DNA of 64,000 nucleotides. Source: Erythrobacter neustonensis (GTDB lineage Bacteria > Pseudomonadota > Alphaproteobacteria > Sphingomonadales > Sphingomonadaceae). Each line of letters begins with the position of its first letter. Position 1 is the first letter of the stretch. The stretch lies in NCBI RefSeq assembly GCF_001663175.1, contig NZ_CP016033.1, positions 1,860,001 through 1,924,000 on the forward strand. Reading direction: 5' to 3'. Made by a program: the position numbers and the translations under genes. The notes beneath the pieces are model-generated. The model searched no databases, was not told the DNA's origin, and was given only the letters and a program-made list of their open reading frames with translations. Shown piece by piece: positions 1-64,000 of the stretch.

Positions 1-2301
1 CTCGACCAGGCCGAACAGCTCGCCGACAAGGCGGGCGACAGCTATGTCACGGTCGAGCGGATGCTGACCGCGCTGGTGCTTGCACCGGGCGCGGCGGGCG
101 AGGCCTTGAAGGCCGCAGGGATCACGCCGCAATCGCTCAACACCGCGATCGAGCAATTGCGCGGCGGCAAGCGCGCAGACAGCGCGGGCGCCGAAAGCAC
201 CTATGACGCGATGGAGAAGTTCGCCCGCGACCTCACCAAGGCCGCGCGCGACGGCAAGCTTGATCCCGTCATCGGCCGCGACGAGGAAATTCGCCGCACG
301 ATCCAGATCCTTGCGCGCCGCACCAAGAACAACCCCGCGCTGATCGGCGAGCCCGGCACCGGCAAGACCGCGATTGCCGAAGGCCTCGCGCTGCGCATTG
401 CCAATGGTGACGTGCCCGACAGCCTCAAGGGGCGGACGCTCATGAGCCTCGACATGGGCGCGCTGATCGCAGGCGCGAAGTATCGCGGCGAGTTCGAGGA
501 ACGGCTGAAGTCCGTGCTCGACGAGGTCAAGCATGCCGAAGGCCAGATCATCCTGTTCATCGACGAGATGCACACGCTGATCGGGGCGGGCGCGTCAGAA
601 GGCTCGATGGATGCCTCGAACCTGTTGAAGCCCGCATTGTCGCGCGGTGAGCTGCACTGCATCGGCGCGACGACGCTCGACGAATATCAGAAGTATGTCG
701 AGAAGGATCCCGCGCTCCAGCGGCGGTTCCAGCCGGTGTTCATCGCCGAACCGACCGTGGAAGACACGATCTCGATCCTGCGCGGGATCAAGGACAAATA
801 CGAGCTGCACCACGGCGTGCGGATCACCGACGGCGCGATTGTCGCTGCGGCGAAGCTGTCCGATCGCTACATCCAGAACCGCTTCCTCCCCGACAAGGCG
901 ATCGACCTGATGGACGAGGCGGCGAGCCGCATCCGCATGGAGGTGGAGAGCAAGCCCGAGGAGATCGAAGGGCTCGACCGGCGGATCATCCAGTTGAAGA
1001 TCGAGGAACAGGCGCTCCAGAAAGAAAGCGACCAGAACTCGAAAGACCGGCTTGTCGCCTTGCGCGAGGAGCTGGCCAATTTCGAGCAGCAATCGGCCGA
1101 GCTCACCACCCGCTGGCAGAACGAGCGCGACAAGATCGAGGCCGAAGGCAGGATCAAGGAAGCGCTCGACACCGCGCGTCTCGAACTCGAACAGGCGCAG
1201 CGCGAAGGCGATCTGGCGAAGGCGGGCGAGCTGTCCTACGGGCGCATCCCCGAACTGGAAAAGCAGCTTGCCGAAGCACAGGGGCAGGCCGCCAACGCCA
1301 TGCTGCGCGAGGAAGTGACCGAGGAAGACATCGCCGGCGTCGTCAGCCGCTGGACGGGCGTTCCGGTCGACAAGATGATGGCGGGCGAGCGCGAAAAGCT
1401 GCTCGACATGGAGAACATCCTCGGCAAGCGCGTGATCGGGCAGAGCCAGGCGATCCAGGCCGTATCGAAGGCGGTGCGCCGCGCGCGTGCAGGCTTGCAG
1501 GATCCGGGTCGACCCTTGGGATCGTTCCTGTTCCTCGGCCCCACGGGCGTCGGCAAGACCGAACTGACCAAGGCTTTGGCCGGCTTCCTGTTCGACGATG
1601 ACAGCGCGATGGTGCGGATCGACATGAGCGAGTTCATGGAGAAACACGCCGTCGCCCGCCTGATCGGCGCGCCTCCGGGCTATGTCGGTTATGAAGAGGG
1701 CGGGGTGCTGACCGAAGCCGTGCGCCGCCGCCCCTATCAGGTGGTGTTGTTCGACGAGGTCGAGAAGGCGCACTCCGATGTCTTCAACGTGCTGTTGCAA
1801 GTGCTCGACGACGGGCGCCTGACCGACGGGCAGGGGCGCGTGGTCGATTTCAGCAACACGCTGATCATCCTCACCAGCAACCTCGGCAGCCAGTATCTTG
1901 CCAACCTGCCCGACGGGGCGGACACCGCAAGCGTCGAAAAGGACGTGATGGACGTGGTGCGCGGGCATTTCCGGCCCGAGTTCCTGAACCGTCTCGACGA
2001 GATCATCCTGTTCCACCGTCTGGGTCAGGAACACATGGCACCGATCGTCGATATCCAGGTCAAGCGCGTGCAGAAGCTGCTCGCCGATCGCAAGATCACG
2101 CTCGACCTGACCGAGGCGGCGCTTCGCTGGCTGGGCCGTGTTGGCTACGATCCTGTCTACGGCGCAAGGCCGCTGAAGCGTGCGGTGCAGCGTTATGTGC
2201 AGGATCCGCTCGCCGAGATGCTGCTCGCCGGTCAGCTTCCCGATGGCAGCACGCTCACCATCGACGAAGGCGATGGGCAGCTGGCGATGCGCGCCGGCTA
2301 A
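1..2301 (+). CDS. clpB: ATP-dependent disaggregase ClpB (5' end cut by window)
   Basis: Hexameric AAA+ chaperone that, with DnaK, pulls polypeptides out of aggregates in the cytoplasm. The reading frame is open from base 1, so the gene starts upstream; about 766 residues are present against roughly 860 for the family, leaving only part of the N-terminal Clp repeat outside. The first Walker A (GEPGTGKT) is encoded near base 346, and the second (GPTGVGKT) at 1537-1560. Between them is the long charged coiled-coil M-domain (about 980-1320) that separates ClpB from ClpA/ClpC. The C-terminal D2-small domain ([14 protein letters not shown]) is intact. A terminator follows the stop. Identification is secure; an internal ATG at 61 is not the real start. 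Confidence 0.97.
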
Positions 2302-2310
2302 TACGAAAAC

Positions 2311-2346
2311 GGGGCGCTTTCGTAGCCGAAAGCGCCCCATTCTTTT
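2311..2346. terminator. Bidirectional intrinsic terminator between clpB and a TonB receptor gene
   Basis: A perfect 12-bp inverted repeat (2311-2322 and 2327-2338) with a 4-base loop. It is followed on the plus strand by ATTCTTTT and, read on the minus strand, by GTTTTCG. It sits between the stop of clpB and the stop of the convergent receptor gene, so it can end transcription from both sides. Confidence 0.88.
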
Positions 2347-2363
2347 CGCAGTGCGTCGTCGCG

Positions 2364-5300
2364 TCAGAACCTGACGTTGGCGCTCACGCTGAAGCGACGG
2401 CCGATCAGATCGGTGAAGCTCGCCGGGATCAACTCGCCCTGATACTTCTGGCCTTGGCGGTTGAACAGGTTGTTCACCGCGAGGGTCAGACGGAAGTTGT
2501 CGGTCGGATCGAAGAAGATCGACCCGTTGACGGTCACGTAGTCGTTAAGCTGATCGATCTCGCGAGCGTCGAAGCCCTGACCCGACTGACCGATTTCGCG
2601 GTTAAGGCGGCTGAACAGCTGTTCGCCCGTGTAATTGATCGTCGTGTTGATACCGAAATCACGCTCGACATAACGGATCCGCAATTGACCCGAGAACTCG
2701 GGATCGCCGATGGTTCCGTCGCTGCGTGCCGGAGCAACGCCCGTGATGTTGACGAGGCGACGACGCACATAGAGCATGTCACCGCCGAACGAGAGTGTGC
2801 CGTCCAGGCCAAGGTCCGTCATCGGAATGCTGTAGCCGATTGTACCCTGGATGCCGCTGAACTTGATCTCCTGACCATTCACAAAGCCGCTGGAAACTGC
2901 CGGGTTCTGCGGATCGCCAAGAACGCGACCGGTGGTCGGATCGCGACGGATCTGCGAGCAGAAGCTGTTGGCGTTGAGCACATCGTCGGTGTTGAAGTTC
3001 TCGTTATCGAAACAGCCGCTGACGATCGTAGGGACCGTAAGGCTCGAGATCGGACCCTTGAGGCGGATGCTCACATAGTCAGCGGTGATAGCGAGACGCG
3101 GGATGAACCGCGGCTGGAAGATCACGCCGTAGGTGAAGCTGGTCGCCCGCTCGTTCTCGAGGTTCGGGTTGCCGCCCGAACGCGCCGGCACGGTCGCCTG
3201 CGATGCCGGATCCGGAACCGCAAAGTTCGTGTTCGGGAACGCGTTGCGGAACGCGGTGCAGTTGCGACGACGGATGTCAGGCACTGCACCGAGACCGATC
3301 GCGGCATCCTGGCAGAGATCGGGGACGGTTGCGAACGTGTTGACCTGCGGCAGGAACAGTTCGGTGATGCCCGGCGAACGGAACGACTGGGTGTAGTTTC
3401 CGCGGAACTGGATGTCCTCAACCGGCGCGATCGTGCCGCCGACGGTGTAGGAGAATTGCCCGCCGTTGATCGAGTTATCCGAATAACGACCACGACCGAA
3501 CAGCTGGGCACTGTGCAGGAAGAAGTTGTTATCGGGCGAGATGAGCGGAAGCACGGCTTCGCCGAACACTTCGTCGAGGTTGTACTTGCCCGTCACCGGA
3601 ACGATGGCCACCGAACGGCCACGACCAGCCTGCTGGAAATCGCTCGGGATGAAGCTCGCCGCTTCGTCGCGGTGCTCGTAACCGATGTTAAGGGCCAGCG
3701 GACCTGCACCCCACAGATCAAACAGCCCACCACCGAAGTTGGCGTTGTAGACTGTCTGTTCCTGCGTGCTGGTGGTGACAAAATCTTCGATGATGTAGTC
3801 GAGCGCCGCCTGCGAGGCCACGCCGCGTCCGAAGACGTTGAGCGGCTGGCAGTTGGGGTCGGCGATCGGCGTGCCGCCCGGCGCGGCGAAGCCGCCCGTC
3901 CGGGTCTGTGCGGTGGTGCAGACGATCTGCCCATTCACCAAAGCAACGTTGGTGGCATTGATGAAGTTCTGGGCATTGACGTCTTGGCCGAAGTCGCGGC
4001 TGCGGGTGCGGCCATGGCTGGCGAAGGCTTCGAAGTTCCAGGCGTTGCCGAACAGGCTGAAGTCGCCGCGGATACCACCGGTGCCGTAATAGATGTTCGT
4101 CTTGTTGAAGCCGGTCAGGTCGGCAAAGTCGTCAGACGAACGCGACACCTGGAACTGCGTCACGCCGCGCGATACGAGGGCATCGCGGGCCTGTGCGGTC
4201 AGGAACGGGTTGTTCACCGAATAGGTGAGCGCGCCGCTGAGGCCGCCGAACAGCGAGCTGTTGAACGTGGGCTGCTGCACCAGTTCATCCGCGCGCGACT
4301 TGAAATAGGTTCCTTCAGCGAACAGTTCGATGCTGGGCGCGACTTCGAAGGTAATGAAGCCGTTCAGTGTGGTGCGCTTCAGATCCGAAGTGATCTGCGT
4401 GTAGTCGGAGAAGCGGAAACCGTCGCCGCCCGAACCGGATGTGCCGGGGAACACGATCCCCTGATTGAAGGGCACAAGGTTTCCGTTGGGCGCGAACTGG
4501 AGACCGTTGTTCGTGGCGAACCCGAATCGAACCGCAGGGTTCAGTGGATCGGCGCCCGCAAGGTTGGTCCCGGTGATCAGACCGCCCGGCGTCAGATAGG
4601 GAATGTTGACACCGCGGATGAGTACGGTGCCGGGATTGCCGTCGGTCAGCGAGTTGTTGAAGCCGAAGGCAGGGTTGAGGCGGCCGTCGTTCAAGGGGGT
4701 CGAAACCACGCCGGGACGCAAGGACACGGCTTGTGCGCTGGTCGGGTTGGTTGCCCCGCCGATCCGGCGACGCAGGAATTCGCGATCGTTGTAAACGAGG
4801 CCTTCAACGTTATCGTGCGAAACCGAGAAGGTCAGGTTCAGGCGATCGTCCATGAAGGATTTGCCGAACAGGCCCGACAGGTTGTAGGTCTGGTTGTCGC
4901 CCTCTTCCGAGATGCCCATCGTGCCCTGCATGTCGACGCCGTCGAACTTCGAGCGCAAGACGACGTTGATCGTCCCGGAGATGGCATCCGAACCATAAAG
5001 CGGTGCGCCGCCAACGCTGATAGCGTCGATCCGGTCGACGAGGATGCTGGGGATGACGTTAAGGTCAACCTGCGTGCCCGCCGCGGCGTTCGTGAAGATT
5101 GTGGCGACATTCGAGCTAACGAAGCGGCGACCGTTCACCAAGGTCAGGGTGCGGTTCGAGCCAAGGCCGTAGTTGTTGATGAAGTTGGTGCCTTGGCCGA
5201 AGCCCTGGCCGCCTGCCGGGGTCACGCTGCCGCGGTTGCCGGGCAGTTCGTTGAGCGCATCGGCGATGTTGGTGAAGTTGCGCTCGCGAAGCTGCTGGCT

Positions 5301-5522
5301 GCTGAGCGTGGTGATCGGTTCGGGTGAGGTGAGGTTCGGCACGCGCAGACGCGTCCCGCTAACGATGATCCCGCCCGGCGCGGCTTCGGGGGTCTGCTCT
5401 TCGGTTGCAGACTCTTCATCTTCTTGTGCAGCGGCGTTCTGTGCGAACACCGGCGATGCGACCAGCACCAGGCTCATGGCCAGCGATGCCGTTCCTGTCT
5501 TCAGGATTGAAATGCTTCTCAT
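2364..5522 (-). CDS. TonB-dependent outer membrane receptor (first of two paralogues)
   Basis: Energy-coupled outer membrane transporter; substrate unknown. The start at 5522 gives 1052 residues. It is preferred over the upstream ATG at 5612 because it follows an AGGGGA ribosome site (5533-5538) and opens directly with a signal peptide (MRSISILKTGTASLAMS..., cleavage after PVFA). A short acidic linker leads to a plug domain (GIIVSGTRLR, then TLTLVNGRRF and YGSDAISGTINVVL), then a long beta-barrel ending in ...SVSANVRF with a terminal aromatic. It resembles the receptor at 10044-13151 in plug motifs and size. A promoter should lie in the 5523-5939 gap, which shares a sequence element with the region upstream of the other receptor. 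No siderophore or sugar enzyme gene adjoins it, so I assign no substrate. Confidence 0.93.
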   Translation of the reverse strand: MRSISILKTGTASLAMSLVLVASPVFAQNAAAQEDEESATEEQTPEAAPGGIIVSGTRLRVPNLTSPEPITTLSSQQLRERNFTNIADALNELPGNRGSVTPAGGQGFGQGTNFINNYGLGSNRTLTLVNGRRFVSSNVATIFTNAAAGTQVDLNVIPSILVDRIDAISVGGAPLYGSDAISGTINVVLRSKFDGVDMQGTMGISEEGDNQTYNLSGLFGKSFMDDRLNLTFSVSHDNVEGLVYNDREFLRRRIGGATNPTSAQAVSLRPGVVSTPLNDGRLNPAFGFNNSLTDGNPGTVLIRGVNIPYLTPGGLITGTNLAGADPLNPAVRFGFATNNGLQFAPNGNLVPFNQGIVFPGTSGSGGDGFRFSDYTQITSDLKRTTLNGFITFEVAPSIELFAEGTYFKSRADELVQQPTFNSSLFGGLSGALTYSVNNPFLTAQARDALVSRGVTQFQVSRSSDDFADLTGFNKTNIYYGTGGIRGDFSLFGNAWNFEAFASHGRTRSRDFGQDVNAQNFINATNVALVNGQIVCTTAQTRTGGFAAPGGTPIADPNCQPLNVFGRGVASQAALDYIIEDFVTTSTQEQTVYNANFGGGLFDLWGAGPLALNIGYEHRDEAASFIPSDFQQAGRGRSVAIVPVTGKYNLDEVFGEAVLPLISPDNNFFLHSAQLFGRGRYSDNSINGGQFSYTVGGTIAPVEDIQFRGNYTQSFRSPGITELFLPQVNTFATVPDLCQDAAIGLGAVPDIRRRNCTAFRNAFPNTNFAVPDPASQATVPARSGGNPNLENERATSFTYGVIFQPRFIPRLAITADYVSIRLKGPISSLTVPTIVSGCFDNENFNTDDVLNANSFCSQIRRDPTTGRVLGDPQNPAVSSGFVNGQEIKFSGIQGTIGYSIPMTDLGLDGTLSFGGDMLYVRRRLVNITGVAPARSDGTIGDPEFSGQLRIRYVERDFGINTTINYTGEQLFSRLNREIGQSGQGFDAREIDQLNDYVTVNGSIFFDPTDNFRLTLAVNNLFNRQGQKYQGELIPASFTDLIGRRFSVSANVRF

Positions 5523-5939
5523 GTTGTATTGGTCCCCTAGCTGCCCGACGAACGCCGGATCCGCTCGTATTAGGTGGTCAGATTGCCTTCCCGACAAAAT
5601 CGGAGGAGGCATGACGGGGAAATGAATGCTTCATTGCCCGCAACGGCCGCAAACGAAAACAGCCCCGGAATACCAGTTTGGCGAAATTCTGTGTCAATGT
5701 TGCAACACCATTACAATGCGGCAACTTACGATCCTTCGCCGGTCGAAAAAGCCTGCAGCATGGTGCCCCGGCCGTCACGGCATCGGGTGCGAACGGCACA
5801 GCGGTGCGCACGCCGAGGGAAACTGCGCAGCGAACCCAACGCAAAATGGCCGTAAGGCCTTCGCCATCCCAAAGCGGGAAACAGAGGACTTTCAACCGGT
5901 AGCAGCAGAGCGTCCGCTCCGCTGCAGCCGATTACCGGT
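5523..5939. other. 417-bp intergenic region upstream of the first receptor gene
   Basis: No credible gene; the small reading frames lack ribosome sites and family resemblance. Compared with its neighbours it is AT-rich around 5640-5730. It holds the ribosome site of the receptor, a conserved element shared with the other receptor (5685-5710), and near 5894-5940 a large hairpin following the 178-residue gene. Confidence 0.6.
5685..5710 (-). promoter_or_regulatory. Element shared with the upstream region of the second receptor
   Basis: On the plus strand AATTCTGTGTC (5685-5695) followed by TGCAACACCA (5701-5710). The same two words, AATTCCGTGTC and TGCAACACCA, lie upstream of the other receptor gene at 13271-13281 and 13321-13330. 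They are about 165-190 bp before this start codon. Role as promoter or operator is inference. Confidence 0.4.
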
Positions 5940-5940
5940 T
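5894..5940 (-). terminator. Large stem-loop after the 178-residue gene
   Basis: Outer arms AACCGGTA (5894-5901) and TACCGGTT (5933-5940) enclose a second pair of nearly complementary 10-base arms (GCAGCAGAGC against GCTCCGCTGC, one wobble). The outer arm overlaps the first base of the minus-strand stop. There is no T run on the minus-strand side, so it may be a weak terminator or an mRNA-stabilising structure. Confidence 0.4.
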
Positions 5941-6476
5941 CACTGGACGCGGCGGCCCTTCACGCCCTTCTGCTCGTTGATGCGCAGGAAGTAGCTCCCG
6001 AGCGCGCCCGCCTTGATTTCCAGCGGCTGTCCGACCTTGGGCCGCATCAGCCGGGCCGGTGTCTCGTCAAGCTGCCACTGCGCACCCTCGGCGGTGACGA
6101 GAACATATTTGCCGTTGACCGAACGCACGCCGCTGATCGTGGTCTGGAGCGAGGTAAACTCTTCGGCCTCGGCGGAATCGTCCTTGTCGTCCTTGCCGGA
6201 GAAGATGCCGAAATCGGGCAGCGAAAAACCGAACAGTTTGCGGCGGGTCTGGCGCACTTCCTCGCGGTCGACGACGCGCAGCTCGCCTTCGCTGGTGGCT
6301 TCCACCACCGCGGCAACCGCGCTGTCATAGCATGCAAGGCGGGCGGCAGGATCGGTCTTGGCCTGACATTCGCGCAGGCCCTTGATGTAGCTGCTTTCGG
6401 ATTTGGTATCCTGAGCGGCAAGCGGAGTTCCGGCGAGCACGGCCATAGCCGCAGCGGCAGCAGTCAGTCGAATCAT
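5940..6476 (-). CDS. Exported hypothetical protein with a conserved Cys pair
   Basis: 178 residues of unknown function. The N-terminus MIRLTAAAAAMAVLAGTPLAAQ is a signal peptide, so the product is probably periplasmic. The mature part starts with GLRECQAKTDPAARLACYDSAV, a motif with two cysteines spaced 13 apart that recurs in small alphaproteobacterial exported proteins. A charged middle (GKDDKDDSAEAEE) leads to a C-terminal beta-rich part (ISGVRSVNGKYVLVTAEGAQWQLDE...). The start is supported by a GGGGAG ribosome site a few bases upstream. It lies alone between the sulfotransferase gene and the receptor gene. Confidence 0.8.
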   Translation of the reverse strand: MIRLTAAAAAMAVLAGTPLAAQDTKSESSYIKGLRECQAKTDPAARLACYDSAVAAVVEATSEGELRVVDREEVRQTRRKLFGFSLPDFGIFSGKDDKDDSAEAEEFTSLQTTISGVRSVNGKYVLVTAEGAQWQLDETPARLMRPKVGQPLEIKAGALGSYFLRINEQKGVKGRRVQ

Positions 6477-6565
6477 CCTCGTTGTCTCCCCTCGCGGCGG
6501 CGGCCGCCCGATCTTGTGTCACCGGTGAATATCGCCGGTCCTGCATAACGGCAAATGGCGTGTGC

Positions 6566-8437
6566 TCAGCCGGGATAGCCCATCCGTTCGGCCCATGGCC
6601 GCAATATCGGCATCACCGGCGTCAGCGCATCGCCATAACGCTGCCAGCGGCCGCGCGCATGGGTGTAGAGTTTCTCGCCGATCTGGGCATAACTGGCGGT
6701 GCGAACGCGGGTGCGGCTGCGCGCGGTCTCCTCGTGGGTGAGCAGGCGGTCGTCCCAGCCGAGACCCAGCCATGCGACAAGCGGTTGCAACTCGGCGCGG
6801 GGATCTTCGACCAGTCGTTCGTAACGCACGGCATGCGCAGCCGGTGCGAACAGTTCGCCTGCGCGGGTCCAGGCGCGGAACACGGTGTCATAGGTGCGCG
6901 CGGCCTCTTCGAGATCGGTGAAGCTGCGCATCGCGTGATTGAGCGTGAAGTTCGCCATGAAACAGCTCAGCACGACGTCGGCCGGGTGGCGTTCTGCAAG
7001 GATGAAACGTGCGTTCGGAAACAGGCGCAGGATCAGCGGCACACGGGCCATGTTGAGCGGGTGCTTGTCGACCAGCCAGCGCATCCCGTCCCAGCCTTCG
7101 GCGCGGGCGGATGCGAAATAGGCCTCGCGCAGCTGCGCGATCTGCTCCGGCGACAGGCGCGCCAGATCGGCCTCGCCCACCATCCGCGCGACCCCGGCCA
7201 TCATCGGGCGTTCTTCGAGCACACACAGATCGGGCAGGCCCATCAACATCGTGTCGAGCAACGTCGTGCCCGAGCGCGGGAAGCCGACGAGGAAGATCGG
7301 ATCGCGGCGGGCGGGATCGGCGGGGGCAGGGGGCGTCCAGCCGGCGGCCCATTGCGGGGTCCAGCGGGCAAGATCGGCTTCGAGCTTCTGGCGGTAGGTC
7401 GGCCCCGGCGCGGCAGGGCTTTCGGCGACCGCTTCGGCGTTCATCGCGGCAAAGGCAGCGAAGGCGCGCTCCGAATCGCCCAGCCGCTCGGCGATATTGC
7501 CGATCAGGGCCTGGCTGCGGATCGGATGGATCGTGGCCGGGATCGCGGCAGCATGGCGCGACGCATCCTCGAACCGGCCTTCGCGCTGGGCCAGCCAGGC
7601 GTGCAGGAACGCCACCTCGGGCGGGCAAGCCTCGGGATCGAGCGAGGCGAGCAGTTTTGCAAGGTCATCGGTGCGGTTGGTCGCTTCGTAAAGCCGGCCA
7701 AGCTCAAGATGGGATTCGCCGAATTCGGGCCAGCGCGCGGTGGCCGCTTCGAGCACCGCGATCGCCTCGTCGAGCTCCTCGTTGTGTGCCAGCGCCATCG
7801 CGAGTTCGGTCTGCACCTGGCGGTCATCGGGCGCAATCGCGGCCACATCGCGCGCGACCTTGAGGCGCGCCGGGCCGATATCCGCGCGGCGCAGCACATC
7901 GGCAAGGTTGAGGTAGATCCCCGGCTCGTCCGGGCGGTGCGTGATCGCGTGTTCGAACGCCACGATCGCATCGTCATAGCGCCCGGCTTCGGCATGGATA
8001 TTGGCAAGATTGTTCCAGCTCGCCGCATCGCCCGGCTCGGCCTGGAGCACGCGCGCATAGGCTGCAATCGCCGCGCCGCGCTCTCCGCGCTGCTGGCGGA
8101 CCCACGCCTCGACGCGGGCAAGATCGGGATGCGGTGAGCCGGCCGAAAGGCGCAGCGCCTCATCCTCGCGCCCGGTGGCCAGCAGCGCGTTGGCGTAATC
8201 CGCGCGAATTTCGAGGTCATCCGGACGCAGCCGCGCCAACGGTTCGAGATGGCCGAGCGCGCGCGCCGCATCGCCCAGTTCGAGCGCGGCAAGGCCGGCA
8301 ATCGCCAGGAACGGCGCGCCCGCCTCGGTCGGCGCGGCATGCGCTTCGGCCAGCGCGAGTGCGCCCTGCGTGTCGCCCGCACGGCGCAGACGGATGGCCT
8401 CGTCGAAAGCGGACGGCGGGGCGATGGTGGGGTTCAT
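6566..8437 (-). CDS. TPR-repeat sulfotransferase
   Basis: Predicted to transfer sulfate from PAPS to an unknown acceptor. 623 residues: an N-terminal array of tetratricopeptide repeats (roughly residues 5-330), then a Sulfotransfer_3-type domain. The 5'-phosphosulfate loop FLVGFPRSGTTLLDT and the 3'-phosphate-binding segment ILAERHPADVVLSCF are both visible. The start at 8437 is chosen because it overlaps the upstream stop as ATGA (8437-8434), indicating translational coupling; a longer open frame to 8749 runs inside the neighbouring gene and is not credible. No signal peptide, so cytoplasmic. It is the last gene of a receptor-oxygenase-sulfotransferase set. The acceptor cannot be read from sequence. 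Confidence 0.9.
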   Translation of the reverse strand: MNPTIAPPSAFDEAIRLRRAGDTQGALALAEAHAAPTEAGAPFLAIAGLAALELGDAARALGHLEPLARLRPDDLEIRADYANALLATGREDEALRLSAGSPHPDLARVEAWVRQQRGERGAAIAAYARVLQAEPGDAASWNNLANIHAEAGRYDDAIVAFEHAITHRPDEPGIYLNLADVLRRADIGPARLKVARDVAAIAPDDRQVQTELAMALAHNEELDEAIAVLEAATARWPEFGESHLELGRLYEATNRTDDLAKLLASLDPEACPPEVAFLHAWLAQREGRFEDASRHAAAIPATIHPIRSQALIGNIAERLGDSERAFAAFAAMNAEAVAESPAAPGPTYRQKLEADLARWTPQWAAGWTPPAPADPARRDPIFLVGFPRSGTTLLDTMLMGLPDLCVLEERPMMAGVARMVGEADLARLSPEQIAQLREAYFASARAEGWDGMRWLVDKHPLNMARVPLILRLFPNARFILAERHPADVVLSCFMANFTLNHAMRSFTDLEEAARTYDTVFRAWTRAGELFAPAAHAVRYERLVEDPRAELQPLVAWLGLGWDDRLLTHEETARSRTRVRTASYAQIGEKLYTHARGRWQRYGDALTPVMPILRPWAERMGYPG

Positions 8438-9969
8438 GAGGGCAAATCCTGTCGGGGTCGGGCAATATCGAAGGCGACCGTCAACCGCTCGCCCGCCGGA
8501 AATGTGCGGGTACCATGCCACATTGTCGAGGGAAACAGGACAAGCCTGCCGGGTTTGGGCTCGATCAGGCGGAACGGCCCGAGTTCGGGAACGAGATCGC
8601 GCGCTTCGCCGAGGCTGAGCCACCCGGCGTGATCGGCCGCGCCGTCGCCCAGCGTCTCGGGAAGCGCAAGATAGAGCGCCGAGCTGAACCAGCCTTGCGG
8701 ATGGACGTGATCGGTGTGGAACCCGGCTCCGGTCAGCCGCACGGACCACGAGCCCGCGATCCGCTGCGGACTGCGGCGCTGCGGCAAGGTCGGGTGCGCG
8801 GGCAATCCGGCGGGCGGGGGCGGGGGGAGCTGCGCGACATGCCGATCGACGATCGCGAGCAGGCGTGCCTTGAGATCGCGGATCGGCGCTTCGATGCGCA
8901 GCAGCAGGTTGCCGTCGGTCTGCGTTCCCCCGCGCACCGACTGATCGAGCGGCGCGGCCTTGGCGAAATGCAGCGCACGCAGGTGATCGGCCAGCGTCCG
9001 AAGCTCCGCAGGCGACAGGCCCAGATCATAGACGCCGACAAGCTGCGGGTCGGCTTCGAGCCACGCGGCGCGTTCATCGCCCAGCATCCGCCAGGCGAGC
9101 GACAGGTATGGCCACAGCTGCGCATCGCCGGGCGTGCCGAGCAGGGGTTCGAGCACCGCGGCCGCCGCGTCCGGTCGGCGCGCACGGATCTGGTGTCGTG
9201 CATGGAGCCAGCCATTGCCGGCATCGACAGGCGCGCCAGCCGCGGCAAGGTGCGCATCCGCCGCCGCGAGCGCGCCGCGTTCCGATGCGACGTGCGCGGC
9301 CATCAAAGCGAGCCAGCCCGGCAACCCGAGCGCGGTGCGCGCCGCGGCGACAGCGGCGTCCGCCTGTTCGAGATCGCGTGCCTGCAGCGCGATTGCGATC
9401 GCGCAGTGGTGCAGTTCGGCGCTGCGTGGATTGCGCGCGAGCGCGGCGGTGATTTCGCTGAGCGGATCGCCGCCCATCTGCGCAAGGATCGCGGCAAGGC
9501 TGCGATGTCCGTCAAGCCACAGCGGGTTGGCGCGGAGCACCGTGGTGAGCCGCGCGATCGCCGCATCGGGCTGACCTTCATGAAGCAGCGCGGCGGCATG
9601 ACCGAGGATCACGCCGCCATCCTGCGGCGCAAGCGCCCCCGCAGCGGCGAACAAGGCGGTCGCGGGCGTCCCGGCTTCCAGCGCGGTGCGCGCGTGCGAA
9701 TGGGCGATCAGGGCATCGCGCGGGGCGAGGCGGGCGGCCGCGGCAAAGGCGGCGAGCGCGATGGCGCTTTCGCCGGCTGCCCGGGCAGCAAGCCCCGCCA
9801 GCTGGTGCGCCTGCGCGCTTGCGGCGTGATGCTCGGCAAGGCGGCGCGCTGCCGGAAGCAGCAATTCGGAATAATCCGCGTTGATCAGCGCCAGCCCGTC
9901 ACGCAGCGCCGCAGCGGGTTCGGCGGTGGACAGCTGGGCAATCCGGGCGAGGGCATCCTTGTGGTTCAC
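8434..9969 (-). CDS. TPR-repeat 2OG-Fe(II) oxygenase
   Basis: Predicted 2-oxoglutarate/Fe(II)-dependent hydroxylase of the 2OG-FeII_Oxy_5 type, cytoplasmic. About 330 N-terminal residues are TPR-like helical repeats rich in alanine. The C-terminal jelly-roll has the metal triad: HTD in GAGFHTDHVHPQGWFSS, a distal His in STMWHGTRTF, and the 2OG-binding Arg in GERLTVAFD. The frame extends to an ATG at 10020, but that ATG lies inside the stem of the upstream gene's terminator (9997-10020), so I prefer the GTG at 9969 (511 residues, beginning NHKDALARIAQL); the ribosome site is weak in either case. It overlaps the sulfotransferase start by ATGA. Substrate unknown. Confidence 0.85.
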   Translation of the reverse strand: MNHKDALARIAQLSTAEPAAALRDGLALINADYSELLLPAARRLAEHHAASAQAHQLAGLAARAAGESAIALAAFAAAARLAPRDALIAHSHARTALEAGTPATALFAAAGALAPQDGGVILGHAAALLHEGQPDAAIARLTTVLRANPLWLDGHRSLAAILAQMGGDPLSEITAALARNPRSAELHHCAIAIALQARDLEQADAAVAAARTALGLPGWLALMAAHVASERGALAAADAHLAAAGAPVDAGNGWLHARHQIRARRPDAAAAVLEPLLGTPGDAQLWPYLSLAWRMLGDERAAWLEADPQLVGVYDLGLSPAELRTLADHLRALHFAKAAPLDQSVRGGTQTDGNLLLRIEAPIRDLKARLLAIVDRHVAQLPPPPPAGLPAHPTLPQRRSPQRIAGSWSVRLTGAGFHTDHVHPQGWFSSALYLALPETLGDGAADHAGWLSLGEARDLVPELGPFRLIEPKPGRLVLFPSTMWHGTRTFPAGERLTVAFDIARPRQDLPS

Positions 9970-9988
9970 GCGGGTCAAGGTCTCGCAC

Positions 9989-10020
9989 AAAAGGAAATGG
10001 CGGACCTTTCGGCCCGCCAT
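9989..10020 (-). terminator. Intrinsic terminator of the second TonB receptor gene
   Basis: On the minus strand ATGGCGG and CCGCCAT pair around an inner CC/GG pair and a GAAA-type loop (stem 9997-10020), followed by TTTCCTTTTG. It starts 24 bases after the receptor stop. The ATG of the stem is also the first in-frame ATG of the downstream oxygenase. Confidence 0.75.
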
Positions 10021-10043
10021 CCCTTGTCTATCGAAGCGGAAGC

Positions 10044-13000
10044 TTAGAAATCAAGCGTCACGCCAGCGAAGATGTAACGACCCAGCGCATCATAGACCTG
10101 CGCGAAGGTGTTGCCGTTGCACGAACCCGCCGGGCAAGCCTGCGAGCCGGTGACCTGCGGTGCTTCGTCGAGGATATTGTTCGCACCGATCAGGAAGTTG
10201 AAGTTGTCGGCTGCTTCGTAGGTCAGCGTGAGGTCGAAGTAGCTGACATCATCGAACCCACGGATACCCGGCTGGGTGGTCGCGGTCAGACCGTCGAACA
10301 CCACCGAGTCGAAGTAACGCCAGCGCAGCGACGCACCGAGACCGTTCTTGGCGTTGAAGCCGACACGGGCCTGGTGACGCCATTCCGGGTTCGGAGTGCC
10401 GCACAGGTTGCCGTAGAGGCCGACGCAATCGACGTCCGGAGCGCCCGGGACGCCCGCGTTCGACGACAGTTCTTCAAGCCAGGTGCCGATGAAGTTCAGG
10501 TTCAGAGTACCTGCATCACCGATTTCGGTGTTGTAGTTGATCTGGCCGTCGATGCCCGACGTGTTCAGCGAGCCGATGTTCTGCGGCAGGTTGATCACGA
10601 AGCCTGCGTTCGAGCGCCACAGCGAACCCGAAGGATCGCGGTTGACGAGACCGCAGAAGAACGCATCCGAGGTGTCGGTGCACTGCTGGACGATCAGGTC
10701 GGCCCCGATGCCGCCGATGGCGCCTTCGACCTTGATGTCGAAGTAGTCGACGCTGGCGGTGAAGCCGGGCAGGAAGGTCGGGGTCAGGACGGCACCGACG
10801 GTGTAGGTGTCGGCGATTTCCGGCTGCAGGTTGACGTTGCCGCCAACGAAGCCGTTGTACTGACCGGCCGGGTTTTCAGCCACGAACTGACCAACGGTCA
10901 GGCCCTGAGCGATACAACCCGGATCGCCCGCACGGCCCGAGCCGCCCGAACCGATCACGAAGCCTGCGCAAGGATCGGTCGAACCGTCAAGCGCGACGCG
11001 GTTCGGTGCGAACAGATCCTGGATCGTGGGCGCACGCACGGCGCGGTTGTAACCGCCGCGGAAGCGGATGTCGCGAACCGGAGCGAGTTCGGCTTCGATC
11101 TTGTAGGTGTCGGTGTTCACACCCGTGCTGTAGTCCGAATAGCGGTAGCCGGCGGTGACGGTGAAGTCTTCCACCCAGCTGTCCTGCGCGATCGGGATAC
11201 GCACTTCGGTGAAGAATTCCTTCACATCGAAGCTGCCGGCGACCGGAAGGGTCGGGGCGCCCTGGCCGGCGAGGTCGCCGGTGCTGAAGGCCTGGTCCGA
11301 ATTGAACTCGAGGCTTTCCTTGCGGTATTCGGCGCCGAACACGACGTCGATGCCCTGTTCCGACCACGGGCTCTTCAGACCATACTCACCCAGCGAACCC
11401 GACAGGAACGCGTTGGCGACCTGCTGGCTCACGATACCGCGCGAGAAGCCCGGCGTGGCGAGGTAGGCAACCGAAGCTGCGCTCGGAGCGACGGTGCCCG
11501 GCGAGAAGATGTCCCACGGCACGCAGTTCGGATCGGTGCCATCGAGCGTCGAACGGCAGACGGGGGTGCCGCCCGGACCGGTGACGACATCGAGCGCGCG
11601 GTTGAGACGCGTGACCGAGAAGTCGTTCAGGTAGGTCTGCGAGTAGTTGTTGCGACCATACTGATAGAACGCATCATACGACCATGCCGGCGACAGGTCG
11701 CCCTTCACACCGATGACGGCGCGATAGCTGACGTGCTGGAGATCATCCTGACGACCGCCGCCTTCGACGTTACGACGAAGGATCTGCGCGAAGGCACGGT
11801 TGTAGCCGGTGCCGGTCAGCGGATCGATGAAGTTGAACGGCGTGGTCGGCAGCAAGGGCTCGCCGATGTTGCGCGCTGCGCGGGCAGCATTTTCGGCAGC
11901 GACGTTGCCGGTGACGATGAAGGCATCGCCGGGCAGCGGGCTGACCAAGAGGTTGCCGGCGTTGCACAGCGTGTCCCGCTGGGCAGGCGAGAGCAACGGG
12001 TTGTCGCAGTTGATCGACAGCGTGTTGCCGAAGTCACCCGACGGAGCGATCTGGGCGACCGTGCGGTCGTCCATGAACATGAATTCCATGTAGGGCTTGA
12101 TCGCGCCCGAGATTTCGTAATCGGCAAAGACGCCCGCGGTGTAGCGTTCGTCGGGACGCTGGTAGTAGTTCAGCGGTGCGAAGTTGAACGGCGTGGTGCC
12201 GCCCAGCAACGTGCGGTTCGGGCCGAACTGTGCAGCCGTCGAGGTGAAGTCTTCGCCGAGGCCGGTGTTGAAGAACACGGTGCCGGTCGCCGAAGTGGCC
12301 GAACCACCGCAGTTGTATGCACGGCCGCCGGCGTTCACCGAAGCGAGCGAAGTGGCCGAAAGGGCGCATGCCGAGTAATCGCGACGGGCCTGAAGCACCG
12401 GGTCGATCTTGCGGTAGCCGGCATAGGCGGTGACGCGGCCGCGGCCGTCGTCGAAGCTGCTGCCGAAGGCGATGGTGGCGTCAAGCGTGCCGCCATCGGT
12501 GACCATGCCGGTCGGATAGCCGAAGCCGCGTGCGTCGAGCGCTTCACGGACATCGCGGCCGGAACGGTTGTTGTGGTTGTACACGCCATAGTTGGCGTTG
12601 AGCTTGAAGCCTTCGAAGTCCGTGTCGAGCACGAAGTTGACAACGCCGGCAACCGCGTCGGCACCGTACACCGACGATGCACCGCCGGTCAGCACGTCGA
12701 TACGCTCGATCAGGGCGGCGGGGATGGCGTTGATGTCGGCAGCCGAAGTGCTCGGCGTGCCGGGCATCAGGCGGCGGCCGTTAACCAGCACCAGCGTACG
12801 CTCGGAACCGAGGCCGCGCAGGTTGAGGGTCGCGGTGCCGGTGGCGCCGTTCGAGACGTTACCGCCCTGGCCAGCGAACACCTGCGGCAGCGAGTTGACG
12901 AGGTCTTCAACGCGGGTCGTACCGGTCAGCGAGACTTCTTCTGCGGTCACGACGGTGACCGGGCTGGCCGATTCGAGGTTCGGCGAGCGCAGGCGCGTAC

Positions 13001-13151
13001 CGGTGACGACGATGCCGGTGCCGGTATCTTCGGCGGCATCGGCAGCATTGCCGGTGGTTACGTCCGCATCCTGCGCGAACGCAGGGGCTCCGATTGTCAG
13101 GGCGATAACGGCAGTTGCCGCACCGGCCTTGAGAAGCGTGTGCTTCTTCAT
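10044..13151 (-). CDS. TonB-dependent outer membrane receptor (second paralogue)
   Basis: 1035 residues. Signal peptide MKKHTLLKAGAATAVIALT... with cleavage after PAFA, then the TonB-box-like GIVVTGTRLRSPN, plug motifs LNLRGLGSERTLVLVNGRR and GASSVYGADAVAGVVNFVL, and a barrel ending in YIFAGVTLDF. A consensus AGGAGG (13161-13166) stands nine bases before the ATG, so strong expression is likely. Plug wording and length match the receptor at 2364-5522. Downstream, after a terminator, come an oxygenase and a sulfotransferase on the same strand; whether they act on the receptor or its ligand is open. Substrate unknown. Confidence 0.94.
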   Translation of the reverse strand: MKKHTLLKAGAATAVIALTIGAPAFAQDADVTTGNAADAAEDTGTGIVVTGTRLRSPNLESASPVTVVTAEEVSLTGTTRVEDLVNSLPQVFAGQGGNVSNGATGTATLNLRGLGSERTLVLVNGRRLMPGTPSTSAADINAIPAALIERIDVLTGGASSVYGADAVAGVVNFVLDTDFEGFKLNANYGVYNHNNRSGRDVREALDARGFGYPTGMVTDGGTLDATIAFGSSFDDGRGRVTAYAGYRKIDPVLQARRDYSACALSATSLASVNAGGRAYNCGGSATSATGTVFFNTGLGEDFTSTAAQFGPNRTLLGGTTPFNFAPLNYYQRPDERYTAGVFADYEISGAIKPYMEFMFMDDRTVAQIAPSGDFGNTLSINCDNPLLSPAQRDTLCNAGNLLVSPLPGDAFIVTGNVAAENAARAARNIGEPLLPTTPFNFIDPLTGTGYNRAFAQILRRNVEGGGRQDDLQHVSYRAVIGVKGDLSPAWSYDAFYQYGRNNYSQTYLNDFSVTRLNRALDVVTGPGGTPVCRSTLDGTDPNCVPWDIFSPGTVAPSAASVAYLATPGFSRGIVSQQVANAFLSGSLGEYGLKSPWSEQGIDVVFGAEYRKESLEFNSDQAFSTGDLAGQGAPTLPVAGSFDVKEFFTEVRIPIAQDSWVEDFTVTAGYRYSDYSTGVNTDTYKIEAELAPVRDIRFRGGYNRAVRAPTIQDLFAPNRVALDGSTDPCAGFVIGSGGSGRAGDPGCIAQGLTVGQFVAENPAGQYNGFVGGNVNLQPEIADTYTVGAVLTPTFLPGFTASVDYFDIKVEGAIGGIGADLIVQQCTDTSDAFFCGLVNRDPSGSLWRSNAGFVINLPQNIGSLNTSGIDGQINYNTEIGDAGTLNLNFIGTWLEELSSNAGVPGAPDVDCVGLYGNLCGTPNPEWRHQARVGFNAKNGLGASLRWRYFDSVVFDGLTATTQPGIRGFDDVSYFDLTLTYEAADNFNFLIGANNILDEAPQVTGSQACPAGSCNGNTFAQVYDALGRYIFAGVTLDF

Positions 13152-13488
13152 TGTGGTCGTCCTCCTCTAGGTTTGACCGTCACGTGAACTTTCAACGTCA
13201 AGGGCGCCCGACATCGATAGCTGGCGGCCCCCTCCAGTCGGGACGCATGCGCCATGCCGCACAGCGGCGCAATTCCGTGTCTATTCGCTGCAACAGTTTG
13301 CCCGGGCGATGTATTAAATCTGCAACACCACTTTCGTGATCGGCTCTGTACGATTCCATCGGCAGGCCATCATTTTCGTCGCTTGATTTGGCCCCCCCGG
13401 TTCAATAGGCGAAAGGGCAAGCGAGTGGCGATGCGCAACCGATTGACCACGCGCCCATCCTGCGGGATGCCGGGACAGAGGAGAGATC
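13152..13488. other. 337-bp divergent intergenic region between receptor and thiolase genes
   Basis: No gene recognised. It carries the receptor's AGGAGG site, the shared receptor-upstream element at 13271-13330, and the AGGAGA ribosome site of the thiolase near 13479. Promoters for both directions must be here, but I cannot place -10/-35 boxes with confidence. Confidence 0.6.
13271..13330 (-). promoter_or_regulatory. Second copy of the receptor-upstream element
   Basis: AATTCCGTGTC (13271-13281) and TGCAACACCA (13321-13330) match the pair upstream of the first receptor, with a longer spacer here (39 bases against 5). A further GCTGCAACA half-copy lies at 13287-13295. Located 120-180 bp before the receptor start. 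Function inferred only. Confidence 0.4.
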
Positions 13489-14658
13489 ATGAGCACAGCA
13501 TATATCGTCGAAGCCGTCCGCACTGCGGGCGGTCGCCGGGGCGGGCGTCTGGCCGGGGTGCATCCGGTCGATCTGCTGGCCAAGTCGCTCGATGCCATCG
13601 TCGAGCGCAGCGGGATCGATCCCAAGGCGATCGACGATGTGGTGACGGGCTGCGTCAGTCAGGCGGGCGAGCAGGCGATGCAGGTCGGGCGGATGGGCGT
13701 ACTGGCGAGCAAGCTGCTCCCGCAATCGACCCCGGCAGTGACCATCGACCGCCAGTGCGGATCATCGCAGCAGGCGATCCAGTTTGCCGCGCAGGCCGTG
13801 ATGAGCGGGACGCAGGACGTGGTCATCGCCAGCGGCGTCGAGAGCATGAGCCGCGTGCCGATGGGATCGAACGTGACGCTGCACATGAAGGAAGGCCTCT
13901 ATTCCAAGGCCGACGGGATCGAAGCCAAGTTTCCCGGCATCAACTTCAGCCAGTTCATGGGCGCCGAGATGATCGTCAAGAAGCACGGCTTCACCAAGGA
14001 CGATCTCGACCGATTTGCCTATGAAAGCCACCAGCGCGCGATTGCTGCGACGCGCGGCGGGGCGTTCGAGCGCGAGATCGTGGGCGTCGAGATCGACACG
14101 CCCGAGGGCACGCAGATCCACAACGTCGACGAAGGCATCCGTTTCGATGCCACGCTCGAAGCGATTGCGGGCGTCAAGCTGATCCAGCCCGATGGCGCGC
14201 TGACCGCGGCCTCTGCCAGCCAGATCTGCGACGGATCATCGGCGGTGCTGGTGGTGTCCGAAGCGGCGCTGAAGGCCCACGGCCTCACCCCGCTGGCGCG
14301 CATCCACAACCTGACCGTGACCGCGGGCGATCCGGTCATCATGCTCGAAGAACCGCTGTTCGCCACCGACCGGGCGTTGCAGCGTGCGGGCATGAGCATC
14401 GACGATATCGACCTTTACGAAGTCAACGAAGCCTTCGCCTCGGTGCCGCTCGCATGGCTCAAGCACACCGGGGCTGACCCGGCCCGGCTCAACGTCAACG
14501 GCGGCGCGATTGCGCTCGGCCACCCGCTCGGCGCGAGCGGCACCAAGCTGATGGCGACGCTGGTTCACGGCTTGCGTGCGCGCGGCAAGAAATACGGCCT
14601 CCAGACGATGTGCGAAGGCGGCGGCGTCGCCAACGTCACCATCGTCGAGGCGCTTTGA
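13489..14658 (+). CDS. Acetyl-CoA acetyltransferase (thiolase)
   Basis: Catalyses thiolytic cleavage or condensation of acyl-CoA and acetyl-CoA in the cytoplasm. 389 residues, the usual thiolase length. The nucleophile is Cys90 in [10 protein letters not shown], with His345 in [15 protein letters not shown] and the second Cys375 in [10 protein letters not shown]; all catalytic positions are present. Start supported by AGGAGA a few bases upstream. The gene leads a plus-strand set with an SDR 27 bp downstream, then a crotonase and a MarR regulator, which together suggest beta-oxidation or a dedicated acyl-CoA pathway. The direction (degradative or biosynthetic) cannot be decided from sequence. 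Confidence 0.94.
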
Positions 14659-14685
14659 TCCCCTAAAATCTCGAGAGGAATAACA

Positions 14686-15471
14686 ATGGAAGTTTCAGCC
14701 AACACTCCCGCCGTCGTCACCGGCGGTGCCTCGGGCCTTGGTGCGGCCACCGCGCGCGCGCTGGCGGCCAAGGGCGCCAAGGTCGCGATCTTCGACATGA
14801 ACGAGGAAAAGGGCGAGGCCCTCGCTGCCGAAATCGGCGGCATCTTCTGCAAGGTCAACGTGACCAGCGATGAAGACGTCGATGCCGGTTTCGCCAAGGC
14901 CCGCGAAGCCCACGGGCAGGAGCGTATCCTCGTCAACTGCGCCGGCATCGGCAACGCGATCAAGACCGCCAGCCGTTCCAAGGAAGACGGCTCGATCAAG
15001 CACTTCCCCGTCTCGGCCTTCGATTTCGTGATCCAGGTCAATCTGATCGGCACCTTCCGCTGCATCGCCAAGTCGGCGGCGGGCATGCTGACGCTCGATC
15101 CGCTGGACGAATTCGGTGAGCGCGGCGCGATCGTCAACACCGCGTCTGTGGCGGGCGAGGACGGTCAGATCGGTCAGGCGGCATACTCGGCATCGAAGGC
15201 CGGCGTGATCGGCATGACGCTCCCCATCGCGCGCGACCTGATGAACGAAGGCATCCGCATCAACACCATCCTGCCGGGCATTTTCGATACCCCGCTGCTC
15301 GCCGCAGCGCCGCAGAACGTGCGCGATGCGCTGGCCGCGTCGGTGCCGTTCCCCAAGCGTCTGGGCATCCCCACCGAATATGCCAAGCTCGCCATGACGA
15401 TGATCGAAACCGGCTATTTCAATGGCGAGGACGTGCGCCTCGACGGCGGCATCCGGATGGCCCCGCGCTAA
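14686..15471 (+). CDS. SDR dehydrogenase, 3-hydroxyacyl-CoA dehydrogenase type 2-like
   Basis: NAD(H)-dependent short-chain dehydrogenase of 261 residues, probably oxidising 3-hydroxyacyl-CoA. Cofactor loop TGGASGLG at residues 12-19, acidic Asp at the end of beta-2 (VAIFDMNEE) favouring NAD over NADP, NCAG structural motif, and catalytic Ser154, Tyr167 and Lys171 (YSASK). The segment following NCAGIGNAIKT and the long insert before the catalytic serine resemble human HSD17B10. It follows the thiolase with 27 bp between, and an intrinsic terminator follows it, so the two form a transcription unit. Confidence 0.9.
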   Translation: MEVSANTPAVVTGGASGLGAATARALAAKGAKVAIFDMNEEKGEALAAEIGGIFCKVNVTSDEDVDAGFAKAREAHGQERILVNCAGIGNAIKTASRSKEDGSIKHFPVSAFDFVIQVNLIGTFRCIAKSAAGMLTLDPLDEFGERGAIVNTASVAGEDGQIGQAAYSASKAGVIGMTLPIARDLMNEGIRINTILPGIFDTPLLAAAPQNVRDALAASVPFPKRLGIPTEYAKLAMTMIETGYFNGEDVRLDGGIRMAPR

Positions 15472-15501
15472 TCCTCGACGTCTGATCAGACCTTTCAAAA
15501 G

Positions 15502-15536
15502 ACCGCCTCCGTGCCGCCCGGCACGGGGGCGGTTTT
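15502..15536 (+). terminator. Intrinsic terminator after the thiolase-SDR pair
   Basis: A 14-bp stem (15502-15515 with 15520-15533, one G-T wobble) around a GCCC loop, followed by TTTTG. It lies 30 bp after the SDR stop. Confidence 0.85.
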
Positions 15537-15749
15537 GCATTCGGGGCCTTGCAGGCAGGCATCTTCGTGGCGGCGCTTTCCTACTTCGCACGCCAGGCAT
15601 AGCGTTCCCCGCATGGCTACAACCCGCTCCTTCGCCGCTGTCGTCCCTGTCAAATTCGCGCCCCCGTGCGAGGCTTGTTTTCCTGTTCTGGACAGTGTCT
15701 CATGTGTCTCCAACACGCATCCCCGACGCCCGAGCGAGAGAGAACCGCA
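15537..15749. other. Intergenic region before the crotonase gene
   Basis: About 210 bp without a recognisable gene; a frame open from 15666 is just the upstream extension of the crotonase frame. It contains the short direct repeat GTGTCTCATGTGTCTC around 15695-15710, a possible regulator site, and the GAGAGAGA ribosome site. Confidence 0.45.
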
Positions 15750-16622
15750 ATGAGCGACTACACCCAGATCATCGTCACCAAGGCCGATGGCATCGCCACG
15801 ATCACGCTGAACCGTCCCGACAAGATGAACGCCTATACCCGCACGATGGGTCAGGAGATCATCGCTGCGATGGACGATATCGATGCCGACGATAAGGTGC
15901 GCGCGGTGATCTTCACCGGCAGCGGCGAGCGCGCGTTCTGCGCCGGAGCCGATCTCACGCCGGAGGGCGGGGGCCATGTGTTCTCCGACCCGAGCGAGGT
16001 CGATGATCTGTCCGATCCCAAGGTGCGCGACGGCGGTGGTCTGCTGACGCTGCGCCTGTTCGAGAGCAAGAAGCCGCTGATCTCGGCCTGCAACGGCGTG
16101 GCGGTGGGCGTAGGGGCGACCATGCAGCTGGCGATGGACATCCGCCTTGCCAGCGAAACCGCGCGCTACGGCTTCGTCTTTGCGCGTCGCGGGATCGTGC
16201 CCGAGGCCGCATCGAGCTGGTTCCTGCCGCGGCTGGTCGGCATCCAGCAAGCCCTGGAATGGTGCTATACTGGGCGGATTTTCGATGCGGCAGAGGCAAA
16301 GTCTGGCGGGCTGGTGCGGTCGCTTCATGCACCGGGCGATCTGCTTGGCGCGGCACAAACGCTCGCGCGCGAGATCGCCGACAACACCAGTGCGGTGTCG
16401 GTGGCGATGACGCGGGCGATGATGTGGCGGTTGATGAGCGCGGATCATCCGATGGAAGCGCACAAGATCGACAGCCGCGCGATCTACCGCCTCAGCCGAG
16501 GAGCGGACGCGAAGGAAGGGATCGCCAGCTTCCTCGAAAAGCGCGCGCCCGCCTATCCCGGCCGGGTCAGCGCCGACATGCCCGATTTCTATCCCTGGTG
16601 GGATGAACGCGCCTATGGCTGA
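15750..16622 (+). CDS. Enoyl-CoA hydratase/isomerase family protein (crotonase)
   Basis: 290 residues from ATG 15750, preceded by a purine-rich GAGAGAGA site. Crotonase fold: CoA-binding and oxyanion-hole segments are visible at ERAFCAGADL and ISACNGVAVGVGATMQLAMD; the latter supplies the second backbone NH. At the position where canonical hydratases have the second catalytic glutamate there is GIVPEAASSWFLPRLVG, so one acidic residue (Glu) is kept, compatible with hydratase, isomerase or another crotonase activity. Expected role is beta-oxidation or side-chain acyl-CoA metabolism. Its last bases overlap the MarR gene, suggesting co-regulation. Confidence 0.9.
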   Translation: MSDYTQIIVTKADGIATITLNRPDKMNAYTRTMGQEIIAAMDDIDADDKVRAVIFTGSGERAFCAGADLTPEGGGHVFSDPSEVDDLSDPKVRDGGGLLTLRLFESKKPLISACNGVAVGVGATMQLAMDIRLASETARYGFVFARRGIVPEAASSWFLPRLVGIQQALEWCYTGRIFDAAEAKSGGLVRSLHAPGDLLGAAQTLAREIADNTSAVSVAMTRAMMWRLMSADHPMEAHKIDSRAIYRLSRGADAKEGIASFLEKRAPAYPGRVSADMPDFYPWWDERAYG

Positions 16623-17085
16623 ATTGGAAAGCGGCGATCTGGCAGGCTTTCTGCCTTATCAGCTGTCGGTCACCTCGAACGCGGTCAGCAGCCTGATCGC
16701 CGAACGCTATCGCAAGCGGTTTGCGCTCAAGATCCCTGAATGGCGGGTGATGGCGGTGCTGGGCGATGCCGGCGGCGCGGGCGGGGGGATGACCCAGCGC
16801 GCGCTGACCGCGGCGACGCTGATGGACAAGGTCGCGGTCAACCGCGCGGTCAAGGTGCTCGAAGATCGCGGGCTGATCGCGCGCCTGCCCAATCCGGGCG
16901 ACGGGCGGTCGCATCATCTGGCGCTGACGGACGAAGGCCGCGCGATCCATGCCGAGGTGATGCCGCTGGCGCGTGCGACCGAGGCCGATCTGCTCGCCGA
17001 ACTCGAGCCGGCCCAGCGTGAGGCGCTGCGCGGTCTGCTGGCATCGCTGCGCGCGCGTGCGACGGCGCTGGCGCAACATTCATGA
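16603..17085 (+). CDS. MarR-family transcriptional regulator
   Basis: 160 residues, winged helix-turn-helix dimer. The recognition region is QRALTAATLMDKVAVNRAVKVLEDRGLIARLPNPGDGRSHHLALTDEGR, here only cited by its ends: DKVAVNRAVKVLEDRGL is the recognition helix area and NPGDGRSHHLALT the wing. The gene overlaps the crotonase end by 20 bp (or 8 bp if ATG 16615 is used), so it probably controls the crotonase unit and perhaps responds to an acyl-CoA or aromatic ligand, which is inference. Helical dimerisation segments flank the HTH at both ends. Confidence 0.9.
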   Translation: MNAPMAELESGDLAGFLPYQLSVTSNAVSSLIAERYRKRFALKIPEWRVMAVLGDAGGAGGGMTQRALTAATLMDKVAVNRAVKVLEDRGLIARLPNPGDGRSHHLALTDEGRAIHAEVMPLARATEADLLAELEPAQREALRGLLASLRARATALAQHS

Positions 17086-17100
17086 GGCCCGATGAAGCAA

Positions 17101-17137
17101 CGGCCGGAGCAGTGAGGCTTGCTCCCCGCTCCGGCCG
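17101..17137. terminator. GC-rich stem-loop between MarR and tadC genes
   Basis: Perfect 10-bp arms CGGCCGGAGC (17101-17110) and GCTCCGGCCG (17128-17137) with a 17-base loop, between convergent stops. On the minus strand it is followed by TTGCTTC, weakly T-rich, so it may end the tad transcript. Confidence 0.55.
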
Positions 17138-17169
17138 CGCTCGGCATCCAATCAGCAGCTTTTGGCGGT

Positions 17170-18165
17170 CTACTTGACGAGATTGTCCGAGATCGAGCAC
17201 GCCGCCGGGCCAAGAATGACCACGAACAGCGTCGGAAGGATGAAGACGATAAGCGGCACGGTCATGATCGCGGGCAGGCGTGCGGCCTTCTCCTCGGCGC
17301 GCATCATGCGTTCGTTGCGGAATTCGGCCGACAGCACCCGCAGCGCCGAGGCGAGCGGGGTGCCGTAGCGTTCGGTCTGGATCATGGTGGTCACCACGCC
17401 CTTCACCGCTTCGAGATTGACGCGGTAGGCCAGGTTGTTGAACGCATGGCGCCGTTCGTTGAGGAAGCTCAGCTCGATCGCGGTCAGCGCGAACTCGTCG
17501 CCCAGTTCGGGATAGGCGCGGCCCAGTTCCTTGGCGACGCGGTTGAAGGCGGCATCGACTGTCAGACCCGCTTCGGCGCAGATCACGAGAAGGTCGAGCG
17601 CGTCTGGCAGGCCTTTCTGGATTTCCTTGGTGCGCTTGGTCGCCTTGTTGCTGAGATAGATTTCGGGCCCCTTGTAGGACAGGAACACGCTCATCGCAAA
17701 AGCGCCCAGCCGCGTCATCGGGCCCCAGTCGGGCCAGAATTCGACGACGTAGATCAGGAAGCCCATCACCGCGCCGACCACCAGCGGCGCGATCGCGCGC
17801 GCCCCGATGATCAGCACCGCCAGCTCCTTGTTGCGGTAGCCGGCATGCGCCAGCTTCTGCTGGATCACTTTGATCTGGCTGTCCTGGAGCACGTTGAGCC
17901 GGTCGAGGCTCGACTTGACCTTGTCGGTGGTGTCGGTGCGGCGCACCAGGCTGGTGCGTTTCTTGGCCGAGGACGTGACGATCCCGGCTTTAAGCTGATC
18001 GCGCCGTGCTTCGAGCGCGCGCACGCGCTTGGCCATCGGGTCGCGGATCGTGACCGCGGCATAGATCGCCAGCATCGCGGCAAAGGCGGCGAGCCCGACC
18101 AGCAGCGTGCCGACGAGGACGACATCGAAGCCGAGCAGAGTGGGGCCGGAAGGTTGATTGATCAT
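17170..18165 (-). CDS. tadC: Tad pilus inner-membrane platform protein TadC
   Basis: 331-residue T2SSF-domain protein, one of the two GspF-like platform proteins of the Tad (Flp) pilus machine. The start at 18165 has a GAGGAAG site; the longer open frame upstream runs into tadB. Hydrophobic segments occur near the N-terminus (FDVVLVGTLLVGLAAFAAMLAIY), around residues 115-160, and at the C-terminus (MTVPLIVFILPTLFVVILG). The cytoplasmic loop carries KGLPDALDLLVICAEAGLTVDAAF, typical of TadC. It is the last gene of the cluster, 19 bp after tadB, followed by a stem-loop. Confidence 0.92.
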   Translation of the reverse strand: MINQPSGPTLLGFDVVLVGTLLVGLAAFAAMLAIYAAVTIRDPMAKRVRALEARRDQLKAGIVTSSAKKRTSLVRRTDTTDKVKSSLDRLNVLQDSQIKVIQQKLAHAGYRNKELAVLIIGARAIAPLVVGAVMGFLIYVVEFWPDWGPMTRLGAFAMSVFLSYKGPEIYLSNKATKRTKEIQKGLPDALDLLVICAEAGLTVDAAFNRVAKELGRAYPELGDEFALTAIELSFLNERRHAFNNLAYRVNLEAVKGVVTTMIQTERYGTPLASALRVLSAEFRNERMMRAEEKAARLPAIMTVPLIVFILPTLFVVILGPAACSISDNLVK

Positions 18166-18184
18166 GTGCCTGCTTCCTCGCCCG

Positions 18185-19156
18185 TCAGATCTCGAAGTTG
18201 ACCATCTTGGCCATGATGAACACGCCGATGCCCATCCACACACCGCCGCCCAGACCCGCCACGATCAGGCGATCGTCGGTGAAGAAGGTCATCATGTAAT
18301 CGGGGTTGATGTAGAGAATGGCGAAGAACACCAGGAACGGCAGCGAGCCGACGATGTAGGCCGATGCCTTCGATTCCGAGCTCATCGCGCGGATCTTGAG
18401 CTTCATTTGCGCGCGCTTGCGCAGCACATCGGCCAGGTTCGACAGCGTTTCGGCAAGGTTGCCGCCGGTCTCGCGCTGGATCGCCAAGGTGATCGTGAAG
18501 AAGTTGAATTCGGCGATGCCCAGCTTGTCGGCGGTGTCCTGCAACGCGTCTTCCATCGTCTTGCCGACCTTGATGCGGTCGATCACCGACTTGAATTCAT
18601 AGCCGACAGGGCCGGGCACTTCGGTCGAGACGATCTGCAGCGTCTCGGTTACGGGCAGGCCCGATCTGAGACCGCGCACGAGGAGTTCGATCCCGTCCGG
18701 AAACTTGGTGATGAAGGCATTGGTGCGCTTGCTGATCAGGCGCCCGACCCAGAAATGCGGCAGGCCAGCCCCGAGGAACAGACCCACGCCTAGCGACAGC
18801 AGCGGCGCGCGGGTGAGTGCGAAAATCACCACCGCCACGCCCAGCGCGATGCCGACCGAGGTGTAGAGATATTGCGTGACCGTCCACGACTTGCCCGTGC
18901 GGTTGAGCCGCATCGCCAGCGCTTCGGTGCGCGAACCGGAACCTGCGACCTTGTGGGTCTTGGGCTTGCGTGCAGCAATGGCGCGCTTGAACTGCGCATC
19001 GACCTTGGCATCGAGGCTGTCCGAATGGCGATAGCGCAAGGATTCGACGCGACGCTTCTGCGCCTTCTTCGTGCCCGAACCGGACAGCAGGACATACCCC
19101 ATGACCAGCACGGAGAAGATCACCAGCGTGATCAGCAGCGTTTGGAAGAAGTCCAT
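18185..19156 (-). CDS. tadB: Tad pilus inner-membrane platform protein TadB
   Basis: 323 residues, T2SSF domain. Membrane segments at the N-terminus (FFQTLLITLVIFSVLVMGYVLL), around residues 90-135, and at the C-terminus (SLPFLVFFAILYINPDYM and a last helix GGGVWMGIGVFIMAKM). The conserved cytoplasmic stretch FPDGIELLVRGLRSGLPVTE and the ETGGNLAETLSNLADVLR motif mark TadB. In most Tad clusters this gene directly follows cpaF/tadA; here it follows cpaE after 125 bp with no ATPase gene between. Expected partner: the TadA/CpaF hexamer, which must be encoded elsewhere if the pilus is functional. Confidence 0.92.
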   Translation of the reverse strand: MDFFQTLLITLVIFSVLVMGYVLLSGSGTKKAQKRRVESLRYRHSDSLDAKVDAQFKRAIAARKPKTHKVAGSGSRTEALAMRLNRTGKSWTVTQYLYTSVGIALGVAVVIFALTRAPLLSLGVGLFLGAGLPHFWVGRLISKRTNAFITKFPDGIELLVRGLRSGLPVTETLQIVSTEVPGPVGYEFKSVIDRIKVGKTMEDALQDTADKLGIAEFNFFTITLAIQRETGGNLAETLSNLADVLRKRAQMKLKIRAMSSESKASAYIVGSLPFLVFFAILYINPDYMMTFFTDDRLIVAGLGGGVWMGIGVFIMAKMVNFEI

Positions 19157-19221
19157 GCCGAATTGTCCTGCCTAACTGCCGTGGCCGTGAAGGGCCGCGG
19201 CGTATCGTTTGGTCATCTTGC

Positions 19222-19274
19222 GGTGCGGCGGGCGTGCAGGGCAGGGACAGGCCCTGCGCCGCTTCGTCCGCACC
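19222..19274 (-). other. Stem-loop in the cpaE-tadB gap
   Basis: Arms GGTGCGG (19222-19228) and CCGCACC (19268-19274) enclose a second pair, GCAGGG and CCCTGC (about 19236-19256). It occupies most of the 125-bp gap where cpaF is normally found. No T run, so it is more likely an mRNA processing or stabilising structure, or a deletion scar, than a terminator. Confidence 0.45.
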
Positions 19275-19281
19275 ACCGGGT

Positions 19282-20562
19282 TTACTGCACCACCGCCGCT
19301 TCGCCCTTGGTCTTCTTGGGCAGCAGCGCCTTGATATCGAAATTGCCCAGCAGCGACTTTTTCTCGCCGGCGGCGGCAACGTCGTCCTCGGTGCTGACGC
19401 CCATCACGCGCTCGGCGATCTGGCGGATGGCCGCGGTCGCCTTGCTCGAACGGTTGGCATCGACGAACACCTGGCCCAGCTTTGCCGCATTGGCCGCCGC
19501 CTTGACGTCGTAAGGCACGACGAAGTCGACCTTGCGTTCGATCGAGGCTTCGAAATCGGCCTTGCTGATTTCGGACAGGCCCGGCTGCACCTTGTTGGCG
19601 ACGATCATCGGATGCGCGTGGCTGGCATTGGTCTTGAGCCAGGCCAGAATGCGGATCGTGTCGCGCGCCGAGGCGAGTGTGAGTTCGCAGGTCAGCACCA
19701 CCAGGTTCACATCTGCCAGAAGCTGCGGGAAATTGATCAGCATGTTGCGCGGCAGATCGATCACCGTCATCTCGAACGCCTGCCGGAACTCGTCTTCCAG
19801 CTGCACGAAGGCGGCGCCATCGGTCATCAGCGGCTGGTTGATCGGGGCTTCGGCGGACAGGATCGAGAGGTTGTCACCAGCGCGCACCATCGCGCGTTCG
19901 ATGAACAAGGGGTCGATCCGGCTCGGGTTTTCGATCGCGTCGGTCAGGCCGCGGCCCGGCTCCAGATCGAGCGCGAGCGCGCCGGTGCCGAAGTGGACAT
20001 CGAGATCGAGCAGCGCGGTCGCGGCCTTGTGGTGGTCGGAAAACAGCCACGCGAGCGACGTCGCCAGCGTCGATGCGCCGACCCCGCCGCGGGTGCCCAC
20101 GACAGCGGTGGAGATGTGGCGCTTGGCCCCATCGGCATCGCCCGACTTGGGCGCCATGAACTGTGCCAGCGCCTGACCCAGCGCATCGTGCATCTGTTGC
20201 GGCGAGAGCGGTTTCAGCAGGTAGTCGTGGATCCCGCTGGCCAGCAGGTCGCGGTAGAGGCGCACGTCATTGACCTGCCCGATCGCGATCACCACCGTTC
20301 CCGGTTCGCACACTTCGGCGAGCGCGTTGATATCGTTGAGCGGGTCGCCGCTTTCGGACAGGTCGACCAGCAGGATTGCGGGCGAGGCGCTGACCGAGAG
20401 CGATTGCACTGCATTGCGCAGGCCGCCCTTGTTGCACTTTTCCGGGGCCCAGCCCATTTCGATCACCACCGGACGGATCACGTCCAGCGCAGCGTCATCG
20501 CAGATATAGGCCGAGAAGGGGTCGCGGTTGCCGGGGATGCCGGATTTCCAGGGAGCATTCAT
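19282..20562 (-). CDS. cpaE: Tad pilus localisation ATPase CpaE/TadZ
   Basis: 426 residues. N-terminal receiver-like domain (YICDDAALDVIRP..., ILLVDLSESGDP, then a C-terminal KPLSPQQ turn) followed by a MinD/ParA-type ATPase domain. The Walker A is deviant, GTRGGVGASTLATS: the usual lysine after the glycine is replaced by alanine, as in many TadZ proteins. Switch regions LLDLDVHFGTGALALDL and IDLPRNM are present. CpaE positions the pilus assembly at the cell pole in Caulobacter. It lies 3 bp from cpaD. Confidence 0.93.
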   Translation of the reverse strand: MNAPWKSGIPGNRDPFSAYICDDAALDVIRPVVIEMGWAPEKCNKGGLRNAVQSLSVSASPAILLVDLSESGDPLNDINALAEVCEPGTVVIAIGQVNDVRLYRDLLASGIHDYLLKPLSPQQMHDALGQALAQFMAPKSGDADGAKRHISTAVVGTRGGVGASTLATSLAWLFSDHHKAATALLDLDVHFGTGALALDLEPGRGLTDAIENPSRIDPLFIERAMVRAGDNLSILSAEAPINQPLMTDGAAFVQLEDEFRQAFEMTVIDLPRNMLINFPQLLADVNLVVLTCELTLASARDTIRILAWLKTNASHAHPMIVANKVQPGLSEISKADFEASIERKVDFVVPYDVKAAANAAKLGQVFVDANRSSKATAAIRQIAERVMGVSTEDDVAAAGEKKSLLGNFDIKALLPKKTKGEAAVVQ

Positions 20563-20565
20563 GGC

Positions 20566-21255
20566 TTAGTTACCTCCTGAGCCGCCGCCGCTTCCGGCAG
20601 TGCTGGCTTCCTGCAAGCCGCCCTTGCCGGTCGGTTCCATTTCACGATAGGTCGAGATGGCCTTGGTTCCGGTCGCGATCACGGTCTCGCCCGAACCCTT
20701 CTTGCCTTCGAGCAGGTCCTGCGGATCGGCGATCATCGCCGCCAGATTGCTGTTGACCGCGCAGCCGTAGCCCGAGCTCAGACCATTGCGGTAATTCATG
20801 TCCGACTTTTCCGACCAGTCGGGGCAGCCCGGCACGCTTGCGCTGGAACGGGTGATCACGACGCGCGCCAGACCCGGCTGGAGATAGCCTGCGGTGACCG
20901 GTGCGGTTTCGCTGATCATCAGACCATAACGCCCGGCAATATCGCGGATCGCGCTGTTCACTGCCGGGTTCTGGCCGGGGTTCTCGATCGCGATCCGGTC
21001 GCCGTAGCGCAGGTCCATCGCCTCGAACCAGCCGTTCAGCCGTTGCTGTTCGGACACCGGAACGCCGCCCGGCGTGGTGTTGAGGTCGAAGGTGTAGTTG
21101 GTGGTCGAGACCACCGGCTGCTTGACGCTGGTGAGCAGGTTGTTGCTCGGCATGCCGCCGCAGCCTGCCAGCCCGAGGCCGAGGGCCAGAGCAAGCGCGA
21201 GTCGGGTGGCGGGGGCGGGCACAAGCGCCGGCCGGAATGTTCGTGCATGGGGCAT
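20566..21255 (-). CDS. cpaD: Tad pilus lipoprotein CpaD
   Basis: 229 residues from ATG 21255, which has an AAGGTGA site; an open frame continuing to 21552 overlaps cpaC and is not used. Lipoprotein signal ending LGLGLAGCGG, so the cysteine is acylated and the product likely sits in the outer membrane as pilotin or partner of the CpaC secretin. The body contains the typical CpaD segments DRIAIENPGQNPAVNSAIRD and CPDWSEKSDMNYRNGLSSGYGCAVNSNLAAMIADPQDLL (quoted by parts), with two conserved cysteines. Gly/Ser-rich tail. Part of the cpaA-to-tadC operon. Confidence 0.92.
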   Translation of the reverse strand: MPHARTFRPALVPAPATRLALALALGLGLAGCGGMPSNNLLTSVKQPVVSTTNYTFDLNTTPGGVPVSEQQRLNGWFEAMDLRYGDRIAIENPGQNPAVNSAIRDIAGRYGLMISETAPVTAGYLQPGLARVVITRSSASVPGCPDWSEKSDMNYRNGLSSGYGCAVNSNLAAMIADPQDLLEGKKGSGETVIATGTKAISTYREMEPTGKGGLQEASTAGSGGGSGGN

Positions 21256-21274
21256 CGCAGTCACCTTTCTCACG

Positions 21275-22873
21275 TTAGAGGCTGAAGCCCGGCGCAGCGG
21301 CGGCATCGGCCTTGGCAGCGCGTTCGGGGCGACGGGATTTCTTCTCCGCACGGCGCGGCTCGGCGGGGCCTGCGGGCACGATCGCAGCCGGGTCGTAGGC
21401 GCTGACCTTGGGTTCGGGCGCGGTCGGCTCGGCAGCGGTGGGGCCGGGGCGCATGCCGCCCGAATTGCCCGCCGCGTTCTGATAGCCGAGCAGCTGCTCG
21501 AATTCGTTGGCCGAACGGAAACCATCGGTCGGCAATGCGATGTCCTTCGCATCGACCGGGTTCACCAGATAGGGGGTGACCACGATAACGAGCTCGGTTT
21601 CGCCCTTCCTGAAGCCACGGCTGCGGAACAGGTTGCCAAGGATCGGCACGTCGCCAAGCCCGGGTGCCTTTTCGATCTGGTTCTGCGAGTTGGCGGACAT
21701 CAGGCCAGCGATCATGAAGCTTTGGCCCGAACCCAGTTCGACGGTCGTCTCGGTCCGGCGCGTGGTGATCGCGGGCACCTGGAACCCGTTGAGCGTGATC
21801 GCGCCCTGTGTCGAAAGCTCGGACACTTCAGGACGCACGCGCATCGAGATCCGGCCGTTGGACAGCACGGTCGGGGTATAGGCGAGGCTGACGCCGAACT
21901 GGCGGAACTGCACCGTCACCTGGCCAAGGCCCTGCGAGACCGGGATCGGAAACTCGCCGCCCGCAAGGAAGGTCGCGGTTTCACCCGACAGCGCGGTAAG
22001 ATTGGGTTCGCTGATCGTGGTGACCAGGCCGAGGCGTTCGGACAGATCAAGCGCGCCCAGCACGTTGATCCCGAACAGCTTGCCCAGACCCGCGAGTGAT
22101 GTGCCACCGCGCGAATCGACCGCGGGGCCGGGGATCGTGGTACCATCGGGCAAGACGAAGGAGCTTTGGGCAAGCGCATTGCCTGTGCCCAGCGGCCCGG
22201 CAGACGACCATTCTTTGGTTCCGCCCAGCGGCCGCCCCGTGCCGACACCGAAGCGGAAGCCGCCCGTGCCGTCGATCGAAGTGAGGTTGCCGCCCACCTC
22301 GCGCAGCAGGCTGCGGCTGACTTCGGCGATCTTGACGTGCAGATTGACCTGCAGCGGGGTCGCGGTCTTGAGGCGGCTGATGACGTTGGCGTCCTTGCCG
22401 ATGAAGGCGGTGACAAGGCGTTCGGCCTCGGCCGCGTCTTCAGGGGCGGAGACGGTGCCGGTCAGCAGCACGGTGTTGGTGCCCATCGTCGACACGTTCA
22501 CGCGGGCATCGGGCATCGCCAGCGCGAGCATCTGCGAGACGGTGCCGATGCTCGATCCGACGCGGATGTTGGCCGAAAAGATCACTTCGCCGCGCGCGTT
22601 GCTGGCATAAACCGTGGTCTCGCCGCCCGCCTTGCCGAAGACATAGAGCTGGTTCTGCGATTTGACCTGAACGTCGGCGACATCCTCGTTGGCGACGAAG
22701 ACATCGGCCATCGTGCCAGGCACCGTCACCAGTTCGCCCTTGCCGATCGACAGGACGATTTCCTGCGACGGGCGGACGATCTGCTGGGCGCCTGCGATCC
22801 CGGCAGGCACCGCTGCCATCGGCACCGCGACGAGCGCAGCCAGCAGCAGCTTGGTCTTGAAGTTGCGTGTCAT
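21275..22873 (-). CDS. cpaC: Tad pilus secretin CpaC/RcpA
   Basis: Outer-membrane secretin ring through which the Flp pilus exits. 532 residues from ATG 22873, which follows a GGGGGGAAA site; the upstream ATG at 22903 has none. Signal peptide MTRNFKTKLLLAALVAVPMA... with cleavage near AGAQQ. N-terminal pilus-biogenesis N domain (IVLSIGKGELVTVPGTMADVF), BON/N1-like part, then the secretin core with VKIAEVSRSLLREVGGN, SEPNLTALSGETATFLAGGEFPIP and IEKAPGLGDVPILGNLFRSR. C-terminal Ala/Pro/Lys-rich tail. Sits between cpaD and cpaB in the usual order. Confidence 0.94.
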   Translation of the reverse strand: MTRNFKTKLLLAALVAVPMAAVPAGIAGAQQIVRPSQEIVLSIGKGELVTVPGTMADVFVANEDVADVQVKSQNQLYVFGKAGGETTVYASNARGEVIFSANIRVGSSIGTVSQMLALAMPDARVNVSTMGTNTVLLTGTVSAPEDAAEAERLVTAFIGKDANVISRLKTATPLQVNLHVKIAEVSRSLLREVGGNLTSIDGTGGFRFGVGTGRPLGGTKEWSSAGPLGTGNALAQSSFVLPDGTTIPGPAVDSRGGTSLAGLGKLFGINVLGALDLSERLGLVTTISEPNLTALSGETATFLAGGEFPIPVSQGLGQVTVQFRQFGVSLAYTPTVLSNGRISMRVRPEVSELSTQGAITLNGFQVPAITTRRTETTVELGSGQSFMIAGLMSANSQNQIEKAPGLGDVPILGNLFRSRGFRKGETELVIVVTPYLVNPVDAKDIALPTDGFRSANEFEQLLGYQNAAGNSGGMRPGPTAAEPTAPEPKVSAYDPAAIVPAGPAEPRRAEKKSRRPERAAKADAAAAPGFSL

Positions 22874-22919
22874 GGGTTTCCCCCCCTCGAATTTGGTCGA
22901 CATGTTAGTCCGGCGTCAG

Positions 22920-23981
22920 TCAGTCCTGCGCGAGGCCGGACCTGGCGCTGATGGCGGTTTCGGTGGTTTCCTTGCCGCGGGTGACCCGCACGCTCGGCCC
23001 GCGGTAGACGGGGGCAGCGGCAGGCGCTGCGCCGCCGGACGGTGCGGCTGCGACCGGTGCCGGGGCAGGTGCAGCCATCGCCCCTGCGTTCTGCGGCGCT
23101 GCGCGCGGCGGCACGGTGGTGCGCTGGAAGCGCGACACATCGCCGCCGGTCACGAAGGTCGTGCCCTTGTCGAGCGGTCGGGCCATCGCGGCCTTGAGCA
23201 GCTTTTCTTCCTGTTCGGGCGTCGCGCCTTCGGGGATCTGCACATCGCCTGCGGCAACCGCCTTTTCCAGTTCGGACTGGCTGTCCGCAATCGAGCGCAG
23301 CGCAAGGCTGATCGTGCCGATCGTCTGGGCGACCGCGATCTTCTCTGCGATCTTGGGGGTCACTTCCAATGTCACCGTGCGGAATTCGGCGACCACGGTC
23401 TTGCCGTTCTCGTCGGTGCTCTTTTCCGTGGTCTGGTCGGTGGCGAGCACGCGCAGGTTGCGCAGCACGGTTTCGGCGGTGCGCAGCGGAGTGGACTGGT
23501 CGGCCCCGTCGATCTGCTGGGTCAGCACGAGATCGACCCGGTCGCCCGCGAAGATGAAGCCGGCAACCCCGGTGGTGGCAGACACCGGAACGGTGACGGC
23601 GCGCATACCCGGGCCAAGCGCCGCAGCAAGGAAGCCGCGGTCGCCCGGCGCGACCAGCGAGCCTTGCGTCACCGGCTCGCCTGCGGTGATCGGATAGCGC
23701 ACGACCGTCCCGAGCAGCTTGTTCATGTCGGCCTCGCCGTCGATGAAATAGGCGTCCTGCACCAGTTCCTTGGGCCAGGGCTGGAAGCCCAGCGCGTCGG
23801 CAGTGATGATCGTGCCCGCGGTCAGCGCGCGCTTGGCGACCAGCACGCGCGGGCCGGTCGGCACCGCAGCGGCTTCGGCCGAAGGCGCGGCGCCGCCTGC
23901 GAACATGCTGCGCGCGCCAAAGGCGGTGCCGATCGCGATGATCAGCGCGCCAAGCAGCAGAACCAGTTTCTTCCTATCCAT
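22920..23981 (-). CDS. cpaB: Tad pilus assembly protein CpaB/RcpC
   Basis: 353 residues. A single N-terminal membrane anchor or signal (KKLVLLLGALIIAIGTAFGARSM), a SAF/antifreeze-like domain (RVLVAKRALTAGTIITADALGFQPWP), then the RcpC-type domain with VPVSATTGVAGFIFAGDRVDLVLTQ. The C-terminal 60 residues are Ala/Pro-rich and end with a short basic stretch. Thought to stabilise the CpaC secretin in the periplasm. Gap of 46 bp to cpaC and 87 bp from cpaA. Confidence 0.92.
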   Translation of the reverse strand: MDRKKLVLLLGALIIAIGTAFGARSMFAGGAAPSAEAAAVPTGPRVLVAKRALTAGTIITADALGFQPWPKELVQDAYFIDGEADMNKLLGTVVRYPITAGEPVTQGSLVAPGDRGFLAAALGPGMRAVTVPVSATTGVAGFIFAGDRVDLVLTQQIDGADQSTPLRTAETVLRNLRVLATDQTTEKSTDENGKTVVAEFRTVTLEVTPKIAEKIAVAQTIGTISLALRSIADSQSELEKAVAAGDVQIPEGATPEQEEKLLKAAMARPLDKGTTFVTGGDVSRFQRTTVPPRAAPQNAGAMAAPAPAPVAAAPSGGAAPAAAPVYRGPSVRVTRGKETTETAISARSGLAQD

Positions 23982-24068
23982 GGCTCAAGTAGCCCCCTCG
24001 TAATCGCCCTTGGTCGGTCGCGGGCAGGTATGGTTTCGATGCGTAAGCTTTGACTGGTTAAAATCGGG

Positions 24069-24554
24069 TTATGCGCCGAGGCCCGCGATCGCGCCGGCGG
24101 GCAGATAGTTCTGCGCCAGCACCCACAATCCGCCGAAAGCGATCGCCACCCCGTATGGCACCGCGATCCGGTCGCGCTGGCGCCGCGCTGTGTGCCAGAA
24201 GATCAAGAGCACCGTCAGCACGCCGCCCGCGATCGCCATGATCAGCAACAACTGCATGAAATTGTAGAACGGCAGCCACAGTGCGAGCGCGGCCAGCAGC
24301 TTCACATCACCGCCGCCCATCACCTTGAACGCAAACAATGCCGCCAGAACCGCAAAGGCCCCCAGGCCCACGGCGAGCTGGATTGCGACATCGGGCCACA
24401 ATTCCATCCCGCTCGCCCACCAGAACACCGGCGCGGTCAAGGCGATCGCCGCATTGAGCCAGTTGTCGATCTGGCGGCGGCGCAGATCGGTGAAAGCCGC
24501 GATCAGCAGCGCAATTGCCAAGGCGATCAGCAGCCCGTAGGAAATGGCATTCAT
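24069..24554 (-). CDS. cpaA: Prepilin peptidase CpaA/TadV
   Basis: 161-residue type IV (A24) aspartic prepilin peptidase of the short Tad type, lacking the N-methyltransferase domain. Catalytic aspartates: the first in FTDLRRRQIDNWLN and the second in the GxGD motif MGGGDVKLLAALALW. Four to six hydrophobic segments. The start at 24554 follows GGGGGA; the open frame to 24692 has no support. It should process the Flp pilin, whose small gene is not in this window. First gene of the Tad cluster in transcription order. Confidence 0.92.
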   Translation of the reverse strand: MNAISYGLLIALAIALLIAAFTDLRRRQIDNWLNAAIALTAPVFWWASGMELWPDVAIQLAVGLGAFAVLAALFAFKVMGGGDVKLLAALALWLPFYNFMQLLLIMAIAGGVLTVLLIFWHTARRQRDRIAVPYGVAIAFGGLWVLAQNYLPAGAIAGLGA

Positions 24555-24700
24555 TCTCGAAGTCCCCCGGATCGGCCCGCCCATCTGCGCGCTGCCGCGC
24601 CCGGACCGTCCTTCATTGGGACACTGATACAGGTTATGACTTACCAAATAGTAACCACACTTTCGCCGCCCGATCGCTTGCCGGCAGGGCATTTGCGCCC

Positions 24701-25648
24701 ATGAACCGCCGCGCGATCCCCGATACCGCGCGCGAAAGCATGTGGACGGCGGCCGATGGCCATGCGATTCGCCGTATCGACTGGCCCGCCGCCGGTTCTG
24801 CGCCGCGCGGGTCGATCCTGTTCCTCCCGGGACGCGGCGATTTCTACGAAAAATATCTCGAAACGCTTGACCAGTGGCACGATGCCGGCTGGCGGGTGAC
24901 TGCGGCCGATTGGCGCGGACAGGCCGGATCGGGGCGGCTTGGGAGCGATCCGATCACCGGCCATGTCGAGGATTTCAGCATCTGGGTCGACGATCTGGCG
25001 CAGCTGTGGACAGCGTGGACCGCCGAAACCCCCGGCCCGCATATTCTCGCCGCGCATTCGATGGGCGGGCATATCGTGCTGCGCGCGCTGGCGGCACACC
25101 GGATCGCGCCCGATGCGGTGATCCTCAGCGCGCCGATGACCGGGATCGCCGGCCCGCCGCTGCCCTTGCGCGTGCTCCACGCGGTGGCCGGCACAATGTG
25201 CCGGATCGGCGATCCGCAGCGACAGGCGTGGAAGTGGAGCGAGAAGCCCGGCGTGCTGCCGGCCAACCGCGACAAGCTGCTGACGCACGACGGCGACCGT
25301 TATGCCGACGAACAGTGGTGGCGCGAGGCGCGCCCCGAGCTGGTGATGGGCCCGGCAAGCTGGCGCTGGGTCGAACGCGCCTATGCCTCGTGGATGATGC
25401 TCGAAGCGCCCGGCGCGCTCGAAGCGGTCGATGTGCCCGTGCTGATCATCTCGACCGCAGCCGACAGGCTGGTGAGCCACCCTGCCAACCTGCGCGCCGC
25501 CGCGCGCCTGCCGCGCGCCGAGTTGATCGCGCTGGGCGATGAGGCGTTCCACGAGGTGCTGCGCGAAGCCGATCCCGTCCGCGACGATCTGATGCAGAAG
25601 ATCGACGCCTTCCTCAGTCGCACCTGCGCCCCCAAGCCAGCCGTCTGA
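24701..25648 (+). CDS. Alpha/beta hydrolase, serine aminopeptidase S33/lysophospholipase-like
   Basis: 315 residues. Nucleophile Ser120 in the elbow AAHSMGGHIV, acid Asp in STAADRLVS, and His in DEAFHEVLREADPVR, so the triad is complete. An early loop with LPGRGDFYEKYLETLDQW supplies the oxyanion hole. Closest in style to Hydrolase_4 proteins annotated as lysophospholipase or monoacylglycerol lipase, but substrate cannot be told. No signal peptide. The stop overlaps the next start by one base (TGATG), so the two genes are probably co-translated. The start is the first ATG with a plausible N-terminus; the ribosome site is weak. Confidence 0.85.
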   Translation: MNRRAIPDTARESMWTAADGHAIRRIDWPAAGSAPRGSILFLPGRGDFYEKYLETLDQWHDAGWRVTAADWRGQAGSGRLGSDPITGHVEDFSIWVDDLAQLWTAWTAETPGPHILAAHSMGGHIVLRALAAHRIAPDAVILSAPMTGIAGPPLPLRVLHAVAGTMCRIGDPQRQAWKWSEKPGVLPANRDKLLTHDGDRYADEQWWREARPELVMGPASWRWVERAYASWMMLEAPGALEAVDVPVLIISTAADRLVSHPANLRAAARLPRAELIALGDEAFHEVLREADPVRDDLMQKIDAFLSRTCAPKPAV

Positions 25649-26757
25649 TGATCCACGATATCGCGATCATCGGTGCCGGAATGGCGGGTGCGAGCCTTGC
25701 GGCCGAATTGGGCGCGCATGCCCGCGTGCTGCTGCTCGAAGCCGAGGACGCGCCGGGCTATCACGCGACCGGGCGGTCTGCCGCGTTCTGGGAAGAATGC
25801 TATGGCGGGCCCGGCGTGGTCCCGCTGACCCGCGCATCGGGGGCCTATCTTGCCGAACACGGGTTTCTGACCCCGCGCGGCGCACTGTATATCGGTCGCG
25901 CCGAAGACCGCGCGGCAATGGCCGATTTCCGCGCGTCCTACGAAGGCACCGGGGTCGAGATCGCCCCGCTGGGTGCTGCGGCGTTGGCCGATCGCGTGCC
26001 CTTCATCCGCCCCGAGTGGAGCGAGGCGCTGTATCAGCCGGCCTGCGCGGATATCGATGTGGCGGGGCTGCATCAGCATTATCTGACTGCAGCCCGGCGG
26101 CATGGCGTCACGATTGCCTGCCGCGCGAGAGTGACGGCGCTGACCCGCGCGGGCGGCGCATGGACGATCACTTGTGCGAACGGGCAGACGTGGCAGGCCG
26201 CGACGATCGTCAATGCCGCCGGCGCATGGGCGGACGAGGTTGCGCAAGCCGCAGGCATTTCGCCCATCGGCATCGCGCCGCTGCGCCGCACGGTCGCGGT
26301 GCTGCGGGTCGATCCGGCCGCACCCGCCGATCTGCCGCTGGTGCTCGACATCAACGGCGGCTTCTACTTCAAGCCCGATGGCGGGCGGCTGTGGCTGTCC
26401 CCGCACGACGAGATTCCTTCGGCCCCCTGCGATGCCGCGCCCGAAGAGCTCGATGTCGCGGTGGCGATCGACCGCTTCCAGCAGGTCACCGACTGGCGCA
26501 TCGCTGCGGTCGAGCATCGCTGGGCGGGCCTGCGCAGCTTCGCGCCCGACCGGATGCCCGTCTATGGCGACGCGCCTGACACCGAGGGCTTCTTCTGGTT
26601 TGCAGGGCAGGGCGGCTTCGGCATCCAGACCGCGCCTGCTGCGGCAAGACTGGCGGCGCAGATGCTGCTGGGGCAGGGGGCGGACGCGATGACCTCAGGA
26701 ATCGATCGGGCGATGTTCAGCCCCGCACGCTTCGCGCCTTCGCTGCATTCGATCTAG
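25648..26757 (+). CDS. FAD-dependent D-amino-acid dehydrogenase-like oxidoreductase (DAO family)
   Basis: 369 residues. Dinucleotide fold IGAGMAGASLAAELG at the N-terminus with acidic Glu ending beta-2 (LLLEAED), then GYHATGRSAAFWEECYG, IVNAAGAWADEVAQAAG, GFYFKPDGGRLWLSPHDE, EHRWAGLRSFAPDRMPVYG and the C-terminal FFWFAGQGGFGIQTAPA. These match the layout of Pseudomonas D-arginine dehydrogenase DauA as I recall it, so oxidative deamination of D-amino acids is the best guess; glycine oxidase-type enzymes are an alternative. Cytoplasmic or membrane-associated. Overlaps the hydrolase gene by one base. Confidence 0.82.
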   Translation: MIHDIAIIGAGMAGASLAAELGAHARVLLLEAEDAPGYHATGRSAAFWEECYGGPGVVPLTRASGAYLAEHGFLTPRGALYIGRAEDRAAMADFRASYEGTGVEIAPLGAAALADRVPFIRPEWSEALYQPACADIDVAGLHQHYLTAARRHGVTIACRARVTALTRAGGAWTITCANGQTWQAATIVNAAGAWADEVAQAAGISPIGIAPLRRTVAVLRVDPAAPADLPLVLDINGGFYFKPDGGRLWLSPHDEIPSAPCDAAPEELDVAVAIDRFQQVTDWRIAAVEHRWAGLRSFAPDRMPVYGDAPDTEGFFWFAGQGGFGIQTAPAAARLAAQMLLGQGADAMTSGIDRAMFSPARFAPSLHSI

Positions 26758-26823
26758 GCAAGCGTGATCGCTTCTGCCACCTTTCTGCAAGTGGATTGGT
26801 CACATGAGGGGGGAGAGGGGCCG

Positions 26824-27000
26824 ATGGCGCACCATTTCGAGATCAGCAAGGACAAGGCGGGCGAATACCGCGTGAAGTTCAAATACAATTCGGAAACGAT
26901 GTTCTCGACCGAAGGCTATTCGAGCAAGGCGGGCGCGCAAAACGCGATCGATTCGTTCAAGAAAAACGGCCCGAACGCCGAGGTTGTCGACAACAGTTGA
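26824..27000 (+). CDS. Small YegP-type DUF1508 protein
   Basis: 58 residues: MAHHFEISKDKAGEYRVKF, then YNSETMFSTEGYSSKAGAQNAIDSFKKNGPNAEVVDN (shown in parts), the single-repeat form of DUF1508. Function is not known; family members are small soluble proteins. The start at 26824 is fixed by a very strong GGGGGGAGAGGGG site just before it; the ATG at 26764 belongs to the same frame but gives an unrelated N-terminus. Convergent with rnhA, 30 bp away. Confidence 0.87.
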   Translation: MAHHFEISKDKAGEYRVKFKYNSETMFSTEGYSSKAGAQNAIDSFKKNGPNAEVVDNS

Positions 27001-27030
27001 TCCTCTGGCGCGCACAACGCGCTTCGGCGA

Positions 27031-27489
27031 TCAGTGCTTGAAGGCTGACCGGCTGTCGGCCTGACGCTTCGCTTCTTCGCTGGCGAGCGCGTCGCAGCGT
27101 TCGTTTTCGGGGTGACCGGCGTGGCCCTTGACCCACTGCCATTGCACCTTGTGTGGGCGCGCCGCGGCGATCAGTTCGCGCCAGATATCCTCGTTGGCGA
27201 CGGGCTTCTTGGCCGCGTTGACCCAGCCGCGTTTCTGCCAGCCGAAAATCCACTGCGTCATGCCGTCGATGACATAGCGGCTGTCGGTGTGGACTGTGAC
27301 GGCGCACGGTTCGGTGAGGGCGGCGAGGCCGCGCAGCACCGCGGTCATTTCCATGCGGTTGTTGGTGGTCTCGGGCTCCCCGCCGACCAGTTCCTTTTCA
27401 TGCACGCCCATGCGCAGGATCGCGGCCCAGCCGCCGGGTCCGGGGTTGCCCTTGCACGCACCGTCGGTGAAAATGTCGACCTGTTTCAT
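27031..27489 (-). CDS. rnhA: Ribonuclease HI
   Basis: Cleaves RNA in RNA-DNA hybrids, cytoplasmic. 152 residues from ATG 27489. Catalytic Asp9 ([14 protein letters not shown]), Glu47 (NNRMEMTA), Asp69 (HTDSRYV) and the fourth Asp in [13 protein letters not shown] are all present; the basic handle [19 protein letters not shown] is recognisable. Upstream in-frame ATG at 27501 would add four residues; the ribosome site is weak for both. It follows thrB by 25 bp on the same strand, an arrangement common in Sphingomonadales. Confidence 0.94.
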
Positions 27490-27514
27490 CGCCCGCGACA
27501 TGGCGCGGCGCGGC

Positions 27515-28486
27515 TTATCCGGCAAGCAGGGCTGCGCCGTGATCGTGGTAAAACTGCCAGCGCTGCGCAAATTGCATCGGGTACTTGCGCGTCACCAGCG
27601 CATCGTCGGGGGTATCGAGCCAGTCTTCGGCGCGGCTGGCGACGAACCTGAGGCACGCGCCCTTGGCTACGTCTGCAAACAGCGCGCGTTCTTCGGGGGT
27701 GAGCGGGCGGACCGACTGATACCCATCGATCAGCGCTACGCCGCAATCCGCGCGGTAGGCATTGGCTGCATCGAAACACCATGCCGCATGCGTCACCGTC
27801 AGATCGAGCAGCATCGGCCCTGTGCAAGCAAAGTAGAAATCGATCAGCCCCGTCACGTCCTCGCCGAGCATCAGCACGTTGTCGGGGAACAGGTCGGTGT
27901 GCGTCTGCGATTGCGGGAGCGCGGACAGATCAAGAGCTGCGGCCACGCGGGCGTGATCGAGCATCGCGGGCAGCGCAGGGTCGATCGTTTCGAGGGCTGC
28001 AGCACCGCAGGCATCGAGTATCGCCGCGCTGGCGGCAAAATCCATCGCATTGGCGCGGGTCTGCGGGAAGTCGGCGGCGGCCAGATGCAGCCCCGCCAGC
28101 ACCGCGCCGATGCTTCGCGCCTGTGTCGGGGTGGGGCGGGTGGGGGAGACACCGGGCAGGAATTCGATCAGCGCCGCCGCTTTCCCCTCGACCATCCGCC
28201 ACGATGCGCCATCGCGGTCGTGCATCGTGCGCGGCACCGGGCAGCCCTTGGCCGCCAGATGATCGAGCAGGCCGAGGAAATAAGGCAGATCGGCATAGTC
28301 GATCCGCCGTTCGTACAGCGTGAGGATGAACCGGGTTCCCGACCCGCCGCTGCCGGTGGTTTCCACCAGCCAGTTCGAATTGGACACGCCCTCGGCGATG
28401 CCCTTGGCCATGACCAGCGAACCGACGTCATATTCGCCGATCAGCCGGGCAAGGTCTTCCGCCCCCAGATGGGTGTAAACCGCCAT
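27515..28486 (-). CDS. thrB: Homoserine kinase (APH-fold type)
   Basis: Phosphorylates L-homoserine in threonine synthesis. 323 residues of the aminoglycoside-phosphotransferase fold used by alphaproteobacteria in place of GHMP ThrB. N-terminus [22 protein letters not shown] and the GISNSN-like loop [15 protein letters not shown] are typical; the catalytic loop [15 protein letters not shown] and metal-binding IDFYFACTG follow. 21 bp after ispH and 25 bp before rnhA, so ispH-thrB-rnhA form an operon. Confidence 0.93.
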
Positions 28487-28507
28487 GCCCGCGCCGCTCT
28501 TCTGCGC

Positions 28508-29485
28508 CTATTCGGTCAACTGGCGGGGCAGCTTGAACACCATCTTCTCCACCGTCGCGGTGATCTCGCGCTCGTGGATGGTGCGGTGCTGTGCCAGCGC
28601 GGCGACCACTTCGCGCACCAGCACTTCGGGCGCGGATGCCCCGGCGGTCAGCCCCAGTGTGGTCACCCCGTCGAGCCAGGCAAAATCGATCTCGCTCGCG
28701 CGCTGGATCAGCTTGGCGGGCGTTCCCAGCCGCTCGGCCACTTCGACCAGCCGCAGCGAATTGGACGAATTGGGCGCGCCGATCACCAGCACCAGGTCGC
28801 AATCATGCGCCAGTTCCTTGACCGCTGCCTGCCGGTTCGAGGTCGCATAGCAGATGTCCTCGGCCTTGGGCCCCGAGATATTGGGATAGCGCCATTCGAG
28901 CGCCTCGATCACTTCGCGCGTGTCATCGACCGACAGCGTCGTCTGGGTGAGGTAGGACAGGTCCTCGTCCGAATCGAAGGGCAGCTTGTCGACATCCTCG
29001 ATCGTTTCGACCAGCGTCATCTGCCCGGGCTCGACCTGACCCATCGTGCCGATCACCTCCGGGTGGCCTTCGTGGCCGATGAAGATGATGTGACGGCCTT
29101 TCTCGATCTGGCGTTCGGCCTGGCGGTGGATCTTGCTCACCAGCGGGCAGGTCGCATCGAGATAGAGCAGTTCGCGGCGGCGCGCTTCGGCCGGCACCGC
29201 CTTGGGCACACCGTGCGCGCTGAACACCACCGGCGCATCGTCGGGCACCTCGTCGAGTTCCTTGACGAAGATCGCGCCCTTGGCCTTCAACCCTTCGACG
29301 ACATATTTGTTGTGGACGATCTCGTGCCGGACATAGACCGGCGAGCCATAGCGTTCGAGCGCCTTTTCGACGATCTCGATCGCGCGGTCGACCCCGGCGC
29401 AGAAGCCCCGCGGGGCAGCGATCAGCAGGTTGAGCGGGGGAAGGTCGGTCGCCGGCACGTCGGCGGCAGGAAAGGGCGCGTTCAT
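28508..29485 (-). CDS. ispH: 4-hydroxy-3-methylbut-2-enyl diphosphate reductase
   Basis: Last enzyme of the MEP isoprenoid pathway, giving IPP and DMAPP. 325 residues. The three cluster cysteines are Cys29 ([12 protein letters not shown]), one in [11 protein letters not shown] and one in [11 protein letters not shown]. Substrate residues [18 protein letters not shown] and the TTLS/SSNS loops ([10 protein letters not shown]) are intact. A GAGGGAG site precedes ATG 29485. First gene of ispH-thrB-rnhA and divergent from the lipoprotein gene 71 bp away. Confidence 0.96.
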
Positions 29486-29556
29486 ATCGCTCCCTCTAGC
29501 GCAAGCGCCGCGTCCTCGCTAGGGCGCAAGGGATCGTAATTCGAGGACGGCTTTTT

Positions 29557-30225
29557 GTGATGATGCTTCGCGCGCGCGCTCCGCTTGCCACCACGGCATT
29601 TGCTCTTGGCACCGTCATGGCGCTGTCTGCCTGCGCCAAGGAAGGCGAACTGGTGATCGACCAGGGTGTCGGCATCACCAGCGTCCTGACGCTGTGCCCG
29701 GCGGTCGGCATCCCCGACTATACCGGCGATGTCACCACCTTCCGCAACCCTGCCGACACTTCGGTCGCCAGCCTCGATGTGAGCGCAGCGATGACCGGGC
29801 TGCGGTCGACCTGCAACGACACCACCGACAAGGTCTTCTCCGAAGCGACCTTCACCGTCAATGCGCGGCGCACCGACCCGCGCGGCGCGCGCAATGTCGA
29901 ATTGCCCTATTTCGTCACCGTGGTGCGCGGCGGAAATGCTGTCGTCTCGAAGCGGGTCGGGACGGTCACGCTCGCCTTTGCCGATGGGCAGGAGCGCGCC
30001 AGCACGACCGCCAAGGCCGGCAGCTACGTCAACCGCGCGGATGCCGCCTTGCCCGCCGATATCCGCGAAAAGATCACCAAGCGCCGCCGGGCGGGCGATG
30101 CCGATGCCGCGCTCGATCCGCTCGCCGATCCCGAAGTGAAGGCCGCGATCGCGCGCACCCGCTTCGAAATGCTGGTCGGGTTCCAGCTGACCGAAGCGCA
30201 GCTGCGGTATAACGCGACGAGATAG
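29557..30225 (+). CDS. Hypothetical lipoprotein
   Basis: 222 residues, unknown function. The N-terminus RARAPLATTAFALGTVMALSACAKEG is a lipoprotein signal with lipobox ALSAC. The body contains a central beta-rich part with PYFVTVVRGGNAVVSKRVGT and a C-terminal helical end (AIARTRFEMLVGFQLTEAQLRY). Three start codons are adjacent: GTG 29557, ATG 29560 and ATG 29563; GAGGA (29543-29547) is best spaced for the first. Similar proteins occur next to ispH in related genomes as far as I recall, but no role is known. Confidence 0.8.
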   Translation: MMMLRARAPLATTAFALGTVMALSACAKEGELVIDQGVGITSVLTLCPAVGIPDYTGDVTTFRNPADTSVASLDVSAAMTGLRSTCNDTTDKVFSEATFTVNARRTDPRGARNVELPYFVTVVRGGNAVVSKRVGTVTLAFADGQERASTTAKAGSYVNRADAALPADIREKITKRRRAGDADAALDPLADPEVKAAIARTRFEMLVGFQLTEAQLRYNATR

Positions 30226-30449
30226 TTTGCTTTGCGCTCCCGGTTCCGCGGGAGCGTCCTCGGCGCGTTTCCTTCGCTTCGCTACGGAGCGCCTTCGGGC
30301 GGCCGTTCGGCCTTGCGGTGCCGTTGGCACCGGCCATCGCCACACGCTGCGTTTCGTTTGTGTCCCTTCCTCCCCGCCCCGGGCTTGACCCGGGGCCCCG
30401 CTTCCTATCTTGCACGCGCGACATATCGCGCCAGACGCACGAGAACCCG
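30226..30449. repeat. Repeat-bearing spacer between lipoprotein and argS genes
   Basis: Holds three structures: a hairpin with arms CGCTCCCG/CGGGAGCG (30235-30256) after the lipoprotein stop; a 24-base word (30296-30319) found again exactly at 60700-60723; and a palindrome GCCCCGGG-CTTGA-CCCGGGGC (30376-30396) of a type I recall as a widespread REP-like repeat in alphaproteobacteria. No gene. Confidence 0.6.
30376..30396. repeat. REP-like palindrome
   Basis: Perfect 8-bp arms GCCCCGGG and CCCGGGGC around CTTGA. The CCGGGCTTGACCCGG core is a common dispersed intergenic repeat in alphaproteobacterial genomes (recalled, not searched here). Confidence 0.5.
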
Positions 30450-32198
30450 ATGACCGAACGCAAGACCCTTTACGCCGCCCATGCCGCGCTTATCGAAAGC
30501 GTGCTGACCGAGCTTGTCGCCGAAGGTACGCTGCCGGCGGGCACCAGCTTTGCCAATGTCACGCTCGAACCGCCGCGCGATGCGAGCCACGGCGATCTTG
30601 CCACCAATGCGGCAATGGTGCTGGCCAAGCCCGCCGGTTTGAACCCGCGCGAGCTGGCCGAAGCGATCACGGGCAAGCTCGCCGCGCACCCCGGCATCAC
30701 CAGCTCCGATATCGCCGGGCCGGGCTTCATCAACCTGCGGCTCGCCCCGCAGGCGTGGCTCGACGAGCTTGCCGCCATCGCCGCGATGGGCGGCGATTAC
30801 GGGCGCTCGGCGATGGGCGGGGACAAGGTGGTCAACATCGAATATGTCTCGGCCAATCCGACCGGCCCGATGCACATGGGCCACTGCCGCGGCGCGGTGG
30901 TGGGCGATGCGCTGGCCGGCTTGCTCGAATTCGCCGGGCACCGCGTCACCAAGGAATATTACGTCAACGATGCCGGCGCGCAGGTCGATGTCCTCGCGCG
31001 CTCGGTTCACCTGCGCTACCGCGAGGCGCTGGGGGAAACGGTTGTTATCCCCGAAGGCCTTTATCCCGGCGAATACCTGAAGCCCGTGGGCGAAACGCTC
31101 GCCGCCGAATTCGGCGATCGCTACGCCGCTGCGCCCGAAGCCGAATGGCTGCCCTTGTTCCGCACCCGCGCCGTGGCGGCGATGATGGACATGATCCGCG
31201 AGGATCTGGCGACGCTCGGCATCAAGCACGACCTGTTCTCCTCCGAAGCCGAATTGCAGGCCTCGGGGAAGGTCGACGCGGCGGAACAATGGCTGCGCGA
31301 CCACGATCTCGTCTATGACGGCGTGCTCGAAGCGCCCAAGGGCAAGGCCCCGCCCGAAGACTGGGAACCGGTCCAGCTTCCGCTGTTCCGCTCGACGAAG
31401 TTCGGCGACGATCAGGATCGCCCGATCAAGAAATCGAACGGCGCGTGGACTTACTTCGGCGCGGACCTCGCCTACCACTTCCAGAAGGCCCAGAGCGCCG
31501 ATGCGCTGGTCGACATCTGGGGTGCGGACCATGCCGGCACGGTCAAGCGGATCAAGGCTGCGGTCGCGGCGCTGACCAGTGCCGACGGGGCAACCGCCAA
31601 ACCGTTCGAGGTCAAGCTGGTGCAGATGGTCCAGCTGATGAAGGGCGGCCAGCCGTTCAAGATGTCCAAGCGGTCGGGCAATTTCGTCACGCTCGCCGAT
31701 GTCGTCGAGATGGTCGGCAAGGACGTGGTGCGTTTCACCATGCTGACCCGCAAGCCCGACGCGCAGATGGATTTCGATTTCGACAAGGTGGTCGAAGCCT
31801 CGAAAGACAATCCGGTCTTCTATGTGCAATATGCCCATGCGCGCATCCGTTCGAGCTTGCGCAAAGCGGCGGAGATGGGGATCACCCCCTCCGATGCTGC
31901 GGTGGACAGGCTGGGACCCGAAGAACACGCGCTGATCGCGCGCGCAGCGCAATTCCCGCGCGAGATCGAGGCCGCGGCGCGTGCGCGCGAGCCGCACCGG
32001 ATCGCCTTCTACCTCTATGATCTGGCCGCCGACCTTCATTCCTATTGGAACCTCGGCAATGATCGCCCGGAAAAGCGGTTCATCGTGGAACAGGACTCTG
32101 CGCTGACAGCGGCAAGGCTTTTCCTGGCAAGCGCAATCGGGCAAGTGATCCGCAATGGCCTCGCCGTCCTTGGCGTCGAGGCGGTCGAGAGCATGTGA
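30450..32198 (+). CDS. argS: Arginyl-tRNA synthetase
   Basis: Class I aminoacyl-tRNA synthetase, 582 residues. N-terminal Add-1 domain, then the HIGH equivalent HMGH in NPTGPMHMGHCRGAVVGD, the ArgRS motifs YYVNDAGAQVDVLA and YFGADLAYHFQKA, and a KMSK loop (FKMSKRSGNFVTL). C-terminal DALR anticodon domain ends the protein. The start is ATG 30450; the frame upstream to 30318 reads through the repeat region and is rejected. Followed after 27 bp by a SPOR protein and then nagZ, scpAB, tatABC, all on the plus strand. Confidence 0.97.
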   Translation: MTERKTLYAAHAALIESVLTELVAEGTLPAGTSFANVTLEPPRDASHGDLATNAAMVLAKPAGLNPRELAEAITGKLAAHPGITSSDIAGPGFINLRLAPQAWLDELAAIAAMGGDYGRSAMGGDKVVNIEYVSANPTGPMHMGHCRGAVVGDALAGLLEFAGHRVTKEYYVNDAGAQVDVLARSVHLRYREALGETVVIPEGLYPGEYLKPVGETLAAEFGDRYAAAPEAEWLPLFRTRAVAAMMDMIREDLATLGIKHDLFSSEAELQASGKVDAAEQWLRDHDLVYDGVLEAPKGKAPPEDWEPVQLPLFRSTKFGDDQDRPIKKSNGAWTYFGADLAYHFQKAQSADALVDIWGADHAGTVKRIKAAVAALTSADGATAKPFEVKLVQMVQLMKGGQPFKMSKRSGNFVTLADVVEMVGKDVVRFTMLTRKPDAQMDFDFDKVVEASKDNPVFYVQYAHARIRSSLRKAAEMGITPSDAAVDRLGPEEHALIARAAQFPREIEAAARAREPHRIAFYLYDLAADLHSYWNLGNDRPEKRFIVEQDSALTAARLFLASAIGQVIRNGLAVLGVEAVESM

Positions 32199-32225
32199 TG
32201 AGGCCCGGGGAGGGCGCAGGGTTTC

Positions 32226-32945
32226 ATGATGGTTGATGCCGAATACGAAGAACTGGCCGAGCCCGAAAGCGAGCTCGATCTGGTCGATACCGACAGCCTG
32301 CCCTGGCTCGAAGCCGATGAAGAGGACGACGAGGCGGGCGGGCTCGACGGCTCGCAGATCATGCTCTTCGCCGCCGGGCTGATCGCGCTGCTCGCGGTGG
32401 TCGTGGGCGGGGTGTGGTGGTTCACCAACCGCGCCGGCGACGATGCGTTGGTGGCCGATGGCAGCGTGATCGAAGCGCCCGAGGGCCCGATCAAGCAGGC
32501 GCCCGAAGATCCAGGCGGCAAGACATTCGCCGGCACCGGCAATGTCGCGCCCGTCGTGGGCGAGGGCGGATCGCGCAACGCGGTGGTCGCGGAACCCGCC
32601 ATGCCCGCGCTGCCCGGCGGCACCCCTGGCGCTACGCCTGCGGCGTCCGCGACAGCTTCGGGCGGAGCGGTCAAACCGACGCCCGCCGCCACGCCTTCGC
32701 CCGCGCCTGTGCCCGGTACCGGCGTCCAGCTCGCCGCCTACGGCACCCGCGCCCGCGCCGAACAGGGTTGGCTCGATGCCCAGCGCCGCACCGACAAGCT
32801 TTCCGGCGTGAAATACCGGATCGTCGAAGGCAAGGTCGATATCGGCACCGTCTATCGGTTGCAGGCGGTTGCGGGCAGCCGCGCCGAGGCCGACCGGTTG
32901 TGCGGCGCGCTCAAGGCCGATGGGGTCGACTGCCAGGTAAAATAG
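32226..32945 (+). CDS. SPOR-domain membrane protein
   Basis: 239 residues. A strongly acidic cytoplasmic N-terminus (about residues 1-48), one transmembrane helix (IMLFAAGLIALLAVVVGGVWWF), a Pro/Ala/Gly linker, and a C-terminal SPOR domain (VQLAAYGTRARAEQGWLDA to the end). SPOR domains bind denuded septal peptidoglycan, so a cell-division role is likely. A GGGAGG site precedes ATG 32226 (ATG 32229 is adjacent). Located between argS and nagZ, a typical alphaproteobacterial order. Confidence 0.88.
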   Translation: MMVDAEYEELAEPESELDLVDTDSLPWLEADEEDDEAGGLDGSQIMLFAAGLIALLAVVVGGVWWFTNRAGDDALVADGSVIEAPEGPIKQAPEDPGGKTFAGTGNVAPVVGEGGSRNAVVAEPAMPALPGGTPGATPAASATASGGAVKPTPAATPSPAPVPGTGVQLAAYGTRARAEQGWLDAQRRTDKLSGVKYRIVEGKVDIGTVYRLQAVAGSRAEADRLCGALKADGVDCQVK

Positions 32946-33035
32946 GGTGATTTAGGCGTGGATCGAGGCGGCCTTGACCCCGCCTTGACCCCCTCTTGCC
33001 CTTGCCTGACCCGCGTTTGCGTGCGATTCAGCGGC

Positions 33036-34058
33036 ATGATTCCGGCAATTTTCGGCCTTTCCGGCCCCGTTTTGACCGCCGATGAGCGCGCATTTTTTCG
33101 CGATTGCGACCCGGCGGGCTATATCCTGTTCGGTCGCAATTGCGTCGACCCGGTGCAATTGCGCCGCCTGACCGACGACCTGCGCGCGATCCACGGACGC
33201 GACCGGTTGCTGGTGTCGATCGACCAGGAAGGCGGCCGTGTCGCCCGCCTGCGCCCGCCGCATTGGGCCGCCTATCCGGCAGGCGATGCCTTTGAAAAAC
33301 TTTATCAAATCGCCCCCGCCAGCGCGATCGAGGCGGCCCGTGCCAATGCCACGGCGATGGCGCTCGAACTGTCGGCGATGGGGATTACGGTGGATTATCA
33401 CCCGCCGCTCGACCTGCGCGTTCCGGGCGCGCACGACGTGATCGGCGACCGCGCTTTCGGCAGTGACCCCACGCAGGTCGCCGCGATCGGGCGCGCGGTG
33501 CTCGAAGGACTTGCCGCAGGCGGGGTCGCGGGATGCATCAAGCACATGCCGGGGCACGGCCGCACCGATGTCGACACGCACAAGGCGCTGCCCACAGTAA
33601 CCGCGTCGCCAGCGGAACTCGAAGCTGATCTGGAACCTTTCCGTGCGCTTAATCAGGCGCTTATCGGCATGACCGGGCATCTGGTATTTACGGCTTGGGA
33701 TGCCGAAAATCCCGCGACCTTGTCGCAGAAGGTGATCCGCGACGTGATCCGCGGCAAGATCGGGTTCGACGGGCTGTTGCTGACCGACGATATCGACATG
33801 GAAGCGCTGGGCGGCGCGATCCCCGAACGGGCTGCACGTGCCCATGCTGCAGGTTGCGACATCGTCCTCAATTGCTGGGCCAAGATGGATGACATGCAAG
33901 GCATTTGCGCGGCCTTGCCCGCCATGTCCGATGCCAGCGCCGTCCGGCTCGACCGCGCGCTGGCGCAAACCCGCGTCGCTGACCAGATCCCGGCACGCGC
34001 CGGCGAGCTGCTGGCCAAACGCGATGCGCTGCTTGCGCTTGCCACCGCGTCTGCATGA
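33036..34058 (+). CDS. nagZ: Beta-N-acetylhexosaminidase (peptidoglycan recycling)
   Basis: 340-residue GH3 enzyme that removes GlcNAc from anhydro-muropeptides in the cytoplasm. Motifs: SIDQEGGRVARLRPP for substrate, CIKHMPGHGRTDVDTH with the catalytic His/Asp loop, and TDDIDMEALGG with the nucleophile Asp. No signal peptide. ATG 33036 is used because the extended frame from 32958 has no homologous look. The stop overlaps the scpA start as ATGA (34055-34058). Confidence 0.94.
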   Translation: MIPAIFGLSGPVLTADERAFFRDCDPAGYILFGRNCVDPVQLRRLTDDLRAIHGRDRLLVSIDQEGGRVARLRPPHWAAYPAGDAFEKLYQIAPASAIEAARANATAMALELSAMGITVDYHPPLDLRVPGAHDVIGDRAFGSDPTQVAAIGRAVLEGLAAGGVAGCIKHMPGHGRTDVDTHKALPTVTASPAELEADLEPFRALNQALIGMTGHLVFTAWDAENPATLSQKVIRDVIRGKIGFDGLLLTDDIDMEALGGAIPERAARAHAAGCDIVLNCWAKMDDMQGICAALPAMSDASAVRLDRALAQTRVADQIPARAGELLAKRDALLALATASA

Positions 34059-34840
34059 CCGCAGACGATCAGGCCTTCCTGTTCGCGCCCGAGGCCGCGC
34101 GGCCCGATCCCGAGGCACTCTACCTCGAGCTTGACGGGTGGGAAGGGCCGCTCGACCTGCTGCTCGATCTGGCGCGGCGGCAGAAGGTCGATCTGCTCCA
34201 AATCTCGATCCTCGCGCTCGTCGACCAGTATCTCGATTTCATCGAGCAGGCGGGCGAGTTGAAGCTGGAACTGGCTGCCGATTACCTCGTGATGGCGGCG
34301 TGGCTCGCCTATCTCAAATCGGCGATGTTGCTGCCCAAGGCCGAGCAGGAGGATCCGAGCCCCGAGGAACTCGCGCTGCGGCTCCAAATCCGCTTGCAGC
34401 GGCTCGGCGCGATGCGTGAGGCGGCTGCACGGTTGATGGGGCGCGACCGGATCGGGCGCGATGTTTTTCTGCGCGGAAAGCCCGAAGGTCTCCGCACGGA
34501 TCGCAAGACCGCCTGGCGCAGCGACCTGTTCTCGCTGATCGAGGCCTATGGACAGGTCAAGGCGCGTACCGCGCCGCGGATCTACCACGTCGCAAACCGA
34601 CCGGTGATGACGCTCGACACCGCATTGGAACGCGTCGCCGCGATGCTCGGCGTGACGCTGGAATGGATGGAGATCCGCGACTTTCTGCCGCCGCATGCCT
34701 CGCTCGAATTGAAGCGGTCGGCGCTCGCGTCGAGCTTCGTCGCCGCGCTCGAACTTGCCAAGCGCGGGCGCGCGCAGCTTGAGCAGGATGGCGCTTTCGC
34801 ACCCCTGCGCATCCGCGCCTGCCGGGACGCCGCGCAATGA
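34055..34840 (+). CDS. scpA: Segregation and condensation protein A
   Basis: 261-residue kleisin of the Smc-ScpAB condensin. Begins with the typical LELDGWEGPLDLLLDLARRQKVDL, followed by LALVDQYLDFIEQAGELKLELAADYLVMAAWLAYLKSAMLLP (quoted in part) that binds the Smc neck and ScpB. C-terminal winged helix ends at about residue 245. ATGA overlaps on both sides couple it with nagZ and scpB. Confidence 0.95.
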   Translation: MTADDQAFLFAPEAARPDPEALYLELDGWEGPLDLLLDLARRQKVDLLQISILALVDQYLDFIEQAGELKLELAADYLVMAAWLAYLKSAMLLPKAEQEDPSPEELALRLQIRLQRLGAMREAAARLMGRDRIGRDVFLRGKPEGLRTDRKTAWRSDLFSLIEAYGQVKARTAPRIYHVANRPVMTLDTALERVAAMLGVTLEWMEIRDFLPPHASLELKRSALASSFVAALELAKRGRAQLEQDGAFAPLRIRACRDAAQ

Positions 34841-35454
34841 CCGGAGAGGAACCCGCCACGCTCGAACGGGCGGTGGAGGCGACGCTTTTCGCATCCAACG
34901 TGCCCTTGGGCATCGAGGCGCTGTCAGCGCATCTGGGCGGGCTTGCCCACAGCGAAGTGCGCGCCGCGCTCGCGTTGCTGGCAGAGCGATACCTTGCGCG
35001 CGGCGTGCATCTGGTGGAGCGCGGCGGGCGCTGGCATTTCGAGACCGCGCCCGATCTTGCGCATCTGCTGCGCCGCGAAAAGGAGCAGGTGCGCCGCTTG
35101 AGCCGCGCGGCGACCGAAGTTCTGGCGATCATCGCCTATCATGAACCGGTCAGCCGCGCCGAAATTGAATCGATCCGCGGCGTGCAGACCAGCGGCGGGA
35201 CGCTGGATGTGCTGATGGAGGCAGGATGGGTAAAGCCCGCTGGCCGCCGTGAAGTGCCGGGCCGCCCGGTGATCTATGCGACGACGCCCGATTTTCTCGA
35301 CCATTTCGGCCTCGCCAGCCGCCGCGATCTGCCGGGCATCGATGAGCTGCGAGCGGCGGGCCTGCTCGATCCGGTGGACGAGGCGATGGCCGCACAGATG
35401 CTCTTCGCGCCCGACGAAAGCGGGATGCCGGGCGACGAGAATCTGCCCGATTGA
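34837..35454 (+). CDS. scpB: Segregation and condensation protein B
   Basis: 205 residues. Two winged-helix domains: ERAVEATLFASNVPLGIEAL in the first and SRAATEVLAIIAYHEPVSRAEIESIRGVQ in the second (given in parts), ending with the typical PVIYATTPDFLDHFGLASRRDLP. Partner of ScpA in chromosome organisation. Start overlaps the scpA stop by four bases. A parS site lies 22 kb downstream, fitting a chromosome-segregation theme for the region, though that link is loose. Confidence 0.95.
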   Translation: MTGEEPATLERAVEATLFASNVPLGIEALSAHLGGLAHSEVRAALALLAERYLARGVHLVERGGRWHFETAPDLAHLLRREKEQVRRLSRAATEVLAIIAYHEPVSRAEIESIRGVQTSGGTLDVLMEAGWVKPAGRREVPGRPVIYATTPDFLDHFGLASRRDLPGIDELRAAGLLDPVDEAMAAQMLFAPDESGMPGDENLPD

Positions 35455-35563
35455 CTGGCAATTGCCCGGCGTCTGGCCTAAATGAACCGCTGTGAGCGGC
35501 CGGAGATGCATCCCGGCCATGCGACACCGCTGCGTGCGGGTGCGCATTTCAGGAGTTGAGACA

Positions 35564-35878
35564 ATGGGTATTGGTTCGCTGTGGCACTGGATCATCGTTC
35601 TGCTGATCGTGCTGGTGCTGTTCGGGCGTGGCCGCATCTCGGAAATGATGGGCGATTTCGGCAAGGGCATCTCGAGCTTCAAGAAGGGCCTCAACGAAAC
35701 CGAGGATACCGCGGCAAAGACCGTGCGGATCGAACCGCCCGTCGCGCCCGTCGCTCCGGTTGAAGCGCCTGCGCCCGTCGCAACGCCGGCCACGGTCGCG
35801 GCACCGGCACCGGCACCGGCACCGGCACCGGCACCGGCACCTGTGCCGGGTGACAAGCCCGACACAACCGGCGTCTGA
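35564..35878 (+). CDS. tatA: Sec-independent protein translocase TatA
   Basis: 104 residues. N-terminal helix [21 protein letters not shown] with the FG hinge, then the amphipathic helix [21 protein letters not shown]. The C-terminal tail is an Ala-Pro repeat encoded by six and two-thirds copies of GCACCG (35801-35840), so its length may vary between strains. AGGAG stands before ATG 35564; the longer frame from 35492 is spurious. First of tatABC, which exports folded proteins through the inner membrane. Confidence 0.95.
35801..35840 (+). repeat. Hexanucleotide microsatellite in tatA
   Basis: GCACCG repeated without interruption for 40 bases, encoding alternating Ala-Pro in the TatA tail. Copy changes keep the frame. 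Confidence 0.9.
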
Positions 35879-35916
35879 TCCGCGATTCCTGACGACGGCA
35901 GCGCAGGCGTTATCCC

Positions 35917-36375
35917 ATGTTCGACATCGGCGCCGGAGAGCTGCTGGTCATCCTGATCGTCGCGGTGGTGGTGATCGGGCCCAAGGATCTGCCACTGGCG
36001 ATGCGCACCGCGGGCCGCTGGATCGGCAAGATGCGGCGCGTGTCGGCCCATTTCCGTTCGGGCATCGACGCGATGGTGCGCGAGGCAGAACTGGAGGAAA
36101 TGGAAAAGAAGTGGAAGGCGCAGAATGAAGAAATCATGCGCCGTTCGGCTGCGTTGACCGAAGCCGAGGCGGGCGCTCCGGTGATGACCGGCCCGCCGCC
36201 CGTTGCGCAAGGACAAACTTCGGCGCCGATGAACGCTCAGGCGTCTGCCACGGACACGCCCCCGGTCGAGGCGCTGGCCGAACCGCTTGCGCAGCTTCCG
36301 CTGCCCGATCCCGAGCCTGCTCCTGCGCAAGCACCGGCAAATGGTTCCGCGCCCAAGGGGAACAGCGATGTTTAA
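35917..36375 (+). CDS. tatB: Sec-independent protein translocase TatB
   Basis: 152 residues. MFDIGAGELLVILIVAVVVIGPKDLP is the TatB membrane helix with its Glu and the GP hinge. The amphipathic helix RTAGRWIGKMRRVSAHFRSG follows, then a Glu/Lys-rich helix. The C-terminal 60 residues are Pro/Ala-rich and poorly conserved. Overlaps tatC by 8 bp. Confidence 0.95.
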   Translation: MFDIGAGELLVILIVAVVVIGPKDLPLAMRTAGRWIGKMRRVSAHFRSGIDAMVREAELEEMEKKWKAQNEEIMRRSAALTEAEAGAPVMTGPPPVAQGQTSAPMNAQASATDTPPVEALAEPLAQLPLPDPEPAPAQAPANGSAPKGNSDV

Positions 36376-37177
36376 GATCGCCGATCTCGACGAGAGCCGC
36401 GCGCCGCTGCTCGATCACCTGATCGAACTGCGCACCCGGATCGTGCGTGCGCTGTTGGCGCTGGGTGTGGGTTTTGCGATCTGTCTCTATTTCGCCGACG
36501 ATATTCTCGGTCTGCTGGTGCGGCCCTTGAAGCAGGCCTTCCCCGACGGGCAAGGGCAGCTGATCTTCACCAAACTGCCCGAAGTGTTCTTCGTCGAACT
36601 GAAGGTCGCGCTGTTTGCAGGCTTCATGGTCAGCTTCCCGGTGATCGCGAACCAGCTGTGGGCGTTCGTCGCGCCAGGACTATACGCGCGCGAGAAGAAG
36701 GCATTTCTGCCGTTCCTGTTTGCCACGCCCGTGCTGTTCACCGCGGGCGCATCGCTGGCCTATTTCATCGTCATGCCGACCGCGTTCAAGTTCTTCCTCG
36801 GCTTCGGCGGCGAGGCAGGCGGCTTGCAGGTTCAGGCACTGCCGAGCGCGGGCGAATATCTCAATCTCGTGATGCAGTTCATTCTGGGCTTCGGGGTCAC
36901 GTTCCTGCTTCCGGTGCTGCTGCTGCTGCTTCACCGCGCAGGGATCGTATCGCGCGCGCAGATGGTTGCCGCGCGGCGCTATGTGATCGTCGCGATCTTC
37001 GTCATCGCGGCGGTCGTCACCCCGCCCGATCCGGGATCGCAGATCATTCTGGCGCTGCCGCTATGGCTGCTTTTCGAAGCCTCGCTGGTGCTGATGCGCT
37101 TGCAGGAAGGCGCGGTTGCTGCCGACAAGGCAGCGCGCGAGGCTGAGGAAGCGGCGGCCGCAGCGGCGGCGGAGTAA
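36368..37177 (+). CDS. tatC: Sec-independent protein translocase TatC
   Basis: 269 residues, six membrane helices. Signal-recognition N-terminus DESRAPLLDHLIELRTRIVRA, first periplasmic loop FTKLPEVFFVELKVALFAGF, ELR/E motifs and SFPVIANQLWAFVAPGLY are classic TatC. The tail is Glu/Ala-rich. Start ATG 36368 lies within the end of tatB. Its TAA (37175-37177) directly touches the TAA of the opposite-strand amidohydrolase gene. Confidence 0.96.
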   Translation: MFKIADLDESRAPLLDHLIELRTRIVRALLALGVGFAICLYFADDILGLLVRPLKQAFPDGQGQLIFTKLPEVFFVELKVALFAGFMVSFPVIANQLWAFVAPGLYAREKKAFLPFLFATPVLFTAGASLAYFIVMPTAFKFFLGFGGEAGGLQVQALPSAGEYLNLVMQFILGFGVTFLLPVLLLLLHRAGIVSRAQMVAARRYVIVAIFVIAAVVTPPDPGSQIILALPLWLLFEASLVLMRLQEGAVAADKAAREAEEAAAAAAAE

Positions 37178-38830
37178 TTAGTCCCCGCGCACCCGCACCC
37201 CGCCGATCCACACCTGAAGCACCTTGGTTTCGCGCAAGGCTTCGGGCGCGGCGAACAATGGGTCGCGGTCGATCAGCAGGAAGTCGGCACGCTCGCCCGG
37301 GATCAGCCGGCCGAAACGGCCATCGGCAAACCCGGCATAGGCGGCATCCGCGGTGAACCCCGCGAGTGCAGCCTCGCGGCTGACTGTCTGCTGCGGGAAC
37401 CAGCCGCCGAAAGGCTCGCCGGCAGCATCGGTGCGGCTGATTGCGGCGGCCATGCCGGCCCACGGATCGGCAGGCTCAACCGGCGCGTCCGAACCGAAGG
37501 CGAGCTTGCTGCCCGCCACCATCACCGAACGCCACGGATAGGCGCCCGCCAACCGGTCCGGACCGAGGCGTGCTTCAGCCATCAGGCGGTCGGACGTTTG
37601 ATGCAGCGGCTGCATCGAAGCGATCACCCCGTGCTGGCCCATCCTCGCGATATCGGCCGGATCCAGGATCTGCGCATGTTCGATCCGCCAGCGGCGGTCG
37701 CCCTTGTAGCTTTCGGACAATTCCGCGATCGCGGCCAGCACTTCGGCGTTGGCGGCATCGCCGATCGCGTGGACTGCGGTCTGGAAATTGTCCATCGCCG
37801 CGCGGCTCATCAGGTTCCTGAGCTGGCTGGCCGATAGCAAGGCGAGCCCGCGCGTGCCATGATCATCGGCATAGGGCGCCTTGAGGCTCGCCCCACGCGA
37901 ACCGAGCGCGCCGTCGAGAAACAGCTTGATCCCGCCCATCCGCAGCCGGTCGTTATACAGCCAGCCGGTCGGCTCGGGCCCCGCCATCAGTTCGAGCGTT
38001 TCGACCGAATCGGCATAGGACATGATCCTGATCGCCAAGCGCCCTTCGTCGCCTGCACGGCGGAAGGCGGTCCAGTCGGCAGGTTTGGTGCCCATGTCGG
38101 CGACTGCGGTCACCCCCTTGGCGAGCAGCACCTCCTGCGCCTTGGCCAGCGCAAGGTCGCGGTCTTCCGGGCGCGGCGCAGGCACGACCTTGGCGACGAG
38201 CGCGATCGCATTGTCGACGAACACGCCAGCGGGCGCGCCCTTGGCATCGCGTATCACCTTGCCGCCTGCGGGATCGGCAGTCTTCGCGGTGACGCCGGCG
38301 GTCTGGATCGCGAGGCTGTTCGCCCAGTTCGCGTGATTGTCCGCGCGCTCCAGCCACACCGGGCGATCGGCGACCACACTGTCGAGCTCGGCAGCGGTGG
38401 GGAAGCGGCCAAGGCCCCATTTTTCCTGATTCCAGCCGCGCCCCAGGATCCACGGACGGCCCGGATTGGCCTCGGCAAAGGCCTTGATCTTGGCGAGCGC
38501 ATTTTCGAGCGAGGTGGTGTCCGAAAGGTCAAGCGTCAGCGCGGCAAAGCCCATGTCCATTACATGGACGTGTGCATCGATCATGCCCGGCACCATCACC
38601 CGGCCTTCGCCGTCGAGCCGATAGTCGACCTTCGGGCGCTTGTCGCCGCGTTCGAGCACCATCGTGATCGTGCCCGCCTCGTCGAACACGATCGCGTTGA
38701 ACCGCTTGACCTTGCCGCCCTGATCGATCGTCACGCCGTCGACATTGTCGATCAGCGTATCGGCAAACGCGGGTGCACAAAGCGCGAGCGCGGAAACGGC
38801 GGCAAGGGCGGAAAACAAAGAAGGGCGCAT
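37178..38830 (-). CDS. Exported amidohydrolase, YtcJ-like
   Basis: 550 residues of the Amidohydro_3 family, which hydrolyses C-N bonds on small or amidated substrates; specificity unknown. Signal peptide MRPSLFSALAAVSALALCAPAFAD puts it in the periplasm. Metal ligands: HxH in GMIDAHVHVMDMG, later His in FQTAVHAIGDAAN and RIEHAQILD, and Asp in LAFGSDAPVEP. The start at 38830 has an AAGGAT site; a start five codons upstream is possible. Convergent with tatC with no bases between the stop codons. Confidence 0.88.
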   Translation of the reverse strand: MRPSLFSALAAVSALALCAPAFADTLIDNVDGVTIDQGGKVKRFNAIVFDEAGTITMVLERGDKRPKVDYRLDGEGRVMVPGMIDAHVHVMDMGFAALTLDLSDTTSLENALAKIKAFAEANPGRPWILGRGWNQEKWGLGRFPTAAELDSVVADRPVWLERADNHANWANSLAIQTAGVTAKTADPAGGKVIRDAKGAPAGVFVDNAIALVAKVVPAPRPEDRDLALAKAQEVLLAKGVTAVADMGTKPADWTAFRRAGDEGRLAIRIMSYADSVETLELMAGPEPTGWLYNDRLRMGGIKLFLDGALGSRGASLKAPYADDHGTRGLALLSASQLRNLMSRAAMDNFQTAVHAIGDAANAEVLAAIAELSESYKGDRRWRIEHAQILDPADIARMGQHGVIASMQPLHQTSDRLMAEARLGPDRLAGAYPWRSVMVAGSKLAFGSDAPVEPADPWAGMAAAISRTDAAGEPFGGWFPQQTVSREAALAGFTADAAYAGFADGRFGRLIPGERADFLLIDRDPLFAAPEALRETKVLQVWIGGVRVRGD

Positions 38831-38975
38831 GGCGATCCTTGGCAAAATGGCAGGTCGCGGGTGCTAGAGCCTTCGCGCGCGCTTGCCAACTTTCAGCCGC
38901 ACAGGAATTCCTTTTGCGGTTTGGGTGCGTGGCTGATTGCCCTTGGCTGCGCGAGGCTATAACCGGTTCGGCACC

Positions 38976-40238
38976 ATGTCGACACAGCTTGCAGCAGCCA
39001 GCCCCAAGGGCGCCGCCGCCACTCCGGCGAATCTCACCATCGATGACGTGCGCGCCGCCGCGGCGCGGATCGGCGATGCGATCGTCCACACGCCGATGAT
39101 GCATTCGATAACATTGTCGGAAATCACCGGCGCGGATATCTGGCTGAAGTTCGAGAACTTGCAATTCACCGCCGCTTACAAGGAGCGCGGCGCATTGAAC
39201 GCGCTGCTGCTGCTGACGCAGCAACAGCGGAACCGCGGCGTGATCGCGGCATCGGCGGGCAACCACAGCCAGGGGCTGAGCTATCACGGAACGCGGCTGG
39301 GTGTGCCGGTCACAATCGTGATGCCGCGCACCACGCCGACGGTAAAGGTGATGCAGACCGAAAGCGTCGGCGGCAAGGTGGTGCTCGAAGGCGAAACCTT
39401 CGATGAAGCCTATGCCCATGCGCGCAAGCTCGAAGGCGAGTTGGGTCTGACCTTCGTTCACCCCTTCGATGATCCCGATGTGGCAGCCGGCGCAGGCACG
39501 GTCGCGCTCGAAATGCTGGCTGTGAAGCCCGATCTCGATTGCATCGTTACGCCGATCGGCGGGGGCGGGCTGATTTCGGGAATGGCGACCGTCGCCAAGG
39601 CGCTAAACCCCGATATCGAGGTCGTGGGTGTGCAGGCGGGCCTGTTCCCGAGCATGTTCGACCGGATCAAGGGCGCCAATCTGCCGTGCGGCGGCGATAC
39701 GCTGGCTGAAGGCATCGCGGTCAAGCAGCCGGGCGATTTCACCTCGAAGGTGATTGCCGAGAAGGTCGACGATATCCTGCTGGTCGACGAGCCGGCGCTG
39801 GAGAAGGCGGTGGCGCTGCTGCTCCAGATCGAAAAGACCGTGGTCGAAGGTGCAGGCGCTGCCGGTCTTGCCGCGGTGCTGCGCAATCCTTCGCGCTTTG
39901 CTGGCAAGAGCATCGGGCTGGCGCTGTGCGGCGGCAATATCGACACGCGGCTGCTCGCCAATGTGCTGCTGCGCGATCTGGCGCGGCAGGGCAGGTTGGC
40001 GCGGCTGCGGATCACCTTGCAGGACCGCCCTGGCGCGCTGTTCCGGGTGATGCGCCTGTTCGACGAGCACAATGTCAACATCATCGAGATCTACCATCAG
40101 CGCATCTTCACCACGCTGCCCGCCAAGGGCCTGATCACCGATATCGAATGCGAGGCGCGCGACGCCGAACAGGTCGATCGGTTGGTCGAGGGCCTGCGCG
40201 CCAACGGTTACATCGTGCAGTTGGTCGAACTTGGCTGA
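38976..40238 (+). CDS. ilvA: Threonine ammonia-lyase with C-terminal ACT domain
   Basis: PLP enzyme turning threonine to 2-oxobutyrate, first step toward isoleucine (or threonine catabolism). 420 residues from ATG 38976. PLP lysine is Lys69 in FTAAYKERGALNAL; the phosphate loop is in TPIGGGGLISGMA and the Ser/Cys site in GLALCGGNIDTR. One ACT domain at the end (RLRITLQDRPGALFRVMRLF) suggests allosteric control, as in the single-ACT catabolic-type enzymes rather than the two-ACT E. coli IlvA. The TTG-initiated extension to 38937 is not used. Confidence 0.9.
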   Translation: MSTQLAAASPKGAAATPANLTIDDVRAAAARIGDAIVHTPMMHSITLSEITGADIWLKFENLQFTAAYKERGALNALLLLTQQQRNRGVIAASAGNHSQGLSYHGTRLGVPVTIVMPRTTPTVKVMQTESVGGKVVLEGETFDEAYAHARKLEGELGLTFVHPFDDPDVAAGAGTVALEMLAVKPDLDCIVTPIGGGGLISGMATVAKALNPDIEVVGVQAGLFPSMFDRIKGANLPCGGDTLAEGIAVKQPGDFTSKVIAEKVDDILLVDEPALEKAVALLLQIEKTVVEGAGAAGLAAVLRNPSRFAGKSIGLALCGGNIDTRLLANVLLRDLARQGRLARLRITLQDRPGALFRVMRLFDEHNVNIIEIYHQRIFTTLPAKGLITDIECEARDAEQVDRLVEGLRANGYIVQLVELG

Positions 40239-40451
40239 TAAATCGGGTATTTTCGGTCGGATAGTGCCGGGCGGCGCCCCCGGTTAGCACCGTTGCGGGT
40301 GCAGTTGCGCGGCGCCCGTGGGGTGATCGCGCAGATTTCGTGACATTTTCATGGTTAAGGCTCTTTCACCTGAGCGAAGGTGTGGGCATAAGATTTTCTT
40401 AACACTTTCGCTCACCGAAGCGATTCATCGCTCCAAGGACAGGCCCCACCC
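40239..40451. other. 213-bp spacer upstream of bpt
   Basis: No gene seen. AT-rich from 40340 to 40410, the likely promoter area. Contains ATGGTTAA (40351-40358), the reverse complement of a CtrA-like half-site TTAACCAT, and TTAAC at 40399-40403. An AAGGACAGG ribosome site precedes the GTG start. Confidence 0.4.
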
Positions 40452-41297
40452 GTGACGGCACCGATCCGCTTCCCCCGCTTCTTCGTGACGAGCCCCGCGC
40501 CGTGCCCCTATCTGCCGGGCCGCAGCGAGCGCAAGGTCTTCACCGAACTGAAGGGCGCGCATTCCGATCAGTTGAACGAGGCCTTGGGCCGGATCGGGTT
40601 CCGCCGCAGCCAGACGGTTGCCTACCGACCGTCCTGCCTCGATTGCCAGGCCTGCGTTTCGGTGCGGGTGGTGGCGGGCAAGTTCCAGCCATCGTCCACG
40701 CAAAAGCGCGATCTGAAGCGCAACAGCGATCTCATCGTCACCGAATGCCGCCCGTGGGCGACCGACGAACAGTTCGAACTGCTTTCGCGCTATCTGGGGC
40801 AGCGTCATCCCGATGGCGGAATGTCGGCGATGGACGAACTCGATTACGCGGACATGATCGAGCATACTCCGGTAACCAGTGTGGTCACCGAATACCGCGA
40901 GCCGGGGCCCAACGGCAAACCCGGCCGGCTGGTGGGGGCATGCCTGACGGACCGTCAGGGCGACGGCCTGTCGATGATCTATTCATTCTACGACCCCGAA
41001 CACCCCACCCGCGCGGGGTTGGGCAATTTCATTATCCTCGATCATATCCGCCGTGCCGCCGATGAGGCATTGCCCTACGTCTATCTGGGCTATTGGGTCG
41101 AAGGTTCCGCGCGCATGCAATACAAGGTTCGTTACCGCCCGCTTGAGCGGCTGACGCGCGATGGCTGGCAGCAGATGGCCTCCGACGAGCAGCACCGCCT
41201 GATCGCGGCAGCAACCGCACCGCGCAACGCACCGCGCGAAAGCCTCGCCAATGCACGGGGCAAGGATGGCCAGCCTGTCAAGTTCACGGCCGGTTGA
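40452..41297 (+). CDS. bpt: Aspartate/glutamate leucyltransferase (N-degron pathway)
   Basis: Leucyl (or arginyl) tRNA-protein transferase that tags N-terminal Asp/Glu for ClpS/ClpAP degradation, cytoplasmic. 281 residues starting at GTG 40452 after AAGGACAGG. Conserved [20 protein letters not shown], cysteine cluster [16 protein letters not shown], and the GNAT-like second half [21 protein letters not shown] with [17 protein letters not shown]. Its end overlaps the tamA start by about 30 bp. Confidence 0.94.
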
Positions 41298-43671
41298 GGT
41301 CCGCCGGCGGGCCGCGCTCCGCCTCGCCATCATCGTCGGACTGGGGCATGCTGCATGGATGCCCTTTGGTGCGTCGGCAGTCGCTGCTGTTTCGCGCGTT
41401 CAAGCGTCCGCGCAGGACGATGTCGAGCGTGAGGCCGCTCAACCTGCGCAGGCGCCGGCTGCCGCGTCTGCCGATCAAGCCGTCGCGGCGCAGGGCGCAC
41501 CCGACCCTGCGCCGGTGCCGCAATCGCTTGATGACCTGATTCCCGAAGCCGCGGTTGCCGATCCGGAGGCGTGGGCTGCGACCGGGGTGGCCGATCCGGC
41601 GGCACCCGGCGAATTTGTCGAAGATCCCTTGGCACAGGCGCCCGATCCCGCGTTCGAGGCGGAATTTGCAGCACTCGGTGATCCATCGGCGCCTGCGCCT
41701 GTTGATGGCAACGCGGGCAGCGAGGCCGATGGCGAAACCGCACTTGCCGTTGGCGAAATCGAACCACTGCCGGCCGATCCGGAGCTTGAAGCACTGGCGA
41801 GCATTTCCGCGCCGGTGGTCGCCGACTTGCCCGAACTGACTGAAACCCGCATCAATTCAACCTTGGTGCTGGCGCTCCCCGCAGCGCCCGGAGCCTTCCC
41901 CGAAAAGGCCGAATTCGTCGAGCGTTTCCGTGATCTGTCGACGTTGCGCGAACTCGATGCCGGCGAAGATGCCGCGCCGCAGGTCGCCGCACGCGCACGC
42001 GCGGACGAGGAATTGCTGGGCGATATCCTGCGGACCTATGGCTATTACAGCGGTAATGTGGTGCGCCAGCTTTCGGGCGGCCGGCGCGCAGGGGCCGGAG
42101 CCGAAAGTCAAAGCGAAAGCGATGCCGAAGCCGCTTCCCGTGAACCCAGCGTGCGGTTCGATATTCTTCCCGGGCCGCGTTACAGTTTCGGTCGCATAGA
42201 TCTTGGCGCGCTGCCCGCCTTGCCGCAGCCCGATGCGGTGCGGCTGACCAGCGCGTTCGCGATCAAGCCGGGCGATCCGCTTTACGCCGACCGTATTATC
42301 GAGCGCGAACTCGAACTGCGGGTCGCGCTGGGCGAAAGCGGTTATCCGTTCGCCCGCCTCGATGAGCCTGAACTGCTGATCGATCACGCGCGCGAAGAAG
42401 GTGATCTCACGCTTGATGTCCAGCCGGGCGGCAAATATGTGTTCGGCCCGATCATCAGCAGCGACCCGCGTTTCCTGTCCGGGCGGCATCTTGCTCGGAT
42501 CGCGCGCTTCGATGAGGGCGATATCTTCCAGCAAAGCCTGGAAACCGATCTGAGGCGCGCGATCATCGCGACGGGGCTCGTATCGAGCGTGACCGTCACC
42601 CCGCGCGAAACCCGCGCACCAGCGGATGGCCGCCCGGGCGAGGTGGCGCTCGATGTGGCGCTGGAACGCGCGCCGCTGCGCACCGTGGCCGGCGCCATCG
42701 GTTACGGCACCGAGGACGGCTTCAAGCTGGAAGGGCGCTGGGAACACCGCAACCTGTTTCCACCCGAAGGTGCGCTGCGGCTGCGCGGCATTCTCGGAAC
42801 GCGCGAGGCGCTGGCGAGTGTCGGCATCCGGCGCAACAATTTCCGCGGGCGCGATCAGGTTCTGACCGCGGATCTGTTTGCCAGCGACATCACCACGCAG
42901 GCAGTGGATTCGCGCGGATTCGGGATGCGCGCGACCTTCGAGAAGGTGTCGAACATCCTGTTCCAGAAGCCGGTCAGCTGGCAGGTGGGCGGCGAATTGC
43001 TCTACACCGACGAACGCAATCGCACCGCGCGAACCGCGCCCGATACCGTGGTGCCGCGGCAGACCTATCTGATCGGCGGGCTGTTCGGCAGCGTCACGCT
43101 GGATGCCAGTGACGATCTGCTCGACCCCACCGAAGGCTGGCGGACGACCATGTTCCTCGCGCCCGAAGTGTCGCGTTCGGACAGCACCGAGAGCTTCTAT
43201 CTTCGTGCGCAGGGTGATGCGAGCTATTACCAGAGCCTCGGCGGCACGGTTCTGGCGGGCCGGGTGCGGGCCGCGACCATTCAGGGCGTATCGGCAGACG
43301 ATATCGCGCCGTCGCGCAGGCTGTATGGCGGGGGCGGGGCATCGGTTCGCGGCTATGGGTTCCAGGGTGTCGGCCCGCGCGACGATCTCGGTAACCCCAC
43401 GGGCGGGGCATCGCTCGTCGAGTTTGCGCTCGAAGCGCGAATCCCCACACCGCTGTTCGATGGCGCAATCGAGATCGTGCCCTTTGTCGACGGTGGCTCG
43501 GTCGCGCGCGGGTCGACCCCGGACTTCGACGAGATCCGCTTCGGTGCCGGGGTTGGTCTGCGTTACAAGACCACCTTCGGTCCGATCCGGGTGGATGTCG
43601 CAGCGCCGTTGAACCCGACCGCGTTCGACAGCCCTGTGGTGGTCTATGTCAGTCTGGGGCAGGCCTTCTGA
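41266..43671 (+). CDS. tamA: Outer membrane translocation/assembly protein TamA (Omp85)
   Basis: About 800 residues. N-terminal signal ([18 protein letters not shown]...), then an unusual acidic Ala/Pro-rich segment of roughly 130 residues before the POTRA region (about residues 210-420; e.g. [18 protein letters not shown] and [20 protein letters not shown]). The Bac_surface_Ag barrel begins near [22 protein letters not shown] and has the lid-lock motif [19 protein letters not shown]. The C-terminus [10 protein letters not shown] ends in Phe. ATG 41266 with GGGG upstream is chosen; 41251 is possible. One-base overlap with tamB. Together they help insert autotransporters and move lipids. Confidence 0.92.
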
Positions 43672-46600
43672 TGGCCGATCTGCGCAATCCGGATGGCGCA
43701 CCCGTGGCTGAAACATCGCTTGCGCCGGCAAAGCGCAGCCGCGCACGCTGGGGCAAGCGCGCGGGGTGGATACTGGGGCTGCTGGTCGCCCCCTTCCTGC
43801 TTGCCGCGCTTTTTCTCGCCAGCCCGATCGGCAAACGTTTTATCGCCGACCAGATCGCGGCGAGCGCGCCGGCGTCCGGCTTGCGGATCAGCGTCGGACG
43901 GATCGAAGGCGATATCTACGGGCAGGCGGTGCTGCGTTCGGTGGTGCTGCGCGATCCCAAGGGCGTGTTTCTCACCATTCCCGAAGTCGCGCTCGACTGG
44001 CGGCCGCTGAACTGGCTGTGGAGCGGGCTTGATATTCGCGAAGTGACCGCGCGGCGTGGGCGGCTGACGCGGCTCCCCCAATTGCTTCCGGGCGATCCCG
44101 ATGCGCCGCTGCTCCCCGATTTCGATATTCGCATCGACAAGCTGGTGATCGATGATCTGGTGATCGCGCGAGGCGTTGCGACACCGCAGGACGAACGCGC
44201 GGACATTACCGCACGGGTCGATATCCGGCAGGGCCGCGCGCTGATCGATGCCAAGGCGCAGCTTGGCGCGCAGGACCGGATCGCGCTGCTGCTCGATGCC
44301 GAGCCTGATGGCGACCAGTTCGAGCTGTCGGGCAATGCGCGTGCGCCGGCGGGCGGCGTGCTGGCCGGCCTAGCAGGGCTGCGGGAGGGCTACGCCGCGC
44401 GGATCGTCGGCGATGGCACGTGGGCGCGGTGGCGCGGGGCGGCCACCGCTCGAAAGATCGGCGTGCCCGATGCGCGGGTGGCAGCCTTCCAGATTACCAA
44501 CGATGCCGGCCGCTATGGCCTGCTCGGACAATTGCGCGCTAGGCTTGCCGGCGACAGCATTGCAGCGCGCGCCTTGGGCGAGACCACGTCGATCGCGGCG
44601 AGCTTCACGCTTGCCGAATCGGTGATCGAAGGGCGCGGCGCGGCGGTTTCGTCAGGCGCCGATCTGCGTGTCGGCGGTGTGGCCGATCTGGCTGCCAAGC
44701 ATATCGATGGCGCAAGGGTTTCGCTTGCAGTGCGCAACCCCGGCCTGTTCGGCAGCGCGCTGAAGGTCGAAGGAGGGACGCTGGTTGCCAATCTCAGCGG
44801 CGACTTCGCCGACCTTGCGATCAAGCATGAAATCGCAGTACGACGCCTGGAGCTAGCAGGCGGCGTGGCAGCCACAGGCCTTGCGCAGCAGGGCAGCGCG
44901 CTGTTCAAGGACGATGTTCTCACTGTCCCGCTGGCGCTCACAGCCAGCCGCGTCACGACGGGCAACGCGCAGGCCGATCCACGTCTGGTCGGTGGCAGGG
45001 CAACCGGCGTGCTGAGCTATGATCTGGCCCGCAATTATCTTTCGGCCGATCGCGCGCGGATCGTGTTTCCCGGGCTCGATGCGGCCTTGAGTCTGCGCGG
45101 CGATATCGGTGCCGGGGCCTATGCGGTGGCCGGGCCGATCGAGGCGCGCCGGCTGAAGGTCGATGGCGCAGGCGAGGTCACCGCCAATGCCAAGATCCTC
45201 GCCAAGTTCGGTTCCGCAGTCCCTTGGAGCCTGCGCGCCAATCTGGCCGGTGTGCTCAGCCGGATCGGCAATGCCACGATCGTCAATCTCGCCGGGAATC
45301 AGGTGCGCTTCAAGGGCGAGCTTGGCATGGGCGCAGGCCAGCCGATTATTTTGCGCAACACCACGATCACCGCACCGCGCCTGACCGCGCGCCTCGACAG
45401 CCGGATCGTTACCGGCGGCGGCGTGACCCGCACCGTGCTGGCTGGCAGCGGGCGACAGGCGCAATATGGCCCCTTCCGCTTCGACGCCGAAATCGCTGGC
45501 GACGGGCCGCGCGCAGTGTTGGTGCTGGCCGATCCCTATCCGGCTGCCGGGCTGAAGGATGTACGCATCGCGCTGGCCCCCAGTACCAACGGTTTCGGGC
45601 TGGACGTGGCGGGGCAATCGCTGCTCGGTCCATTCGATGGTGCGCTCGAACTGTTCCTGCCCGAGAATGCACCCACACGGATCGCGATCAACCGGCTCAA
45701 TGTCTATCGCACCAACGTCAGCGGCGAGGTGGAGCTGCGCGACGAAGGGGTGGCAGGCGACCTCCGGCTGGCGGGGGGCGGGATCGATGGGACGCTCGCT
45801 TTCCGTCCCCAAGGCGGCGGCGCGATCGGCTTTGCGGTCGATCTGGCTGCACGCAATGCCAGCTTCGGCGGGGCGAGCCCGATCTTCATCCAGCGCGCCG
45901 ACATCACGGCGACCGGGCGCTTTGCCGATGGCAACACCAACGTCGATGCCGATATTACCGCCGCCGGATTCGAATATGGCGGGCTGAGCCTCGCCAACCT
46001 TTCTGCCAAGGCTTCGATCGCCAATGGGCGGGGCAAGGTCACCGGTACGATGTCCGGTCGCCGTGCCGATCGTTTTGCGCTCAATTTCGATGCCAATGTC
46101 GCGCCCGGACAGATCGCGGCGGTCGCGCGCGGTCAATATGGCGATGCGCCGATCACGATGCCGCGCCGCGCGGTGTTGACCGCGCAGGATGACGGCGGAT
46201 GGCAGCTTGCTCCGACGCAGGTCGGGTTCGGCGGCGGGTTCGTGATTGCCAGCGGCGCATTTGGCGGCGGCGCCACCGATCTCGAACTCAAGGTGTCGCG
46301 CATGCCGCTGAGGCTGCTCGATCTCGCCGGCTCCGACCTCGGGCTTGGCGGGCGGCTGACCGGGATCATTGATTACCGCCAGGTCGGGCGCGCTGCGCCG
46401 ACCGCGCGCGCGCGGGGCCGGATCGACCGGTTCAGCCGGGCGGGGCTGGTGCTGTCATCCAAGCCCGTGAACGTGTTGGGTGTGATCGACGTCGGGGCAG
46501 ACCGGCTTACGGCTGCCGCCCGCCTGTTCGAAGGCGATGCACGGCGCGGCGATCTGACCATGACGATTGGCGGGATGGGTAGCGGCGGCGCGCTGGGGGA

Positions 46601-47912
46601 TCGTGTGATGCGCGGCCAGCTCGACGCGCGACTGATCTTTGACGGTGCGGCCGAAACCCTGTGGCGGCTGGCCGCAATCGAAGTGTTCGATCTTGCCGGA
46701 CCGCTCAAGGTCAACGCGCGCGCCAGCGGCACTTTGGAACGGCCGCGGATCACTGGCACTCTGGCAAGCGACGACCTGACGGTGCAAAGCACGCTGACCG
46801 GCACGCGGGTGACCAAGGTGGCCGCGCGCGGACGGTTTGCCGGTTCGCGCCTCGAATTGAGCCGGTTTGCCGGGCAAACTTCGGGCGGCGGCACGATCAG
46901 TGGCAGCGGGACGGTCGATCTCGGCGGGATGAGCGCGGTGCGCGGCCCGACGCTCGATCTGCGCGCCGCGGTCAAGCAGGCAAGGCTGCTCGATGCCAAC
47001 GGGCTTCAGGCCACGATCACCGGGCCCTTGCGGATCGTTTCGAACGGGATGGGCGGGACGATCGCCGGGCGGGTGCGGATCGACCGGGCGCGCTGGGCGC
47101 TGGGCAATGCCGACGAGAACCGCGCGCTTCCCCGGATCGCCACGCGCGAGATCAACGGCGAAGGGCGCGGGCGGCAGGAAGTATCCGGCCGCGATGCGCA
47201 GTGGCGCTACCTCGTCAACGCGGCCGCACCCAACCGGGTCGCGGTGGAAGGGCTCGGGCTCGAAAGCGAGTGGGGAATCGATATTGCACTGCGCGGCACG
47301 GTTGCCGATCCGCGCATCGGCGGGACCGCTCGGCTGGTGCAAGGCGATTATACCTTTGCCGGCAACCGGTTCGAGCTGACCCGGGGGCGCATCCTGTTCG
47401 ACGCGGGCGAACCGATCAATCCGCGGCTCGATGTGGTCGCCGAAACGCAGAAGAACGGCATCAATGTCGAAATTGCGATCACCGGCAATGCGCAGTCGCC
47501 GAGCATCGCATTTTCAAGCGATCCCGCATTGCCCGAGGAGGAAATTCTTGCCCGCCTGCTGTTCGGCGGTTCGGTGACATCACTTTCGGCCACCGATGCG
47601 GTGCAGCTTGCCGCCGCGCTGGCCGCGCTGCAGGGCGGCGACGGCGGGCTCGACCCGATCGGGACGCTGCGCCGTTCGATCGGTCTCGATCAGCTGCGCA
47701 TCATCAGCGCCGATCCGCTGATCGGTCGCGGCACCGGGATCGCGATCGGCAAGAACATCACGCGCAAGATCTATGTCGAGCTGGTCACCGATGGCCGCGG
47801 TTACAGCGCCACCCAGATCGAATACCGCATCACCAGCTGGCTGGCCTTGCTGGGAACGGTATCGACCATCGGCCGCGATTCGGTGCTGGTGCAGGCCAGC
47901 CGCGACTACTGA
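43671..47912 (+). CDS. tamB: Translocation/assembly module protein TamB
   Basis: 1413 residues; AsmA-like bridge from inner to outer membrane. One membrane anchor (RAGWILGLLVAPFLLAALFLASPIGKRF), a long beta-helical middle of short repeats, and the C-terminal DUF490 domain with GLESEWGIDIALRGTVADPRIGG, the FAGNRFELTRGRILFDAGEPINPRLDV region and SWLALLGTVSTIGRDSVLV at the end. Its ATG shares the last A of the tamA TGA. Nothing suggests frameshift. Confidence 0.94.
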   Translation: MADLRNPDGAPVAETSLAPAKRSRARWGKRAGWILGLLVAPFLLAALFLASPIGKRFIADQIAASAPASGLRISVGRIEGDIYGQAVLRSVVLRDPKGVFLTIPEVALDWRPLNWLWSGLDIREVTARRGRLTRLPQLLPGDPDAPLLPDFDIRIDKLVIDDLVIARGVATPQDERADITARVDIRQGRALIDAKAQLGAQDRIALLLDAEPDGDQFELSGNARAPAGGVLAGLAGLREGYAARIVGDGTWARWRGAATARKIGVPDARVAAFQITNDAGRYGLLGQLRARLAGDSIAARALGETTSIAASFTLAESVIEGRGAAVSSGADLRVGGVADLAAKHIDGARVSLAVRNPGLFGSALKVEGGTLVANLSGDFADLAIKHEIAVRRLELAGGVAATGLAQQGSALFKDDVLTVPLALTASRVTTGNAQADPRLVGGRATGVLSYDLARNYLSADRARIVFPGLDAALSLRGDIGAGAYAVAGPIEARRLKVDGAGEVTANAKILAKFGSAVPWSLRANLAGVLSRIGNATIVNLAGNQVRFKGELGMGAGQPIILRNTTITAPRLTARLDSRIVTGGGVTRTVLAGSGRQAQYGPFRFDAEIAGDGPRAVLVLADPYPAAGLKDVRIALAPSTNGFGLDVAGQSLLGPFDGALELFLPENAPTRIAINRLNVYRTNVSGEVELRDEGVAGDLRLAGGGIDGTLAFRPQGGGAIGFAVDLAARNASFGGASPIFIQRADITATGRFADGNTNVDADITAAGFEYGGLSLANLSAKASIANGRGKVTGTMSGRRADRFALNFDANVAPGQIAAVARGQYGDAPITMPRRAVLTAQDDGGWQLAPTQVGFGGGFVIASGAFGGGATDLELKVSRMPLRLLDLAGSDLGLGGRLTGIIDYRQVGRAAPTARARGRIDRFSRAGLVLSSKPVNVLGVIDVGADRLTAAARLFEGDARRGDLTMTIGGMGSGGALGDRVMRGQLDARLIFDGAAETLWRLAAIEVFDLAGPLKVNARASGTLERPRITGTLASDDLTVQSTLTGTRVTKVAARGRFAGSRLELSRFAGQTSGGGTISGSGTVDLGGMSAVRGPTLDLRAAVKQARLLDANGLQATITGPLRIVSNGMGGTIAGRVRIDRARWALGNADENRALPRIATREINGEGRGRQEVSGRDAQWRYLVNAAAPNRVAVEGLGLESEWGIDIALRGTVADPRIGGTARLVQGDYTFAGNRFELTRGRILFDAGEPINPRLDVVAETQKNGINVEIAITGNAQSPSIAFSSDPALPEEEILARLLFGGSVTSLSATDAVQLAAALAALQGGDGGLDPIGTLRRSIGLDQLRIISADPLIGRGTGIAIGKNITRKIYVELVTDGRGYSATQIEYRITSWLALLGTVSTIGRDSVLVQASRDY

Positions 47913-47930
47913 CCCGAAGGCACGGCGGGC

Positions 47931-48500
47931 TCAGTCCGCGTCGCTGAGGTAAAGCTCGACCTCGGCGGCGCGGCGATACACCAGCCCGCGCAGCACTGTG
48001 CCCGATGCGCGGGTCCAGCGTGCAAATTCGCGGGCCGCGCCAGTGTGATCGCCCGCATTGTGCCGCTTGGTCAGCGTCGCGCGGCCGATTGCGCCGGTGT
48101 TGTAGTGGAAGCTGACCAGTGCGTCGAACTGGGCCTGCGTGGTCGACGCCGGCCCGATCGCTCGCGCAACCTCGGCAGCATAACGGCTGACATCCTGCGC
48201 CAGGCGAAGGTCGCATTGCGCCTGCGTCCAGCGGGTGTGCGGTCCGATCCGGCCTCCATTGAACCGATCAAGCCCCGTCGCGCCCCATCCGATGGTCCAA
48301 GGCTCCCCGCCCGAGCCCGGATCGGGATAGGCTTCGATCATTCCGTCGGTCCGGAGGCGAGCACAGCCTTCGAACCGTTTGATGAGGGCAATCCCGGCAG
48401 GGCTCACCACGCGGCTGCGATCGGGAATTGCGCCGACGGCAGGCAGGGCGGCCAGCTTGCGCAGCAATTCGCGAAAAGGGCTGGACGGTTGATAGGGCAT
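47931..48500 (-). CDS. Phage-type lysozyme (GH24)
   Basis: 189 residues. GH24 muramidase core: VVSPAGIALIKRFEGCARLR with the catalytic Glu, EAYPDPGSGGEPWTIGWGAT with Asp and Thr of the E-D-T triad, and VSFHYNTGAIGRATLTKR further on. Start ATG 48500 follows GGAGGC with good spacing. No signal peptide or clear SAR helix, so release to the periplasm would need a holin or lysis. There are no phage structural genes nearby; flanked by tamB and an XRE-regulator module. Could be a domesticated endolysin or a relic. Confidence 0.87.
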   Translation of the reverse strand: MPYQPSSPFRELLRKLAALPAVGAIPDRSRVVSPAGIALIKRFEGCARLRTDGMIEAYPDPGSGGEPWTIGWGATGLDRFNGGRIGPHTRWTQAQCDLRLAQDVSRYAAEVARAIGPASTTQAQFDALVSFHYNTGAIGRATLTKRHNAGDHTGAAREFARWTRASGTVLRGLVYRRAAEVELYLSDAD

Positions 48501-48608
48501 CACGAAACGCCTCCGATAATCACAGACAGGGGCGACCGATTCAGCAGCTTGCATGCAAGTAGGAAAATGATTTTGCGGGCCACACTAGTGCAGGACGGAG
48601 CGAGGGAG

Positions 48609-48659
48609 TGACAAGAGCTCTTGACTGACAAGAACTCTTGTCTGTAAAGAGCTCTTGTC
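48609..48659. promoter_or_regulatory. Three tandem 17-bp palindromic repeats (operator array)
   Basis: TGACAAGAGCTCTTGAC (48609-48625), TGACAAGAACTCTTGTC (48626-48642) and TGTAAAGAGCTCTTGTC (48643-48659) are contiguous direct copies. Each contains an inverted repeat around its centre, and centres are spaced exactly 17 bp. They lie between the lysozyme gene (start 48500, leftward) and the XRE gene (start 48734, rightward), so they are likely operators for the XRE protein. Binding is inferred. Confidence 0.75.
48621..48650 (+). promoter_or_regulatory. Possible promoter inside the operator array
   Basis: TTGACT (48621-48626) and TAAAGA (48645-48650) with an 18-bp spacer that contains the middle operator copy. 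If real, a repressor on the repeats would block RNA polymerase. Match to sigma-70 is only fair. Confidence 0.3.
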
Positions 48660-48733
48660 AGCGACGCCCGCGAAATAAATGTGTGGGGTGCACGCCTCTG
48701 ACAGCATTCACCGCCCCGGAGACCGGCACGCCA

Positions 48734-48940
48734 GTGGAAAATCGTCTGAAGCAATACCGCGAGGCGCAAGGCTGGAGCCAGGGCGAACTTGCCCGCCGGC
48801 TGGGCGTGTCGCGGCAGACGATCAACGCGGTCGAGACCGACAAGTATGACCCTTCGTTGCCGCTCGCATTGCGGATGGCGCGGTTGTTCGCGGTGCCGGT
48901 GCCCGAACTTTTCATCGATCATTGGGAGCCAGAGGCATGA
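48734..48940 (+). CDS. XRE-family small HTH regulator
   Basis: 68 residues from GTG 48734 (GGAGA at 48718-48722): ENRLKQYREAQGWSQGELARRLGVSRQTINAVETDKYDPSLP then a leucine-rich end. The HTH is QGELARRLGVSRQTINAVE. Such short regulators are usually paired with a membrane protein, as here: the stop overlaps the next gene's ATG (ATGA at 48937-48940). The frame runs on to a TTG at 48638 inside the repeat array, which I do not use. It probably binds the 17-bp repeats and controls its own operon, which is inference. Confidence 0.85.
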   Translation: MENRLKQYREAQGWSQGELARRLGVSRQTINAVETDKYDPSLPLALRMARLFAVPVPELFIDHWEPEA

Positions 48941-49593
48941 TTATGGAAGACAAGTCCCCGCAGACGCAGCGGTTCATCCGCAAGATCATCCTGCCCGCGC
49001 TGATCGGCGGTGTTGTCGGCTTCGCCGCGGCTTCGGGCGTGCTGTCGGTGATGGACAGCAAGACCATCGGCACATTCGACGAATCGGCAGTGGTCGCGGC
49101 GCTGGTCGGATCGCTCTATCTCGTGATCGGCGCCGGCGTGTGGGTCGGCGCGCTACGCCCCAAGGTGGGCGCGCATTTCCTCAACGTCGAAGATGCCGAT
49201 GAACTGCGCGAACAAAAGAAGGTGCTCACGCTTTCGGGCGCGGCAATGGCGCTCTGGGGTGTAAGCCTTGTCGCCTTGGCACTTGCCGCGCCTGCCGGTG
49301 TGTTGCCGCAGGCTGCCGCCTTGACGATTGGCGCAGGCGGGCTGGTGCTGGGCGGAGTGATTTCGGTATCGGTCTACCGCGCCTGCGACGAGCTGATGCG
49401 CGCCATCAACCTGGAGGCAGGGGCGATCAGCTATGGTCTGGTCATGCTGATCGCCGGCGGCTGGGCGATGCTGGCTCACCTTGGCTATGCCGGTGCCCCG
49501 AAGCCGCTCGATCTGCTCAGCCTGCTTTATGTGCTCGTTCTCGTCGCGAGTTTCATCGTGATCGGCAAGCGCGGGATGCTGGCCCCGCGCTGA
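48937..49593 (+). CDS. Hypothetical multi-pass membrane protein
   Basis: 218 residues, function unknown. About six hydrophobic segments: ILPALIGGVVGFAAASGVLSV, VVAALVGSLYLVIGAGVWVG, AAMALWGVSLVALALAAPAG, AAALTIGAGGLVLGGVISVS, SYGLVMLIAGGWAMLAHLG and LLSLLYVLVLVASFIVIG. N-terminus short and charged (MIMEDKSPQTQRFIRK). ATGA overlap with the XRE gene shows they are one unit; such pairs are common in Sphingomonadales. The ATG at 48943 is an alternative start. Confidence 0.83.
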   Translation: MIMEDKSPQTQRFIRKIILPALIGGVVGFAAASGVLSVMDSKTIGTFDESAVVAALVGSLYLVIGAGVWVGALRPKVGAHFLNVEDADELREQKKVLTLSGAAMALWGVSLVALALAAPAGVLPQAAALTIGAGGLVLGGVISVSVYRACDELMRAINLEAGAISYGLVMLIAGGWAMLAHLGYAGAPKPLDLLSLLYVLVLVASFIVIGKRGMLAPR

Positions 49594-49603
49594 CCGGCCC
49601 CGA

Positions 49604-50563
49604 TTACCGCATCACCAGAAATGCGGTGTATGCTGCATAGATCAGCACCAGCAGGCCGCCCTCGGCCCGTGACAGCCGCCAGCCGCTGCGCAACTGCACA
49701 AGCAGCAAGGCTGTCACCGCGAGCATGACCCACACATCGAAGCGCGCGATTTCCTCAGGGATCGTGATCGGCTTCACCATGGCGGTGATGCCGAGGATAC
49801 CGAGGATATTGTAGATGTTCGAGCCGACGACATTGCCCAGCGCGACATCCTCGTGCTTGCGCAAGACCGCGATGACACAGGCGATCAATTCGGGCAGCGA
49901 TGTGCCGACGGCCACCACGGTCAGGCCGATCACCGCTTCGGACAGCCCCGCGGCGCTGGCGAGCACGACGGCACCATCGACCAGCCAGCCGGCACCGAAG
50001 ATCGCTGCTGCCAGGCCGGCAATGATCATCCCGATCAAAAGGATCGGTGCGGTGGTTGCGGGCACGGGATGTTCGGCAGCTTCGGCCTCATGGCGTGCGC
50101 CTTCGGGGCAGGGAGCGGCGCTCTCGGTCTTGTAAGCCCAGTACAGATACCCGACGAGGCAGGCGATCAAGATGATGCCGATCACAGGTCCGATCACCCC
50201 CGTCAACACCGCGCCGGTGCACAGCAACGCCGAACCGCCCAAGGCAATCGAATCGCGCTTGAAAGACGCAGGATTGACCGACAAGGGCAGAATGAGGGCC
50301 GATACGCCGAGGATGAAAAGGATATTGGCGATGTTCGAGCCGATGACATTGCCGACCGCAATTCCGGGTGATCCGGCCATTGCAGCCTGAATGCTGGTCG
50401 CCAATTCCGGGGTCGAGGTTCCGAAGCCGACAATCGTCAGGCCGGCCAGAAGCGGCGAGATGCCCAGCCTGGTGGCCATTCCGACGGAACCGCGCACCAG
50501 CAATTCACCCCCGATCGCCAACAGCACCAGCCCTGCGGCCACAAGCAGGATCGCGTTCGTCAT
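49604..50563 (-). CDS. Calcium/sodium antiporter (CaCA family, YrbG-like)
   Basis: 319 residues with about ten membrane helices in two inverted halves. Alpha-1 repeat: GLTIVGFGTSTPELATSIQAA and GNVIGSNIANILFILG; alpha-2 repeat: GLTVVAVGTSLPELIACVIA and GNVVGSNIYNILGILG. The acidic residues in both TPELA/LPELI motifs bind the cation. A His/Glu/Pro-rich cytoplasmic loop separates the halves. Expected to move Ca2+ out against Na+ or H+. Convergent with the membrane protein gene, 10 bp apart. Confidence 0.93.
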   Translation of the reverse strand: MTNAILLVAAGLVLLAIGGELLVRGSVGMATRLGISPLLAGLTIVGFGTSTPELATSIQAAMAGSPGIAVGNVIGSNIANILFILGVSALILPLSVNPASFKRDSIALGGSALLCTGAVLTGVIGPVIGIILIACLVGYLYWAYKTESAAPCPEGARHEAEAAEHPVPATTAPILLIGMIIAGLAAAIFGAGWLVDGAVVLASAAGLSEAVIGLTVVAVGTSLPELIACVIAVLRKHEDVALGNVVGSNIYNILGILGITAMVKPITIPEEIARFDVWVMLAVTALLLVQLRSGWRLSRAEGGLLVLIYAAYTAFLVMR

Positions 50564-50668
50564 TCAGCCCCCAAATCAGCAATGCGGGCCACACCCTTGT
50601 GCAGCCAACCAGCGTGATAAAGTCTCGCGGCGATGAAAGGTTTCACCGCGTCATCAGGGTGAAGTGCC

Positions 50669-52102
50669 TCAGGGCCGGAACTTGCGGTGTTCGCCCGCCC
50701 ACCAGGCGACGAAACTGACATAGGAGGGCCACAATTCCTTGCTTGGCCGCGCGCTGGCGGTGGCCTTTTCGGGATCACCCCAATCTTCGCGCTGAACGGC
50801 GTAGATCCGGCGGTCTTTCTTCCACAACACATACCACGCGCCCTGCGGATCGCTCCAGTCGGCGCGTTCCTCGCTTTGGGCGATGGGGATGAAGTCCGGG
50901 TGCAGGCCGAACGTGTCACGGAGCAATTGCGTCCAGCCTTTCAGCCCCATGTGTCCCTTGCCCAGCGGATCGGCGAGGTGGATATGCGTGCTGTCGTTGA
51001 GGATCGCGTCCATCCGGTACGCCCGCATCAGGTCGAGCGCCGCGCGGTCCCTGTCCCAGCCGAGATCTTTCATCGCCTTGGCGACCCTGCCAGCCTCCCG
51101 CACCGGGCGCACCGCATCGCGCGGCGTGCCATCCCAGCTATCGCGCTGTTCGCCTAGGCAGATGTCGATGAACCGTCGCGCGGATCGTGTATCGGCGATG
51201 ATGCCGGTTGTTGTGTCAGCGGCGGGCAGGGGGGCTGCCACGATTGCGAGGTGGCCGTTGGCGGGCTGTGTGGTTACCGCCGCTTGACCGACGGGGGCGG
51301 TGCCGGGCCAGCTGTGCCGATAGGTTCCTTCCCAGCCGATCCGCTTGAGGATCGCGGCAAACAGGTAATCGATCATCAATGTGTTGTCGGTGTAACCTTC
51401 GACGTGCCCGCCGAGGTAATTCTTGCCTGCGCGTGCGGTGAACATCGCTTCGTGTGCGGAAAGCATCGCAGCGTCCGAGGCGAAACCCCCGGTCAGCGCC
51501 TTTACGTAGACCTCGTATTCCTTGAGCTTGGTCTTGGCAAAACGGCGCTTGAGCCATGCGTCCTCGGCCGCCTGCCATGCGCCCAGATTGAAATCCTCCC
51601 CGGTTCGGCAGGCATCGAGCAGCGCGTTGTCGAACCAGGGCGAAAAACCCTGTTCGAATGCCGACAGCGGGGCCGCACCGTCGAGCGGTTCATCGAGCAG
51701 GATCGCGGCGATCTTGGCATAGGCATCGGCGCAATGGTGCTTCGGCGGATAGGGAGCATCATGTGCGATCGCCGCCAGCTGCCGGCGTTCGTGGCGTTCG
51801 AGCGTGTTGCGCAGATAGAATTCGGCCTTCGCCAGATCGCCTTGGCCCCAGTAGAGCACGGCGACCTCGAAGTTGTCGGCGATCTGCGAGCTGAGATTGA
51901 AGATCGCAAGCTCGATCTCGCCGCCTGCAAGCTGGCGTTCGACAAGCTGCGTGAAGGTCAGCCCGTCCCACGCTTCGTTGGGCGCTTCGAGATGTTCAAG
52001 CCGGATATCAAGCAGATACTCCACCCGGCTCATCCGGTCGCGCCGCTCCCAGATGTCCGAAGGCGCGGGCGTGCCGCGGCGCAAAATGTCGAACAGCCCC
52101 AT
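50669..52102 (-). CDS. Hypothetical protein, 477 residues, not recognised
   Basis: No family recognised. The first 230 residues look alpha-helical and repeat-like (e.g. FNLSSQIADNFEVAVLYWGQGDLAKAEFYLRNTLERHERRQ quoted by ends), reminiscent of TPR. The middle contains a His/Asp/Gly-rich YLGGHVEGYTDNTLMIDYLFAAIL. The last 150 residues are aromatic-rich with YVLWKKDRRIYAVQREDWGDP and SYVSFVAWWAGEHRKFRP, and HIHLADPLGKGHMGLKGWTQL. No signal peptide or membrane segment, so probably cytoplasmic. It lies downstream of the glnA terminator on the same strand, transcribed separately. Coding potential is strong: normal GC bias and a long frame. Some immunity-type proteins have a similar feel, but I have no firm evidence. 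Confidence 0.75.
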   Translation of the reverse strand: MGLFDILRRGTPAPSDIWERRDRMSRVEYLLDIRLEHLEAPNEAWDGLTFTQLVERQLAGGEIELAIFNLSSQIADNFEVAVLYWGQGDLAKAEFYLRNTLERHERRQLAAIAHDAPYPPKHHCADAYAKIAAILLDEPLDGAAPLSAFEQGFSPWFDNALLDACRTGEDFNLGAWQAAEDAWLKRRFAKTKLKEYEVYVKALTGGFASDAAMLSAHEAMFTARAGKNYLGGHVEGYTDNTLMIDYLFAAILKRIGWEGTYRHSWPGTAPVGQAAVTTQPANGHLAIVAAPLPAADTTTGIIADTRSARRFIDICLGEQRDSWDGTPRDAVRPVREAGRVAKAMKDLGWDRDRAALDLMRAYRMDAILNDSTHIHLADPLGKGHMGLKGWTQLLRDTFGLHPDFIPIAQSEERADWSDPQGAWYVLWKKDRRIYAVQREDWGDPEKATASARPSKELWPSYVSFVAWWAGEHRKFRP

Positions 52103-52161
52103 GCGTCAAAAGCTAATGCCAGCAGGGCGGGCCGACAATCGGCAATTGCGCGCAGCCCATG

Positions 52162-52193
52162 AAAAAGGGCGGAAGGATCGCTCCTCCCGCCCC
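52162..52193 (-). terminator. Intrinsic terminator of glnB-glnA
   Basis: On the minus strand GGGCGGGAGG pairs with CCTTCCGCCC (one G-T wobble) around a 6-base loop, followed by TTTTTC (52162-52166 as AAAAA on plus). It is 27 bases after the glnA stop. Confidence 0.9.
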
Positions 52194-52219
52194 ATTCAAT
52201 CCTGTCCGGCTGGACCGGA

Positions 52220-53629
52220 TTACATCGAATAATACATGTCGAACTCGACCGGGCACGGCGTGGTTTCGGTGCGGATCACCTCTTCCCACTTGAGCTCGCA
52301 ATAGCTTTCAATCTGGTCCTTGGTGAACACGTCGCCCTTCAGCAGGAATTCGTGGTCGGCAGCAAGGCTGTCGAGCGCTTCGCGCAGCGAGCCGCACACG
52401 GTCGGCACCTGGGCCAGTTCGGCCGGCGGCAGATCATAAAGGTTCTTGTCCATCGCCTCGCCCGGGTGGATCTTGTTCTCGATCCCGTCGAGCCCGGCCA
52501 TCAGCAGCGCCGCATAGCACAGGTAGGGGTTTGCCATCGCGTCGGGGAAGCGGAACTCGACGCGCTTGGCCTTGTCGCCCGTGCCGTAAGGAATGCGGCA
52601 AGACGCCGAGCGGTTGCGCGCCGAATAGGCGAGCAGCACGGGGGCCTCGAAGCCCGGCACCAGCCGCTTGTAGCTGTTGGTGGTGGGGTTGGTGAAGGCG
52701 TTCAGCGCCTTGGCATGCTTGATCACGCCGCCGATGAAATAGAGGCACATTTCCGACAGACCGGCATATTCGTTGCCGGCAAACATCGGCTTGCCATCCT
52801 TCCAGATCGAGATGTGCGTGTGCATGCCGCTGCCGTTGTCGGCCTTGATCGGCTTGGGCATGAAGGTCGCGGTCTTGCCATAGGCATGCGCGACCTGATG
52901 CACGACATACTTGTAGATCTGCATCCGGTCAGCGGTCTGCACCAGCGTGCCGAAGGTCAGGCCCAATTCGTGCTGGGCTGCGGCGACTTCGTGGTGGTGC
53001 TTGTCGCAGGGCAGGCCCATTTCGAGCATGGTCGAGACCATCTCGGCACGGATGTCGACCGCGCTGTCGACCGGCGCGACGGGGAAGTAACCGCCCTTGG
53101 CGCGCGGACGGTGGCCCATGTTGCCGCCATCGTATTCCTTCGACGTATTGCCCGGCAGTTCGATATCGTCGATCGCAAAGCCCGAACCGGCATAACCGTC
53201 TTCGAAGCGCACGTCGTCGAACATGAAGAATTCGGCTTCGGGGCCGACATAGACCGTGTCGCCGATCCCGGTCGACTTGAGGTAGGCTTCCGAACGCTTC
53301 GCGGTGGTGCGCGGGTCGCGGCTGTACCAGTCGCCGGTCGAAGGCTCGACGATGTCGCAGTTGATGACCAGCATCGGCGTCGCGCTGAAGGGATCGATCC
53401 AGGTTTCGCTGAGGTCGGGCTTCAGGATCATGTCGGATTCGTTGATCGCCTTCCAGCCGGCAATCGACGAACCATCGAACATCAGGCCGTCTTCAAGCTC
53501 GTCTTCGCCCATGACGCCCGCGACCATGGTGAGGTGCTGCCACTTGCCCTTGGGATCGGTGAAGCGCAGATCGACCCACTCGATTTCCTCGTCCTTGATC
53601 TTCTTCAGGACGTCTTTTGCTTTCGACAT
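52220..53629 (-). CDS. glnA: Glutamine synthetase type I
   Basis: Makes glutamine from glutamate, ammonia and ATP; dodecamer. 469 residues. N-terminal beta-grasp with [20 protein letters not shown], catalytic core with [50 protein letters not shown] and the Asn-rich loop [18 protein letters not shown]. The adenylylation site is Tyr398 in [11 protein letters not shown], so GlnE control is expected. Start ATG 53629 has GGAGGC upstream; the frame upstream to 53869 overlaps glnB and is rejected. It follows glnB by 82 bp and shares its sigma-54 promoter. Confidence 0.97.
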
Positions 53630-53711
53630 TTGCGTAGTGCCTCCGGTTTTATAGCAGTTTTTCGTCTTGCCGGCCCGCCGGATCGGCAGGGCAGGAGAGG
53701 GTTGGGAAAAA

Positions 53712-54065
<354 letters not shown>

Positions 54066-54105
54066 TCAGGCCTGTCTGCGCCTGGCTGATTGGTGGCCGA
54101 CCCAA

Positions 54106-54121
54106 TACAAGAATCGTGCCA
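54106..54121 (-). promoter_or_regulatory. Sigma-54 promoter of glnB-glnA
   Basis: On the minus strand TGGCACGATTCTTGTA: TGGCAC, five bases, TTGTA, against the consensus TGGCAC-N5-TTGCW, one mismatch in the -12 element. About 55 bp before the glnB ATG. NtrC control is expected from the family. Confidence 0.82.
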
Positions 54122-54204
54122 AGCCCATAAGGTGAAAGCCTTGAACGATCCTTGCCGCTTGAAGACTCAAGGGGAGGGATGTCTTTCGCCGATGAGGGGC
54201 GGTT

Positions 54205-54275
54205 AGCAAGATTATGGTGCGCCGCGCAATGGTGCACAGCATCAGATCAACGCATGCCTAAATTTTAAGCATGGG
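54205..54275 (-). promoter_or_regulatory. Possible NtrC enhancer half-sites
   Basis: Plus-strand ATGGTGC at 54214-54220 and ATGGTGC at 54229-54235, with GGGTGC near 54272; on the minus strand GCACCAT twice. NtrC sites are GCACCA-N3-TGGTGC dyads; here half-sites repeat directly rather than as a full dyad. About 100 bp upstream of the sigma-54 promoter, a suitable distance. Confidence 0.35.
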
Positions 54276-54283
54276 TGCGGTGA

Positions 54284-55213
54284 TTAGAGGCGCAGACCCG
54301 TTGTTTCGGGCAGGCCGCACATGATGTTGAGGTTCTGGATCGCCGCGCCCGACGCGCCCTTGCCGAGGTTGTCGAGCCGCGCGATCAACCGTGCCTGCGA
54401 ACCATCCGCACTGCCGAACACGTGCAGCGCACTCCCGTCCCACGGCGCAGCCGAGCGATGGAGCAGCAATTCGGCCGGTGCCTCGCCTTCAGGTGCGACC
54501 GTGACCACCGCGCTGCTGCCGTAAAATTCGGCGAGGGCTGCGTGCAGCGCCCCGGGCTGCGGCTGGCCCGGCAGCGCCGTCAGCGGCAGCGGCACATCGA
54601 CCAGCATGCCGCGGTGTGCCGGAATGACCGACGGCGAAAATACCGGCGCATGGGTCAAGCCCGCATAGGCCTGCATCTCGGTCAGATGCTTGTGCCCCAG
54701 CGCCAGACCATAGGCGCGGAAGGCGATTGTCGGGTCGGCCTCGAAGCGGTCGATCAGCGCGTTGCCGCCGCCCGAATATCCGCTCACCGCATTGACCGAA
54801 TAAGGGAAATCCGTGGGCAGGTGGCCCGCACGCACCAGCGGCGCGATCAAGGCAAGGAAGCCTGTGGGGTAGCACCCCGGATTGCTCACGAATTGGGCAT
54901 CGGCGATTGCGGCATGGCCGACGATCTCGGGAAAACCATAGGTCCACCCTTGCGCCACGCGGTGCGCAGATGACGCGTCGATGATCCGGACATCGGAGCC
55001 CTGCGCGAGGGTTACCGCGGCCTTCGCCGCTTCGTCGGGCAGGCACAGGATCGCAATGTCGGCGGCGTGCAGCGCATCGCGCCGCGCGGTCTCGTCCTTG
55101 CGCTGCGCATCGTCCAGCACGATCAGATCGAACTCGCTACGCCCCTGCAAACGCTCGCGGATTTCAAGGCCGGTGGTGCCTGCCGCACCGTCGATGAACA
55201 GGCGGATCGCCAC
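54284..55213 (-). CDS. argC: N-acetyl-gamma-glutamyl-phosphate reductase, type 2
   Basis: NADPH-dependent reductase of arginine synthesis. 309 residues, the short type-2 form. N-terminal FIDGAAGTTGLEIRERLQGR, catalytic Cys in SNPGCYPTGFLALIAPL, His loop GLALGHKHLTEMQAYAGL. Initiated by GTG 55213, three bases after the stop of the SH3 gene, so translated with it. The C-terminus (NLGKGASGAAIQNLNIMCGLPETTGL) is full length. 233 bp separate it from glnB. Confidence 0.93.
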   Translation of the reverse strand: MAIRLFIDGAAGTTGLEIRERLQGRSEFDLIVLDDAQRKDETARRDALHAADIAILCLPDEAAKAAVTLAQGSDVRIIDASSAHRVAQGWTYGFPEIVGHAAIADAQFVSNPGCYPTGFLALIAPLVRAGHLPTDFPYSVNAVSGYSGGGNALIDRFEADPTIAFRAYGLALGHKHLTEMQAYAGLTHAPVFSPSVIPAHRGMLVDVPLPLTALPGQPQPGALHAALAEFYGSSAVVTVAPEGEAPAELLLHRSAAPWDGSALHVFGSADGSQARLIARLDNLGKGASGAAIQNLNIMCGLPETTGLRL

Positions 55214-55216
55214 GCG

Positions 55217-55582
55217 TCAGGCAGCGGTCTGCGGGGCAAGTTCGCCCATCCGGCACCACCCCGAAGGCCCTTGCGGACCGGGGCAGCCCCACACCCATTC
55301 CCCCGCAACATCGAGCAGCTCGAAACGGCTGCCCGCAGGCAGAGTAACGAACACCTCGGCATCGGCGCGCGGGGTCAGCCTCAGACCCGCCCCGGCTTCG
55401 CCGACGGTGTGGATATGGGGGATCACGTAATGCGCGGACAGGTGCGTCCCGGCGAGCGCCATGTGCGCCAGATCGCCGCGCAGCGGCAGCGTGCCGGGCG
55501 CAGGGCGTTCGACCGGGCCTTTCAGACCCAGCACGCCTTGGGGCACTGCGTAATCACTGTCCATGGGCGTCGCGCCGCTCAT
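55217..55582 (-). CDS. SH3-domain protein, possibly the N-terminal half of a P60 peptidase
   Basis: 121 residues from ATG 55582, which has GGGAAAG before it. The sequence GDLAHMALAGTHLSAHYVIPHIHT and AGSRFELLDVAGEWVWGC resembles the bacterial SH3 part of NlpC/P60 endopeptidases that often sit next to this aminopeptidase in related genomes (recalled). No catalytic Cys-His domain follows: the frame stops and argC starts three bases later. Might bind peptidoglycan peptides, or be a remnant. Between the aminopeptidase gene and argC on the same strand. Confidence 0.7.
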   Translation of the reverse strand: MSGATPMDSDYAVPQGVLGLKGPVERPAPGTLPLRGDLAHMALAGTHLSAHYVIPHIHTVGEAGAGLRLTPRADAEVFVTLPAGSRFELLDVAGEWVWGCPGPQGPSGWCRMGELAPQTAA

Positions 55583-55669
55583 CTGCTTTCCCGATACTGG
55601 TAGCGCCGCAGCTCTCCCCAGAGCGCGGCGTGGCAGGGCCGTTAGCGCCAAGCGGGACGCGGGGCAAGC

Positions 55670-57067
55670 TCAGGGCGCGTATCGCGCGCGGATCGCATGC
55701 CACGATGCGCGCAGCCCAAGCCCTCTGCCTCCGCGGGCGCGGCCCGGTTTGGGGGTGGGGGACCAGGCGAAGGTGTCGAAATGCACCCAGTCGATTCCCT
55801 CGCCCACGAAGCGGTCGAGAAACAGTCCGGCGACGCTTGCCCCGGCATAGGGGTTGGCTGCCGAGTTCGCCATGTCGGCGACATCGGAAGCAAGGTATTC
55901 GCGGTAGCCATCATGCAACGGCAGTCGCCAGGCGGCATCGTCATGCGCTTTGCCTGCGGCGAGAAATTCGTCTGCCGTCGCATCATGGCGCGCGAACAGC
56001 GCAGGCAGATCAGGACCGAGCGCAACCCGCGCGGCGCCCGTCAGCGTGGCGAAATCGACGATCAGATCGGGATTTTCCTCCGACGCGCGGGTCAACGCAT
56101 CGCCCAGGATCAACCGCCCTTCGGCATCGGTGTTGTCCACCTCGACCGTCAGGCCCTGCCGCGTCTTCAGCACGTCGCCGGGGCGAAAGGCATTGCCCGA
56201 AATCGCATTTTCGACTGCCGGAACAAGCAGATGGAGCCGCACTTTCAGCCGCGCGTCCATCACGAGGCCTGCCAGCGCAATGGCATGGGCAGCACCCCCC
56301 ATGTCCTTTTTCATCAGCCGGCTGCTAGCGCCCGGCTTGATGTTCAGACCCCCGCTGTCGAAGCACACGCCCTTGCCGACCACTGCCAGCACCGGATGCG
56401 CAGGATCGCCCCAGACAAGATGCATCAACCGCGGCGCGTGGTGGCGCGCGGCGGCGCGGCCCACGGCGTGGACCATCGGGTATTCCTGTTCGAGCGCATC
56501 GCCGCGCACCACGGTGAGTTCGGCGTTGTGCGCCTTGGCCAGCCGTTCGCATTCGGCTTCGAGCGCGGCGGGGCCCATGTCTTCAGGCGCGGTGTTGACC
56601 AGATCGCGCAGCAGACATTCGGCTGCCGCTTCAGCGACTTGCGCATCGATTTGCCCGACCTGCGCGGTCAGCAGCACGCGGGGCCCCTGCACCTTGTCCT
56701 CGCTCTTGTAGCGGGTGAAGCGGTGCTGCCCGGTGATCCAGCCGAACATCGCGGGCCCCGGGCCAGCGCCTTCGCTTTCGGAAGCGAGCCGGTAGATGCC
56801 TTCGGGCAGTTCCTCGGCGAGCTTCGCAAGGCACCAGCTCGACAGGCTGTCGGGGTTGGCGACACCGCTGACGACGAACCAGGAATCGCCATCGGGAACA
56901 ATGGCATACTGGTATCCCGCGCCTTCGAACTTCTGCCCTGCCAGCACCGCGCGCTGGCCGGCGGAGAGGCGCTTGGCAAAGTCGCTGAAGCTTTCCTTGT
57001 TGACGAGGTGGATCGCAATTGCGTCTTCGCCGCGGTCGGGGCGGATCAGGGCTTTGGCTTCGCTCAT
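55670..57067 (-). CDS. Leucyl aminopeptidase (M17)
   Basis: 465 residues. Two-zinc metallopeptidase removing N-terminal residues in the cytoplasm. Metal and catalytic motifs: GKGVCFDSGGLNIKPGASSRLMKKDMGG (two parts) with Lys and Asp, and the signature NTDAEGRLILGDAL. N-terminal domain is less conserved, like other alphaproteobacterial LAPs. Begins at ATG 57067, 68 bp from the divergent lipoprotein gene. First gene of the LAP-SH3-argC set. Confidence 0.93.
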   Translation of the reverse strand: MSEAKALIRPDRGEDAIAIHLVNKESFSDFAKRLSAGQRAVLAGQKFEGAGYQYAIVPDGDSWFVVSGVANPDSLSSWCLAKLAEELPEGIYRLASESEGAGPGPAMFGWITGQHRFTRYKSEDKVQGPRVLLTAQVGQIDAQVAEAAAECLLRDLVNTAPEDMGPAALEAECERLAKAHNAELTVVRGDALEQEYPMVHAVGRAAARHHAPRLMHLVWGDPAHPVLAVVGKGVCFDSGGLNIKPGASSRLMKKDMGGAAHAIALAGLVMDARLKVRLHLLVPAVENAISGNAFRPGDVLKTRQGLTVEVDNTDAEGRLILGDALTRASEENPDLIVDFATLTGAARVALGPDLPALFARHDATADEFLAAGKAHDDAAWRLPLHDGYREYLASDVADMANSAANPYAGASVAGLFLDRFVGEGIDWVHFDTFAWSPTPKPGRARGGRGLGLRASWHAIRARYAP

Positions 57068-57134
57068 TCCCGTTCCATAAGCCTTGCCTGCCCAATGTCA
57101 CCAGTGGATTCGGGCATGGCACGGGAGAGCGATC

Positions 57135-58061
57135 ATGACACCGGCAATGTTTCACGTGAAACAGCGCGATTTCGGCACCCCAAACGGTGTCTGGCAGGGG
57201 TCTAACCGGGATCAAACCCGGATCAAGAAGGCGCGAACCGCGCTTTTGATGGTGGCAAGCGCGGTCATGCTCGCTGCCTGTTCCTCGCCCGAGGAGATCG
57301 CGCAAGGCACCGCAACCGCGCAGGCCACCACCGCCGCAGCGCAGCCGCCCGCACCTCCGACGCCGCCGGCCGTGGACGCAGCGAAGGTTGAATTCACCGA
57401 CAATGCCGCCGATGGCGAGGCCAAGCGCGAGTTTGCTTACGGCTGGCCCGCCGAAGCCGCCGCGATCCCAGCGCTTGCCGCGCGGCTGACCGCCGACCGC
57501 GACAAGCTGCTTGCCGAACAGAAGGCCGACTGGAGCAGCGCATTGAAGGAGTTCGGCAACAGCGACTGCATCGGCTGCGTCAACCGCGATTTTTCCAAGA
57601 CGTGGGAAGTGGTCGCCAACCTGCCGCGCTTCCTGTCGCTGTCCTACGGTTTTTACGCCTACACCGGCGGCGCGCATGGCAACAGCGCATCGGGCGGTCT
57701 GGTGTGGGACCGCGAGGCGGATGCAGCGGTCGAACCACGCGCCTTCTTCACTTCGGCCAAGGCGATGCAGGATGTGCTGGGCCCGCGCTGGTGCAAGGCG
57801 TTGTCGGGTGCGCGCCGTGCCAAGATGGGGGGCGAGGGCCCGGTCGATGAAAGCACCTTCCCGTGCCCGCCGATCGCCGATCTCACCGTGCTGCTGGGAT
57901 CGAAGGGCAAAACCGGCTTCGACCGGATCGGGTTGATCGCCGATCCCTATGTCGCAGGCTCCTATGCCGAAGGCGATTACGAGGTGACCATCCCCGTCAC
58001 CGCCGATATCCTCGCGATCGTCAAACCCGAATACAAGGCGGCTTTTAACCTCGGAAAGTAG
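57135..58061 (+). CDS. Lipoprotein with DUF3298/DUF4163-type domain
   Basis: 308 residues from ATG 57135, which follows GGGAGAG with good spacing. The lipobox LAACSS lies unusually far in (about residue 50), so the N-region is long. It is long because codons 5-10 (FHVKQ) are the parS sequence. The body has a TYGxxxYTGGAHGN-like segment, SLSYGFYAYTGGAHGNSAS, typical of DUF3298 with PdaC/RsiV-like fold, and a CIGC motif. Periplasm-facing lipoprotein of unknown role. 32 bp before map. Confidence 0.82.
   Translation: MTPAMFHVKQRDFGTPNGVWQGSNRDQTRIKKARTALLMVASAVMLAACSSPEEIAQGTATAQATTAAAQPPAPPTPPAVDAAKVEFTDNAADGEAKREFAYGWPAEAAAIPALAARLTADRDKLLAEQKADWSSALKEFGNSDCIGCVNRDFSKTWEVVANLPRFLSLSYGFYAYTGGAHGNSASGGLVWDREADAAVEPRAFFTSAKAMQDVLGPRWCKALSGARRAKMGGEGPVDESTFPCPPIADLTVLLGSKGKTGFDRIGLIADPYVAGSYAEGDYEVTIPVTADILAIVKPEYKAAFNLGK
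57148..57163. other. parS centromere site
   Basis: TGTTTCACGTGAAACA, a perfect 16-bp palindrome equal to the bacterial parS consensus bound by ParB. It overlaps codons 5-10 of the lipoprotein gene. One exact copy in the window; another CACGTG near 13181 lacks the flanks. Confidence 0.9.
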
Positions 58062-58093
58062 CAATCCGGCCAAGGCTGCGCTATGTAAGGGCG

Positions 58094-58921
58094 ATGCACG
58101 ATTATCAACTCGTTGACGGCGACAAGACCGTCTACCGCGATGGCTCCATCAAACTGCACACCCCCGAAGGGTTCGAGGGCATGCGCAAGGCCGGGCGGCT
58201 GGCCGCTGAAATTCTCGATGCCTGCGCCGAGATGGTGCAGCCGGGCGTCACCACGGGCAGCATCGACGATGCGATCCGGGGAATGATGCTCGATGCGGGC
58301 GCGGTGCCCGCAACGCTGGGTTACCGCGGCTATGCACACAGTTCGTGCATTTCGATCAACCATGTGATCTGCCACGGGATTCCGGGCGACAAGGTGCTGA
58401 AGGATGGCGACATCCTCAACATCGACGTGACCCCGCTGGTCGATGGCTGGCACGGCGACACCAGCCGGATGTTCTTTGCCGGCGAACCTTCGATCAAGGC
58501 GCGCAAGCTGGTCGAGGTGACCTATGAATGCCTGATGCTGGGCATCGCGGCGGCGCAGCCCGGCGCGCGACTGGGCGATATCGGCGCCGCGATCGAAGCC
58601 CATGCCAGCCAGTATCGTTACGGCGTGGTGCGCGAGTTCTGCGGGCATGGTCTTGGCCGCCTGTTCCACGATGCGCCCGAAGTGGTCCATGCGGCGAAAG
58701 CCGGCACCGGACCGGAACTGCGCCCGGGAATGTTCTTCACGATCGAACCGATGATCAACCTCGGCAAGCCCTGGGCCAAGGTGCTGGGCGATGGCTGGAC
58801 CGCGGTGACGCGCGACAAGAGCCTTTCGGCGCAGTTCGAGCATTCGATCGCGATCACCGAAACGGGCAACGAGATCTTCACCAAGAGCCCGACCGGACGC
58901 GACTGCCCGCCTTACGTTTGA
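58094..58921 (+). CDS. map: Methionine aminopeptidase type I
   Basis: 275 residues. Removes initiator methionine. Metal ligands: Asp in NIDVTPLVDGWHGDTSRMF (two Asp), His in REFCGHGLGRLFHDAPEVVH, Glu in FTIEPMINLG and Glu in AQFEHSIAITE. The second His (H in FCGHG) and substrate His are present. Cytoplasmic. A strong stem-loop follows the stop. Confidence 0.96.
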   Translation: MHDYQLVDGDKTVYRDGSIKLHTPEGFEGMRKAGRLAAEILDACAEMVQPGVTTGSIDDAIRGMMLDAGAVPATLGYRGYAHSSCISINHVICHGIPGDKVLKDGDILNIDVTPLVDGWHGDTSRMFFAGEPSIKARKLVEVTYECLMLGIAAAQPGARLGDIGAAIEAHASQYRYGVVREFCGHGLGRLFHDAPEVVHAAKAGTGPELRPGMFFTIEPMINLGKPWAKVLGDGWTAVTRDKSLSAQFEHSIAITETGNEIFTKSPTGRDCPPYV

Positions 58922-58935
58922 GGCAGTGCCAATAA

Positions 58936-58969
58936 CGCCTCCCCGGGCTTAGGCCACACCGGGGAGGCG
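58936..58969. terminator. Stem-loop between map and ccmB
   Basis: CGCCTCCCCGG (58936-58946) and CCGGGGAGGCG (58959-58969) pair perfectly with a 12-base loop. Convergent stops lie either side; minus-strand continuation is TTATTGG. T runs are short. Confidence 0.65.
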
Positions 58970-59015
58970 CATATCTCAGGTGCCCCTTGATCCCGCCCGC
59001 GTGCGGCTTATCGCA

Positions 59016-59666
59016 TCAATTCTCGCGGGCGGCGCGGATCGCGGCTCCGGCGGCGAAGGGCGCTGCGGCGACAAGGGCAAGACTGATCGCGCCGACGAAG
59101 CCGATGCTGACCGGGTCCGACCGTGCAAGCGCGCCTGCCCCGAAAATCAGGATCGGGAGCGCGAGCGGGATCAGCAGCAGCCCTGAAAGCGCCGCACCTG
59201 CGCGCAAGCTGGCGGTGAGCGCGGCGATCATCAGCCCGATTGCGGCAAGGCCCGGTGTGCCCGTGAGCAGGCCGAGCAGCAGGATGGTGAAGGTTTCGCC
59301 CTCGATCTTGAGCAGCGCGGCAGCGGGGAAGGTGGCGAGCAGCAGCGGCGGGCCGAAACTGAGCCAATGGGCGAGCAATCGCACTGCCATCATCGCCTCT
59401 TCGGCCACCCCGCGCAGTTTGAGCTGGTCGAAAAAGCCCAGCTGGATGTCGCGCGCGACCAGCTTTTCCAAGGGCAGGATCGCGGCAAGCAGCGCGCCGA
59501 TCCACACCACCCCGCCGCCGGTTTTCGCCAGCACATTGGCATCCGGCCCGACGGCAAAGGGAAACAGCATCGCCACCGCGACGAAGAACACCGTGGGCAG
59601 CGCCGCGCCGCTGCCGGTGAAGGGGAAGAACTGCGCCAGATCGCGGCGGAGAAGGGATGCAATCAT
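59016..59666 (-). CDS. ccmB: Heme exporter membrane subunit CcmB
   Basis: 216 residues, six membrane helices, subunit of the CcmABCD complex for cytochrome c maturation. Motifs: RRDLAQFFPFTGSGAALPTVFF, WIGALLAAILPLEKLVARDIQLG and the C-terminal helices. Start ATG 59666 overlaps the ccmA stop as ATGA. ccmC and ccmD are not adjacent; the map gene convergently follows. Confidence 0.93.
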   Translation of the reverse strand: MIASLLRRDLAQFFPFTGSGAALPTVFFVAVAMLFPFAVGPDANVLAKTGGGVVWIGALLAAILPLEKLVARDIQLGFFDQLKLRGVAEEAMMAVRLLAHWLSFGPPLLLATFPAAALLKIEGETFTILLLGLLTGTPGLAAIGLMIAALTASLRAGAALSGLLLIPLALPILIFGAGALARSDPVSIGFVGAISLALVAAAPFAAGAAIRAAREN

Positions 59667-60274
59667 GCCGCGTCCTCCGTTTCGGCAGGCGCGAAATCCT
59701 CGATGGCAAGCCGTGTCATCCCCGGCACGTCGAGCGGCTGGTGCGAGGCGATCAGCGCGATCCCGCCGGCTGCGCAGTGATCGCGCACCAGTTCGCCGAC
59801 GAGGCTTTGCGATGCGGTATCGAGGCCGCTCAAAGGCTCGTCGAGCAGCCAGATCGGCGCCGCCTGTCCCAGCACGCGGGCCAAGGCTGCGCGCTTGGTC
59901 TGCCCGGTCGACAAATAGCGCACGGGCACTTCGGCAAGCCCATCGAGCCGCAGCCGCGCGAGGATCGCGGGCGTGTCGTCCGCGCGGTCGAGTGCGAACC
60001 AGAACGCCAGCGCGCGGGCCAGCGGCAGGTCGGGATCGAGCCCGGTGCGCTCGCCCAGCAGCGCCAGCGCGCCGTCGCGGTTGACGCGCCCGGCATAGGG
60101 GGAGGTCAGCCCGGCGAGCGCGCGGATCAGCGTGGTCTTGCCCGCGCCGTTCGCGCCCGTCACATGGCACGCCGCGCCCGCATCGAGCCGGAACGACAGG
60201 CGCCGGAACAACAGGCGGTCCCCGCGCCGGCAGGCGAGATTTTCAGCCGCGAGAAAGGGGGAGGGCGCTTGCAT
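59663..60274 (-). CDS. ccmA: Heme exporter ATP-binding subunit CcmA
   Basis: 203 residues. ABC ATPase: Walker A TGANGAGKTTLIRAL, signature LSTGQTKRAALARV (degenerate, as usual for CcmA), Walker B IWLLDEPLSGLD, switch His in LIASHQPLD. Start at ATG 60274; a TTG three codons upstream is the nominal frame limit. Works with CcmB on heme-CcmE release. Confidence 0.93.
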   Translation of the reverse strand: MQAPSPFLAAENLACRRGDRLLFRRLSFRLDAGAACHVTGANGAGKTTLIRALAGLTSPYAGRVNRDGALALLGERTGLDPDLPLARALAFWFALDRADDTPAILARLRLDGLAEVPVRYLSTGQTKRAALARVLGQAAPIWLLDEPLSGLDTASQSLVGELVRDHCAAGGIALIASHQPLDVPGMTRLAIEDFAPAETEDAA

Positions 60275-60338
60275 TGGACCCAAGCGTTAGGGAAAAGGGC
60301 CGCCCCAAACAAGCGACCCCGTTCAAGGAATTGCCCCG

Positions 60339-60638
60339 ATGTCCGTGCCCGAACTTGCCGCCGAAGAAACCGCCGCATTGCTGGCCGCGCATCCCGACTG
60401 GGCGAGCGCACGCGATGGCAAGGCGATTGCGCGCACGTTCCTGTTCAAGGATTTTTCCGAGGCCTGGGGCTTCATGAACCGCGTCGCGCTGCTCGCCGAA
60501 GCACAGGACCATCACCCCGAATGGTTCAACGTCTACAACCGGGTCGAGGTGACGCTGACCACGCATGATGCGGGCACTGCGGGAGGGCTGTCCGCACGCG
60601 ATGCCAAGATGGCAGCGGCGATCGATCGTCTTCTTTGA
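60339..60638 (+). CDS. phhB: 4a-hydroxytetrahydrobiopterin dehydratase (PCD/DCoH)
   Basis: 99 residues. Recycles pterin for aromatic amino-acid hydroxylases. The active-site motif [26 protein letters not shown] (two parts) with paired histidines and the later His is complete. Divergent from ccmA with 64 bp between. No phenylalanine hydroxylase gene is next to it. Confidence 0.93.
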
Positions 60639-60769
60639 GGAGCGTGTCCCATCCGGGACGCGCGTTCCTCGCTCACGCGGCCTGACGGCCGCATCGCTGC
60701 GGGCGGCCGTTCGGCCTTGCGGTCACTGGCGCGACCGTTCAGCGCCTCTTTGCAAGACAGGCGGACCTG
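60639..60769. repeat. Spacer with dispersed repeat copy
   Basis: A hairpin GCGTGTCCC-ATCC-GGGACGCGC (60642-60663) follows the phhB stop. At 60700-60723 stands the same 24-base word found at 30296-30319. No gene. Confidence 0.6.
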
Positions 60770-61576
60770 TTACCGCCCCAGCGGCCTCGAACTGCCGCGC
60801 AGCTGCTTGCGCACCTTGCCCGGCATCCAGCGCTTGGCAAAGGCCATCCGCTTTGCCGTCGCGCCGACGAAATAGTCGAGCTTGCTGCCGTGCACCGCGT
60901 CCCAGATCGCTTCGGCGACGCGTTCGACCGGAGTGATCTCCAGCCCCGCTGCGCGCACATTGTCGCGGATCGCGATGTTCGACTTGCGGTTGCCCGTGCC
61001 GTTCAGCAGCGGGGTTTCGATGAAGCCCGGGCACACCGAGGCGACCGTGATCCCGTCCGCCGCCCATTCGGCATCGAGGCTTTCACTGACCGCGCGCACC
61101 CCGAACTTGGTCGCGCAGTACACGCTCATCCCCGCGCTGCCCGCGATACCGGCGGCGCTGGCGATGTTGACCAGCGCCGATCCCGGCCCGGCGGCCTTGA
61201 GATAGGGGTAGGCGGCCTGCGCACCGTAAAGCACGCCCTTCAGGTTGATATCGAGGCAGCGGTCGATTTCCTCTGGGTCGAGTTCGGACAGCGAGCCGCC
61301 CGTGCCGATCCCGGCATTGTTGACCAGCACATCGATCCGCCCGCCCGCCGCCGCGGCGAAGCTTGCCAGCGCGCTGTCCCATGCCGCCCGGTCGCGCACG
61401 TCGAGCCTGCCCGACCATTTCGCCGAGCCCGCAACCTGCGCCAGCGTTTCGGCCATGCCGTCTTCGGAAATGTCCGCCACCCCGACGAACCATCCGGCTT
61501 TTGCAAAATGCAACGCGGCGGCGCGTCCGATGCCCGATCCGCCGCCGGTGATGAAAATGCTGCGCTGCTGGCTCAT
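60770..61576 (-). CDS. SDR-family oxidoreductase
   Basis: 268 residues. Cofactor loop TGGGSGIG at residues 10-17, Asp in GVADISEDG indicating NAD preference, NNAGIGTGG, catalytic Ser140, Tyr153 and Lys157 (SVYCATKFG). C-terminal extension with PVERVAEAIWDAVHGSKLDYFVGATAKRM (by parts) and a basic end. Substrate unknown. Convergent with phhB through the repeat spacer. Confidence 0.9.
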   Translation of the reverse strand: MSQQRSIFITGGGSGIGRAAALHFAKAGWFVGVADISEDGMAETLAQVAGSAKWSGRLDVRDRAAWDSALASFAAAAGGRIDVLVNNAGIGTGGSLSELDPEEIDRCLDINLKGVLYGAQAAYPYLKAAGPGSALVNIASAAGIAGSAGMSVYCATKFGVRAVSESLDAEWAADGITVASVCPGFIETPLLNGTGNRKSNIAIRDNVRAAGLEITPVERVAEAIWDAVHGSKLDYFVGATAKRMAFAKRWMPGKVRKQLRGSSRPLGR

Positions 61577-61786
61577 GGATATTGCCTCTTCCCGATTGTC
61601 GTTTGCGTGCAGGTCTAGAGCGCCCGCGCGCGCTTGTCAGCCATCAGCTTGCAGCAGTGCACCGCTGCCGCAGCATCGTTCCGCTCCGGCCAGATTTTGC
61701 CGCAGATGGTTAGGATGAATTAACCATTTTGCAGATAGGACACCTCACATCCGGGTGCGGGGCATTGCGGGACATACGTGGGGAAA
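61577..61786. other. 210-bp divergent spacer
   Basis: No gene. Contains ATGGTTA-GGATGAAT-TAACCAT (61706-61727), an inverted repeat of 7-bp arms about 60 bp before the next gene, and AT-rich sequence likely to hold its promoter. Confidence 0.45.
61706..61727. promoter_or_regulatory. Inverted repeat upstream of FAD oxidoreductase gene
   Basis: ATGGTTA (61706-61712) and TAACCAT (61721-61727) face each other over 8 bases. TTAACCAT is a CtrA-like half-site, but spacing differs from the usual TTAA-N7-TTAA, so the factor is uncertain. Confidence 0.4.
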
Positions 61787-63445
61787 ATGGACGACATGGA
61801 CAACGAGGCCGGCCCGATTGCAGCAGACCTTCCGGGCGTGCTGAATGTCGACGTGGTGATCATCGGGGCCGGGCCTGCCGGGCTGACCGCAGGCTACCAG
61901 CTGACCAAGGCGGGCAAGACCGTCGCGATCATCGAGCAGGACCCGGTCTATGTCGGCGGGATCAGCCGCACGGTCGAACACGAAGGCTACCGCTTCGACA
62001 TCGGCGGACACCGTTTCTTTTCCAAGTCGCAGGCTGTGGTCGATCTGTGGAACGAGATCCTGCCTGACGATTTCATCCAGCGCCCGCGGATGAGCCGCAT
62101 CTATTACGAGGGCAAGTTCTACTCCTACCCGCTGCGCGCCTTCGAGGCGCTGGGCAATCTGGGCATCCTGCGTTCGACCGCGTGCATGGCAAGCTACCTG
62201 TGGCGCCGCGCGTTCCCGATCCGGGAGGTGAAAAGCTTCGAGGACTGGACCACCAACCAGTTCGGCGAAAAGCTCTATTCGATCTTCTTCAAGACCTACA
62301 CCGAGAAGGTGTGGGGCATGCCCTGCAACGAAATGAGCGCGGACTGGGCCGCGCAGCGGATCAAGGGCCTGTCCCTGATGGGCGCAGTGGTCGACGGGTT
62401 GAAGCGCAGCCTTGGTCTCAACAAGCGGCCCAATGACGGGCAGGCGGTCAAGACCCTGCTCGAAACCTTCCGCTATCCGCGGCTTGGCCCGGGCATGATG
62501 TGGGATGCCGCGCGCGACAAGATCATCGCCAGCGGCAAGGGGCAGGTGCTGATGGGCCACAGCCTCGACCGGCTGGCGAGCGACGGGCAGGGCGGCTGGT
62601 CGATGACCGCGCAAGGCACGCAAGGTCTGGTGCAGATCCGCGCCGCCCATGCGATCAGCTCGGCACCGATGCGCGAACTGGCCAAGCGTTTGCACCCGCT
62701 GCCCGCCACCACGCTGGAAGCGAGCCGCTTGCGCTACCGCGACTTCCTGACCGTGGCGCTGATGATCGACAGCGAAGACCTTTTCCCCGACAACTGGATC
62801 TACATCCACGACAGCAAGGTGAAGGTCGGCCGGGTGCAGAACTTCCGCTCGTGGTCGCCCGAAATGGTGCCCGATGAAAAGGTCGCCTGCGTGGGCCTTG
62901 AATATTTCTGCTTCGAAGGCGACGGGCTGTGGTCCGCGCCCGATGCCGAGCTTGTCGAACTGGCGAAGCGCGAGATGGAAATCCTCGGCCTGGTCGATCC
63001 GGCCAAGGTGATCGGCGGCGCGGTGGTGCGACAGGAAAAGGCATATCCGGTCTATGACGAGGATTACGCCGCCAATGTCGCCGCGATGCGCCGCGAACTC
63101 GAAGCGCGCTTCCCGACGTTGCATCTGGTCGGGCGCAACGGGATGCACCGTTACAACAATCAGGATCACGCGATGATGACCGCAATGCTGACCGCGGAAA
63201 ATATCCTTGCCGGTCGCCGCGTCTATGACACTTGGTGCGTCAACGAGGATGCCGAGTATCACGAGGCGGGCGAGGAAGGCGCGCAGACCGATCTGCTCGC
63301 ACCCGAAAGCGATCCGGCGACCCGTCCGCTCACCCCCGATCAGATCGCAGCGCTGACCAGCCTGCGCGGCGTTCCCGAGCCTCTGGCATCCGCGCCCGGC
63401 GCCGCCGGCACGCGCGAAGGACAGCCGCAGCGCAAATCGGCATAG
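61787..63445 (+). CDS. FAD/NAD(P)-dependent oxidoreductase, UGM-like
   Basis: 552 residues from ATG 61787 (GTG 61778 and ATG 61796 are alternatives). Rossmann fold VVIIGAGPAGLTAGYQLTKAG, GG motif VYVGGISRTVEHEGYRFDIGGHRFF, then FFKTYTEKVWGMPCNEMSADWAAQRIKG (parts), resembling UDP-galactopyranose mutase-related and protoporphyrinogen oxidase-like flavoproteins. Last 50 residues are low complexity. Linked to a GtrA gene 14 bp downstream, so a role in lipid-linked sugar or surface polysaccharide is likely. Reaction unknown. Confidence 0.88.
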   Translation: MDDMDNEAGPIAADLPGVLNVDVVIIGAGPAGLTAGYQLTKAGKTVAIIEQDPVYVGGISRTVEHEGYRFDIGGHRFFSKSQAVVDLWNEILPDDFIQRPRMSRIYYEGKFYSYPLRAFEALGNLGILRSTACMASYLWRRAFPIREVKSFEDWTTNQFGEKLYSIFFKTYTEKVWGMPCNEMSADWAAQRIKGLSLMGAVVDGLKRSLGLNKRPNDGQAVKTLLETFRYPRLGPGMMWDAARDKIIASGKGQVLMGHSLDRLASDGQGGWSMTAQGTQGLVQIRAAHAISSAPMRELAKRLHPLPATTLEASRLRYRDFLTVALMIDSEDLFPDNWIYIHDSKVKVGRVQNFRSWSPEMVPDEKVACVGLEYFCFEGDGLWSAPDAELVELAKREMEILGLVDPAKVIGGAVVRQEKAYPVYDEDYAANVAAMRRELEARFPTLHLVGRNGMHRYNNQDHAMMTAMLTAENILAGRRVYDTWCVNEDAEYHEAGEEGAQTDLLAPESDPATRPLTPDQIAALTSLRGVPEPLASAPGAAGTREGQPQRKSA

Positions 63446-63458
63446 GGCGGAAGTTTCG

Positions 63459-63884
63459 ATGGTGCGTGGCATGGCTCACCCGCTGGCGATGCTGGCGCAG
63501 CGTGCGGGTGATATCCGCTTTCTGCGCTATCTGGGGGCAAGCGTGGGTGCGCTGGCGGTGGATGCGGCGGTGATGTTCGCATTGATCGGCGGCGAGGTGA
63601 TGGCCCCGCTCGCCACGGCGCTGGGCTATTCGCTGGGGATTGCGGTCCACTGGCTGCTTTCGAGCCGGCTCGTGTTTCGCGAAGGTGTTGCTGCCACGGG
63701 CCGCGCGCGCACCGCGCAAAAGGCGAGCTTCGTCGTTTCGGCCGTTGCCGGCCTGGTGCTGACCACGCTGATCGTCAGCGCCGCACAGATGGCCGGGCTC
63801 GATCTCAGGATCGCCAAGATCGCGGCAATCGGGGCAAGTTTCCTGCTGACCTATGCCCTGCGCGCGCATATCGTCTTTCGATGA
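63459..63884 (+). CDS. GtrA-family membrane protein
   Basis: 141 residues with four membrane helices: RFLRYLGASVGALAVDAAVMFALI, PLATALGYSLGIAVHWLLSSRLVF, AQKASFVVSAVAGLVLTTLIVS and LRIAKIAAIGASFLLTYALRAHIVF. The DUF/GtrA hallmark NY/S-R-xxVF occurs as LLSSRLVFRE. Thought to flip undecaprenyl-phosphate sugars. Stop overlaps the next start as ATGA. Confidence 0.9.
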   Translation: MVRGMAHPLAMLAQRAGDIRFLRYLGASVGALAVDAAVMFALIGGEVMAPLATALGYSLGIAVHWLLSSRLVFREGVAATGRARTAQKASFVVSAVAGLVLTTLIVSAAQMAGLDLRIAKIAAIGASFLLTYALRAHIVFR

Positions 63885-64000
63885 ACGCCGGACTTGCGCA
63901 GGCCGGATCGGTGGTGCAGCGCCGCCCGGTGCCGGCGATCACGCTGATCTGGGCGCTGGTGGCAGTGCTGCTTGCGGCGCTATCGCCGGGTCTTACGCAG
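63881..64000 (+). CDS. N-terminus of a membrane protein (cut by window end)
   Basis: Forty codons only: MNAGLAQAGSVVQRRPVP then a hydrophobic helix ITLIWALVAVLLAALSPGL. Starts at ATG 63881, overlapping the GtrA stop by four bases. Position after GtrA suggests a glycosyltransferase or other polysaccharide membrane enzyme, but too little is visible. Confidence 0.6.
   Translation, partial: MNAGLAQAGSVVQRRPVPAITLIWALVAVLLAALSPGLTQ

Follow-up and report, generated by a model that had tools for sequence, protein, structure and literature searches.

A perfect parS site beneath a lipoprotein start codon in Erythrobacter neustonensis, one of tens of copies around the chromosome

The parS site and the lipoprotein gene over it

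The window, i.e. the whole stretch of 64,000 nucleotides that was analyzed, corresponds to positions 1860001-1924000 of the single contig (C1; 3,090,363 bases) that constitutes the genome of Erythrobacter neustonensis. Near its right end, between an aminopeptidase gene and the methionine aminopeptidase gene map, lies a gene for a lipoprotein with a PdaC domain (PF13739, 34.5 bits against a cut-off of 29.1), whose first codons coincide with a parS site (Table 1). As the initial annotation had held, this site, TGTTTCACGTGAAACA, is a perfect palindrome and agrees exactly with the 16-bp parS consensus. It is the sole match at three or fewer mismatches in the window, where shuffled sequences average 0.08 such matches, and a scan of the whole window returned no other site between zero and five mismatches.

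Table 1. Features at and around the parS site, in window coordinates
Feature	Position	Strand	Remarks
M17 (leucyl) aminopeptidase gene	55670..57067	-	PF00883; upstream neighbor of the lipoprotein gene, divergent
Lipoprotein gene with PdaC domain	57135..58061	+	First codons over parS and array; alternative start at 57147
parS, perfect palindrome TGTTTCACGTGAAACA	57148..57163	.	One of 52 exact copies in the genome; orthologous sites in E. colymbi, four other named relatives and G277
Four degenerate 11-bp units GTGTCTGGCAG, GGGTCTAACCG, GGATCAAACCC, GGATCAAGAAG	57187..57230	+	Remnant of a GGGTCT array
M24 metallopeptidase (methionine aminopeptidase, map) gene	58094..58921	+	PF00557; downstream neighbor of the lipoprotein gene

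The lipoprotein reading frame opens with an ATG at 57135-57137, with GGGAGAG ahead of it, and continues ACA CCG GCA ATG TTT CAC GTG AAA CAG. The second ATG, at 57147-57149, overlaps the palindrome, and from there the frame reads MFHVKQ. Both the FHVKQ stretch near the protein start and the displacement of the lipobox to about residue 50, as originally described, were thus recovered, the lipobox cysteine being residue 49 when counted from 57135. The array remnant, which Tandem Repeats Finder did not report when run on the window, begins 24 bp past the site.

In all five of the closest lipoprotein orthologs found, the ORF starts over a parS-like site (0-2 mismatches) read in the same frame, giving the N-termini MFHVK, VFHMK or MFHAK. 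The site is exact in only one of these five, and in four of them it is followed by one to four GGGTCT units; the ortholog in E. colymbi has GAGGAGG and then ATGTTTCATGTGAAACG. Four more distant orthologs that were inspected, out of 26 further loci, had neither the site nor the N-terminal extension. At the orthologous place in the relative G277, TGTTCCACATGGAACA and three GGGTCT units stand directly before map, with no lipoprotein gene there; since G277 keeps parS and array without that gene, the DNA element is independent of the protein. Together with the orthologs, this suggests that the element outlasts, or predates, the lipoprotein gene, and that the first residues of the protein follow the element, in line with the earlier proposal that a DNA site had shaped the N-terminus. 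Other parS sites inside genes are read as MFHVKH, VFHVKH or xVS(R/H)ET, while the frame with an internal stop is used once, by a variant site in mnmE that is read CFTWNI.

Copies around the chromosome and in relatives

The genome contains 52 exact copies of the 16-mer and none of its reversed control. When up to two mismatches were allowed, the total rose to 63 through 11 sites with one mismatch, none with two being found in the genome scan, and the reversed control gave no exact and one single-mismatch hit. A chance origin of the copies was rejected, the reversed exact 16-mer being absent from this genome and from 114 genomes of the genus. Eight sites, seven of them exact, form an origin-type cluster at 950-955 kb, located within and next to the genes mnmG-rsmG-parA-parB and mnmE, not far from rho and hemE (the mnmG-parAB cluster spans 948-955 kb); these gene names are presumptive, assigned by reading the ORFs. 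The other 55 sites (45 exact) are dispersed at a mean spacing of 56 kb (CV 0.83). The window site is one of these 55 and lies approximately 0.96 Mb from the mnmG-rsmG-parA-parB cluster, which speaks against the initial placement of the window near the origin domain. In 61 sampled stretches, the polarity of GGGNAGGG, which we take to be the E. coli KOPS motif and assume to be used in this genus, indicated an origin side at about 0.95-1.4 Mb and a terminus at 2.61-2.69 Mb, and these switch points put the window site, at 1.917 Mb, in mid-arm. The polarity flips themselves suggest that the motif serves to orient FtsK in the genus. A scatter of the 16-mer around the chromosome had been expected to count against a parS role; the copies are indeed scattered, but relatives show the scattered sites conserved, both in where they lie and in their sequence, as described below.

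Among 94 genomes of the genus that are at least 90% complete, 40 carried 11-89 sites (hereafter amplified) and 54 carried 2-8 (low-count), against 0-2 hits for the reversed control. Named amplified genomes include E. colymbi (76 sites), E. tepidarius (22) and Porphyrobacter IPPAS B-1204 (31), and two MAGs had 68 and 27. In a family set of 249 genomes, 237 of the 243 outside the genus had 0-6 sites at two or fewer mismatches, and six had 7-17, namely G034 (7), two members of genus g68 (8 and 17) and three of genus g90 (10, 14 and 14, the fourth member having 6). The 8-17 sites in genera g90 and g68 (G096, G154, G201, G068, G133) possibly represent independent, smaller spreads. Empty orthologous places were examined in a single low-count genome, G037, in which all four sites in 156 kb around the cluster lie inside it; sequence homologous to the flanks of our sites 916284 (both sides), 985734 and 1086428 (one side each) contains no parS there.

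The most informative comparison was with G277, in which a genome scan found no exact copy of TGTTTCACGTGAAACA. Instead, 52 of its 62 sites are exact copies of TGTTCCACGTGGAACA, located both in its cluster and around the chromosome. By comparing the G277 sites with E. neustonensis stretches reaching about 3 kb to either side, a procedure in which sites in rearranged surroundings score as unpaired, 43 of the 62 could be paired with 43 of our 63, i.e. eight in the cluster and 35 dispersed, leaving 19 and 20 unpaired sites, respectively. When the 35 dispersed pairs were aligned without gaps and anchored on parS, flanking bases were 39-45% identical, while 14 positions of the site agreed in 480 of 490 letters (98%). 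At the symmetric positions 5 and 12, agreement dropped to 6% and 3%. The eight cluster pairs show the identical switch (12% agreement at positions 5 and 12), so that in G277 the dispersed sites have changed together with those at the origin. Had the sites been free to change, they should be as scrambled as their flanks; that nearly every one of them instead carries the change on both sides points to one reader for all of them, and ParB would be the simplest explanation of the joint switch.

In E. colymbi, 27 of the 76 sites were examined, drawn from a mismatch-sorted list in which two-mismatch sites are under-represented, and 21 of these were paired with ours (14 of 20 dispersed and all seven in the cluster). 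The 14 paired dispersed sites comprise two exact, 11 with one mismatch and one with two, and 10 of 18 mismatches in dispersed sites fall on the outermost base; only 20 of the 76 sites in that genome are exact. The parS constraint thus appears weaker there and differs among species. At window positions 15471-15736, i.e. between a gene end and a terminator-like hairpin, E. neustonensis has no remnant of a parS with GGGTCT array that E. colymbi (L126) and G277 (L167) share. This clean absence, together with the 20 of 63 sites that are unpaired in G277, indicates that single sites are dispensable.

The dispersed sites favor gaps between genes, mostly close behind a gene end. Using our own gene-calling script rather than curated annotation, we found 45 of the 55 to be intergenic (the non-coding share of the sampled sequence being 10.3%), with 25 between convergent, 17 between tandem and three between divergent genes; for comparison with the 25 of 45, convergent gaps account for 13.6% of site-free intergenic bases. 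Many sites are accompanied on one side by units of the form GGGTCT(G/A)(G/A)A(G/C/A)G with an 11-bp period. Within 160 bp of the dispersed sites, 85 GGGTCT motifs point away from parS against six the other way, at a density of 5.17 per kb compared with 0.314 per kb at more than 500 bp. In 26 cases the array-free side faces a gene end, 22 of which have the site 0-31 bp behind the stop codon. The array lies on the same side in 26 of the 27 E. neustonensis-G277 pairs with an array in both; of the remaining dispersed pairs, five have none in either genome and three have one only in G277. A tandem GGGTCT pair occurs in 25 of the 40 amplified genomes, and in eight of the 54 low-count genomes (one each, at or below the reversed control). 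Since 15 of the 40 amplified genomes have no such pair, the array is unnecessary for dispersal. No clear bias of array orientation with respect to replication was seen by eye, and Rfam, when run on eight stretches, returned a tRNA only. An extended hairpin at the sites was considered and dropped, flanking complementarity at most positions not being clearly above expectation. As separate observations, the window also holds about 2.5 copies of the 11-bp GCCTTGACCCC (32971-32998), which resembles a distant GGGTCT relative and has no adjoining parS, a 17-bp tandem repeat with a near-palindromic unit, TGACAAGAGCTCTTGAC (48609-48657, 2.9 copies), and a perfect 6-bp tandem repeat, CGGCAC (35799-35841, 7.2 copies).

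ParB and the reading of the dispersed sites

The genome encodes one protein with a ParB_N domain (PF02195), beside the mnmG-parAB cluster, and a PF02195 search of the genome found no second. The motifs GERRWRA and ENLQR, which we take to be tied to the CTP-clamp role of ParB, are both present in it. Residues were numbered as in C. crescentus, by alignment to 6t1f and with the help of residues named in PMC7383237, according to which ParBs conserve R173 and G201 while positions 179 and 184 vary. At the Noc-diagnostic positions 173, 179, 184 and 201, the E. neustonensis protein has R, M, T and G. A Noc-type reader (Q173, K179, K184, R201) was therefore rejected, as these residues differ and the PF02195 search gave only the one protein.

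ParB residues were read in 37 of the 40 amplified genomes (G273, G282 and G318, with no or a split ParB, being excluded) and in 18 of the 54 low-count ones. The equivalents of R173 and G201 are kept in the ParBs examined, although R173 was partly a search criterion, since the finder required a KSRSH-type motif; it nevertheless gave a hit in 55 of the 55 genomes tried. Position 179 separates the two groups, all 37 amplified genomes having M or, in G316 only, V, and all 18 low-count ones having I, T or L. Position 180 is M in 34 of the 37 (Q in G212 and G268, H in G277) and Q in 17 of the 18 (M in G262). The amplified ParBs form one clade on one side of a branch (support 99/97), and the recognition-helix change therefore counts as one event. 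The change and the amplification coincide on one branch only, so that a causal link between the two is at most possible, and G277 is the only instance in which H180 goes with the second parS sequence.

From the conservation and the joint switch, we consider it probable that ParB truly loads at the window site, which would belong to a set of about 55 dispersed and selectively maintained parS sites besides the eight in the cluster. For the wider proposal, that a clade turned an origin-centered centromere into a polycentric one, made tolerable by the ParB helix change, and that one lineage rewrote nearly all of its sites together to a second parS sequence alongside the change at residue 180, the case for and the case against seem to us evenly balanced. 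On the reading that we consider probable, a clade within Erythrobacter (including former Porphyrobacter) would have spread parS chromosome-wide, in step with the change in the ParB recognition helix, and many sites would have stayed in place since. Each site would serve the single ParB as a nucleation point, from which it would spread as sliding CTP-bound clamps; both arms would thereby carry short ParB domains one after another, making the chromosome polycentric and giving ParA and SMC local points at which they could act. With tens of sites, such a chromosome may have many short SMC domains, or its ParB may be uncoupled from SMC or tuned down. Gene ends are perhaps where a loaded site does least harm, and at the window locus the element would have come to lie under a start codon, so that it wrote the N-terminus of the lipoprotein. 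ParB occupancy, clamp loading, a benefit and the first spread of the sites are all matters that we infer from the sequences.

If this is correct, the usual confinement of parS could be studied in the clade as a natural experiment, as could the ways in which ParA, SMC and MipZ adjust to the loss of such confinement. In G277, where 40-odd orthologous sites have switched and ParB has changed next to the specificity residue 179, a protein and its whole target set would be seen changing together, amounting to a natural rewiring of the entire set of DNA targets of one protein.

Dispersed ParB might instead act mainly as a division inhibitor, with ParB-bound MipZ over the nucleoid blocking FtsZ in the manner of Noc or SlmA occlusion. 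A full-length MipZ is present, which makes this possible (373 bits; here the score counts rather than the match, as the Pfam model also matches 14 of 14 controls), and sites are weaker around the inferred terminus of our genome, with one exact and seven single-mismatch sites at 2.40-2.87 Mb compared with 44 and three elsewhere, in an interval chosen after seeing the data. The weakening appears not to be general, as five of the six near-terminus single-mismatch sites with a partner in G277 are exact consensus there, and we regard this reading as unlikely. General avoidance of the terminus likewise seems doubtful, being seen in our genome and not in G277, both of which have sites close to it. 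We would put slightly less weight still on a role of the composite element in insulating or terminating transcription at gene ends, where ParB clamps, or an RNA hairpin plus array, would stop read-through and the C-rich strand could serve Rho. The 25 of 45 intergenic sites between convergent genes fit this, as does the C-rich strand, which follows a gene 3' end in 30 of 38 array-bearing intergenic sites, and the 11-nt spacing would be that of a regularly spaced Rho site. Against this, the letters kept are exactly those of parS and not just any hairpin, and the concerted switch follows the origin cluster; moreover, complementarity of the flanks is at most positions not above expectation and the tandem GGGTCT pair is missing from 15 amplified genomes.

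Two further explanations appear more improbable by a clear step. The recurrent combination of parS and array in fixed orientation, and site gains and losses between species, could also result if a short mobile or selfish repeat, of the REP or MITE kind, carried parS by accident. We find this very improbable, as inspection and column counts revealed no common sequence beyond parS and the degenerate array, 43 positions are common to two species despite diverged flanks, and our genome has no two-mismatch sites, while G277 has undergone a coordinated switch. That same switch, in which cluster and dispersed sites move together, would not be expected from two independent readers, and the idea that the dispersed sites are read by another DNA-binding protein, unrelated to ParB and of parS-like specificity, is, if anything, the least credible of the four, even though such mimicry is possible in principle and the protein search covered ParB_N only. 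Reading by ParB remains our preferred explanation.

Comparison with known systems

In the holocentric chromosomes of eukaryotes, centromere activity is spread along the chromosome. The resemblance would be an analogy only, as no proteins are shared and the activity of the dispersed sites here is a prediction. Among bacteria, the literature matches listed contained no report of dispersed parS in Sphingomonadales, although the survey by Livny and others (2007) may mention it; the one paper found that combines ParB, parS and Erythrobacter speaks of par clusters on plasmids.

Noc and its NBS sites (PMC7383237) similarly combine a ParB-family protein with a 16-bp palindrome found chromosome-wide, ParB binding being a prediction in our case. 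Here, by contrast, the sites are parS, R173 and G201 of ParB are retained, and the ParB_N search brought up a single protein. ParB of P. aeruginosa contacts DNA all over the chromosome (PMC7022226, PMC10419367), as predicted here from the sites, but does so at hundreds of genome-abundant half-parS sites, whereas those of E. neustonensis are full 16-bp sites, far above chance expectation and kept in position.

B. subtilis Spo0J/parS likewise has several sites, some of them far from the origin (about ten in all, mostly origin-side; PMC8357415, PMC7022226), and its ParB loads SMC. Strong parS sites that are separated cause SMC collisions in that species (PMC8357415), and clustering of the strong sites is thought to avoid these, in contrast to the tens of perfect, unclustered sites here.

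The closest counterpart is ParABS of C. crescentus, another alphaproteobacterium, with which E. neustonensis shares the parS core, R173 and G201 in ParB, parAB next to mnmG-rsmG with hemE close, and MipZ. There, the parS cluster lies about 8 kb from ori, and the cell bears a second cluster only if it falls within a zone of about 500 kb, extra parS beyond this being harmful (PMC5815017). Introducing an ectopic parS leads to ParB recruitment and to a new SMC-dependent alignment (PMC5583512). While parS is thus confined in C. crescentus, 55 sites extend over the whole chromosome here, and what seems to be new is the combination of a parS and a ParB that look ordinary with an arrangement regarded as harmful in current work, which takes the position of parS to be tightly restricted.
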